DNA of 44,123 nt from a virus. Positions 1 through 44,123 of this stretch are shown in pieces. Numbering within the stretch: the stretch's first letter is position 1; the number at the start of each line of letters is the position of its first letter. Under the pieces are notes generated by a model. The model did no database searches, was not told the origin of the DNA, and saw only the letters and a program-made list of their open reading frames with translations. The stretch is from positions 1 through 44,123 of the IMG/VR virus record IMGVR_UViG_3300000116_000043, one strand, 5' to 3'. The position numbers and the translations under genes were made by a program.

Positions 1-156
1 GATAACATCTCCACCACCATCACCGGGTGGTTGAGTTCCGGGATCACCGCTGTCCCCAGATCCGTCATCGACTGGCGGATCTACATCAATTGGGACATCT
101 GGTTCGTCGCATTCAGGTGCGCCGGGTGCCCCACATGGAAGCGTACCATTTGGCAT
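1..156 (-). CDS. Partial Cys/Gly/Pro/Asp-rich virion protein (N-terminus only)
   Basis: The first 52 codons of a leftward gene run off the left edge of the window. The start ATG at 156 follows a strong ribosome-binding site (AAAGGAG, with ATTAGACA between it and the ATG). The visible residues are very rich in Pro, Gly and Asp, with two cysteines (C8 and C16), and contain no hydrophobic core, so this looks like a flexible leader. The composition resembles the N-terminus of the 2687-aa protein at 20074-28137, which also opens with Gly/Pro-rich sequence and spaced cysteines. By position, just after four tail-fibre genes, it is probably another tail or adhesin protein. No family can be assigned from this fragment. 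Confidence 0.7.
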   Translation of the reverse strand, partial: MPNGTLPCGAPGAPECDEPDVPIDVDPPVDDGSGDSGDPGTQPPGDGGGDVI

Positions 157-170
157 TGTCTAATTCTCCT

Positions 171-1781
171 TTAAATCCTACTTGCAGGGCAATTGAGTGA
201 TTCACCAACACCATATGTCAATCCATCGGATCCTACTATGGCACCGTCTACTGGATACTGTCCACCATTGGTTGTAGTATACATTCCATATAAACGCAGA
301 CCCTCCCGGTTAGTTTCCAGTAAACCCTCATCGACAGCATTGTTGCTGTCTGGTAAGTATCTATATGATGGGTTGTGTATAATTCGAACAGGTTTTCCGT
401 TTTCTTTAGTCCAGAAACTGCTTACCGCTTCTACGTTTGTAGCAGCCAGCACAGGGAATACTTCAACATTAAATCCACCAATCCCAATGATGGCACCGTT
501 CGCAGTGAAAACCGAATTGTTCTTGGCTCTAATTGCTTCGATGTCTGCTCCGAGGATTGTGAGCTGATCGCAGTCTACATTTGATCCTCTATCAGACACA
601 ACACCATATCCGCAGTTTGTAATGATTAGGTTTTGTCCAATGAAGTTGGAACTATTTTTAACGAGTAGTGCTGTCCCCCACCCCGAAAATCCTATGTTGT
701 GTACTCGAACTGCATTTTTTCTAATACTGTTATTGCCTTTTAGTTTCAGTGCAGTGGCAGCATGGACAGGATTGATTTCATGGAAAGACTTTGTACATGA
801 TCCACCCGAAAGAATTATATTTTCAATTCCATCAATCGAAGCATTTTCATTCATCACAATGCCGTTCGTCGCCGGAAGTCTGTTTCTCCACTTGAGAACA
901 CTTTTGATTACTTTGACTCTAATTTCATCTTTAATAAGAACGTCTTCGCTGCCAGTTCCAGAAATTGTATCTGTTCCGTAAAATCCAACAGGATTGAAAT
1001 CATCAAATGCCGCTTGTTCGCCAACTGATTCAAATCCCGGACCACCCAAGAGAATGGGATCATTTTGTCCAATTGCAATTGTATTTGTTCCAGTACCGAA
1101 GAGAACCTCTTCGCCGGAAGCAAGAGCGGCCCCCGCGGCGTCTGTGTGACATTTTATTGGGAAGTTTTTGGTTGGGTGTTTTACAGTTACAGTATTCGCA
1201 GCGGTATCGACCGCGTGAACTTCGTAACAACCAAGAGCGTTTATTGATTTATCTGCATCACCACCAGTCATTCCGTAACTGGATTCTTGGATGGTGAAGT
1301 AAGGAACTGCCTTTTGATAAGTTGCGTTTTCAATTAAAAGGTGGTCTCCAACATCAATACCTTCAACATTTTCTGAAGTTGGATCTGTCGGATCAACGAG
1401 AACCATTGTCATGTAATTTTCTACAGAGTTTGCAGTGATCCCGTCAGTTCCATCAGAATAGTTGTATGCCGTTACCTGTCGTAAAGTTCTATAAGTTTCA
1501 CATGCACCCGCGATTCCAATCTTACCAGACTGGTCACTTATTATACAGGTTGAAGAAAAATCAAACCGACCCGGACCAACATCAATTGTTGCTCGACCAT
1601 TTTCAACAAAAACATAATCTTCAAGGAATCTAAACGCTCTGTGTATACTAAAGAATGGGTTTGCAATGCTGCCGTCCCCTTCAGTATCACTGCCAGATGT
1701 TCTACAGTAAATTCTAACTGGTTCCTTGATTGTAAGGATTCCAGTTTCACCTTGTGGTATTTTAATTGCACTCTGTGGCAT
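171..1781 (-). CDS. Tail-fibre/tailspike-like protein, probable right-handed beta-helix
   Basis: A 536-aa protein whose start ATG (1781) lies 2 nt after the stop of the preceding fibre gene, with a GGCGGAA ribosome-binding site. The N-terminal 35 residues contain YCRTSGSDTEGDGSIANPF. This resembles the 'GSDTNDGS...PF' opening of pectate-lyase-fold phage spikes, where a short strand precedes a parallel beta-helix. The middle (about residues 250-450) has short Asn/Gly/Ser-rich strands (for example NNSIRKNAVRVHNIGFSGWG) typical of stacked helical rungs. The end (GLRLYGMYTTTNGGQYPVDG) looks like a trimerisation or tip segment. Its likely role is receptor binding or glycan processing at the distal tail. 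No catalytic residues can be assigned by eye. The fold is inferred from rung-like periodicity and the conserved opening motif. Confidence 0.6.
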   Translation of the reverse strand: MPQSAIKIPQGETGILTIKEPVRIYCRTSGSDTEGDGSIANPFFSIHRAFRFLEDYVFVENGRATIDVGPGRFDFSSTCIISDQSGKIGIAGACETYRTLRQVTAYNYSDGTDGITANSVENYMTMVLVDPTDPTSENVEGIDVGDHLLIENATYQKAVPYFTIQESSYGMTGGDADKSINALGCYEVHAVDTAANTVTVKHPTKNFPIKCHTDAAGAALASGEEVLFGTGTNTIAIGQNDPILLGGPGFESVGEQAAFDDFNPVGFYGTDTISGTGSEDVLIKDEIRVKVIKSVLKWRNRLPATNGIVMNENASIDGIENIILSGGSCTKSFHEINPVHAATALKLKGNNSIRKNAVRVHNIGFSGWGTALLVKNSSNFIGQNLIITNCGYGVVSDRGSNVDCDQLTILGADIEAIRAKNNSVFTANGAIIGIGGFNVEVFPVLAATNVEAVSSFWTKENGKPVRIIHNPSYRYLPDSNNAVDEGLLETNREGLRLYGMYTTTNGGQYPVDGAIVGSDGLTYGVGESLNCPASRI

Positions 1782-1783
1782 GT

Positions 1784-2884
1784 TCAGTTTCCGCCTGTTG
1801 AACCTATGTGAATTTCATCATCAACCGCTAATCTTATGTATCCATCCAAATCATTACTACCAGCACCTGATCCGAAATCTAATGTAAATTTAGGAACAAC
1901 ATTTCCATTTGCACCATTGTGGTCAGTGACATATGCAGTGACAGAATCATCCCTCTTGTCTATAGCATCAAGTCCACGGTTTTCATTTCTTGCAATGAAA
2001 TCTCCAGCTTCGGAGAACTTAACTTCATAGTCGCTTGTTCTCTTCTTGATGAGTCTATGCGTTGACGCTGTGTTGTTTGCTGTTCCGTATGCTATCGGAT
2101 GGACAGGAACAATTTCGAAAAATCTGCCCGCTCTTTGAATTTCACTCTCTTCATCTAGTTTTTCGAAGTTTGTTGGAAGTGAATTCTCTTCAAGTTGAAC
2201 TTGTGTGAGTGCGAAGTCTTCTGTTGCTCCAGCAGGCCAGTTTATTGTATCGTACATGTAACCTGCCGAGGAACCGGACTGTAAGTTGAATCTAAGTGCT
2301 AGGTGGTTGCTGGTTGCACTCTCGCCCAGAACTTTACCTGCAACCGATGGAATTGTAATTCTACCAGAGTACTTGGTCCATGTTGGCGTAACACCAAAGG
2401 TCAATCCCGCAACGTGACTTGCAGTAACACCAGTACCAAAGAACTGGTGAGCAGAAATTTGAACTACTCTAGATGTTTCGCTACTTTTCGCCCAGAATGA
2501 AATCGTTGCACTCTGACCTTCGAATGAATTTACATTTTCTATTCTCTGTTCTAGATACGCCTGAGACTGCTGGTCTGTGGTTAATCCCTCACCAGTAGTT
2601 CCAAGTATGAGTTTCAGATAATTCTCTGGTGAAGGAACTGAATCGGGTTCAGTCCCAAACTCAAAGGATTCTTTGCGTATCTCGACCGCCGCTGATGTTG
2701 TACCAGCAGCAGTAGCACTATAGTAAAACCATCTATCCGAAGTGTAATCGAAAGTGGTTCCACCAGTCGCCGAAAACGATTTGGAATTTCCTCTTTGCCA
2801 AAGAGCAAACTCGCCGTTTATTATTTTATTTCTACCCTCTTGGACACCTACGGGTCCATTGAGTCCGATTGCGCTACTTGCCAT
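1784..2884 (-). CDS. Tail-fibre protein with NGEFALWQRG-type (carbohydrate-binding-like) module
   Basis: A 366-aa protein with a TGGAG ribosome-binding site ahead of ATG 2884. Near residue 20 it has RNKIINGEFALWQRG, followed by SDRWFYY and a jelly-roll-like stretch of about 200 residues containing YLEQRIENV and ATISFWAKS. This pattern is common in phage tail-fibre proteins and resembles family 4/9-type carbohydrate-binding beta-sandwiches. A second segment (from about residue 230, starting FEKLDEESEIQRAGRFFE) also occurs in the 1074-aa fibre protein at 5386-8610, so the two share a receptor-binding module. The C-terminus (LDGYIRLAVDDEIHIGSTGG) is short and Gly-rich. It lies in a run of fibre genes and is probably exposed at the tail periphery. 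The sugar-binding role is inference from the family pattern. Confidence 0.65.
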   Translation of the reverse strand: MASSAIGLNGPVGVQEGRNKIINGEFALWQRGNSKSFSATGGTTFDYTSDRWFYYSATAAGTTSAAVEIRKESFEFGTEPDSVPSPENYLKLILGTTGEGLTTDQQSQAYLEQRIENVNSFEGQSATISFWAKSSETSRVVQISAHQFFGTGVTASHVAGLTFGVTPTWTKYSGRITIPSVAGKVLGESATSNHLALRFNLQSGSSAGYMYDTINWPAGATEDFALTQVQLEENSLPTNFEKLDEESEIQRAGRFFEIVPVHPIAYGTANNTASTHRLIKKRTSDYEVKFSEAGDFIARNENRGLDAIDKRDDSVTAYVTDHNGANGNVVPKFTLDFGSGAGSNDLDGYIRLAVDDEIHIGSTGGN

Positions 2885-2887
2885 TTA

Positions 2888-5377
2888 TCAACTCCAAGTT
2901 GAAATTGCTACTCGTTTCCATGTGTTAGCCGCGACACAGATGTAAAGATGTGTACTATCCCATGCTATTTCACCAACCTTACCCGATGACCCTGCGGCCG
3001 CCGGTGCATCAGAAGTTGAGATGAGTGGGTTAGCAGCGAATCTTGCTTCGCCACTGACATCGAGTGTTTCTGCTGTTGTCCCCTTGAGGATCGAAACACC
3101 CGTGCCCTTCATTGTCAAGGCGGTGAGTCTTGAGATACCCGAGACATCTAGTGTGTCTGCTGTCACGCCACCTGCAAAGTCTGACACTCCAGTGACATCC
3201 AGTGCAGATGCTGTGAGTCCTGCGTTTGCTCTGAGTGGTCCTGTGACATCTGCAACTGATGCTGTGATTCCACCAGCAAAGTCACCGACTCCTGCGAGGT
3301 CCAGTCTGCCGTCTATCGTAACACCAACCGCAAAGTCAACTCTACCGATTACATCCAAGGAACTCGCAGTTACGCCACCAGCGAAGTCTGCGACACCTGT
3401 TACATCGAGAGAACTTGCAGTCACACCACCAGCGAAGTCTGCGACACCTGTTACATCGAGAGATGATGATGTCAGTCCAGCAAGAGTGGATACTCCGGAC
3501 ATTGTAAGATCGACGCCCGACATTTCACCTGTAAAGGTTGACGCTCCGATGACATCAAGTCTTCCGTCTAGTGTCACACCAGAATCAAACTCAGCATATC
3601 CAGTGATGTTTAGTGTTGAACTGGTGATACCACCGGCGACATCAAGTCTTCCTATAATGTCAACACCTTCTGCACCGAATGTAACACCACCAGAGAATCC
3701 AGACTTTCCACTGATATCAATTGCTGTTCCCGTCAGTCCGCCGTTGAACGAGACCGGAGAACTGAAAGTCGTGACTGTTGAGATGTCTAGGTCAACGAGT
3801 GCTGCTTTTTGATATGCAGTTAGTCGAATAATCCAGTGCAGTGCCATATATGGTTGGAGGTTACCGACTGGTTGACCACCACCAACTGTATTGGTACTAC
3901 CTTCTAGTTCTGCGTTCAATCCACCGTTCTGAATTGAAAGTGAATTTGTGAGTGTTCGATCTTGAATTCTTAGGTTACCAACAACCCTTGGATCTTCGAC
4001 CGATGACTTACCGGAAACAGCAGGATCATTTGTTGCTGAGAGTGCATACTCAAAGTTAACATTGTTGCCGTCAGTACCAGCACCACCGCCGTCTGTTGCT
4101 GTAATTGTTTTGTTTCTATTCGCCGATCTCCAGATCGCCGATGACCCACCAATTGCACCACCTTCGCGGCCGTTTGCAATATAGTGATGGTGGTCTTCTG
4201 TTCGCAGACCAGTGGTTGACTGTAGTGGAATTTCTGTTGGCAATCGCACATCACCTTGCAGTGATACATTTGTCTGTGCATTTATGTTCGCTTCTGACAA
4301 TGCGTGCGAGTGTGGGGGTAGGTTACCCAAGAACATCGAAGTCTCTTCGTCGCCACCGACCTGTCCCAATGGGTAAGTTAGCGTGATTGCATTCGTAAGC
4401 GAATCACTCGAACCTAGAATGCTTCTTCCTCTAAGATCAGGAACTTGCAAGTGAGTTACGTTTGACTGCATTACTTGTGGAACTGCAAGTTGGAAAACTC
4501 TAGATCCACCCTGATCGAATATTGCTACTTGATCGTTTACTGAAAACTCATAAACTGCATCGGCTGGATATTGTACAGATTGGTCACCTGCACCCACTCC
4601 CGACTGTGTATATGAATCTACATTGACAGATAACTTTTTATCGCCATCTGAAGCAGAAACAATCGAACCCTCTATCTGAATTGTGCTTCCATCTACATCA
4701 CGGGTTGCGACAACTTTACCACCAACTAAAGTTTCATCTAGAGTTATACTCACCGAGTTGACTGTGGACTCAATTATTAAATCTTGTCTGAATCCATATT
4801 TCTTTCCGACTTTCTGAAAAAGGTCGGGGTACTTGTATCTGTCATAAAACGATCCATCACACAAACCCCAGTTGTTGGGTATTGTTTCTGTCCCGCCAAT
4901 GTATGGAGCGATGACTCCGGCTGGTTGAACTTCATCTAGACTTACTGTTGACTGACCACCGATGACCGTACCAAGATAGTTTGTTACGATTGCGGTATCA
5001 TCGTCGATACGAGTTAGCACTGGTTTAATTACAGCACCACCTGAAGTTGGTGGTTCTGTCGTCAGTTGACCTCTACTCGTCGGTGAAAGGAAGTACACTC
5101 CGTCTGTATCAACGAAACTTAGTGTCGAAAGATCAAGTTCACCCGAGTAGACAAGAACAAACTGACTGTCATCAACTACACTTTCAACGACACCTACAAC
5201 TTCAGCGTTTTCTGGTGTGTCTGCAACAGCAAGAGTAAATCCTTGCTGACTTTCTGGACTAAAAACATACCGAAGAACATTTCCGGAAACAAATCCGTGT
5301 GATCCTTGGGTGATAGTATTACGGATGGACTTACCATCCGCTGCTGCTACCTGAAGTTTGAATGCGCTATAACTCAT
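2888..5377 (-). CDS. Tail-fibre protein with phage tail-collar domain and repetitive C-terminal shaft
   Basis: An 829-aa protein with a GAGGAA ribosome-binding site ahead of ATG 5377. Residues about 20-140 form a module (HGF...VGVVESVVDD...YFLSPTSRGQLTTEPP...TNYLG) that is also present twice in the neighbouring 1074-aa protein. Residues about 150-515 look like a tail-collar domain: it opens with AGVIAPYIGGTETIPNNWGLCDG and closes with LQPYMALHWIIR, the usual ends of that family. From about 530 to 785 there is a shaft of short repeats of the type SSLDVTGVADFAGGVTA (17 aa), some nearly identical at DNA level. The C-terminus (LYICVAANTWKRVAIS) is a small tip often seen on marine phage fibres. 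It is likely a trimeric fibre or short-fibre analogue attached to the baseplate. Confidence 0.75.
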   Translation of the reverse strand: MSYSAFKLQVAAADGKSIRNTITQGSHGFVSGNVLRYVFSPESQQGFTLAVADTPENAEVVGVVESVVDDSQFVLVYSGELDLSTLSFVDTDGVYFLSPTSRGQLTTEPPTSGGAVIKPVLTRIDDDTAIVTNYLGTVIGGQSTVSLDEVQPAGVIAPYIGGTETIPNNWGLCDGSFYDRYKYPDLFQKVGKKYGFRQDLIIESTVNSVSITLDETLVGGKVVATRDVDGSTIQIEGSIVSASDGDKKLSVNVDSYTQSGVGAGDQSVQYPADAVYEFSVNDQVAIFDQGGSRVFQLAVPQVMQSNVTHLQVPDLRGRSILGSSDSLTNAITLTYPLGQVGGDEETSMFLGNLPPHSHALSEANINAQTNVSLQGDVRLPTEIPLQSTTGLRTEDHHHYIANGREGGAIGGSSAIWRSANRNKTITATDGGGAGTDGNNVNFEYALSATNDPAVSGKSSVEDPRVVGNLRIQDRTLTNSLSIQNGGLNAELEGSTNTVGGGQPVGNLQPYMALHWIIRLTAYQKAALVDLDISTVTTFSSPVSFNGGLTGTAIDISGKSGFSGGVTFGAEGVDIIGRLDVAGGITSSTLNITGYAEFDSGVTLDGRLDVIGASTFTGEMSGVDLTMSGVSTLAGLTSSSLDVTGVADFAGGVTASSLDVTGVADFAGGVTASSLDVIGRVDFAVGVTIDGRLDLAGVGDFAGGITASVADVTGPLRANAGLTASALDVTGVSDFAGGVTADTLDVSGISRLTALTMKGTGVSILKGTTAETLDVSGEARFAANPLISTSDAPAAAGSSGKVGEIAWDSTHLYICVAANTWKRVAISTWS
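3375..3462 (-). repeat. 51-bp tandem repeat in the collar-domain fibre gene
   Basis: Two successive units at 51-bp spacing share 38 identical bases (each beginning CCACCAGCGAAG on the plus strand). They encode the repeat SSLDVTGVADFAGGVTA of the fibre shaft. More diverged copies of the same 17-residue unit extend over roughly 3021-3790. Near-identity of two adjacent units points to recent duplication of shaft units. Confidence 0.85.
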
Positions 5378-7935
5378 TTAGTTCCTCAGTCTGTGTATAT
5401 TTCTGCATCTGCTGTGTATTGGAATTGTCCCAAGACAAAGAACCCTACCGAATCGGTAGTCTCTATTTGTCTAATTGCGGTGGTTGATGTCTGGACCGTG
5501 GTCACTGGGACTTTCTTATTTACGAGTTCATTCAGATTACTTGATCTCGACAACGACCCCGATCCACAATTGTATTGACCAACTGTTCCATCTGGGTCAT
5601 ATATTGTGACAGATGGTACAGACCTCATTATTGTTGGGTAAAATTCATTTACATGGAAAGTGTTCTGCACGGAGTTGTCGTGGTGAGAACACTTCGCACC
5701 TGCTGCCGATCCGGGGTTTGTACCTAAATCATATGATGACGAGAAGAATCTGTTTGCTCTTTGTAGTTCGTCACCCTTAGCAGCACGCTGGAAAGTTGGA
5801 ACAGTTCTTCCTTCAACAACCTGAACCTGTGCTATCGAGAGAACACCGTTATAATCAACACTGTCACCGAAGTTGCTATCTTGTGTGAGACCGATTCCAC
5901 TGTATGTGCTTTCTGGGTGGAAGGTCGTGTCGATTGCAAAGTTTAAGAACGCGGAGTCACCAAACGTACCACCGGCAGGCACAGTTCCTAACTTCTTTGT
6001 AAAGACATACTGCTTCCATCCAGTTGAGATGTCCATGAATCCCATGTGGTATGATTTGTTCGTTGATGTTGACTGGAAGTTTTGTGTCATTCTGCATCTT
6101 GTGCGACCAGCCACAGAACCCTTCGCCCATACAGAAACAGTGACAAATTTGTCCATTGCTGATCTGGCATCTTCGATCGGTTGTTCCAGTGCGGTTAAAT
6201 CATTTGCTCCCGTTGTTCCTGTATAATTTCCCTTGAATTGTAGATAGAATTCTGGGAATCCGGGAACAACTTTCTGGGACTCATCAAAGACGCCTCTTGC
6301 GTAGGTTCCATCAATTACAGAATCTCCGTCTGTATTGAAATTCGATCTCCATCTATCAGCACCAAAGGTGATTCCATCTGTTGGTGTAAACGAAGTCTTA
6401 CCTCTTTGCCACAGATCAAAGTTTCCGTTCACAAGAAGATTTCTGGAACCCTGTGATCCGGGAGTGGTTGGAACTAGAACATTTGTGTCGCTGATGTAGA
6501 AACCTAAAACACGAACAAACATGTTTATCTGATTGTTATCTGCACCGGAGGCTGTTGGTTTGGAGAAAGAAACTCCAATGTGACCGTTTGGGTTTTCCCT
6601 ATTGATCGGCACGACTTTTGTAAACGCTATGTCGGCTCCGTCATCTGAGTTGTCCGAATCCAACCAACCACAAAGGTTATCTCTGTTATCAAAATCGAAT
6701 GGATAGTTTGGTGTTGGTTCGCCCGAGAAAACACCACCAATGAATCGGTCTTGGTTTGTGTTTACTGTTACGCTGTATATAACGTGAGTTGCACCGTTTG
6801 GAATCTCCATCGTTGAATTATATCTGTGCGGTGAAGATGATGCTGTCTCGAAACGCTTTTCGCCATAGAAAGTTTCTTGTGTCTCTGTCGTTTGGCCTAA
6901 GTGAATTGCAAACTTCTCATACTCAGTCAAAGAAGAAGAAGTTTTCCATTGGAAATCAAAGTCTGTACCGGGACAAAGATATGTCAAGTCAGATCCATCA
7001 GAATTTCTTCTTCGGATCATCGGGAGACTTTGCTCATTTGGAACAAAAGTCTTACCGATAAGAGAATCTAGTTCACCATCACCGTCATTTTCATTCGGTG
7101 TGATGACTCTACCAACATAGTGCAGAATCAAACCAGACGCAGGTGCCGTTGCAATGAACATTGGCTTCTTGACTTGGTTTAATGTTTCCGGAATGGAAGT
7201 TGTCAAACTCGTTGCTGCTGTTGTTCCTGCTGAATTGCTCGACAGGAAGTATACACTTCCCGGACTAAATCTTTGCTCTCCGTCAGAAAGATCAGCAAAT
7301 CCCTGTGTGGTCACATAGAATTTGTTGGACGGCGAACCAGAAACTACCTCACTGACAAGTCCAATAGTTTCTGCACTGACTGTGTTGTTATTTTCTGCCT
7401 TGACGTAGGAACCGTTTGCATCTTCCGCAGATGTGATTCCTGCTGCATATCTAATCGCATCGCCCACTTTGAAACCGTGGTTTGATTGTAGGATAAGTTT
7501 TCTGTTTCCTTGTGCAACTACTGAGGTTTCGATTGCTTCTGCAATCTCACCGCCGATGTAGTTTGTGACAAGTGCCCGATCACCTTCCAGACCAACGAAC
7601 ATTGGCTTGCGAACAAATCCAACCTGTGCTTCGGATGGAGGTGCGGTTGTTAAGTTACCCGCAGTTCTTCCTGACAAGAAGTAAGCAAATCCATTTCCTA
7701 GTGTGTCACCTTGTGTCGCCATGTCAACGACACCGGAGAAGTTACCTCGGACTTCACCTTGGAACGTGAGGTCAAACGTATTGTCGTCCACGATTTCAGA
7801 GATGATTCCAATTGCTTCTGCTTCTTGTTTAGAAGTTGCCTTGGCAAGAGTAAATCCACCTTCGTGCCACGGTGACAGTGCTTGACCAAAAGTAAATCCG
7901 TGAGATGATTGTGTTACTCTTTTTCTGTTTGCACC
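4957..7935 (-). repeat. Three copies of an HGF...YFLS...TNY-G protein module across two fibre genes
   Basis: A module of about 115-140 residues occurs three times: at about 7555-7935 and 7105-7530 in the 1074-aa protein, and at about 4957-5308 in the 829-aa protein. Shared elements in order are QSSHGF, an Ala/Glu-rich segment with GIISEIVDD or GVVESVVDD, YFLS..(A)G.LTT.PP, a KP(M/V) strand and TNYLG or HYVG. Copies have diverged but keep order and spacing. Confidence 0.8.
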
Positions 7936-8610
7936 ATTGTAGATAGTTGTGAATGAAGTGTCATCAACTTCAATTGCTGGTAGAGAACTGACGCCCTCAC
8001 TCTGATAAGAAAGTCTGACCACATCATAGGTGTGTCCATCTGCTGGATCGGCGAAGGAGAAGTTTAATCTCTCACAAGAGGCACCACTAGAAAAGATCGG
8101 CATGTTTCCTGTATCAGAAACAACCAAACCCCTGTTGTCATTGAATCTAATGTGGTCGGACGACTGCCATGCACCTGTTGATCCGCATATTTGATATGGG
8201 AACCATAACCACTCAGCACTTGCTCCGTCTAGTCTGGTGATGATAAGTCCACCACCACCCTGGCCAGAGATTCCTGCGTCGTTAGTTCCTCCTACCCCAG
8301 TAGAACCAAGAACTAAATTATAGTCATTGATTAAAACATTGTTAGAGTGAACAGTAGTCATCTGTCCAAGAATCGTGACATCCGAACCAAAGGTCACGCC
8401 CTTCTGAACAAATCCGCTGTGTTCAATAGTCAAAGTTCCGTCAGTAGCAACGCCAACAGACGCACCATCGCCTGATGCGCCAACGTATACCTTTAGTCTA
8501 TTGAGTTTATCAATGATGTCATTGTTGGTGATGTTTCTCCACTCTTGGAAGGTATCACCAATTGCAACATCTGGTACGATGTATGTGTTAAATTGTGGTC
8601 CGGTTGACAT
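5386..8610 (-). CDS. Large tail-fibre protein with duplicated module and C-terminal binding domain
   Basis: A 1074-aa protein whose ATG (8610) overlaps the stop of the 57-aa gene upstream (TAATG). The N-terminus (DTFQEWRNITNNDIIDKLN, then VLINDYNLVLGSTG near residues 95-105) is the attachment end seen in fibre proteins of marine T4-like phages. Two copies of an HGF...YFLS...KPMF...VG module lie at about residues 226-352 and 363-503; the single third copy is in the next gene. From about residue 718 there is NLLVNGNFDLWQRG followed by a jelly-roll-like region, and near residue 985 FQRAAKGDELQRANRFF. Both are shared with the 366-aa protein at 1784-2884. Likely role: a distal fibre carrying receptor-binding sites. 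Roles are inferred from module content and context. Confidence 0.7.
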   Translation of the reverse strand: MSTGPQFNTYIVPDVAIGDTFQEWRNITNNDIIDKLNRLKVYVGASGDGASVGVATDGTLTIEHSGFVQKGVTFGSDVTILGQMTTVHSNNVLINDYNLVLGSTGVGGTNDAGISGQGGGGLIITRLDGASAEWLWFPYQICGSTGAWQSSDHIRFNDNRGLVVSDTGNMPIFSSGASCERLNFSFADPADGHTYDVVRLSYQSEGVSSLPAIEVDDTSFTTIYNGANRKRVTQSSHGFTFGQALSPWHEGGFTLAKATSKQEAEAIGIISEIVDDNTFDLTFQGEVRGNFSGVVDMATQGDTLGNGFAYFLSGRTAGNLTTAPPSEAQVGFVRKPMFVGLEGDRALVTNYIGGEIAEAIETSVVAQGNRKLILQSNHGFKVGDAIRYAAGITSAEDANGSYVKAENNNTVSAETIGLVSEVVSGSPSNKFYVTTQGFADLSDGEQRFSPGSVYFLSSNSAGTTAATSLTTSIPETLNQVKKPMFIATAPASGLILHYVGRVITPNENDGDGELDSLIGKTFVPNEQSLPMIRRRNSDGSDLTYLCPGTDFDFQWKTSSSLTEYEKFAIHLGQTTETQETFYGEKRFETASSSPHRYNSTMEIPNGATHVIYSVTVNTNQDRFIGGVFSGEPTPNYPFDFDNRDNLCGWLDSDNSDDGADIAFTKVVPINRENPNGHIGVSFSKPTASGADNNQINMFVRVLGFYISDTNVLVPTTPGSQGSRNLLVNGNFDLWQRGKTSFTPTDGITFGADRWRSNFNTDGDSVIDGTYARGVFDESQKVVPGFPEFYLQFKGNYTGTTGANDLTALEQPIEDARSAMDKFVTVSVWAKGSVAGRTRCRMTQNFQSTSTNKSYHMGFMDISTGWKQYVFTKKLGTVPAGGTFGDSAFLNFAIDTTFHPESTYSGIGLTQDSNFGDSVDYNGVLSIAQVQVVEGRTVPTFQRAAKGDELQRANRFFSSSYDLGTNPGSAAGAKCSHHDNSVQNTFHVNEFYPTIMRSVPSVTIYDPDGTVGQYNCGSGSLSRSSNLNELVNKKVPVTTVQTSTTAIRQIETTDSVGFFVLGQFQYTADAEIYTD

Positions 8611-8783
8611 TAACTCTCAACTCCAAGAATCTTTTTGATATTTTGTACTTCTTCTCTCAGATTATTTATATCAGTTTTTAGTTGTTGATTTTCTTTTGCC
8701 AAGTTTATTTTCTCTTGGTTGACAAGTATCAACGCACCCAACTCATCTCTTTCATAATCAGAATTTTCACATTTTACTCTCAT
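8610..8783 (-). CDS. 57-aa coiled-coil protein
   Basis: A small gene fitted exactly between two large ones. Its ATG (8783) overlaps the upstream stop as ATGA, and its TAA shares a base with the next ATG (TAATG). The 57-residue product begins MRVKCENSDYERDELG. From about residue 18 to 53 it has a run of hydrophobic residues at heptad spacing with charged flanks (LILVNQEKINLAKENQQLK, then INNLREEVQNIKKIL), predicting a short parallel coiled coil. Coupling to both fibre-type neighbours suggests a small structural or trimerisation/chaperone protein, comparable in size to other phage fibre helpers. No family is recognised. It has no strong ribosome-binding site of its own and is probably translated by re-initiation. 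Confidence 0.7.
   Translation of the reverse strand: MRVKCENSDYERDELGALILVNQEKINLAKENQQLKTDINNLREEVQNIKKILGVES
8663..8670 (-). promoter_or_regulatory. Candidate late promoter within the 57-aa gene
   Basis: An exact TATAAATA on the minus strand lies 52 nt upstream of the ATG of the 1074-aa fibre gene (8610), inside the small coiled-coil gene. Transcription from it would give a leader of about 45 nt containing a GGAG. It is a plausible booster promoter for the fibre cluster, but an exact octamer once or twice per strand is expected by chance in a window this size. Confidence 0.35.
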
Positions 8784-11700
8784 AGTAAAGTTACCACACG
8801 GAAGTCTTTGATTTCCACTGGTAGTTTCTTATCGTTGAGATCCAGTGTCTCGAAATCAATTTCTACAACGAACTTGTCGAATGGAGTGGGAATGTTGACT
8901 CCGTAGTGTCGCTCTTTAAACACGACTGGACTTTCCGAGTCTTCCCCTTCGATTAGATTCATCGTGAACGTAGGAGCGTTCTCCATAGAAGTAACTGTAT
9001 CAGAAGTGTTCAATGCTCTCACACGAACAGAAGAAATGGTTCCGCCATAGTTCTGGTCCACAAAGACATGGATTTCCTTCGATGGTGTGTCGAGAGTAAC
9101 CTGTCTGGTTATGTATGTGGAGGTGTCTCTGTTTGATGTAGCGTTCACTGAGTATGAGTCCATGTCAACCATAGGAGACTTGACTGTATTATTCGACTCA
9201 AGTGTGATCGTGTTCTTTTGAATTTGGTCATTTGATGGTGATGAGTAAACCACTTGTCTAGAAGAAAGTTCTCTGTTCTTGTTTGACTTAGCAGTGAAAG
9301 AATTCAAACCAAAGGAGACCAAGTTAGTGATATCACATCCTCTCGGCCGGAACTCGGATGAGTTGACCCTCATGTAATCTGCGTTGATGTCAGATGACAC
9401 TTCATTGGAGAATACTTGAATTGTTCCTGATGTTGAGAACGCACACTTGTTAATCTTGATCGACATCTTCCTTGACTTGCTTGGTAAAATCTCACCGTAA
9501 TTCTGTGGAATGTAAAGTGAACCCATGTTGGCAGATGACTGAATTTTATTTCCTGTGATATCATCAGACAATCCATTGTCTGCTGTGTATATCGTGTAGT
9601 CATCTGAATTACTCACCACGACTACGGCGTAGTTGCCGGGTTGCAAGAAGACTGGTGTCGTAAATTCAAACCTCGTTGCTCCACCTCTTCCACCTTCGAG
9701 AGCAGTCACTTCGTTTGGATTCTTTATTACTTCCGAGAACGGGAGAATAGTCGAGGATGAAGGTCTGCCACTGGTTGAAAGTGGTCTGATTTGAAGTGTG
9801 ACTGGTAGGGATTCTGACTTTGTAGCAAAGAACAGTTCGACATTGTGCAGGAACAATCCATCAGGATAGTCTTGTGGGCCGACCGTGAAAATTTGTGCTA
9901 GAGGATCACTCCACTGAACATTTGACCCCGAGTTAAATCGGTTTGATCTTGTTGCTGGATCACCAACAACTTTTTCTGAATCTGCGGACTGTCTTCTTCT
10001 AATTGCCGGTCTAACAGAAGTGTAGTTTGTGTCTTCTGTTTTCTTCGCCCCGGTCGCATGGAACATGCCATCGGCTGATGTTTCTGCATCACTAATCGAG
10101 TTTGATGGTGAGTCAATCAGTCTGAAGATTCTCGATCCAGTAGTAAAAGTACCGACTGGAATGGTGAAATCTAGGTATGCCCGTCCCAGTGAGTCGGTAT
10201 TGATCTCACCACCGAGGGTTCCGCCAGATGGTCCACAGTTGCTTGCAACGTCCACACCATCAAAGAATGGGTATACCCTTGTGTTTGGCTTGAGATTAGA
10301 TGCCTCAACTGAAACAGTCTTCGACCTCATGAACGGTGCGATACTAGCATCAACAATCTTGTTGTTGATCTTCTTGAGCAACGCATTCGAAGCAGAGGTC
10401 AGTGTTAGTCCGAATCTTGTGTTTCGTTGTGATGTTGTTTCTGTTGATGATGTCACAAACGAAGTGTTCGTTTCTGTTAGTGGAGTGATGATATCAACTT
10501 TGTTTTTGATTCTTGGCGATTCGAGGAATCTTTTGCCAGCACTCTGAACCAGAGTTTCAATCTGATCCTCAATACCGAACCAAGTCGTCTCCCAATCATT
10601 CCATCTAGTACCAAATCCAAGACTACTATCGTAGTTGTTCACCAACCAGTTGTCGTTTTCTCCGCGCTGGTTGAACTTGACAATTGGTCTGTATCCATCA
10701 TCAAACCAGTCGTCTGTTTGTGGTGTTAGTTCAATACCACCTATCCAGTTCGACAGATTAAACTTGTTTACATTTTCAGTAGAACTTGAAACTGAATTGT
10801 CTATCAGTGAAGTTTCAGTTGGAGTTAAGTGTAGGATGTTATCAGTTGAGAGTGTTAAGTTTCCACTGATTATGGCATCGTCTACACCGAATGAAACATT
10901 CTCTGAAACAAACCCGTTCCTACAGATTTGGTTTTCGTAATCAACCGAAACATTGTATCTTGGTGACTGTACATTTCCTATGCTGTGCCCAAGGAAAGAA
11001 TCGACCAAGATGCCTGTCTTTGTTCCGCTGTTTCCAGCTGGAGATATCTTGTTGATTGTCTTCGACTCAATCTCTCGCTCAAGTAGAGAAAGTTTAGAGA
11101 AGTATTCAAGTGTTTCAACTCTCTTGTCAACTTTGCCGATGTCCTTCATCGTATATCTGAAGTTGTTGTTTGGATTTACCTTCACATCATTTGGGTTGTG
11201 GGTGTATGGAGGAACAACAAATGAATACAATGTCATTGCATCAAATCTGTCATCTGGTTCCTCTGGAACAAGACCCGGCACACCTTCGATGACCTCGAAG
11301 TCTACTTCATCACCACCACTAAATCGTCGAAGAACTAACTTGTCGATTCTTGACTCGTAGTATTCGTGACTTTCCTTCACACTGATGTTGCTGTTGTCTG
11401 GAATAACAGCACCAGAGTCACCATCCTCGGATGTTCCGCTGTGTCTAAAGTCTACACATGAAACGAGAGACAGAGTTTTGTTTAGTTCTTTACTGGCAAA
11501 CAGAGGGATGCTTTCGTAAGCAAGTCCACTGTTGGTGTAAGAGTCAACGGTGAATGGACCCGGCCCACCGCCGTGAGCAAAGTGTCTGTATGTTACTTCA
11601 ATGCCAAGGTCTTCCTTGAGCGATTCATTTTCTGTATCTAGATCGTCAAAATAGTTTGACAGATTTTCTTGGAAGTACAATCTTCCATAATCATAGAACG

Positions 11701-13807
11701 ATTCTCTCTGACCGTCATCGAATCCAAAGTCTGCCGCAGTTATGCCCGCGGCCGAAACAACATCGTAAACATCGTAGTTTGAAAGTTGAATGTACCTATC
11801 GCCATTTTCGTCCGTGCGGTATTCATCAACTACTTCATCGCTGATTGTGGTGAGAGTCTTTGTTCTGATAGTTGGAGATGTTACGGTCGATCCCGCATCA
11901 TCGTCTACTTCTACCGTTGCCACTACAATGTAAGTGACAGTATCGGTTGTCCCGACACCACCAGAAACAGGTAGACCCGTCACTGTGAGTAATTGTGGAT
12001 TCTCTGTGGTTATTGTAAAATTCAATCCAGACTCAATGCTCTGATTGAATCTAGTAAAGTTTTGACCATCCGCAGTATAGTAAACGGCGTAGTGTTGCAA
12101 CGGATTTACAAGAATGTTTGTTCCTGTTGCATCCGGGTTGTAGAACTTGTGACTTGAGTCACTGGTCTTTGTCTGTATAGTAAGAGAAGATGAAAGTGCT
12201 GAGATTTCAACTTGATGTCTCTCTTGATACAGGAAGGAAAGGGACTTGACGGACTTTGCTACCTTTCCTTGTGGTAGTTCGTATAGAAGAGTATCGAAGT
12301 TTGGTAATGTAAGATCAATTGCTCTTGCTCTTCTTTCGGGGAGAACATCGAGATTCGAAGCATCTGTTCTTGGTACTAGAGAGTAAACACCAGACCCAAC
12401 AATGGCTTGAACATTCTTCAATGTTTCTGATGTTTTCAATTCCACATTCGTGGCATATAGATCAAGGTCTGTTACGAGTAGTGAGTTGTTTTTTACTTTG
12501 TGAATTTCTAGATCAGCAATTTTTACGTTACTGGCAGCAACTTGCTTGAATAGAGACATCTGAACTCTAGAATCGACCACGTTAGTTCCGGGTCCGATTA
12601 GATCATGATAAAGTTTATTGTCGTTATTTATTTCAACTCTAAACACATTACCAAGACTTTGTGGTATTCTTTGGTTTGCTGAAGTGGATGTTGTTCTTGA
12701 CTTATTAAAAGCAATGGCGGTCGGTGATTGAGTTTCAAATTCATACCCAAACACATATGCTTTACCCGGATCGAGAACTGCCGCAAGTTTATCGGCTGAT
12801 CCACCTTCTGCTACAGTAAACACACCTCGGTTAGAACCATCGGAAAGATGCTCTTTGATTTCTGCATCGAATGCGTCCACAACATAAGAACCACTTTCGT
12901 CGTAGGTTCTTCTTGCCATTGTGTCTTCTAGTTCTGCATAATCACTGTAGATGTTTTGATATTCCACATCTCCACTTGAGAACTTAGCAATTTCGATAAA
13001 GTCTTTACCCGGAGTTGATGTAGTAAAACCAAAATCAAGATCGACTTTAAGTCGAGTTGCTCCCGGTGCGTTGTAGTTGTAAGTTCCGGATGCAGGATCC
13101 TTCAGTGTTGTGTCTTCTTCATCGTCAATAATTTCTTTGATGACATTAAAACCAACAGACCCAGTTGGATTATCGAAGTCTCTCACACCATTTACATTCT
13201 TAGAATAGATTGTGGAAACTTGACGATCATTCTTGGCAAAGTACCCGTCTGTGTAGTAGATACCTTCACTTACCTGAATTAGTTTTGCTCTACCCTGAAC
13301 ACCATCTACAGAGGTTCCGTCTGAAACCGTAGATGATATTTCGGCGACCACCCCGTCCAGAGACGCCCCTGCAAACGAAGAAGCAAACGTCCCACCTGAC
13401 TCGAAGGTGCTTCCTGAAATCAGAGATAGGAGTAAGATGTCGTAATCATCAGACTCACTTAATTCTGATCCAATTCCATGTACGACCTTGGCAGAAACAG
13501 GTGTGTTTTCACCTGATTTGACTTGGGTGATTTCGTGCCCAATGAAATTTTCTAAGTCTAGTCCCTTACTGCACCGCAAGAACTGTCCGTTCTGAACAGA
13601 AATCTCACCACCAAAAACCTTAGAACCGTCTTCGAAGATGTGATCCCCGAATCTAGAAATTTGGTTTTGTAGAACAGTTTGTAGTTGAGTTAGTTCTCTT
13701 GCTTGGACGGCATAACCCGGCCTAAAAAGAACACGGTGGAACTTTTTGTCCTCATTGAAGTCGTCGTAATAAGGATCTATATTAAAAAGGTTTTGATCGT
13801 ATGCCAT
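8780..13807 (-). CDS. DUF4815-type large baseplate/tail structural protein
   Basis: A 1675-aa protein starting at ATG 13807. The N-terminus (LFNIDPYYDDF...FHRVLFRPGYAVQARELTQLQ...NQISRFGDHIFEDGS, residues 7-62) is the hallmark of the DUF4815 family found in T4-like marine phages. This family's members are virion proteins; their exact role is unsettled. The rest is mainly beta-rich with Ser/Thr/Asn-rich linkers. A region around residues 1330-1450 (WSDPLAQIFTVGPQDYPDGLFLHNVELFF) resembles a jelly-roll attachment domain. It sits directly downstream of gp8, where T4 has genes 9 and 10 (fibre socket and wedge pin), so it may fill the job of connecting fibres to the wedge. That functional equivalence is inference from position. 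Confidence 0.75.
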   Translation of the reverse strand: MAYDQNLFNIDPYYDDFNEDKKFHRVLFRPGYAVQARELTQLQTVLQNQISRFGDHIFEDGSKVFGGEISVQNGQFLRCSKGLDLENFIGHEITQVKSGENTPVSAKVVHGIGSELSESDDYDILLLSLISGSTFESGGTFASSFAGASLDGVVAEISSTVSDGTSVDGVQGRAKLIQVSEGIYYTDGYFAKNDRQVSTIYSKNVNGVRDFDNPTGSVGFNVIKEIIDDEEDTTLKDPASGTYNYNAPGATRLKVDLDFGFTTSTPGKDFIEIAKFSSGDVEYQNIYSDYAELEDTMARRTYDESGSYVVDAFDAEIKEHLSDGSNRGVFTVAEGGSADKLAAVLDPGKAYVFGYEFETQSPTAIAFNKSRTTSTSANQRIPQSLGNVFRVEINNDNKLYHDLIGPGTNVVDSRVQMSLFKQVAASNVKIADLEIHKVKNNSLLVTDLDLYATNVELKTSETLKNVQAIVGSGVYSLVPRTDASNLDVLPERRARAIDLTLPNFDTLLYELPQGKVAKSVKSLSFLYQERHQVEISALSSSLTIQTKTSDSSHKFYNPDATGTNILVNPLQHYAVYYTADGQNFTRFNQSIESGLNFTITTENPQLLTVTGLPVSGGVGTTDTVTYIVVATVEVDDDAGSTVTSPTIRTKTLTTISDEVVDEYRTDENGDRYIQLSNYDVYDVVSAAGITAADFGFDDGQRESFYDYGRLYFQENLSNYFDDLDTENESLKEDLGIEVTYRHFAHGGGPGPFTVDSYTNSGLAYESIPLFASKELNKTLSLVSCVDFRHSGTSEDGDSGAVIPDNSNISVKESHEYYESRIDKLVLRRFSGGDEVDFEVIEGVPGLVPEEPDDRFDAMTLYSFVVPPYTHNPNDVKVNPNNNFRYTMKDIGKVDKRVETLEYFSKLSLLEREIESKTINKISPAGNSGTKTGILVDSFLGHSIGNVQSPRYNVSVDYENQICRNGFVSENVSFGVDDAIISGNLTLSTDNILHLTPTETSLIDNSVSSSTENVNKFNLSNWIGGIELTPQTDDWFDDGYRPIVKFNQRGENDNWLVNNYDSSLGFGTRWNDWETTWFGIEDQIETLVQSAGKRFLESPRIKNKVDIITPLTETNTSFVTSSTETTSQRNTRFGLTLTSASNALLKKINNKIVDASIAPFMRSKTVSVEASNLKPNTRVYPFFDGVDVASNCGPSGGTLGGEINTDSLGRAYLDFTIPVGTFTTGSRIFRLIDSPSNSISDAETSADGMFHATGAKKTEDTNYTSVRPAIRRRQSADSEKVVGDPATRSNRFNSGSNVQWSDPLAQIFTVGPQDYPDGLFLHNVELFFATKSESLPVTLQIRPLSTSGRPSSSTILPFSEVIKNPNEVTALEGGRGGATRFEFTTPVFLQPGNYAVVVVSNSDDYTIYTADNGLSDDITGNKIQSSANMGSLYIPQNYGEILPSKSRKMSIKINKCAFSTSGTIQVFSNEVSSDINADYMRVNSSEFRPRGCDITNLVSFGLNSFTAKSNKNRELSSRQVVYSSPSNDQIQKNTITLESNNTVKSPMVDMDSYSVNATSNRDTSTYITRQVTLDTPSKEIHVFVDQNYGGTISSVRVRALNTSDTVTSMENAPTFTMNLIEGEDSESPVVFKERHYGVNIPTPFDKFVVEIDFETLDLNDKKLPVEIKDFRVVTLL

Positions 13808-13821
13808 CTATTCTCTATCCA

Positions 13822-16104
13822 TTAGAAGTTCAGGACTATTCTAATCTCTTCAGACTGCTCGACGTTTCTATCGGCGTCTTTTATATTCTGTATGTATAAG
13901 ACTTCGCCCGAGGTTGGTACTACTTGTGGTTGGGTGATGTCGGTTACAAATTTGTTCGTGAAGGAAATATCCCCACCGGAGAAACCTGCGGAAGAACCAT
14001 CAGATCCCGTGACGAAGGACCCAACGACTGCCGAAAGAATTAACTCACCAGTTGCTCCCGATGTGTAAACCCAATCAACAACTTTCCCTGTTGCTCTATT
14101 AGTATCTAGGGTATTTCCCTGAAGGATTAACTCGTCTTTGGTAAAAGTATCATTTTTAATTGTGAATCCAGTAGGAGATCCGCCATCCACATTACCCTGC
14201 ACGATTAGTTTAGTGGTCAGGTCGTAGATTGGGTTTCTGCTGTTTCTGTCTACTTCATTCTTGCTTGCATAAATTCTAGAAATGCTACTCTCAGCACCGA
14301 GTCTTACGAATGAGTAATCACCAGTCGGGTCTATAACTTTCAACAGTTCCCCGCCCTTTGGTTCGACTCGTAGTAGGTCACTGTAGTTGGAAAGTGATGT
14401 TGCACCTTCTACTTGTCCACTCGACGTAAAGTTACCTTCCGTCACCTCGGCTTCTAGTTCTCGTGTGACCTCGTTCCAAGAAAGAACAACACCCTCAGCA
14501 GTGCCACCTGTTCCGGTATACTGTGATATGTTTTCATTAATCAAGAAGTTCCCACCAGAGTCACTGCCAGTGGCGGCGTTGAATGTGAATCTGACTTCGG
14601 TCTTTGTTTCATCTGGGTCTCTGAAACTTCCTCGTACATCCTCTATTACAAGTTCAACAAATCCAGTTGGTGTTTTATTGAATTGTGTTACAGTTGCAGT
14701 TGATTTAGTTTCCTCGCCCAAAATAATTCTGCCTGGCTTAAACGTGGCGTTCTCTTGAGTGAAGTTATAACTAGCACCAACGGTTGCTGGTTTGCTTACT
14801 GTAATTGTTTTTCTGACCGGGAACTCTGTGCCCGCAACTCTATTTGTCCCGTCATTCAACTTCGGATTTTTAATCAATCCAAATTGTCTAATGTCATTTG
14901 CAACCGATATCTTTGACTCCTCGTTGCCATCAAAACTAGAAGAGATAAGAATAGACTTCGCGTTTAGGTCTTTGAGAATGTTGTGACCAAGACCTCCCGT
15001 TTCAAAAACTTCAATGTCGAATGTCGGTGATACTCCCGTGTCGGGTGTAGTGATAAGAACTGCCTCTGCTGACTTATATCCAGTTCCACGGTTTAGTATA
15101 GCCAGATTAGATATCTTGCCAGTTGAATTTACTTTACCTCTTATGTCAGCAGAAATACCATCACCATAAAGAACTATCCTTGGTGTGATTAGGTATTGGG
15201 ATGCAATATTGTTTGAGTCTGGGTTGCCGCCGGTTTGATCTGGATATAGTTCACTGTCGAACGACCTGTCTACTTGGACATATGGTCCATCTTCGCTAGT
15301 GAAGACATAGTTTATAATTCTTCTTTTCTGTCCGACTTCTGGACCACGACCACCCGAGATGTAAACGTCATAGTTGTCGTAATAAGTTGCGGGTTGGTTT
15401 GGTGCTGCTGCTTTGTTTAGATAAACTCTATTCATTTCACCAGTGTTTCCACTAGCGACAGGTTTTGCTTCACCCTCTTTGTATGCAGCGGAAAATACTG
15501 CCGTGTTGGTTCCTGCTGCTAATTCAGCACGAATAATGGATCCTGCGACGGCTGACTTTTGCACATTGTATTGTGTCGAGTCTTCCCCTAGAGTTCTGTC
15601 CTTGACAAATTTCACTGGCATGTAGTCTGTGGTCAAGAAACCTTTACACTCACTTGTGATGTTGCCGAGGTACTTCCACTTGTATCCGTCGTTGCCGACT
15701 TGTTTAATTTCTGCGTCGGTGTGTGTTGGCTTAACAGTGGACTTTGATCCATTGTTGTTGTCAATGCACATGTATATTCTTTTACTGTCAACCAGAACGT
15801 AGTACTGTTCACCTGTCAAGTCTTCGTCATCTTCAAACTTTTTGTATACAGTTCCACTTCCCCAGTTGTATCGTGAAATCACATAGATCACATCGAATGG
15901 CTCTATCTTCTTTAGAGCGATGGCATTTCTCTGTCCATCGAACTGACCTCGTACTGAATCGACGATAGCAGGTGGATCGCTCTCGTCGTCCCAAGGATCG
16001 ACTTTACCAATGAACACAAAATAATTGTCTGAACCACTTACGATTGAATCGTAAACGTCAGTTGCTATTTTTTCTCCGAACCCAGTTTGAAATCCGTTTG
16101 CCAT
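13822..16104 (-). CDS. gp8: Baseplate wedge subunit gp8
   Basis: A 760-aa protein with an AAGG ribosome-binding site before ATG 16104. The N-terminal third has the gp8 signature: NYFVFIGKVDPWDDESDPP (residues about 27-45), VISRYNWGSGTVY (about 94-106), and YKWKYLGNI (about 139-147) ahead of a beta-rich body. T4 gp8 shows the same order: FGRSEPW, then PRRDWG, then YVWEYLFEI. T4 gp8 is a wedge component that dimerises against gp6 and gp7. At 760 residues this one is more than twice the T4 size (334 aa). The extra C-terminal half is Thr/Ser/Gly-rich, which is common in marine T4-like relatives. It follows gp6 and the gp7-like gene in the same order as T4, supporting the call. Confidence 0.8.
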   Translation of the reverse strand: MANGFQTGFGEKIATDVYDSIVSGSDNYFVFIGKVDPWDDESDPPAIVDSVRGQFDGQRNAIALKKIEPFDVIYVISRYNWGSGTVYKKFEDDEDLTGEQYYVLVDSKRIYMCIDNNNGSKSTVKPTHTDAEIKQVGNDGYKWKYLGNITSECKGFLTTDYMPVKFVKDRTLGEDSTQYNVQKSAVAGSIIRAELAAGTNTAVFSAAYKEGEAKPVASGNTGEMNRVYLNKAAAPNQPATYYDNYDVYISGGRGPEVGQKRRIINYVFTSEDGPYVQVDRSFDSELYPDQTGGNPDSNNIASQYLITPRIVLYGDGISADIRGKVNSTGKISNLAILNRGTGYKSAEAVLITTPDTGVSPTFDIEVFETGGLGHNILKDLNAKSILISSSFDGNEESKISVANDIRQFGLIKNPKLNDGTNRVAGTEFPVRKTITVSKPATVGASYNFTQENATFKPGRIILGEETKSTATVTQFNKTPTGFVELVIEDVRGSFRDPDETKTEVRFTFNAATGSDSGGNFLINENISQYTGTGGTAEGVVLSWNEVTRELEAEVTEGNFTSSGQVEGATSLSNYSDLLRVEPKGGELLKVIDPTGDYSFVRLGAESSISRIYASKNEVDRNSRNPIYDLTTKLIVQGNVDGGSPTGFTIKNDTFTKDELILQGNTLDTNRATGKVVDWVYTSGATGELILSAVVGSFVTGSDGSSAGFSGGDISFTNKFVTDITQPQVVPTSGEVLYIQNIKDADRNVEQSEEIRIVLNF

Positions 16105-16112
16105 GTTTTACC

Positions 16113-17828
16113 TTAGAAGTTTGGACTTGCGCCTGTTGCGCCAGTATAACCTTGATCTGATCTGTAGAGTTGTCCCAATCGCATCCTGAAGAAATTGCAA
16201 AGTGTAATTCCATCAAAAGAAATGCCTGCCGGTATATTATCTAGTCCTCTTGTATTGGGGTGGTGATAGATATTCCAGAAAGCAAATCCAGAGGCATGTG
16301 CCGATGTGTATCCCTCAGTTCCTGTAGAACCTAGTGGTTTTCCTAGTGGATCGTGTGACGTAATTCCGGATTCGGGGACGGTGACAAAAGTGATTCCTTG
16401 ATTGCCCGCATTGAATACCGAACCTGTTGGGCCCGTTGCTGCTATTGGATTATACCCAAGTGGATAGAGGTCACCAGTCGCACCCAACCACGAACCAGAT
16501 GAGGTTACTTCGTTGTCACGGAGATTTTTTTCTGTTGAAAATTTATAAGGTGTGTAGTGACCGATGACTGGAATTTCAATTCTCTCGAACATAGAGAAGT
16601 TGTTTTCATTCCAGTCCAGTGTTCGAAGCAAGTCAACCTGACCAAACATTTTCATACCAGCAGGGTGGATGATTTTCTTGAAAATATCTTTGTACTTGTT
16701 TAGAGATATTTCTGCCTTCAGGACGTAAGAATAAACTTGATAGTAATTGTTGTCTTGCAGGACGTTAGTAGACGAAAGCATTCCCTTGCTGTCTGCAAAA
16801 TATTCTGGGTATTGGTTTAGGACTCCCGCCTGCACGGATCCACTAAACCCACTTCCACTTGATGAATTAATTGTAAGTGGCAACTCACTGCTCGTAAAAG
16901 TCTTTCCTGGCTTTATGACTTCAATGCCCTTTACGTTTCCGTTTATACCAACCTTTGAAACTCTACCTTCAAAGTTTTTGAAGATGGATGAATTTATTTT
17001 AACAACATCCCCACTTTTATATTCAAGTCCACCTGCGGTTATCTTGATGTTCGAGAATGTATTGAACAGAGTTTCTTTGTAGGTCAGTCCATTTATTGTA
17101 AACGTCAGTTTAAAGTCTAAAACAAAATCACCCCGAACATCATCAACAAAAATCTCTGCAAGTTCTACGCCGTCTCGTTCAATAAATTCTACACGAACAA
17201 TTCTTGCTGACGCAGAGGTTCCCTTCGTGTATGGATCTTGCTGAATCACTCTTGTGTTCTCTGCGGAAAATAATGTTTCCCCCGTCGATCTAGAACAAAT
17301 TATAGAAGTTTCACTTACATAGTTACCATCAGATGCTCTGAGAATATCTTCTTTTGGATAGTAAAAATCAAGGTCAACACCAAAGACAATTGCCATGAGA
17401 AATTTAAACGAGTCCTCGGTTCCCTTGGCACGATAAAAGTCTTTGATGTTCTTTAGAACATTCTGGAAAGACACACCAGTCGCAAGTGCGACTGGGAAAT
17501 TCTTGAGGTAAACATCTCTAAAATTTGAAGTGAACTCATCTATGGTTTTGTCGATGTCACCATAGTTTCTCATTTGGTCGATTGCTCGACCGGGTGATCT
17601 GTCAGTTTCTTCCATGAACTCAAAGTATGATTTCAAAAACATAACAAACTCTGGATACTCTGTCGTAACAAAGTCCGGTAGTTGTTGTTCTATAAAGTTT
17701 GGAAGTTTATATGGATTCTCTTTTCTGCGAGATTCCATAGACGAGACAACACTTGCACCCTCCGGGGCAAGGCCCCCGGCACGGATGGACAGTGGAAGGA
17801 ATGAGTGTCTAGCGTCTCCTGTCGGCAT
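16113..17828 (-). CDS. gp7: Baseplate wedge protein, gp7-like (short form)
   Basis: A 571-aa protein whose ATG (17828) shares a base with the TAA of gp6 (TAATG). Residues about 43-170 contain NFIEQQLPDFVTTEYPEFV..YFEFMEE, a helical stretch with KNFPVAL, DFYRAKGTEDSFKFLMAIVFG, then FYYPKEDILRASDG. Residues near 388-398 read IIHPAGMKMFG. From memory, the C-terminal half of T4 gp7 has the same sequence of elements: a 'SNFEAFCEAYIQYL' helix, 'SKGIEASYKFLFKVL', 'RFVHPVGFGF'. The T4 protein is 1032 aa, so this would be a reduced gp7 missing the N-terminal half. The order gp6-gp7-gp8 fits T4. The assignment is inference from recalled motifs and synteny, and a structure comparison could overturn it. 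Confidence 0.6.
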   Translation of the reverse strand: MPTGDARHSFLPLSIRAGGLAPEGASVVSSMESRRKENPYKLPNFIEQQLPDFVTTEYPEFVMFLKSYFEFMEETDRSPGRAIDQMRNYGDIDKTIDEFTSNFRDVYLKNFPVALATGVSFQNVLKNIKDFYRAKGTEDSFKFLMAIVFGVDLDFYYPKEDILRASDGNYVSETSIICSRSTGETLFSAENTRVIQQDPYTKGTSASARIVRVEFIERDGVELAEIFVDDVRGDFVLDFKLTFTINGLTYKETLFNTFSNIKITAGGLEYKSGDVVKINSSIFKNFEGRVSKVGINGNVKGIEVIKPGKTFTSSELPLTINSSSGSGFSGSVQAGVLNQYPEYFADSKGMLSSTNVLQDNNYYQVYSYVLKAEISLNKYKDIFKKIIHPAGMKMFGQVDLLRTLDWNENNFSMFERIEIPVIGHYTPYKFSTEKNLRDNEVTSSGSWLGATGDLYPLGYNPIAATGPTGSVFNAGNQGITFVTVPESGITSHDPLGKPLGSTGTEGYTSAHASGFAFWNIYHHPNTRGLDNIPAGISFDGITLCNFFRMRLGQLYRSDQGYTGATGASPNF

Positions 17829-19639
17829 TAATAGGTTCCGATGTTATCTCTTCGATCAGTTGATGTGATTACAGAACAAGTCACTGAGTCATCGAAGGAG
17901 TCAATGGTAATGATTGTGTTTTCTCTTGCCAAGACATCCTGATCCGACGGCTTTGCGGTTATTGATATGTAATCGTTTGAAACATATCCAACCGGAACAA
18001 AGGTGCTGTTGAGTGAAAGTATTCCTGTATCATAATCAATGGTTCCGATGTTAGAGGCAACAAGAACCTGCGATCCACCCACACTTGTAAACAGATTAAT
18101 GATTCCATATCCATCATCAGTAAAGTAGCAATTTAAGATGCTACCTGATGAGTTTTTGTGTTGGAATGTGTTGGAAGTAACAACTGGAATGTGTCCGTCG
18201 TGTGGATGGAAAATTTTGTTTCGGAACCGAACAGTGTTCCCTGTACCACTCCCAAGAGTTGGAGTTATTCTTTTCTCCATGCTAATTGTGAGTTGGTTTC
18301 CGATTATGGATGGTTCAAGGAAGTCTATCACTCTCGATAGTCTGGAGTTGATGTAGTCTTCGTTGAATCTTTCTAGTCTGTTGTCGCCGTGATCTAAGAT
18401 TGCAGAAATCACGGAACCTCGGATACCCTCACTTGAGAGTGTCGTTTTAGTTGGGTCATATGTGACTAAGCAATTCACATTCAGATAGAGGTACTCGGCA
18501 TCAACAATTTCTGGTGTAATTGAAACTAGGTTCTTCGATTGTAACGCACTCAGAATGCTTGCCTTTTCCGTGTCTGTAAGAATTAGTCCGTTGTTTGGTT
18601 TGACTGAGACGAAAACTTTTCCGTATTGTGGTGGAACGGATGTTTCGCCACCGTAGACAGACACGGACTCTGCATTCGCATATGTTGATCGCACAGCCGC
18701 AACATAGTCATTCTCGGTTACATTTCTGTTCTGTGCTTGATAAGATAGTGGTGCTGTGAATTTAACATTTTGCTTCGTCTGTCGTTCCGCCCCACCACTA
18801 GCGGGGGTTATAACTTCCACTGTGCCAACAGAAGATGCAAATGTTCTTCTTGCTTCACTATCGGTCTGCCCGAGACCGTTTGATTCTTCACCACTAGAGA
18901 CGACATACGCAATTGTAATTACGTTTCCGTTTGATGGTTTCTTTCCTAGAACTCCATCACCAAAGTATATTTCGTAGAATCCATCTCTACTTTCTTGTAA
19001 GAAGTATGCCTCACTTGATGATGTGAGTGAAGTTATGTCGGATGCAAGAGTCCACGGAGTCGAAACTCCAGATGGATCTGTAGTTGAAGTCTGGACCACA
19101 AGTCTAATCGTAGATGTATCTACATCTAAATCAGGGATTCTAAATTTTTGATCTGAAACTGATGTGTCAAAGAGGTAGGAAGTTGTTCTGTATTCACCTT
19201 CAGTGAAAGATGCACTTGAGTATATTCCGTTGCCGTCCGTGTCTTCTGTCTGGAGAACTGGAGCAAGTGACACAAAACTATATCCGCCGCCATTTATTAC
19301 CGTGTATGCAGGGAGATATGTGTTTGATGCGTATGATTCACCTGTCTTGATATCAACGACAACACTCGAAGACTTGATCGAAGATGGAGTGTACCCTAGA
19401 TGCTTTGCAAGTGAAACAGCAGATTGCCTTTTCACTGCACTGTCCAAGAACATTTCATTAGCAACCATGTTTGCATAGAACCCCATGTAGTGGGTGTTGT
19501 ATGCCATCACATCAATGAGAACACTGAGAGCAGAACCCTCGAAATCATAATCAGTAAAGTACCCCTGTGAAGTAAAGTGATTTCTCAGGGATGCTTTAAT
19601 GGCATCGAAGTCTAGTTCTGTTATTGGTGTGTTTGCCAT
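17828..19639 (-). CDS. gp6: Baseplate wedge subunit gp6 (baseplate J-like)
   Basis: A 603-aa protein with its ATG overlapping the gp25 stop (TAATG at 19639-19641). Residues 9-65 (LDFDAIKASLRNHF..YFTDYDFEGSALSVLIDVMAY, NTHYMGFYANMVANEMFLDSA) match the conserved N-terminus of T4 gp6 and of the wider baseplate-J family. Gp6 forms the ring that ties the six wedges around the hub and rearranges on sheath contraction. The central part contains DGFYEIYFGDGVLGKKPSNG, a typical J-like element, and the region after residue 270 has the tail of that domain. The length is close to T4 gp6 (660 aa). Tight coupling to gp25 upstream and gp7-like downstream fits a co-assembled wedge. Confidence 0.93.
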   Translation of the reverse strand: MANTPITELDFDAIKASLRNHFTSQGYFTDYDFEGSALSVLIDVMAYNTHYMGFYANMVANEMFLDSAVKRQSAVSLAKHLGYTPSSIKSSSVVVDIKTGESYASNTYLPAYTVINGGGYSFVSLAPVLQTEDTDGNGIYSSASFTEGEYRTTSYLFDTSVSDQKFRIPDLDVDTSTIRLVVQTSTTDPSGVSTPWTLASDITSLTSSSEAYFLQESRDGFYEIYFGDGVLGKKPSNGNVITIAYVVSSGEESNGLGQTDSEARRTFASSVGTVEVITPASGGAERQTKQNVKFTAPLSYQAQNRNVTENDYVAAVRSTYANAESVSVYGGETSVPPQYGKVFVSVKPNNGLILTDTEKASILSALQSKNLVSITPEIVDAEYLYLNVNCLVTYDPTKTTLSSEGIRGSVISAILDHGDNRLERFNEDYINSRLSRVIDFLEPSIIGNQLTISMEKRITPTLGSGTGNTVRFRNKIFHPHDGHIPVVTSNTFQHKNSSGSILNCYFTDDGYGIINLFTSVGGSQVLVASNIGTIDYDTGILSLNSTFVPVGYVSNDYISITAKPSDQDVLARENTIITIDSFDDSVTCSVITSTDRRDNIGTY

Positions 19640-20052
19640 TATCGTATCCTATCAATACTGATATTTTGCGTGATGAGATTACTTTCGTTTAAAATATTAT
19701 ACTGTATGATAACCACTAGAGTGTTTTCATCCTCTTCACTTCTACCAATCATGACATTGACCAGTTTAATTCTGGGTTCATATGTCTTCAGTGTATTTTC
19801 GATATCATCTTTCAGGGTATACGCGATCTGGGGTGTCATGTTTTCGAAAAGTTTTTCAGTGACACCAGAATTCAAAGACGGCTGAAAGAGTCGATCGTAT
19901 TTGTTAGTCATGACCAAGTTGCGAACTGAACTTTTTATTGCCTCTGTGTTGTTTTTAACAGACACATCCCGCGTTACTGGATTTCTAAAGAAAGAAAAAT
20001 CCAAGTCCCTGTACTTTACATTTGCTTTTGTCGTTTTTTCTTGGTATGCCAT
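19639..20052 (-). CDS. gp25: Baseplate wedge subunit gp25
   Basis: A 137-aa protein, near the T4 size (132 aa), with the gp25/TssE-like fold signature. It has FFRNPVTRDVSVKNNTEAIK (residues 21-40), a helical middle, and the conserved TYEPRIKLVNV with the EPR core motif at residues 92-94. The EPR element inserts into the gp6 ring interface in contractile tails. The start is ATG 20052. Only 21 nt separate it from the stop of the giant gene upstream, and that gap holds no ribosome-binding site but contains an exact TATAAATA. Translation may therefore begin on a leaderless or near-leaderless transcript. No alternative in-frame Met lies nearby. Confidence 0.93.
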   Translation of the reverse strand: MAYQEKTTKANVKYRDLDFSFFRNPVTRDVSVKNNTEAIKSSVRNLVMTNKYDRLFQPSLNSGVTEKLFENMTPQIAYTLKDDIENTLKTYEPRIKLVNVMIGRSEEDENTLVVIIQYNILNESNLITQNISIDRIR

Positions 20053-20057
20053 GTGAG

Positions 20058-20065
20058 TATTTATA
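20058..20065 (-). promoter_or_regulatory. Candidate T4-type late promoter immediately upstream of gp25
   Basis: Read on the minus strand the gap contains an exact TATAAATA followed by CTCAC and the gp25 ATG. This octamer is the -10-type element of T4 late promoters, which are recognised by the phage sigma factor gp55. Since T4 late transcription starts a few bases downstream of the octamer, RNA would begin at or within a few bases of the ATG. The motif sits in the only sizeable gap between the giant gene and the wedge genes gp25-gp6-gp7-gp8, a sensible place for a wedge-cluster promoter. Exact octamers occur by chance about once or twice per strand in a window this size. Confidence 0.5.
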
Positions 20066-20073
20066 CTACTTTA

Positions 20074-23000
20074 TTATGGTAGGAATATGCTATACGTTCC
20101 TTCTATTGTTTCGATTGTAGTTGGATCTGGATCTTCCGTGATGGAGAATGTTATGGTGTCAACATTAGCCCCGAAAAATTTAACAATTTTCGATTCGGAT
20201 TGATTGGTAGGGTTATAAACAACCTCTTCGGCCGTGACGGCATCTGTACCTTCTGTACCTAAAGTAACGATATTTATTTGTTGCCCGAAGTTGCTGTCGC
20301 CGTTGAAAAAAGTTTCCATTCTAAACGAATTTGGGAAAGTAACGGATCCATTCCGGACTGTCTCATTCCACTTATCAAAGAAGGCGGCCGCGAAGGCGGG
20401 GGAGGCGAAATGAAACTGAATCTCGCCCGAGTTCTCCCCGATTGTATCTATTTGCCTCAATCCAAGTCCTTCGAACAAGTTTTGATGTTGTGTATCATTT
20501 GGTATATCAAACTTAAAAGTTTGATTGTGTGCCAATGGTCCGTAAGTTCCACTGACGTTATCACCAAAACACTCACATGCCCGACATCCCGGGATGTCGG
20601 GAGACCCAACACAATCGCCCGGAAGTGTTTCAAAAGCATCATCAATTTGACCATCGGGGGAGCCCGGGATGCAAAGTGCGCCCGGTTGCACACCTACCCA
20701 AAACTCCACCGATTTTTCACCCGATCCGTTGCAATTGAAAAATGGAACCGTGAGGGTCAATGGACCTTGAACAAGATCGACCCCTACTATTGCAGTGTTA
20801 AAACACTCCCCCAATGTGTAATCAATTGAAGTCTGGTTTTGATCTGTAATTGTAGCCTGTCCAAGCACCGGAACACAATCTTCTGGTGACGCCGGGAATC
20901 GGTTTTCAACAGGAACCGTGAATACAAGTGTTACCCCAATTGGATAGTAACATGCGGCCGGATCGAACAATCCACAAACTTCCGACTGTATCTCGATATC
21001 TGGCGGTGTGCAAGTACATCCGCCACCTAAATCTTCGCAGTCCCTGCCTATGGTTATGATGTAAGGAATTCCGATCTGCGACCCCGCATTCACATCTCTG
21101 ACGTTAACAATTTTTGTTTCACTAAAGGGAGATGTCTCCGGGCACGAAGAAGACCAGTTGACTCTAAGTCTAAATTGATCGCCAATGTCTCCATCGAGCT
21201 GGGTCTGCCGAAAATCGGCGGACGATGCGGGTCTTTGTGATTCGCCATTTAAGAAAAGATCAAAGACTTGGTATTCTAACCACTGATTACCCCCATCGGT
21301 ACTCTTTTCCCAAACATAAGACAAATTCATTGCACATGCTGATTGTTGATTCTGAAATGCAGATATCAAATCTCCATCCCAGCCGGAATCAGTTGGAAAG
21401 AAAATATCACCCGAATATAATCCCGATCTCAAATTCCTAATTGTGACAGTGGATCCCGAAGGTGGATTTGGTGGGAAATCTGGTGCTACTTCATCGGTAT
21501 TGCATGGCGGGGCGATGGATATTATCGAGGGGTCTGCATTCCCATCTGCTGGATCCGCATCCGCAACGAAACTACCCGCGCCGACCTGCATGATTGGGTT
21601 TGGTTCTCTACAGTCTGAACATGGACTACAAGAATCTAACGGGATATCGACACAAGTCAAACATGGAATATATTGACCGTCTTCTAGTGGTGGAATTGCT
21701 GGTTGTGAACCATCACCACAGAAAACTTGATCCTGTATGATCTCCAGACCGAGCTCGATCGCTTGTTCTCTTGTTATGGATTGACATTGACCGTTGATAC
21801 AAGCGACTCCCGTTTCTGGTTCTGGTGGTTCTGGACCCTCGCCACATAAATCTATCGCATCTTGGTGACCGGGACGAGTTGCGTCGGTCAAGTCAAGCAT
21901 AAACTCTCTAACATCGTTGAGATTATCTTTCAGCGTTTGGCCTGTTCCCCACTTTTCTGTATTCGATCCAAAACCACTCCAACTGGCCGCTGCCAATCCA
22001 ATCATATATCCTAAGTTATATGCAATGCAAAATAGTCTTTTGCATTGTTCTGGTGAAAGGTCGAGTTGACTGTATCGGTTCCCCTGTGACTTCAGTTCTG
22101 TTCCCAACTTGCTAAAGTCAAAAATTACACCAATTTCGTGCTTACTCTTGTCTAGATTAACACTACATGTTTCAAGTGACCGTTTTCCGCCAATACGATC
22201 AATTGGCACGCCATTTAAGTCTAGTATTTGTTCACCGCCTAGGTCATTTACACATCCCCAGAACGTGGGGAATAATCCCCAGTATCTTGCTATTTCATAT
22301 CGTCTATCTGGGGATCCGATACCAGTTTTACTAACACCATGAAGTCTCCAGTTGGTGCCGGGGCCCATAGGACCGTCATCATTGAAGTCTATGAGTGGAA
22401 CCGCTTCATATTGATTTTTTAATCCATATCCCTTCGCTTTTTCAATAAAATCATCGGGTTCTAATCCTGCCATTTGTGCTTCTGCCCAAGCATTTGATCC
22501 AGCATCAAAACCAACACCAGTGAATCCCAATTCCTTCAGTGGAATGAGTTCATTATCCCACCAACCATAATCCCAGAATCTAATTTCCGGAATTCGATCT
22601 GGTGAAAATAATCTATTACCGGCAGTATCTGCTGGCAAGAACCCACATTTGTTCCTCAGATCGCTTAGTTGATTCTTGTAATCTATACCCATGCTTACTC
22701 GATCATAGTTATTCTCAGATGGGAGTTCCCCAATTTCATGTCGGTTTCTGGCATCTTCATATGCTTCCTTGGAAACATATGGTATTCTCCATCCGGAATA
22801 TGCTGCGAACTCAAGATCAGTAATACCATTTTCTTCTGCGACCTCTTTACATCTGGCGATCGCCACTCTCCAGCACTCTGGGGAGTTTCCTTGTCCGTTA
22901 GGTAATACACCGGGCGTATTCACGACGCCGGGGGTGCCAGCTGGATTGAATGGTGTAGGTAACCAACATTGTGGTTTTGTTACAGGTGTCCCCAAAACAT

Positions 23001-26000
23001 CCAAGTCGGTATTTTGAAGCATTCCATGTGCAAATGGCTCCGAACTCCTTTGACCACGGATAGGTCCGGGGTTCCAAGCACAATGTCCGGTGTTTATATA
23101 ACCTTCAACCGGGCCGACGTTCGACCTGTAGTTTGGTGCCCAAGGAACACTCATTCCTGTAAACGTATTACACGGGAATGCTCGCATACCAGTACTGGTT
23201 GATCTCACCTCGTCCCCATCGACGACTCCATCACCATCGAGGTCCTCCGCCGCATCACCGGGTTGCCCATATCCGCTATTGTTGACAAACCCAGAAGTAT
23301 TTGTTATCTGGAACCTTGAAAATCCCTGTTCAATGAGGGGTATAATAATCTCCTCACACAAAGTCAACACACCATTTGCATTAAAGTCATCGACCTCACT
23401 CGCACCCGTCGCAATTTTGAAATAGTCGGCTTCACCATTTCCTTGAGTTGGATCTGTTCTTCGTGTGTACTTCTCGCGGCCGGGTTCACCCCATTGTCGG
23501 GCACCATCAGCCCCACCATCTGGTCCATCGTTCATTGCTACCCTTGGATCGTTTGAGGTCCAAGATTTCGGTGATTGTTGTGTCCATATGCCATTAAAAA
23601 TTAAAGGTCTATGGTCTGGTATAAACGGATAGTATTCAGATCCAGAGCATTCGTTTTCCAATGTAGCCTTGGACGCAGGTGCGGATGCCGCATCTAGTGG
23701 ATCAAAGAAGGATGCTACTTCTGTTATGAAATATTTACTTCTTGGCAATGAGTATTGTGCAAATTGTCTAAACAATTGTCTGTTTAGTTCTTTGGAATCT
23801 ACTTTTACACTTTCTCTTGATGGTGGATTGATGCTGACAAAGGAGACAGCAGGTATAACATCAAGTGGATTGTTTGGATGATTTTCTCTGTGCTTCATGA
23901 GAATTTCATCAATCAAGTATTTGGCCTGATAAGTTTTTCGGCCTTCCAATAGTTTTGTGTAAGAAGAACTGTCTTTACTGAAATTAACATTCCAGTGAAT
24001 TGGAAGTATAAAGTCAGCAACCTCGGTTATCGTCTTGCCGTCAAAGGTGTAATCCATTGCCTTTAGGTGTCTATTCAACCAAGGCAAGTTTTGAATATCT
24101 TGTCCCCCAAGTGGATCAAATCTCCACGGATTGGCGGTTTCAAACTGACCGGGGGATCCGAATGGATGCACTGTGCCAAGTGCATAGATTCCAAGTTGTG
24201 CGTTTGGGAAGAGTTCCCTTGCTGCCATGATCCGTTTTATAAAACCTTCAGTGAACCACTGGAGATTTTCAAGTGAATCCTCATCCGGAAAATCGTTTCC
24301 AGCCTGACCATATGAGAAAGGATGCTCTACATTAATGACGATTTTACCTTTACATTCTTCGTTGATGTAAGAGGAAAGCACTCGACCGGCGGCATCTCGT
24401 TCCAACAAGAACGTATTAATTCTGTCTTGAATCTCGCTGATGGTGGCGTTTCTATAATCATCATCTGTGATCGTACCGTCTGCTTCTAGAGTATAACTTG
24501 GAAGATAGAATACATTTCCAATTTCACCTTGTTCGAAAGATGTGTTCGATCCAATCACACCACCGTTATTACCTTCACCAGCTCTAACTGTGGTGAAGTA
24601 ACTGATGTCCATGTTGCATTCAGGAATTGTAATTGGTTCTTCTAGTGAGTCGGCAAAAAGACCGTTGAACAGGTAGTCATAGTAAACAAAGTAATCATTC
24701 CTCGTGGCACCAAAGACATATCCATTTAGATATTCTGAATTTGAAATTGTGCTATTCAAAATCAAAGAGTTTTCTTCATTGAATATACGATCACCTTCTT
24801 CTGTGTCGAGATCAATTTTTTCATCGAACGGCGCGAAGACACCGAGATCGTCATAAACACTTCCGCGTAACCAGTTGAATATTTTAACTTGACTTGCCCG
24901 AGCCGTATCCCCCATGTATTTAATAATGCCTCTATTCAAAAGCATTGCGTTGTTGGTCGGAAGATCAACTCCTTCTGTGATTCTTTCCCAGTTGGTCGAT
25001 TCGCCTATTTGAATATACTCGTTTGGCATGTCAGACCAACCATCGAACATGTCAGTCTGACCGGAGTTTGGATTTGTTGTGTAATAAGAAGGTGCAGTCC
25101 AAATTACTCCTGTATCTCCATACTCAGAAATTGCGTTTACTAATTCATCCCAGATAAACTTCTTGTGGGCAAATTTTGCAGTATACCATGCCATGTTATG
25201 ATATTGATTTTCCGCCATGATTTCCTGTATACCGGGATCCGCAATTCCCAATCGAACTGCTTCTGCCGGTCTACCTTCACCAAACAAAGCACGACCGTTG
25301 TACTTGGAAGGATCCAGTAAGGTCCATAAGTCATTTTGGAAAAATCTAAATGGTCCATCATAAAATGTTACTCGGTCATGTCCGACCACACTCTTTGTGT
25401 GTTGTATCAATCGAATGATACAATCTTTCATTATATCCCATTTGCTAGTTTTTTCTGCTCGGGTTCCATCAAGACCCCAGAAAATTCCGGGTAGTCGAAC
25501 TGCATTACCGAATGGTTCCTGTCCGTTATTTGTTTCCGGTAATTCGGATCCACAATTTCTCAAGAATGCCTGGCCAGTCTCAGTCACAAAAGGAACATCA
25601 AAGAGTTCAATTTCCACATCCAATACAATGGTATCTGAGGTTCTTGAAGATGAATTTCTATATGGGTTACTTTGGACTCTAGTGGTGATAAGATTCTTGA
25701 CTTGCTGTTCGACCTTCGTGATATATTTTTCGTAGTCGATTGGACCAAGATTCTTAACCTGTGTCCGGTCTGCGGGTGACGAAGACCTGAAATTAATTGC
25801 AGGAAGTGGTGAACCAATGCCACCACCAACGCCAGGTGAATCTTGGTTATTCGATGATGGATCTACATTTGCAGATACACTATCGGAACTCATTGTAATG
25901 AGTGACCACCCACCACCCTTGGGGAATGCTGTATTGAAATATGTGCTTGCATCATTTCTATTTTTAATTGCTCTTCCTGTGATTTCACCACCACTCTCAT

Positions 26001-28137
26001 TGAAGTGATACCCCAAGTCTTGGAAATACCATCCACCACTGTCATTAGAAGGCACGCGACAACACTTAATGTCATTCGTATTCGTAATCGAACTTCGTGC
26101 CGTCGCATCATAGATGTCATCAAAATCACCTAAACGTCCGGGTAGATTGAATTCACTGTTGCTGTCGTCTATCTGATCTAAAGCAGCCGCATTCCATGAT
26201 ATAACTTCCTTGATTCCCTTACTACGAAGCATTCTGATGAAATCACAAACAGTCTCTTCTGAGTCAACTATGTTTGACTCGATTGTAGTTGGTCTTTGAA
26301 TCCAAGGTACGATATTTTCTGGTGATTTTTCAAACTCCAGTGTACCAACACCATCCCGGCTATATGGACTAATCGACGAAGAAAGAAGCGATCTTTCCTC
26401 AATAGAACTAGATTCAAGCAGAAGAGTATCAATGTAATTTCTGTAGTAGTCTTTTCTCTTGTCGTAAGGATCTTCTATATTTGGGTCGTAGTTGTCATCG
26501 ACTGAGTAGATGTATGGAGATATGATCGGTCCACCAAATTCTCTAGACCAATACACTTTATTATCGTTTACATCCGGTCTAGCAGAACCCAAAAACGATA
26601 CTGGATTATTCGCATCCATTGGTTGTGGTAGACTTAAATCTTTACTTCCGTAGTTGCTGCACTTGATTGTAGGGAAGGCAGCACGAAGTGGTTCATATAC
26701 TGATTCTTCAAGTGCAGCGTCAAAGGCAGTAGTGAGAAGACTTTGATACCAAGAATTAAATGTCAACAAATCGTATCTTCTAGCACCATTTAAACTTGGA
26801 AGTGAGGTCACTTGATTCTTCCACCATTTACCAGATCCAACGGTTATCCAAGCCGCATCGTTTTTCTGGGGGAGGGTGTAGGAACCTCCTTTAATGTTTT
26901 CTGTATTTTGATACCGATAGGCAAATCCGTTATGCCCATTCGCATCTGCTTCCCATGCCCAACTACTCAAAGAAACTTTTTGCCCGGCTCCGTCAAATAC
27001 AGTCGTGTCCTCGTCAATGTCAAGGTATTGGTCTACAGTTCCTTCTACAATCTGCTTGAGTGTTTTATTAAATCCCGGAATTAGTTCGGTGCTATATCGA
27101 GGATCCAATTGGCAAAGACCAAATGTTTTATCATGCTGTTGATTGTATGTTTTGGGGTAAAGTTCACTGTCAAGCCAACATCGAACTGGGTTCTTGATTA
27201 CCCTGCCATTTTCTAAAAATACCTCTTGTTGTAGTCTTTGGTATTCTGCAATGAAAGCATTAGTCCATCTTGTCGTTTCGGATATACCGTTTTCGTACCA
27301 AGGTGTCCAAGCAACGTATGGTGTTGAGTGTGTTTTATTTGCGGCGATACCGTCAATTGAACTTGTGTTGGATATTGACTGATTGCTGGGACTAATCCGC
27401 AAAAACGGTGAAAACCCTGTTCCATTTGGATATTCAACTTCTAAAATTGCATCGTCTTGGTGGAATCCAAGAGCAGGAGAAAATTCGTTGGGCGAGAAAT
27501 CACCTCCGGCGGATCCATCGTTAGTATCGTCAGATCCGGGTGTCACCTGACTGAAGTATTGAATTTTTTGTGCGGATCCGAGATCGTTTCCGAGTTGGTT
27601 TGCATCAGTATAATCGTATGGGCCCACTTCTTGTCGAATAGTTCCACCGAGTGCGTAAAAAGTAAATCCGATTACGTTTGGATAATCGTCTGCAATAATC
27701 TGAGCAACTAAACCTCTTGCTGCCGATACTGCATAGTCCTCTATACTTGTGATTGTAACAGGAGTATCATATTCACTTGTATCGCCTTGTGGTCCGTTAG
27801 TTCTTCCCGCGTGACCGAGACGACCTCTCGCATCTACCGAATATAGTTTCTGCACGAAGATATCAGTGTCAACTTCGACTTGTTTTGGTGCAATGGCTAC
27901 TTCTTCGAATCCGTGTAACTGCGGACTCGTCCAGTACCAGTTCGTAAACGTAGCGTCGTAATCGGCAGCAAAAATATCAGGATCGGGGAATTCGATTGCA
28001 CAATCTTCATCACCGCCGCCGCCACCACCACTTCCCGGCCACCCGATGCCGCCAGGGCACAGGATAGAATTTGGATTCTCATCACAAAAACCGTCAAGTG
28101 GATTTCCACCACCACCGCCTGGAATTACGTCACTCAT
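20074..28137 (-). CDS. Giant (2687-aa) multidomain virion-associated protein with TIM-barrel-like modules
   Basis: The largest gene of the window, with an AGGAG ribosome-binding site and ATG 28137. The first 45 residues are a Gly/Pro-rich leader with cysteines. Several successive regions look like alpha/beta-barrel glycosidase-type modules, with strands ending in acidic or aromatic residues: VRCWLDSELYP near residue 320; FYDGPFRFFQ and FGEGRPAEAVRLG near 950; VINVEHPFSYGQAGNDFPDE near 1270; EIRFWDYGWWDNEL near 1860. Two calcium-loop-like motifs lie at 1583-1596 and 1632-1644. The last ~600 residues are cysteine-rich beta-sandwich-like domains (for example CTCTPPDIEIQSEVCG). It is encoded between the PAAR/hub genes and gp25, so it is probably a tail-attached fibre, spike or sugar-processing protein. 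No family is recognised over its length; the barrel reading is by eye only. Confidence 0.7.
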   Translation of the reverse strand: MSDVIPGGGGGNPLDGFCDENPNSILCPGGIGWPGSGGGGGGDEDCAIEFPDPDIFAADYDATFTNWYWTSPQLHGFEEVAIAPKQVEVDTDIFVQKLYSVDARGRLGHAGRTNGPQGDTSEYDTPVTITSIEDYAVSAARGLVAQIIADDYPNVIGFTFYALGGTIRQEVGPYDYTDANQLGNDLGSAQKIQYFSQVTPGSDDTNDGSAGGDFSPNEFSPALGFHQDDAILEVEYPNGTGFSPFLRISPSNQSISNTSSIDGIAANKTHSTPYVAWTPWYENGISETTRWTNAFIAEYQRLQQEVFLENGRVIKNPVRCWLDSELYPKTYNQQHDKTFGLCQLDPRYSTELIPGFNKTLKQIVEGTVDQYLDIDEDTTVFDGAGQKVSLSSWAWEADANGHNGFAYRYQNTENIKGGSYTLPQKNDAAWITVGSGKWWKNQVTSLPSLNGARRYDLLTFNSWYQSLLTTAFDAALEESVYEPLRAAFPTIKCSNYGSKDLSLPQPMDANNPVSFLGSARPDVNDNKVYWSREFGGPIISPYIYSVDDNYDPNIEDPYDKRKDYYRNYIDTLLLESSSIEERSLLSSSISPYSRDGVGTLEFEKSPENIVPWIQRPTTIESNIVDSEETVCDFIRMLRSKGIKEVISWNAAALDQIDDSNSEFNLPGRLGDFDDIYDATARSSITNTNDIKCCRVPSNDSGGWYFQDLGYHFNESGGEITGRAIKNRNDASTYFNTAFPKGGGWSLITMSSDSVSANVDPSSNNQDSPGVGGGIGSPLPAINFRSSSPADRTQVKNLGPIDYEKYITKVEQQVKNLITTRVQSNPYRNSSSRTSDTIVLDVEIELFDVPFVTETGQAFLRNCGSELPETNNGQEPFGNAVRLPGIFWGLDGTRAEKTSKWDIMKDCIIRLIQHTKSVVGHDRVTFYDGPFRFFQNDLWTLLDPSKYNGRALFGEGRPAEAVRLGIADPGIQEIMAENQYHNMAWYTAKFAHKKFIWDELVNAISEYGDTGVIWTAPSYYTTNPNSGQTDMFDGWSDMPNEYIQIGESTNWERITEGVDLPTNNAMLLNRGIIKYMGDTARASQVKIFNWLRGSVYDDLGVFAPFDEKIDLDTEEGDRIFNEENSLILNSTISNSEYLNGYVFGATRNDYFVYYDYLFNGLFADSLEEPITIPECNMDISYFTTVRAGEGNNGGVIGSNTSFEQGEIGNVFYLPSYTLEADGTITDDDYRNATISEIQDRINTFLLERDAAGRVLSSYINEECKGKIVINVEHPFSYGQAGNDFPDEDSLENLQWFTEGFIKRIMAARELFPNAQLGIYALGTVHPFGSPGQFETANPWRFDPLGGQDIQNLPWLNRHLKAMDYTFDGKTITEVADFILPIHWNVNFSKDSSSYTKLLEGRKTYQAKYLIDEILMKHRENHPNNPLDVIPAVSFVSINPPSRESVKVDSKELNRQLFRQFAQYSLPRSKYFITEVASFFDPLDAASAPASKATLENECSGSEYYPFIPDHRPLIFNGIWTQQSPKSWTSNDPRVAMNDGPDGGADGARQWGEPGREKYTRRTDPTQGNGEADYFKIATGASEVDDFNANGVLTLCEEIIIPLIEQGFSRFQITNTSGFVNNSGYGQPGDAAEDLDGDGVVDGDEVRSTSTGMRAFPCNTFTGMSVPWAPNYRSNVGPVEGYINTGHCAWNPGPIRGQRSSEPFAHGMLQNTDLDVLGTPVTKPQCWLPTPFNPAGTPGVVNTPGVLPNGQGNSPECWRVAIARCKEVAEENGITDLEFAAYSGWRIPYVSKEAYEDARNRHEIGELPSENNYDRVSMGIDYKNQLSDLRNKCGFLPADTAGNRLFSPDRIPEIRFWDYGWWDNELIPLKELGFTGVGFDAGSNAWAEAQMAGLEPDDFIEKAKGYGLKNQYEAVPLIDFNDDGPMGPGTNWRLHGVSKTGIGSPDRRYEIARYWGLFPTFWGCVNDLGGEQILDLNGVPIDRIGGKRSLETCSVNLDKSKHEIGVIFDFSKLGTELKSQGNRYSQLDLSPEQCKRLFCIAYNLGYMIGLAAASWSGFGSNTEKWGTGQTLKDNLNDVREFMLDLTDATRPGHQDAIDLCGEGPEPPEPETGVACINGQCQSITREQAIELGLEIIQDQVFCGDGSQPAIPPLEDGQYIPCLTCVDIPLDSCSPCSDCREPNPIMQVGAGSFVADADPADGNADPSIISIAPPCNTDEVAPDFPPNPPSGSTVTIRNLRSGLYSGDIFFPTDSGWDGDLISAFQNQQSACAMNLSYVWEKSTDGGNQWLEYQVFDLFLNGESQRPASSADFRQTQLDGDIGDQFRLRVNWSSSCPETSPFSETKIVNVRDVNAGSQIGIPYIITIGRDCEDLGGGCTCTPPDIEIQSEVCGLFDPAACYYPIGVTLVFTVPVENRFPASPEDCVPVLGQATITDQNQTSIDYTLGECFNTAIVGVDLVQGPLTLTVPFFNCNGSGEKSVEFWVGVQPGALCIPGSPDGQIDDAFETLPGDCVGSPDIPGCRACECFGDNVSGTYGPLAHNQTFKFDIPNDTQHQNLFEGLGLRQIDTIGENSGEIQFHFASPAFAAAFFDKWNETVRNGSVTFPNSFRMETFFNGDSNFGQQINIVTLGTEGTDAVTAEEVVYNPTNQSESKIVKFFGANVDTITFSITEDPDPTTIETIEGTYSIFLP
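20580..20601. repeat. 22-bp perfect palindrome inside the giant gene
   Basis: The 11-base half CCCGACATCCC is followed directly by its exact reverse complement, so the whole 22 bp is self-complementary. It encodes part of the cysteine-rich C-terminus of the giant protein (GSPDIPGCRAC, about residues 2511-2521). Transcribed RNA could form a hairpin, and DNA could bind a symmetric protein. No U-run follows on either strand, so it is not a typical terminator. Confidence 0.85.
23201..23391 (-). other. Two calcium-binding-loop-like motifs in the giant protein
   Basis: On the minus strand the giant gene encodes DDFNANGVLTLCEE at residues 1583-1596 and DLDGDGVVDGDEV at residues 1632-1644. Both follow the D-x-[DN]-x-[DN]-G...E pattern of dockerin and EF-hand calcium loops. 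The spacing of about 49 residues is longer than in a true dockerin pair. Calcium loops are common in rigid linkers of adhesive surface proteins. The metal ligands are visible; binding is inferred. Confidence 0.5.
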
Positions 28138-28138
28138 T

Positions 28139-29020
28139 TTAGATTACTCCTACTTGCTTTATTATTTCTAGACTCTTCTTAAGTTCGGGGGTCCCAACTA
28201 CATTTTGTAAAAGTTCACCGGCGAAACAAGGATTATTCAATGCAGAACTAATTGCAAGTTGAGCCAATCCATATCTTTTTATCAGTGCCAACGCATTATC
28301 TATGTAATCTTTTCCAGATTGAACCAGATTTTGTACATTTGTTATGCTCTGGGAAACTGCTTGTGTTACATCGGTTATTGATGTGACAAATTCGTTTATT
28401 GTGTTGACATTATTTGCCCACCCTGAAACATCTGTGTATTGACCAAGTATACCTGTGATGTTCTGGTTCAGTGACTGGACAGATGCAAATAATTCACCAC
28501 CGCCCGTTGGTAATATAGACTCAAATGCTGGGGTAAAATTGTCTATCAAATCTTGATTGGGAAGTCTCAGGTTGTTTACTATATTGTTGTAAGTGGTGGC
28601 GATACCGACTGCGTTAGACAACTGATATACAGTCCCCTCGTTGTCGATTAATCTTCCACTTAATCTGTTCGTGAAATTCTGTGCGTTTGTGAGAACAGAT
28701 GCAAAACTTACAGAGTCAGGATTGGTGGGATCTCCTGTCAATATTTGAGTAAGATTCTCAATTGAGGTTTTTGCTTGAGTTAGGTCTGGACCACCCGGAA
28801 CTCCACCACCAGCAGTTTCAAGTGCGCTTCCAATAGTACTCGAAAGACCTGAGTTGCTTTCTATTAATAACTTTGAACCTTGGATCAGGGAGTCAACAGG
28901 ATTTTGAAAAATTTGACCAGTCAACGCACCTTGAACAACGTCCCGAACTTCATCGGTAAATATTTGTGTCTGTTCGTCGCAGTTATTGATTAAGTTTAAA
29001 GCATCAAAGTCAAACGCCAT
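28139..29020 (-). CDS. Conserved-looking helical protein of unknown function in baseplate cluster
   Basis: A 293-aa product starting MAFDFDALNLINNCDEQTQ. The ATG at 29020 shares a base with the PAAR gene's TAA (TAATG). A longer upstream start exists but would overlap the PAAR coding sequence by 46 nt, so it was not chosen. The protein is rich in Asn, Gln, Ser and Thr and predicted mostly helical, with repeated amphipathic stretches (for example GQYTDVSGWANNVNTINEFV, SITNVQNLVQSGKDYIDNAL). It has no signal peptide or catalytic motif that I can see. Translational coupling to the spike tip (PAAR) and its place just before the giant protein suggest a tail-associated structural or hub-linker role. 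No family is recognised. Confidence 0.6.
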   Translation of the reverse strand: MAFDFDALNLINNCDEQTQIFTDEVRDVVQGALTGQIFQNPVDSLIQGSKLLIESNSGLSSTIGSALETAGGGVPGGPDLTQAKTSIENLTQILTGDPTNPDSVSFASVLTNAQNFTNRLSGRLIDNEGTVYQLSNAVGIATTYNNIVNNLRLPNQDLIDNFTPAFESILPTGGGELFASVQSLNQNITGILGQYTDVSGWANNVNTINEFVTSITDVTQAVSQSITNVQNLVQSGKDYIDNALALIKRYGLAQLAISSALNNPCFAGELLQNVVGTPELKKSLEIIKQVGVI

Positions 29021-29280
29021 TATCCTGCCCTCACATTTCCAGATCCAGTAACGGGATGACCACACGAAGCAGCGTCACCAATTCGAATCACGGGCAGTCC
29101 GTTTGCTCTTACGGAGAACGATCCACCAATCAAAACAGGACCAGAGTGTTCGTTTCTACCGTGACCCGCAACCGGACCCATCAACAGTGCAACGGGAAAT
29201 CCATTGGCGCGAACATTGGTGGCACCACCAAGAATAGTTCCACCTGCTACGTCTATGAATGCTCTAGATATTCCCGGCAT
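29020..29280 (-). CDS. gp5.4: PAAR-type spike-tip protein (T4 gp5.4-like)
   Basis: An 86-aa protein starting MPGISRAFIDVAGG at ATG 29280. That start is preferred over the longer frame because it has a GGGAAG ribosome-binding site and the family normally starts this way. Two repeats of the form GG...NVRANGFPVA / GG..SFSVRANGLPVIR mark the PAAR fold. H40, H45, C73 and H75 are placed to form the zinc site at the sharpened tip. PAAR proteins cap the gp5 beta-helix spike and pierce the outer membrane. T4 also has this gene between gp5 and gp6. The start overlaps the end of the methyltransferase-like gene by 17 nt, and its stop is coupled to the next gene. Confidence 0.9.
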   Translation of the reverse strand: MPGISRAFIDVAGGTILGGATNVRANGFPVALLMGPVAGHGRNEHSGPVLIGGSFSVRANGLPVIRIGDAASCGHPVTGSGNVRAG

Positions 29281-29785
29281 GTTTATCTTCTTCCCAAAAT
29301 AGAATCTGCTCGCAATATTTAGCATACTTGTCGTCTATGATTTTGAAATATTCTTCGTGTGTACACTCACCAATCCAAGAGTCGAACCACCCAACATCCC
29401 AAGTCGAATCTGGTTCCCAGTCGTAAATATCTGCACGGACCAATCTAAACTTTTCATTCTTCGGACAGTGATCCCACACTAGATCAATGACCTCTTGGTT
29501 TTTTTCTACTATGGTAACACTGGTCACATCTTCATTGTCTATTAAAAACTGATGGACCATTCCAATTCCCAAACCTGCAAGCAAAACATCACCTTTTGCA
29601 TTTTCCCATAGGGGAGCATGTTCTCGGTATTCTTTTGTGGTGTCTTGCATGATTTCGTGGGTCGGGCAGAAAAGTATTGTATATTCGTCTTTTGGTTCGG
29701 GGTGGCCACACCAAGAATCAACTATTCGTTTTTCTATTCTAAATTCACCAGCAGTTCCCTCTGGTAAATTCACTTTGTACCTCAA
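29264..29785 (-). CDS. SAM-dependent methyltransferase / spermidine-synthase-like protein
   Basis: A 173-aa protein with a TTG start at 29785, overlapping the upstream stop as TTGA, with TAAGG about 9 nt upstream. The Rossmann-type signature is clear: VLLAGLGIGMVHQFL (glycine-rich motif I, about residues 67-81), VTIVEKNQEVIDLV with an acidic residue for the ribose, LVRADIYDW, and a final DVGWFDSWIGE. This arrangement is closest to the C-terminal catalytic domain of spermidine synthases and related methyltransferases, but the protein is short for a full aminopropyltransferase (usually near 280 aa). Its place among fibre genes could mean modification of a fibre or host surface, or simply cargo. 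The substrate is unknown; SAM or decarboxylated SAM binding is inferred from the motifs. Confidence 0.7.
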   Translation of the reverse strand: MRYKVNLPEGTAGEFRIEKRIVDSWCGHPEPKDEYTILFCPTHEIMQDTTKEYREHAPLWENAKGDVLLAGLGIGMVHQFLIDNEDVTSVTIVEKNQEVIDLVWDHCPKNEKFRLVRADIYDWEPDSTWDVGWFDSWIGECTHEEYFKIIDDKYAKYCEQILFWEEDKHAGNI

Positions 29786-30522
29786 CCGAATGACCTTACG
29801 ACTACTTTCCCATTTGCACCAGTGGCACCAAAATTATGATATGAGATTACTTCGATTCCTCTAGCACCACCACCACCACCACCGGGGACCACTCCATCTT
29901 CTGCCTGTTCACCGGCAACACCACCGAGTCCACCTCGGCCACCACTTGCACCTGTACCACCAGCACCACCGTTACCACCAGCACCGCCGCCAGCAATACT
30001 TGATCCGCCGGTAATCATGGTATCTCCACCGTTTGCAGTCGCACCCGAAAATGTCGCAGAAAACAAACTCGCAGTTGCTCCATCACCACCACCAGACTCT
30101 ACTCCATCGAAAGTGGTTATGGTGCTAACTCCTCTAGTATGGGTAATCAATTTCGTGCTTTCGCCATGTCCTCCGTGGCACGCATCAGGATAATCTCCAT
30201 CAGTACTCGCTCTTGGTTCGCCTGCGTCACCACCTTCACCCACATAGAAATTTAAAACATCACTTGCTTGCATATCACTGACTTGATATCTTTTTGATAG
30301 ATATGCGCCACCTGCTCCACCACCCTGTCCATAATAAGTAATAGACCTACCACTGCCCACCTTAATTCGACCGCCCCCACCACCACCAGAACCGTGCATC
30401 TCAATCTCAACATAGACTGTTCCTGCTGGAATAGTAGCACTCTGAGAACCAGTGCTTGTGATTGTCGTGGTTCCTAGAAGTTGATATTGTCTTGTGGATG
30501 CTGCTCTGGCTGCTCCTATCAT
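29782..30522 (-). CDS. Glycine-rich tail adhesin (polyglycine-sandwich-like)
   Basis: A 246-aa protein starting at ATG 30522, overlapping the upstream fibre stop as ATGA. It opens with a strand segment (QYQLLGTTTITSTGSQSATI). From about residue 45 it is dominated by glycine stretches (GSGGGGGG, GQGGGAGGAYLS, GGSSIAGGGAGGNGGAGG, GGRGGLGG, VPGGGGGGARG), ending GANGKVVVRSFG. This layout resembles T2-type gp38 distal adhesins and other Gly-rich fibre tips, in which polyglycine-II helices pack into a sandwich and intervening loops contact the receptor. Here the short non-Gly loops (for example YPDACHGGHGESTK) would be the variable contacts. It directly follows a fibre gene, as gp38 follows gp37. 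Function is inferred from composition and position. Confidence 0.65.
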   Translation of the reverse strand: MIGAARAASTRQYQLLGTTTITSTGSQSATIPAGTVYVEIEMHGSGGGGGGRIKVGSGRSITYYGQGGGAGGAYLSKRYQVSDMQASDVLNFYVGEGGDAGEPRASTDGDYPDACHGGHGESTKLITHTRGVSTITTFDGVESGGGDGATASLFSATFSGATANGGDTMITGGSSIAGGGAGGNGGAGGTGASGGRGGLGGVAGEQAEDGVVPGGGGGGARGIEVISYHNFGATGANGKVVVRSFG

Positions 30523-32693
30523 TGGAAATTAATTCCCCCGACAAATCCGTAAACATTAACACCGGCGTCGGTGGTCAAGAATGAAATTATGTCTGTACCA
30601 GAAGCAGTGAGTGCTGGTGCAACATTACCGGGCCACTTAATCAATTGTGGTGATGCAACCCAAGTTACCGTGTGCGCCCCGCCGTTTGTGATTATAAGAG
30701 TGCATGTCCCTGATTTTCCAGAAGGTGGCGAGTTTGCAAAACTTATGGTACAATCGCCCGTGATGGTTACTGTTTGCACATTTCCATCCTCAAAATCAAC
30801 CGAGAAACTGGTACTTTTCGAACCAATCGCGTTTACTTTTTCCGAGAAGTCTTTTAGTACTGGTCTGACGACATCGGTATCAGCAAAATTAGTTCCGCTG
30901 CTGTTTATTGTCTGGTAGTTTGTTCCACCCGCCCTGACAGTGATTGCGGATGAATTGTCATCGACTGTTAATATCGTGTCGTTTGATCCGGCTTCGGGAT
31001 CGCCTATTTTTACAACGTGATTGGCACCAAGTTGTATACCAACTTCGGAATCAGATGGATGTTGGAATCCAAACCCCTTTGCCAAAATCATACCAGTCGA
31101 AACACCTTGACTTCCATCTGTAACCAGCATCGAGTTCGATGGTCCAGCGACATCAAATCCAAGTGTGTCTCCGTCAAGTGTCAATCCAGCAGTAACACCA
31201 CCGAGAGATCCATCTGCACCACTAATCTGTACAAATGCGTCTCCATTGTAAAAGAACAGATCACTTGTATCTGACTCCAACCAGAAGTCACCTGTTTCTG
31301 CACCAGATGGCGCATCTGACTGTGCGGTATAACCAGCCACTCTTGCTTCTTCGTAAGCAAAGGCAACATCAACAAAGAATTCAGTTCCCGTGCTAATACC
31401 ATCTGAATTTGCATCTATTACAAAAGAATCAACATCAAGACTATAGTATGTGCCATTATATGACCCAGTTCCTGCTGTCTTAAATGTCATGTTTCCTGTA
31501 GTAAAACCCGCTCCGCGAGGAACTCCCGGTTTGAACGGAAGTATGTCTATGTTTGCCTTTTTCGTTAGCAGTGAACTGAGGTCTAAGTTTCTGCTTCGTT
31601 GGTCGATGTTATCCAAATCACTTTTATGGAAAAGGATTTTTGTTGTGTTTGCAAGTATACCGTTGAGTGCAGTAATCGCAAAGTCACCCGGATTTGCTGG
31701 AACTCCGTTTCCTGCTGTCCATCCATAAGAAGGATTGTATCCTCCGTAGGTTCTTTTTACGCCTGTACCTGAACCTTCTGCCCCAACAATTCCCTTTGTC
31801 CCTTGTGCTGTGACGCTTATTTCAATTAAGTCACCGGCATTCGCAATTACGTTCACGAAGTTTGATTGGTCGCCGGGATTGTAGTCACAGAAATATCTGG
31901 TTCCCTCGTCACAGAAAGGAACTTGATTGCAAGCACCAGCAACATTACCACCACCACTGTAAACTGCGGTCGCCCCGGTGTCCACTCGTTTAAATGTGAA
32001 AGTATAAAGTACCGAACCACCAGTATTCGCATTGATTTCATTGAAGAAATTAGTAGCATCAGATCCGTCTGAAAAAGAATCATCAACTTCAAGAATAAAT
32101 CCTGCATTTTCGAATTCTAATATTTTAAATGATCCAGCCGATGGTGCTGATCCCGCTCCACCAACAGTGCTTGAAGGTTCTCCTGCTTCATATGTAAAAT
32201 TACCAACAGTGACGACAGTATCATCTAAGGTAAATGTCATCGAGTCGGTGTTGCTTGCGTCCCTTGTCAACCCGAGAGGTCCGTCTGACCCAACCAAAAT
32301 ACTAATCTTACCATCGGCAGTAGGTACAACCTGACCACCACCAGCGGTGACGCCAGAGATAGCATCACCAGTCGTCAGAACTGTGTCGTCTATTGTAAAG
32401 GTCATCGAGTCGGTGTTGCTTGCGTCCCTTGTCAAACCAAGGGGTCCGCTACCATTCACCAGAATACTAATCAAACCATCATCAGTAGGTACAACCTGAC
32501 CACCACCGGCGGTTACACCGGAGATAGCAGGAAATTTTGCTGAGACAATTGCGTGGGGATTGGTATCACTTGTTCCGACGAACATGATACCATCATTTGC
32601 ATTGAACGCGATCTCCCCAGCAGAGAGACCCGATGCACAGGTCGCTCCAGCTGAGGATGATCTTCTTACTGTTAATTTATTGTTTCTAGCCAC
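30519..32693 (-). CDS. Tail-fibre protein with GLSAGE attachment module and tandem repeats
   Basis: A 724-aa protein with a GTG start at 32693. The GTG is chosen because the N-terminus RNNKLTVRRSSSAGA..SGLSAGEIAFNANDGIMFVGT matches the start of the next fibre protein, whereas the nearby ATG is out of frame. The GLSAGE..F..DG.LFVG pattern is common at the virion-attachment end of marine phage fibres. Residues 57-166 are two 55-aa direct repeats (ISGVTAGGGQVVPT..DG.ISILV...GPLGLTRDAS). The middle is beta-rich. Near residue 470 a small tip-like segment (SGAETGDFWLESDTSDLFFY) appears, and the end (VNVYGFVGGINFQ) is short. It precedes the glycine-rich adhesin and may be the shaft that carries it. 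Confidence 0.7.
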   Translation of the reverse strand: MARNNKLTVRRSSSAGATCASGLSAGEIAFNANDGIMFVGTSDTNPHAIVSAKFPAISGVTAGGGQVVPTDDGLISILVNGSGPLGLTRDASNTDSMTFTIDDTVLTTGDAISGVTAGGGQVVPTADGKISILVGSDGPLGLTRDASNTDSMTFTLDDTVVTVGNFTYEAGEPSSTVGGAGSAPSAGSFKILEFENAGFILEVDDSFSDGSDATNFFNEINANTGGSVLYTFTFKRVDTGATAVYSGGGNVAGACNQVPFCDEGTRYFCDYNPGDQSNFVNVIANAGDLIEISVTAQGTKGIVGAEGSGTGVKRTYGGYNPSYGWTAGNGVPANPGDFAITALNGILANTTKILFHKSDLDNIDQRSRNLDLSSLLTKKANIDILPFKPGVPRGAGFTTGNMTFKTAGTGSYNGTYYSLDVDSFVIDANSDGISTGTEFFVDVAFAYEEARVAGYTAQSDAPSGAETGDFWLESDTSDLFFYNGDAFVQISGADGSLGGVTAGLTLDGDTLGFDVAGPSNSMLVTDGSQGVSTGMILAKGFGFQHPSDSEVGIQLGANHVVKIGDPEAGSNDTILTVDDNSSAITVRAGGTNYQTINSSGTNFADTDVVRPVLKDFSEKVNAIGSKSTSFSVDFEDGNVQTVTITGDCTISFANSPPSGKSGTCTLIITNGGAHTVTWVASPQLIKWPGNVAPALTASGTDIISFLTTDAGVNVYGFVGGINFQ
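32196..32525 (-). repeat. Two 165-bp tandem repeats in a tail-fibre gene
   Basis: Residues 57-111 and 112-166 of the 724-aa fibre protein are two 55-aa copies (ISGVTAGGGQVVPT..., GPLGLTRDASNTDSMTFT...). At DNA level long stretches are identical; the copies at 32236 and 32401 share about 35 bases in a row. This looks like a recent tandem duplication. Confidence 0.85.
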
Positions 32694-32717
32694 ATCACAA
32701 TTCCATTATATAAAGAA

Positions 32718-33935
32718 TCAGAATCCGCCGCCGTCAATTACAGATCCATTCAATTTCGCTCTAAACTCAGCCATGTTACCAGCGTGTTCCGTGGTAACAA
32801 TTGCATCAGTTCCATTAAAAGAATCACTTTCAAACAAGTAGTATCTACTTGTAGATGCGTCATAGGCAAGACCTGTGTGAAGTGAACCACCAATTTGCTG
32901 GAAGAATCCATAGTCATTGTCGCCATTCGAACCGTCGTTTGCCAGTTCAAGGAATACATCTTCAATTTCTAAGTTTGTAGTAGAAATTGTAGTCAAAGTG
33001 CCATTAACTGTCAGGTCTCCACCGATAGTGACACCTGCACTTACGTTTAAGTCTGTTACAGTAGCAAGTGTGGTATCAATGTTTGGGGCCGTGATACCTT
33101 TAGTAAGATTTACTGTGGCAGGTAAACTCCAATTTAATTTAATTCCACCAGCAGATTGGGTGCTAGTAATTTTGACTTGGTTGGATGTCCCTTCAAAAGT
33201 AAGTCCCGAACCAAGAGTCAATCCAGTATTTATTTTTGCTGATGCGACTCCGCCATGATTCTGTGAGTTAACCTCAATTGGGATTTGAGGGTTTGCTAGT
33301 TTAGCATTCGCAACACCCTCGTTTTTGATACTCACCATACCATTGTCACCAAGACTAAAGTTATTCACATTATAACTGGCAACACCCTGAATGTCGGCAC
33401 TGTGTGAGGCAGTCAACCCCGTGAGTGTAATATGAGGAGCAATACCTGCTGCACCGGGCGCGGTTGTAATACCAATAGACTTTCCTGAGATGAGAGAAAT
33501 TGCACCAGTGATACCCGTGACACTCGATACCCCACCTTCTGCACCAGCGACTGCGGCTGTGACATAGGCAGTGGTTGCAATTTCTAAGTTGTTCGTCGCC
33601 GCGGCCGGTGATTTCTGTAACTGCATACCAGCAGCCATAGTGATACCAAGAGTACCACCAGATGGTTCTACACCTGCTTTGCCCGTCTCTGCTATTGCGG
33701 TTACTGAAATAGCGTTATCTAGGATATCATATCCGGGAAATACATTAGCAAATGTGGAGTTCAATCTAGGTCCACCTGCATCTACTACGCCATTTCCACC
33801 ACTGCTACCAAGGTACAGCGCACCGATTGGATATGAAAAGGCAAATTCACCGGCAGATAAACCACCTGTCGGAAAAGTGGCATCTCTAGATTTTCTGATT
33901 ATAATTTTATTGTTTCGTGTTGATGCGTCAGGCAT
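32718..33935 (-). CDS. Tail-fibre protein with GLSAGE attachment module, ending in IDGGGF
   Basis: A 405-aa protein. The ATG at 33935 is chosen because GGAGGA lies 7 nt upstream; an upstream in-frame TTG would add seven residues encoded by the ribosome-binding site itself. The N-terminus (TRNNKIIIRKSRDATFPTGG, then LSAGEFAFSYPIGALYLGS) is paralogous to that of the 724-aa fibre protein. A middle beta-strand-rich region (about residues 80-290) contains T/S/G repeats. From residue 300 a short segment (VTIGGDLTVNGTLTTISTTN) with 'LEIEDVFLELAND' matches the usual coiled connector of marine fibre proteins. The C-terminus VIDGGGF is shared with the next upstream protein. Role: a baseplate-attached fibre. 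Confidence 0.7.
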   Translation of the reverse strand: MPDASTRNNKIIIRKSRDATFPTGGLSAGEFAFSYPIGALYLGSSGGNGVVDAGGPRLNSTFANVFPGYDILDNAISVTAIAETGKAGVEPSGGTLGITMAAGMQLQKSPAAATNNLEIATTAYVTAAVAGAEGGVSSVTGITGAISLISGKSIGITTAPGAAGIAPHITLTGLTASHSADIQGVASYNVNNFSLGDNGMVSIKNEGVANAKLANPQIPIEVNSQNHGGVASAKINTGLTLGSGLTFEGTSNQVKITSTQSAGGIKLNWSLPATVNLTKGITAPNIDTTLATVTDLNVSAGVTIGGDLTVNGTLTTISTTNLEIEDVFLELANDGSNGDNDYGFFQQIGGSLHTGLAYDASTSRYYLFESDSFNGTDAIVTTEHAGNMAEFRAKLNGSVIDGGGF

Positions 33936-33936
33936 A

Positions 33937-34503
33937 TTAGAATCCTCCTCCGTCAATCAGTCCTGATACAATGTCATTTGTATTCATGTCGAGACTGACT
34001 CCCATCCTGTTTCTAAAGTTTTCTGTGGATGTTCTCATTAAAGTATTTTCCGTCATAAAAGAGTTTGTAACCAAAGTTTGGTCCGTTTCGCTTAAAGTCG
34101 AAGCGGTCTTGCCTCGAATATGTATGGTTCTTGCAGTGTTATTTATAATCACTTCAATTGTAGAATCTCCACTGAACCCCAAAACTTCTTGTGGTTGCAG
34201 TGTGAATCCCGTACCGGAGTCTCCTGTTATTCCAAATTCAGCACTAGCACCGGATACAGTGAACTCTTGCCAGTTTCCGTTTGCAGTTCCACCCTTTAAT
34301 TGGTAGTGCTTCTGATCGGCAATCGAGAACACCATCATTCCCTGTTCTCTTCGTAGATCAGAAATGGCATTTCTGGCTGTTGTGTCTTCTACTGTGCGGA
34401 GACTACCTAATCCGAACTTCGGATTGGTTACAGGATATGCGTCCCCCGAATCAGTCGGGGATACAAAACCACCAAATGGAACTCCTCCTGTAATAGTTGC
34501 CAT
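33937..34503 (-). CDS. Small fibre-associated protein ending in IDGGGF
   Basis: A 188-aa protein with ATG 34503 sharing a base with the upstream TAA (TAATG). The N-terminus ([20 protein letters not shown]) leads into FGLGSLRTVEDTTARNAIS and DQKHYQLKGGTANGNWQEF, a small tip-like domain often found beside fibres in marine T4-like phages. The end, SGLIDGGGF, is nearly the same as that of the 405-aa fibre protein that follows. The shared tail may be a docking peptide for a common partner. It lies 1 nt before the next ATG and carries that gene's GGAGGA ribosome-binding site in its last codons. The function is not known; a neck or baseplate fibre-connector role is possible. Confidence 0.6.
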   Translation of the reverse strand: MATITGGVPFGGFVSPTDSGDAYPVTNPKFGLGSLRTVEDTTARNAISDLRREQGMMVFSIADQKHYQLKGGTANGNWQEFTVSGASAEFGITGDSGTGFTLQPQEVLGFSGDSTIEVIINNTARTIHIRGKTASTLSETDQTLVTNSFMTENTLMRTSTENFRNRMGVSLDMNTNDIVSGLIDGGGF

Positions 34504-35750
34504 TATGTGTTAACCTTTACCGTGACTTCACCACCGAAACTGTTTTGAGATTCGTAAATATCGTAATCTACATCTACACCATGTAAATTTCTATGTGTGT
34601 AGTCTGAAACAGCTTTATTGAATGGGAAAGTTAAGTTTGTTGATGTATCAGTAAATGTCAACGACCCGGAGTATTCACTTGAGGGTATTACAAAATACCC
34701 CTTGTTTGCAGGAGAAGTCGCAGCAAAGGTAACTGAAAAATTATTGGGTGAAGTTCTGGATAGTGTTTCGGTGAACCCCTGAGAAGTCATCCCAGTTCCG
34801 TTGAACCCAGATCCAGTTTTACCGCTTAAGTATCTAAGTCTCCAGTTCATTGTGTCTGTTTTTGTTGCGTTACTTCCTTCTGACTGACCACCCGAGAGCG
34901 TGAATGTCAAAGTTTTTTCTGTAGTAAACATGTAAGGACCGTGACTGATACTTTTTGGTGTATCATCAAAATCCATGCTACTTGCAATCGTTCCCACGCT
35001 TTGATTTCCAGATATCGAAAGGGAACCAGTAGTCCAGTTTGCATTTGGTCCTGAAGTTGTCCACGTTGCATTGACTGTCTGATCGCCCGCAGTCTGTCCT
35101 ATCTCATAGGGACCTGAAGACAGACCAATGTCGAAAGCAGAAAAAGAAACACTCTGATATGGATACAATAAAGTTTGCAGAATCGTTTCTAACCCAGTTC
35201 CATTTGCAAACGATATACCTGCTGCAATTCCACCTACTGCTTCGGGGAAAGCTTCTCCTCCGCGAGTCCACCCAGTTTCTCCTATTTCAAATGTCGGGCC
35301 GGATGAAACCGAAGTTGTAACTAGAACAGTCATCCCAGTTCCGCCTTTGATTGAGAGAGTATTTCCTCCCGATACAATGGTAGTTCCATCACTAAACGCA
35401 CCAACAGTACCAGATTGTCCGTCTTGTCCGTCTTGTCCGTCTTGTCCATCACTACCGGGTAGTCCGTCTGCACCGCGCTCGCCTGCTGGACCTTGTTCTC
35501 CCTGCTCACCGTTCTCGCCGCGTTCGCCTGCTGGACCTTGTTCTCCTGCTGGTCCTGCTGGTCCTGATGGTCCTTGTGGGCCAGGGAATCCCTGTGGTCC
35601 TTGTGTCGGATCATCTAGACTTGACAGTCCATCTGGATTAATATACTTTGATACCTGTGACAATGAGAGACCATCGACCAGATCGGATTGCTGGCCGGTG
35701 AATTCATCATTGGGTAACGGGGGTGCTGTATATCTTTTTGGGTCTGCCAT
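34503..35750 (-). CDS. Collagen-like tail-fibre protein
   Basis: A 415-aa protein whose ATG (35750) shares a base with the gp5 TAA. Residues 51-113 are 21 uninterrupted Gly-X-Y triplets ([20 protein letters not shown], then GEQ/GER/GPA/GAD triplets and three GQD repeats), predicting a collagen-type triple helix of about 18 nm. It is preceded by a 50-residue head and followed by a beta-rich body of about 300 residues. The body contains [20 protein letters not shown] and a C-terminal end with [17 protein letters not shown]. It directly follows the gp5 spike, so it is likely a trimeric fibre attached near the hub or baseplate. Collagen-like fibre segments are known in other phages. Confidence 0.8.
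35411..35600 (-). repeat. Gly-X-Y (collagen-like) coding repeat
   Basis: Twenty-one consecutive Gly-X-Y codon triplets are encoded on the minus strand, beginning GPQ GFP GPQ and ending [12 protein letters not shown]. At DNA level there are three nearly identical 9-base units (GGACAAGAC type) at about 35417-35446. The region reads as one uninterrupted triple-helix segment. Confidence 0.9.
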
Positions 35751-36739
35751 TAGTTGAGATCAATACTAGGTGCGTTCATACGAAGTCCACCATTATTTAG
35801 ATCCAAAGTAGATGCTCCGCCAGAGATGGCGACTGCACCAGCAGTTCCATTGATTTGATTTGCTGCGTTAAGAGTAATGATTGGGGCGTCCATTGATATT
35901 TGTTCGTTTGCTTTCACGGTAATAGAAGAGTCGCACTGGACATCTATGGTTCCAGTTGACTCCACTTTAGTATCCCCTTCTACCTTTATCGAAGCATCTC
36001 CCTCGATGGTGACCGCGACGTTACCCTTCACGTTTACATAATCATCACCAAGTATAATTTGGTATCGGTCTTTAGTCACTTTTTGAACAATGGATCCGTC
36101 TGGATGGAGTTCGAAAAATGTTCCTGACTTATGGTATAAGTGTATTCTTTCTTTACCTTCGGTGTCGTCAAATTCGCAAATGTGACCACTCGTAGTTTGG
36201 AAAACTTTATTGAATGGATATTTGGTGGCGTATGGAGTTTCTGGTTCATCCCATGATCCACCGCCTGCTTGCGAGACACCTTTGGTTGTGTTATCTTTTT
36301 TTGCCTGTACAATCGTCTCTTCTGTTTTCTCTCCTCTTGCCAATCTAGAAACATCTGATTCGCCTAGAGTTTCATCCAACGGATATTTTCCGTCTGGGTC
36401 TGAGAATCCAGAGTCGGCCGGTAGTTTTTCTTCTGGTATACCAGCAAAAGAACCAAGGATCACAGGCATCTGGGCTTCCGTTCCATCACGGAAGAAACCA
36501 AACACATGTGATCCTTGGAGAAGTCCAGTCGGTGAAAATCCTATTTGACTTACCGCTGCACTAATTGCTGATTGAAGAGGAGTTGCCCAAGGCAAGTCTT
36601 CTGTTTTTATTTGTGACTTTTGTGCCGTGTGGAATCCGATACATCGGACGCGACATCTACCAAGGCGCAGAGGATCATCAATATCCTCTACAACCCCGTG
36701 CCACCAGATAAACCCATCTTCCCCTTCTCTCTTGTGCAT
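35750..36739 (-). CDS. gp5: Baseplate hub spike protein gp5 (without lysozyme domain)
   Basis: A 329-aa protein with an AAGGA ribosome-binding site at the end of the 41-aa gene and ATG 36739. The N-terminal OB-fold is visible as [26 protein letters not shown] (residues about 12-37) and [13 protein letters not shown]. From about residue 210 a beta-helix needle follows, with repeating V.V.G...I.V.G strands ([16 protein letters not shown], then [16 protein letters not shown]), as in the gp5 C-terminal spike. T4 gp5 (575 aa) has a lysozyme domain between these parts. Here the linker (about 115-190) is too short and lacks any lysozyme motif, as is usual in marine T4-like phages. The PAAR protein would cap the needle. 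Role: central hub spike driven through the envelope. Confidence 0.9.
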
Positions 36740-36742
36740 TTA

Positions 36743-36868
36743 TCATCCTTTTGGATCATGCCAGTTGCGTGATGCCCACTTTTCCGCCCAGAGTTTCCAT
36801 TCTCTCAGGGCCTCCTCGTCATAGTAGAAATCCGCTTTGGTGATTCTGTCTTGCCATTTTGCATCCAT
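36743..36868 (-). CDS. 41-aa tryptophan-rich protein between hub genes
   Basis: A small gene filling the gap between the gp27-like hub gene and gp5. ATG 36868 follows GGAG with a 7-nt spacer, and its last codons (AAAAGGATGA) contain the gp5 ribosome-binding site, so the two are coupled. The product MDAKWQDRITKADFYYDEEA continues with LREWKLWAEKWASRNW and ends HDPKG. It has five tryptophans in 41 residues and a predicted amphipathic helix in the second half. The strong ribosome-binding site and tight fit argue for a real gene. Possible roles are a hub-assembly helper or a minor virion component; no family is recognised. Confidence 0.75.
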   Translation of the reverse strand: MDAKWQDRITKADFYYDEEALREWKLWAEKWASRNWHDPKG

Positions 36869-36880
36869 GTTTTTTCTCCA

Positions 36881-38149
36881 TCATGTAGCACTAATCAAAG
36901 ATTCTATTACGCTGTCTTTGATTAATTCGATATAACAAGTGTAGTCATTCTTGAGCAACACATGCTCAACCTTTGATAATATGTATTTCCCACTTGCAAC
37001 CGGATCCGACGCAGATTCGGTTTCACTTTCAACTTGTATTTTGGGAACATCAAAGTATACGACTTGACCCACACTCAAATCACTGTTCCCCGGAACGACC
37101 AGAGTTACCGTCAGTGATTTGCTTCTAAGTATATCAATGTTTCGATTTAAAAACAAGTCAAAAATTTTACGATTGTCTTGAATGTTATTCTGTGTAAATG
37201 CTTGATGATTTACCACGCTGTGTGAGAGAATACCCTTTCTGAAATACTTGATCTCTTCTGGTGAAAGTGTTTCTGCGTTGAGTCGATTTGACTCTACATC
37301 AAGGTCTTCGACACTTACTATCTTACTCTCTATTTGCTTGCTAGTCAAATCGTATTTGGTAATCGCACCACTATACATCGAACCATTCATCTCAAGAATT
37401 CTGTTGAACGTCCTCGGGAACTCCATGAGTTCACCTGAGTTAAATCTTCGTTCATCCACACCGGCCATGCTAGTGTTTTTAGGATAATAGTTCAGTTCTG
37501 TGATCGGCGGTTGGTTTTTGATTTCGTGTAGACTTTTAAAATTCAATCCGTCAGAGGTTTCGTAAAACATAAACGAAGAGTCGGTAAATTCTTTGCGTGA
37601 TGCAGATGCTTTCCTCTTCAAGAAATTTATTGTCTCGTATGGACTGGTGAACGGCATCACAAATTTGAACTTACCGTCTGTCTGTGATATTTCAACAGAT
37701 CGAGGATCATCAATATTTTCCTGAATCACCTGATCGACAATATCCGAGACCCGCCCCTCGAATGCTTTTGATATTTTCTTGTTTATACCATCAAGATACG
37801 AATTAGACACAAACGTCAACTCATACCCCTGAGTCTTCGAGTTTTCGCCCACTTCCTTTTCTCGGTAATTCACACATGCCATGTTCAGTGTGATTTCACG
37901 GTCGGCAAATTTTGGTGTTTTGAAACTAATCAAGAGTTGCTCGTTGCCGATGATTGGAAATACACCCGGTAGGTTGTTTACATCGGTAATCACCATTGTT
38001 GCGGTGAGAAAGTTTCTGAACAAGTCTTCACTTAAAGAAAATTGAACGAAGTAGTCGTTGAGTGGCACAACACCACCAGCCGAGTTGACCAACTGCATCA
38101 CACCTAACTTATAATCACCGATGTCGGTATATGTCTCTGTTTCAGGCAT
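36881..38149 (-). CDS. gp27: Baseplate hub protein, gp27-like
   Basis: A 422-aa protein whose ATG lies inside the end of gp53 (8-nt overlap). T4 gp27 (391 aa) forms the trimeric ring that holds the gp5 spike and continues the tail-tube channel. The supporting pattern is MQLVNSAGGVVPLNDYF (residues 18-34), a strand-rich domain with FLTATMVITDVNNLPGVFPI and LLISFKTPKF, VDQVIQENIDDPRSVEISQT, FTSPYETINFLKRKASAS, and a final SVGQVVYFDVPK then KYILSKVEHVLLKNDY. Together they match the gp27/gpD-type hub architecture. The gene sits between gp53 and gp5, where a hub protein is expected. Gp27 sequence conservation is low, so the assignment rests on pattern and context. Confidence 0.75.
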   Translation of the reverse strand: MPETETYTDIGDYKLGVMQLVNSAGGVVPLNDYFVQFSLSEDLFRNFLTATMVITDVNNLPGVFPIIGNEQLLISFKTPKFADREITLNMACVNYREKEVGENSKTQGYELTFVSNSYLDGINKKISKAFEGRVSDIVDQVIQENIDDPRSVEISQTDGKFKFVMPFTSPYETINFLKRKASASRKEFTDSSFMFYETSDGLNFKSLHEIKNQPPITELNYYPKNTSMAGVDERRFNSGELMEFPRTFNRILEMNGSMYSGAITKYDLTSKQIESKIVSVEDLDVESNRLNAETLSPEEIKYFRKGILSHSVVNHQAFTQNNIQDNRKIFDLFLNRNIDILRSKSLTVTLVVPGNSDLSVGQVVYFDVPKIQVESETESASDPVASGKYILSKVEHVLLKNDYTCYIELIKDSVIESLISAT

Positions 38150-39071
38150 CTATCAATTCTTTAATATTCTTGGGTAGTTGCTTTATGTACTTGGGTCGTA
38201 TCAGTTTGATTCTCGCAGTCTCCATTGTCTTGTCTAATTCATACTTTCGGTTGGATACTGCAAAATTATTCTTCTGGACCGCACCTGTGACTCCACTGTA
38301 CACACCAATGAACGTGTCAGCAAGTGTGACGTTTCCATTGAACCCGACAGTACTCCCAATCACTTGGTTTTCGCCTGCGGACAGACCTGATGCTTCTGAC
38401 AGTGGGTTGATATAAATTGCTTCGCCTGTTGGACCAGATGATCCAGAGGTAAATGTTTTCTCGAAGTGGTGTAACGCATCTTGCTTAGACTGAACACGAT
38501 TGACCCTTGCAATCACAGCAGTCCCTGTGCTATTGACAGTTGAAATGAGATCACCGGGTCGGAAAGTAGACTCATTCTGGTCCACCACTAATTCACAGAA
38601 AGTAGGATTCCATTCATACACAACGGCTCTGGTGTTTGCCGCGCCGAGGTATGTGTTGTTGTTCTGCAACGTACCATCTGTTTTGTAGATTGTCTGATCG
38701 ACAGAGAATCCAGTTGAAACTAGAGTCGCATTGTCGTCATCTATTGATGAAAGGTAAAGAGAAGTTCCGGGGTAGTTCTCTCGCATGTAATTGTCGAAAG
38801 TAGAACTTTGCAAATTCCAACCGTAATAAGGATCAATTACATCATTGAACAGTAGAATGGTCCAATGATACTCTGGAGTCCCGTAGAGCTTGTCTGCGAT
38901 GATCTCAGGGGTCTCTCCTTCGCGGACCCGATAGTAACTAAAAATCTGCTCGTTGTTTTTAAGTTCCTCACTGTATCCCAGTCGCACGAGAACATCGGTT
39001 GCTAACTTTGTTCTGAGTTTTTTATCTGATACAAATGGGTATTCAATTAGGGGGAAATTACTGAATAACAT
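38142..39071 (-). CDS. gp53: Baseplate wedge subunit gp53
   Basis: A 309-aa protein. The start is ATG 39071, sharing a base with the TGA of gp48 (TGATG) and preceded by GGAGG at 7 nt; an immediately upstream TTG in the same frame is not needed. Residues 1-100 carry the gp53 signature: MLFSNFPLIEYPF, FSYYRVREGETPEIIADKLY, GTPEYHWTILLFNDVIDPYYGW, with the same order as T4 gp53 (RLRTYY..ANAIYGNP..YWVLLMCNDNYDPYYGW). The C-terminal two-thirds are longer than in T4 (196 aa) and hold a Gly/Ser/Thr-rich insertion before ending ARIKLIRPKYIKQLP. Gp53 closes the wedge and prepares it for hub attachment. Confidence 0.92.
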   Translation of the reverse strand: MLFSNFPLIEYPFVSDKKLRTKLATDVLVRLGYSEELKNNEQIFSYYRVREGETPEIIADKLYGTPEYHWTILLFNDVIDPYYGWNLQSSTFDNYMRENYPGTSLYLSSIDDDNATLVSTGFSVDQTIYKTDGTLQNNNTYLGAANTRAVVYEWNPTFCELVVDQNESTFRPGDLISTVNSTGTAVIARVNRVQSKQDALHHFEKTFTSGSSGPTGEAIYINPLSEASGLSAGENQVIGSTVGFNGNVTLADTFIGVYSGVTGAVQKNNFAVSNRKYELDKTMETARIKLIRPKYIKQLPKNIKELIDA

Positions 39072-40543
39072 CAAGCACCCTCCAATACATCTTCTTTGGT
39101 CACCACTGTAGTTTCTTTGAATGTCAGTGATAACTTAATTCCGACCGGAGAACCATCTACATGGGTTGTGAATTTTCCGGGTGCTGTATAATCCACGTTG
39201 ACTTCAGTGAGAACACAGTCTTTAGTTCTGTTCAACCAAATGTTTTCTACCAACGCTCCACTTGATTTGTAGAGATATCGAATCCTGAATAGAGCAGGTG
39301 TTATAAAGAGGTTTCCTGTAGAATCCAAATCTGGGTAGGAGTGATATTTAAATAATCGAATCATGGAATTTATCATGTCCGTCTCTGCTCTTGATTTTGG
39401 ATACAGTTCAAAGACGTAACTGAATGTTCTAAATTCTGGAGATTGGTAGGTCTGTTCTCGTCGTGGGTTAAGTGCTTTGCCTCTAAGTTGCGTGAGAACT
39501 GACTCTGCATTCAGAGGTAGTCCAAGCACATTTGCAAGACTGTCGATCGCAGACGCACCTATTCTCGTGCCGATGCTTACGTTCTGTTTTAGTGCGTTGA
39601 TAAAATCACTTGCACCATCAATGACACCACCAGCACTTAAAGTATTCTTCAGTGTTTCTGAAGCAAATTTTGCAAGAAGTAATTCGGGTGTATCATAACT
39701 TTGCAGGTTAGTCTCGTTCAGAGTTTGTGGCATGTACAGGAACATGTTTTGCTTTGCCTTGTACTTCGGAGTTTCAGTTAACCCTCTGTTTATAAACGGA
39801 GGTCTGAAGTTCGCCTTGTAATCACTCGGCCGACTAGATGGTCTGCCTGCATTGTTCCCGCGTCGAGATCCACCGAATTTATACTCGGTTGGTTGGGTTG
39901 GATTATACCCCACTCGACCGAACTTCGCAAGATTCGTTTCCCCATATTGCTTGTATAAAGAAGCCTTTACTCCGTACTCGTTTTGGACTCTCTGAAGTCC
40001 ATCTTGATCCAAACCACCAACTTTAGGCATTCCACCAAGACCACCATAACCAGAAAAATCGGATTGGTTAAATCTTGCCTGATACACATCTGCGGTCGCC
40101 CCGAGCTCGGAGAAGAACTCTTGTCTTTTTTCTATTATTTCTTCTTCAAAATATTCCTGTAAGTCATCAGCACCAGATCGTTCAACTGTTCTTTTTAAAA
40201 GTCTTTCACTTTCGTCTTCCTTTTCAAACATCTGGAAAAGAATCATATGGTTCACATCATCTTGAAAAATGTTTTGCGGATACGATAAAACAGTTTCACT
40301 CTCGGCGGGGTTACCCAGAAGAAGTTCCAGTTCGGGGTTTGCTACCTCAAGTGCATTTTGATTGATCGCCGCACCACCGACTAGATTGTTGGATACGACG
40401 TTCCCAGCGAGTATCGTGACTCCGGTCCTGCGATCCACATCTCTGACGTTGGAACGATCACCGTCGCTGATCGCGTCAAAGGTCTCTGACAGTGTGTCGA
40501 AAAAACCATCGGATGATGATCTATCTGGAGTTTGGTCTGACAT
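39071..40543 (-). CDS. gp48: Baseplate tail-tube cap gp48
   Basis: A 490-aa protein with GGAG 6-9 nt before ATG 40543, the first gene of the leftward unit. The N-terminal half is disordered-looking (Ser/Asp-rich, then GGAAINQNALEVANPELELL) with a Gly-rich patch (SGYGGLGGMPKVGG). The C-terminal half has the conserved TFSYVFELYPKSRAETDMINSM, LFKYHSYPDL and YTAPGKFTTHVDGSPVGIKL typical of gp48 and gp54 tube-cap proteins. Gp48 with gp54 caps the hub and nucleates tube polymerisation. It heads the baseplate operon, divergent from gp4. Length exceeds T4 gp48 (364 aa), mostly because of the N-terminal half. Confidence 0.8.
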   Translation of the reverse strand: MSDQTPDRSSSDGFFDTLSETFDAISDGDRSNVRDVDRRTGVTILAGNVVSNNLVGGAAINQNALEVANPELELLLGNPAESETVLSYPQNIFQDDVNHMILFQMFEKEDESERLLKRTVERSGADDLQEYFEEEIIEKRQEFFSELGATADVYQARFNQSDFSGYGGLGGMPKVGGLDQDGLQRVQNEYGVKASLYKQYGETNLAKFGRVGYNPTQPTEYKFGGSRRGNNAGRPSSRPSDYKANFRPPFINRGLTETPKYKAKQNMFLYMPQTLNETNLQSYDTPELLLAKFASETLKNTLSAGGVIDGASDFINALKQNVSIGTRIGASAIDSLANVLGLPLNAESVLTQLRGKALNPRREQTYQSPEFRTFSYVFELYPKSRAETDMINSMIRLFKYHSYPDLDSTGNLFITPALFRIRYLYKSSGALVENIWLNRTKDCVLTEVNVDYTAPGKFTTHVDGSPVGIKLSLTFKETTVVTKEDVLEGA

Positions 40544-40559
40544 TTTTTCTCCTACTTTG

Positions 40560-40575
40560 ATACATACTTATGTAT
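40560..40575. promoter_or_regulatory. Divergent intergenic inverted repeat at the gp48/gp4 boundary
   Basis: The 30-bp gap between the two divergent starts contains an inverted repeat, ATACATA-CT-TATGTAT, whose right arm reaches into the gp4 ATG at 40574. It is the only place where transcription can diverge, so promoters for both units must lie here or overlap the gene ends. No exact TATAAATA is present; the AT-rich arms could act as degenerate late-promoter elements on both strands. gp48 has a GGAG ribosome-binding site but gp4 has none, which suggests a very short 5' leader for gp4. Confidence 0.45.
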
Positions 40576-41020
40576 GGCTTATAAAGGAAGATACATTCCA
40601 AAAAATCCCAGTAAGTATGTTGCCGATCCAACAAAGATAACTTATCGCAGCATGTGGGAAAAAAAGTTTATGGTCTTCTGTGACACTAAAGAAAGTGTTC
40701 TCAGGTGGGGATCAGAGACAATAGTTGTACCTTACAAATCACCAGTCGATGGCAAAATGCACCGATACTTTGTTGACTTCATTGTTGAGACAATCAACAA
40801 GCGTGGATTTAAGGAAACACAACTGATTGAGATCAAACCGAAGAAGCAAACGAAAGAACCCGTGAAAAAATCTAGAGTATCTAGAAGGTATCTATACGAA
40901 GTAAAAACGTATGCCGTAAACCAAGCGAAATGGAAATCTGCAACCGAGTTTGCTGAGAATAGAGGATGGACATTTAAGATTTTCACAGAGGAGGTTCTTT
41001 TCCCCAATGGGAACAATTGA
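40574..41020 (+). CDS. gp4: Head completion protein gp4 (nuclease-fold)
   Basis: A 148-aa protein, the first gene of the rightward unit. The N-terminus (YIPKNPSKYVADPTKITYRS, WEKKFMVFCD) matches T4 gp4 (gp50/65), which reads SKKYIPKNPSKY..ITYRS.WE.KFM. Residues 62-88 include HRYFVDF (D68) and LIEIKPK (E86, K88), with E29 in WEKK. This is the D..ExK arrangement of PD-(D/E)XK nuclease folds reported for this family. Near the C-terminus AVNQAKWKSATEFAE is also conserved. Gp4 stabilises the packaged DNA head before tail joining. It has no ribosome-binding site upstream, and its end overlaps the next gene by 14 nt. T4 also places gene 4 divergent from the gp53-gp5 operon. Confidence 0.92.
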   Translation: MAYKGRYIPKNPSKYVADPTKITYRSMWEKKFMVFCDTKESVLRWGSETIVVPYKSPVDGKMHRYFVDFIVETINKRGFKETQLIEIKPKKQTKEPVKKSRVSRRYLYEVKTYAVNQAKWKSATEFAENRGWTFKIFTEEVLFPNGNN

Positions 41021-41726
41021 AGACCCAACGAGAACAAAATACGAACTGACTATTCTTCATCAAGAATCTGTCAACGCATATGCAAATTATGTTCGTAAAA
41101 AAGACGAGATATCACAAAGAGAAAAGAACGCTCTTCTCAGTGGATTAGTTGATCTAAAAGAAGAAGAGGAAGAGGTTGAACAAACCGAAAAGGTTTTTGC
41201 TACTGCTGCTTCACTTTGGACTGAATCTCTCATACGAGGGCTGGAAAGACCCAGACCGGAATCGGGTGGGATTGAGTTTCAACGAAGAGACCAAGTGAAG
41301 TCTGTTGGTTCGATGTATTTGTTTTCTTACAACCCAGTGACGAAACAAAAACTAAATTACTACGACACCTTTCCTATGGTTCTGGTCACTGGAGTCACGG
41401 CTACTAAATTTGCTGGAGTTAATTTACACATGGTGCCGCCGAGGCAGAGAATGATGCTGATGGCAAAAATTTTGAAGAATTATAATCCAGCAATCAAAGA
41501 ATCTTTCAAAGGTATTGATTTTGGATATCTAAATAGTAAAGAGGGTTCTAGAATCGTCAAACCCTGCTACCGATCGTACTTCGATCAACGAATCAGTTCG
41601 ATTAATATCATGAGTATTGGACCAGAAGACTGGGTAACCGCATCGAGGATGCCACTAGAAAGATTCAGAAAACTCTCCAGAGAATCTGTATGGGGAGACA
41701 TAAGAAGAAAGCAGGATAATGTCTAA
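41007..41726 (+). CDS. Conserved structural-module protein of unknown function
   Basis: A 239-aa protein starting MGTIEDPTRTKYELTILHQE at ATG 41007, after GAGGAGG. A longer frame starting at 40950 lies entirely within gp4 and is not supported. The N-terminal 70 residues are helical and highly charged (KKDEISQREKNALLSGLVDLKEEEEEVEQ), probably a coiled coil. The remainder is globular, with QVKSVGSMYLFSYNPVTKQK, YYDTFPMVLVTG, VNLHMVPPRQRMMLMAK and, near the end, KPCYRSYFDQRISSINIM, ending in a basic helix (KLSRESVWGDIRRKQ). It lies between gp4 and the tube-initiator-like gene, so a tail or neck assembly role is likely. I recognise the pattern from T4-like marine phages but cannot give it a T4 number. 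Confidence 0.65.
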   Translation: MGTIEDPTRTKYELTILHQESVNAYANYVRKKDEISQREKNALLSGLVDLKEEEEEVEQTEKVFATAASLWTESLIRGLERPRPESGGIEFQRRDQVKSVGSMYLFSYNPVTKQKLNYYDTFPMVLVTGVTATKFAGVNLHMVPPRQRMMLMAKILKNYNPAIKESFKGIDFGYLNSKEGSRIVKPCYRSYFDQRISSINIMSIGPEDWVTASRMPLERFRKLSRESVWGDIRRKQDNV

Positions 41727-42393
41727 CTCAAGAGAAAACGCAATCGGACGGTACAACATACGAAGAACTTCCGCTGTCGATGTGCGTGATGTGCTTCCGA
41801 CCTCTGGAACTGTACAGGAACAGGGTGGACGGAGAGAGGATCTGCAAACAGCAGTTGAAGAGTTCGTAAACATACCCGGAACTTTTCATGGAGTGTATAC
41901 CCCAAACGCATTTCATGTAAGATTTGAGCGTTTCGGTGGCGGTGGTGCAGTGTTTGAGAGAAAACTAGACTTTTTTGCACAATCCGTGAACATTCCCGGA
42001 AAAAACATAGAAAGTACACCACTAAAAATTTACGGACCAGAGAGAGAAATCCCAACTGGTGTAAGTTACTCCGGTGATGTTAGTCTCCGTTGTCTTTTGT
42101 CGCAGGATTTCTTTGTTTACAGGTGGTTTATGAACTGGATGAACGAAATCGTCGGCGAAACCACTTCAAACGTAAATTACTACGATCTTTACGCAACAAG
42201 AATGCTGATAACTCCCGTGGTTTCGACAGGGGACGGTGAAACCGACGCCGCACCGATAGTTTTTGTCGTGGAAGACGTTTGGCCGAAAACAATGTCGCAA
42301 ATTGATCTAAATCAAGCAACCAAAAGCAACGCCGCAGAATTTACCCTCGCTTTGTCATTCAGAAAATGGCATTATATTACATCAAGAAGATAA
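41719..42393 (+). CDS. gp54: Tail-tube initiator-like protein (gp54/gp19 fold)
   Basis: A 224-aa protein whose ATG overlaps the upstream gene by 8 nt and has AGGA just before it. It contains FHVRFERFGG then FFAQSVNIPGKNIESTPLKI, YGPEREIPTGVSYSGDVSL, FVYRWFMNWMNEI and a terminal FTLALSFRKWHYI. This is the tail-tube fold: N-terminal beta-sandwich, long loop with IPG, and tube-stacking helices, as in gp19 and its paralogues gp54 and gp48. The extra ~60 residues over gp19 (163 aa) and the position beside gp26/gp51 and the tape-measure gene favour gp54, the tube initiator on the baseplate, rather than the main tube protein. No sheath gene is adjacent. Confidence 0.7.
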   Translation: MSNSRENAIGRYNIRRTSAVDVRDVLPTSGTVQEQGGRREDLQTAVEEFVNIPGTFHGVYTPNAFHVRFERFGGGGAVFERKLDFFAQSVNIPGKNIESTPLKIYGPEREIPTGVSYSGDVSLRCLLSQDFFVYRWFMNWMNEIVGETTSNVNYYDLYATRMLITPVVSTGDGETDAAPIVFVVEDVWPKTMSQIDLNQATKSNAAEFTLALSFRKWHYITSRR

Positions 42394-42414
42394 TGGAAGT
42401 AGAAAGGTTACATA

Positions 42415-43116
42415 ATGGGTTTACCTAAAATTGAATTACCGTTAAGTAGAGTTAAATTGCCCAGTGGGAAGTCTATTCAGATAAGACCGTTCACTGTAAA
42501 AGAAGAAAAACTCCTCCTGTTGATTAATCAGGACAACAATTCGGTAAAAGACATCAATGATATCATCCGACAAGTGATTAATAACTGCACAGAAGGAAAA
42601 GTTGACTCTTACAAGTTACCAATGTTCGATATGGAGTATTTGTTCACTGAATTAAGGAAGGTCAGTGTTGGAGAAACCATAGATTACATCTATACATGCC
42701 CATCCTGTTCAATGAAATTCGAAACATCGGTAGATTTGAACAACATCAAGGTAGAAAACATCAAAAAATCGACGGACATCAAATTAGACGACGAAATTTC
42801 GTTCAAAATGCGATATCCGTCACAACAGGATGAAAATAAAACCGCAGGAATGGGTGTTGAAGAAAGAGTGATGGAATATGCCAACGATTGCATCGAGAAA
42901 ATTTTCGTGGGAGAAGAATCACACGACACAAAGGATTTGTCCAAAGAAGAAGTTCAAGAATTTATTGATTCCCTCCCCGGAAAAGCAATATCTAAACTTA
43001 TAGAGTTCTTTTTGGACCTACCAATGTGCAAAATCGAAGAGTCGGTGGTTTGTCCGAAGTGCAAAGAGAAAGGTTCGATCAAACTGGAGGGTATGGCAAA
43101 TTTTTTCGTAGCATGA
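42415..43116 (+). CDS. gp26: Baseplate hub assembly protein gp26
   Basis: A 233-aa protein with AAAGG before ATG 42415. The N-terminus (MGLPKIELPLSRVKLPSGKS, then IQIRPFTVKEEKLLLLINQD) and FDMEYLFTELRKVSVGE match the gp26 family of T4-like phages (208 aa in T4). Two CxxC pairs (C95/C98 in TCPSC and C213/C216 in VCPKC) frame the C-terminal half and form a likely zinc ribbon. T4 gp26 and gp51 act together in forming the hub around the tape-measure protein. The gene ends with a slippery run followed by a stem-loop, so a fraction of ribosomes may shift -1 and read on into gp51 (see separate entry). The stop overlaps the gp51 ATG as ATGA. Confidence 0.88.
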   Translation: MGLPKIELPLSRVKLPSGKSIQIRPFTVKEEKLLLLINQDNNSVKDINDIIRQVINNCTEGKVDSYKLPMFDMEYLFTELRKVSVGETIDYIYTCPSCSMKFETSVDLNNIKVENIKKSTDIKLDDEISFKMRYPSQQDENKTAGMGVEERVMEYANDCIEKIFVGEESHDTKDLSKEEVQEFIDSLPGKAISKLIEFFLDLPMCKIEESVVCPKCKEKGSIKLEGMANFFVA

Positions 43117-43134
43117 TGTCATATAACGACATCA
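43098..43134 (+). promoter_or_regulatory. Predicted -1 ribosomal frameshift site, gp26 to gp51
   Basis: In the gp26 frame the message reads GCA AAT TTT TTC. This contains two overlapping X-XXY-YYZ heptamers, A AAT TTT (43098-43104) and T TTT TTC (43101-43107). Six to nine nt downstream, TGATGTC (43114-43120) pairs perfectly with GACATCA (43128-43134) around a 7-nt loop. The -1 frame from the slip site is open into gp51, giving a fusion of 230 gp26 residues plus 59 residues (289 aa). Slip site, spacer and stem are at textbook distances. Normal termination gives the 233-aa gp26. Confidence 0.7.
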
Positions 43135-43283
43135 ATAACTACTATACACTGAATTTCAACTTGATGAAACACCATAATTTTTCATTGACTGAAATTGAAA
43201 ACATGATTCCATACGAAAGAGAAATATACGTTAGTTTGCTCATCAAACACTTAAGAGAAAAAGAAGAGAAGAATGGCAACTGA
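43113..43283 (+). CDS. gp51: Baseplate hub assembly catalyst gp51 (short form)
   Basis: A 56-aa product starting MMSYNDINNYYTLNFNLM (ATG 43113 or 43116), in the -1 frame relative to gp26. It contains HHNFSLTEIENMIPYEREIY, a short helical core typical of the small gp51-type proteins in marine T4-like phages, and ends in a Lys/Glu-rich tail. T4 gp51 is longer (249 aa) and is needed for hub formation, not retained in the virion. The start overlaps the gp26 stop (ATGA) and there is no separate ribosome-binding site, so it is made by coupling or as the C-terminal part of a frameshift fusion. Its stop overlaps the next gene by 11 nt. Confidence 0.75.
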   Translation: MMSYNDINNYYTLNFNLMKHHNFSLTEIENMIPYEREIYVSLLIKHLREKEEKNGN

Positions 43284-44123
43284 TAAAGAACAAGCAGAAG
43301 TTTTAAAGAAAATGCTACAGACGCAAGAGAAAACAAACTCTCTTTTGCTTGGTATTGCTGGTATAAGTGTATTGGGTCGAGCAAAAAAGGCAATTACCAA
43401 TCGTGGTTCGGATCGTGGTTCGGAATCTACACCCGGTGCATTTAATCTCAGAGATAGAACTCTACTACCGTCATTCTCTGATGCAGGTAGAACGCAAGCA
43501 TTCACCGAAAAACTCAAAGAACAAAGAGAACAGATGCCGATATCAGCATCTACTCGCGGAATTGGTAATATATTCAAGAGAGATATCGGTACTCTAATGC
43601 CAGCAGTCGGGGAATCCTTTGCTGGTAGAAAAAGAGGTTTACTTGGTGCCGCTGGGTTTGGAGCAAAACTTCCACTTGACCTCGCACTCAAAGGGTTCCA
43701 GAAACTTTCAGGTCGTCGTGAACGAGATGGAGAAGAATCAGAGCTCACAACTCCTGCTGATTCAGTGGTTCCTAACGGTGACCAAGAGGTCGCAGATGAC
43801 GTAGAAGTCACGCAACAACAAGCCACACAACAGACTATTCATCTAGAAAAACTAGAAGAGTATAATTTACGATCGGCACTCGCACTTGAAGAGATGCTCA
43901 AGCATCTTCAGACTCAAGCAGAAGAAGCAAAAAATGCTGCGAACCTAGCAAAAGTTGAAGCTTCAGAACGCGATAGAATGTTACAAGAGGTGGCGGAGTC
44001 TGTGGGTGGAGCTGCAACTGCTGCTTCTGCTTCCGGTGGTGGTGGTGGTGGTGAAGGGGGCGGAGTTGATGTTGATGTTGACACTGGCGGTCTCGTCGCC
44101 GGAGTCGCTGGTGGGTTGGGCAC
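43273..44123 (+). CDS. gp29: N-terminal part of probable tape-measure/hub protein gp29
   Basis: A partial gene open to the right edge; 283 codons are visible. ATG 43273 lies 8 nt before the gp51 stop, with GAAGAGAAG as a purine-rich ribosome-binding site. The product starts MATDKEQAEVLKKMLQTQEK and has a hydrophobic GIAGISVLGRAKKA, a basic central part with GFGAKLPLDLALKG, then Asp/Glu-rich and Gln-rich stretches. Next comes a coiled-coil segment (HLEKLEEYNLRSALALEEML) and a Gly-rich linker near residue 257 before VDVDVDTGGLVAGVAGG. Large helical, Ala/Gln-rich proteins encoded right after a frameshifting chaperone pair are usually tape-measure proteins. In T4 that role is gp29. The assignment rests on position and composition. 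Confidence 0.6.
   Translation, partial: MATDKEQAEVLKKMLQTQEKTNSLLLGIAGISVLGRAKKAITNRGSDRGSESTPGAFNLRDRTLLPSFSDAGRTQAFTEKLKEQREQMPISASTRGIGNIFKRDIGTLMPAVGESFAGRKRGLLGAAGFGAKLPLDLALKGFQKLSGRRERDGEESELTTPADSVVPNGDQEVADDVEVTQQQATQQTIHLEKLEEYNLRSALALEEMLKHLQTQAEEAKNAANLAKVEASERDRMLQEVAESVGGAATAASASGGGGGGEGGGVDVDVDTGGLVAGVAGGLG

Follow-up and report, generated by a model that had tools for sequence, protein, structure and literature searches.

Frameshifting of the G-T type was described in a 2016 review as widely conserved 'except T4' (PMC5009743), and the T4 proteins gp26 and gp51 are classed among the hub assembly chaperones; gp51 is essential for assembly and absent from the particle (PMC3004832). 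According to later citations, Vladimirov, Gautam and Davidson (2022, Virology 566:9-15) had already determined which proteins of T4-like phages serve as tail assembly chaperones. Their study is cited in a passage of PMC10885494 for the arrangement of some T4-like phages, which have a short gene and a longer fusion gene rather than frameshifting, and is credited in a passage of PMC12846349 (2025) with poly-T -1 signals in the TAC-N genes of T4-like phages. According to these accounts, the core of the finding presented here has most likely been published already, and the statement in the preliminary description of our locus, that no description of it for T4-like phages was known, has to be withdrawn. 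What our analysis adds to the published chaperone identification is its breadth, an argument from start codons, and an anomaly in the Ackermannviridae.

The stretch of DNA analysed here (the window) comprises the 44,123 nucleotides of positions 1 to 44,123 of IMG/VR record IMGVR_UViG_3300000116_000043, from an uncultivated marine T4-like virus to which no isolate is more than 60% identical. Its gp26-like gene (Table 1) scores 196 bits against PF12322, the cut-off being 24.5 bits, and on direct reading its 3' end is, by codon, ATG GCA AAT TTT TTC GTA GCA TGA. The preliminary description had reported two overlapping heptamers in the gp26 frame, a spacer of 6-9 nt, a perfect 7-bp stem with a 7-nt loop, and a -1 frame that is open into gp51 and would give a 289-aa fusion, and all of these are present. 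The spacers to the stem are 9 nt from A AAT TTT and 6 nt from T TTT TTC, and the arms TGATGTC (43114-43120) and GACATCA (43128-43134) pair perfectly around the loop ATATAAC. The -1 open reading frame (43026-43283) contains no stop until 43283, which gives a predicted fusion of 231 + 58 = 289 aa. Likewise, the gp51 start does overlap the gp26 stop without a good ribosome-binding site: both ATGs of ATGATG (43113 and 43116) are in the gp51 frame, and the anti-SD pairing ahead of them is weak (-1.5 kcal/mol vs. -3.8 for gp26 and -2.9 for the next gene). Searched as a protein, the -1 frame hits phrog_634, annotated as 'baseplate hub assembly catalyst', and the C-terminal part of phrog_150; as the 282 columns of phrog_150 span both gp26 and the extension, this family already points to natural fusions.

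Table 1. Features of the gp26 junction and its surroundings, in window coordinates
Feature	Position	Strand	Basis or remark
Tail tube-like gene, upstream	41719..42393	+	phrog_45, 8.2e-25
gp26-like gene, PF12322; short form of 233 aa when unshifted	42415..43116	+	Pfam T4_baseplate, 7.6e-58; phrog_150, 7e-61
SD-like GGAGGG, possible dnaX-type stimulator	43086..43091	+	9 nt upstream of heptamer
Secondary heptamer A AAT TTT, overlapping T TTT TTC	43098..43104	+	gp26 register
Conserved slippery heptamer T TTT TTC	43101..43107	+	gp26 register
-1 extension ('gp51'), predicted C-terminal domain of long form; 58 codons (43107-43280) and stop	43107..43283	+	phrog_634, 1.8e-26
Predicted hairpin, 7-bp stem and 7-nt loop, overlapping gp26 stop	43114..43134	+	
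Probable tape measure gene, cut by window end	43273..44123	+	position, length, central hydrophobic stretch

We interpret this junction, with a probability of roughly 0.92, as a programmed -1 ribosomal frameshift giving a short and a long tail assembly chaperone. Most ribosomes would terminate at 43114 and release gp26 of 233 aa, while a minority, at a rate that we infer to be low, would slip on T TTT TTC and produce the 289-aa protein, i.e., gp26 through its FF dipeptide followed by the 58-aa C-terminal domain. Both forms may act as transient tail assembly chaperones, covering the tape measure and bringing in tail tube subunits. T4-type phages have the equivalent pair as separate paralogs, gene 26 for the short and gene 51 for the long form.

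The evidence that carries this interpretation is the conservation of the slippery site. All 80 IMG/VR loci have T TTT TTC or T TTT TTT in the gp26 register a short way ahead of the stop, and the -1 frame is open in each of them. When these loci were combined with 12 named phages, which span Kyanoviridae, Schizotequatrovirus, Menderavirus, rhizobial phages and the Agrobacterium jumbo phage Atu_ph07, and filtered to less than 70% mutual identity, an in-frame T TTT TTY was found in each of the resulting 48 gp26 genes, as well as in 16 of 16 genes at less than 45% identity. The residue before FF varies (Asp, Ser, Asn, Thr, His), and its codon (GAT, AGT, AAT, ACT, TCT or CAT) always ends in T; the first Phe is always encoded by TTT. 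Judged by the codon usage of the same genes, chance would produce these synonymous choices with a naive probability of about 10^-22 for the 48 genes with shared descent ignored, and about 10^-9 for the 16 genes below 45% identity, and only 3 of 47 other FF dipeptides in the same genes are slippery. The gp26 stop lies exactly one codon past the heptamer in 40 of the 48 genes. A -1 frameshift at the end of gp26, as proposed in the preliminary description, is on these comparisons very likely, being strongly supported by the presence of the site in 48 of 48 diverged genes together with a conserved open -1 extension. The overlapping A AAT TTT is not conserved and occurs only in those relatives that have an A-AAT codon before FF. 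In two loci (L028 and L062), the heptamer lies 24 nt rather than 3 nt before the gp26 stop, which gives gp26 a short extra tail; the -1 extension of both is still in the usual register.

The comparison with T4-type phages concerns both predicted products. T4 and MK327933 carry gene 26 on one strand and gene 51 on the other. Both MK327933 proteins match full-length PF12322 (4.5e-60 for gp26 and 9.7e-60 for gp51) and are paralogs (BLASTP 5e-11). The C-terminal extension of T4-type gp51 matches phrog_634 (1e-23), and a profile built from the marine -1 extensions matches the C-terminus of T4-type gp51 from the Phe of the slip codon onward. T4 gp51, with its PF12322 domain and aligned extension, therefore corresponds, in a single reading frame, to the predicted frameshift product, and T4 gp26 to the predicted short one. 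The pairing of gp26 and gp51 as chaperones made in the preliminary description thus fits the T4 paralogs and the published identification, except that the marine gp51 is not the counterpart of the whole of T4 gp51. The FF codons of T4 are TTC TTT after GAG, with no slippery site. In a copy-number survey of 24 genomes, the two arrangements were mutually exclusive: each of the 13 slippery-site genomes (12 isolates and one IMG/VR contig) has one PF12322 copy, and the seven T4-type genomes have two. A quick, unrooted tree groups T4-type gp26 and gp51 together with a support of 90, which is compatible with one duplication; the frameshift arrangement may be the ancestral one. The comparison shows why T4 stands as an exception: T4-type phages have split the pair into two genes, and the predicted frameshift is kept by most of the other gp26-bearing phages sampled. 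The gp26/gp51 pair offers a testable natural experiment on duplication replacing recoding. A further product, gene 26' with an internal start, is annotated within T4 gene 26 (L083, 5803-6090).

The start codons available at the junction bear on the alternative that gp51 is a separate small protein translated by coupling at ATGATG, the heptamer being incidental. When the region from the upstream -1 stop (at most 45 nt back) to 33 nt past the heptamer was scanned, 14 of 43 genes, including that of the window phage, had an ATG near the junction; of the 29 without ATG, 9 had only GTG or TTG and 20 had none of the three. In the window phage itself, where the in-frame ATGs overlap the gp26 stop, separate translation of gp51 by such coupling is possible, and the ATG-bearing relatives, together with the TAATG at the junction of some Ackermannviridae, are in line with it. 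As a general explanation we nevertheless regard coupling as unlikely, considering the relatives that have no ATG or no start codon at all, the frequent position of the first ATG in the middle of the domain, and the mostly missing SD before ATG where it occurs. Moreover, the conserved -1 residues begin directly after FF, upstream of any start, and match T4 gp51, and coupling leaves the invariant heptamer unexplained. Since the -1 frame is conserved from the slip codon, often without a start, 'gp51' in such genomes is not an independent gene; the marine 'gp51' corresponds to the extension only and in most of the relatives does not stand as a gene of its own. Because a start codon is often lacking at the junction, annotators have begun gp51 at internal codons, as in P-HM2 (L089, 3121-3213), where it is annotated as 30 aa from an internal ATG, or have not called it, as in S-MbCM100 (L081, 3709-3888). 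Annotations mostly list the marine 'gp51' wrongly as a short gene of its own or overlook it; the entry should instead describe it as an extension of gp26 reached by frameshifting.

Slippage could also occur in transcription, with the T-run giving rise to heterogeneous mRNA instead of to ribosomal frameshifting. Runs of 6-7 T can promote polymerase slippage, and the site is 6-7 T long; in 27 of 43 relatives, however, the run consists of only six T followed by C, which is short for a polymerase, and the in-frame register together with the T-ending preceding codon fits tandem tRNA slippage. While transcriptional and ribosomal slippage are inseparable by sequence alone, we consider the transcriptional variant very improbable. 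A chance heptamer or an assembly error between two ordinary overlapping genes has a next to negligible probability. In-frame X XXY YYZ heptamers do occur by themselves (72 among the 14,167 codons of the main open reading frames of the window), but only the two overlapping ones of gp26 lead into a -1 frame that stays open for 50 codons or longer; an identical record (L001) exists, and the recurrence of the same site in all 48 diverged gp26 genes refutes both.

Two RNA elements might stimulate the proposed slippage. In E. coli dnaX, an SD-like element precedes the heptamer by about 10 nt and a hairpin follows it. Work on SD elements of the dnaX type is among that cited in PMC10885494, as far as the passage concerned goes. 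In the window, the region 43108-43170, which includes the hairpin, folds at -12 kcal/mol (z = -3.0 vs. dinucleotide shuffles), and in the relatives the RNA that follows the heptamer shows more structure than control stretches of gp26 (mean z of -1.43 vs. -0.10). When the 50 nt behind the heptamer were compared in 42 relatives by ungapped RNAalifold, no consensus hairpin resulted. An alignment of junctions from related phages had been proposed in the preliminary description, which sought heptamer, stem and open -1 frame in them; the heptamer and the open frame proved to be conserved, but no common stem emerged. As a predicted structure, the hairpin is real in the window phage and lineage-specific, and it may have a role in the shift. 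The GGAGGG upstream of the heptamer had been missed in that description. Most of the relatives have an SD-like element (GGAGGG/GAAGG) 10-17 nt upstream of the heptamer, a spacing similar to that in dnaX, with a mean duplex energy of -5.8 vs. -1.8 kcal/mol for the background (43 relatives, p = 3e-20) and of -9.8 kcal/mol in the window. The element coincides with a conserved Glu/Arg-Gly dipeptide, a confounding factor, and it is not specific evidence of frameshifting, because T4 gp26, which has no slippery site, carries the same signal; we therefore dropped it as such, although it may act as a stimulator.

The surroundings of the junction suggest the function of its products. Upstream lie tail tube-like, DNA end protector-like and head closure-like genes. 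The preliminary description had placed the cassette ahead of the tape-measure gene, and this is probable on account of position, length and the central hydrophobic stretch. The identity of the downstream product, 637 aa in L001, is unsupported by sequence: it matched no family, neither BLAST nor phmmer related it to T4 gp29, and tape-measure PHROGs gave weak matches for the downstream genes of relatives and none for that of the window. Together with what is listed for T4 gp26 and gp51, the presence of a short and a long form, encoded ahead of a long gene whose product is hydrophobic in the middle, fits a chaperone pair similar to lambda gpG/gpGT. AlphaFold (AF2) confidently modelled the window gp26 with a mean pLDDT of 87 and T4-type gp51, taken as a stand-in for the frameshift fusion, with a pLDDT of 90. 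Among solved structures, the chaperone proteins had no sequence match and no significant fold match, the tail assembly chaperone HK97 gp14 (2ob9) appearing in the fold search at a non-significant E = 1.9 and probability of 0.35, and the fold search of the long form against the PDB gave no match. Elsewhere in the window, a methyltransferase-like open reading frame (29264-29785; phrog_15480, 8.1e-19) lies within the tail fibre region.

Phages of the Ackermannviridae (records L084, L091-L093 and L111-L128) have the same layout, with one PF12322 copy and a conserved -1 extension, and no X XXY YYZ site at the gp26 junction. Their junction (ATTTTCATTTAA) has the form ATT TTC AT(T/C) TAA, which is invariant in every member seen, and a wider search for genes of this type added little new diversity. 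The -1 frame past the junction has ATG in limestone-type phages, and ATT or ATA in kutterviruses and phiEa2809. The extension in the Ackermannviridae would be reached by a non-canonical shift or else translated from an unusual start codon. Vibrio phage D504 (L088) also shares the layout with one PF12322 copy and has no X XXY YYZ heptamer; its junction reads CTT TTC AAG TAATGG, and its extension could start at the overlapping ATG. It is conceivable, if doubtful, that the T4 superfamily expresses one chaperone family in three modes: a canonical frameshift at T TTT TTY, its replacement by gene duplication as in the T4 type, and a non-canonical -1 shift at the Ackermannviridae junction.

Among the known systems, dnaX resembles the window in having an SD-like element upstream and a hairpin downstream of its heptamer, although this heptamer is A AAA AAG and the SD-like element of the window may merely reflect the conserved Glu/Arg-Gly. 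Lambda gpG/gpGT is alike in that a single gene, immediately ahead of the one for the tape measure, yields an abundant short and a rare long form (PMC5009743), and unlike in that it has no detectable sequence relation to the window proteins and its heptamer differs from T TTT TTC. The TAC-N/TAC-NC pairs of Vandenendeviridae and Andersonviridae, such as those of phage Adele, share a poly-T -1 site and an open -1 frame conserved within the family, and the TAC-NC extension of Adele is annotated as a separate hypothetical gene, like the marine gp51; their motif is, however, given as GTTTTT (PMC12846349). In the case of T4, gp26 shares PF12322 with gp26 of the window and gp51 adds a homologous C-terminal extension, but T4 has two genes on opposite strands and no slippery site, where the window has one gene with such a site. 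The chaperones of Vladimirov et al. (2022) are, to judge from the citing papers, the same proteins as those of the window.
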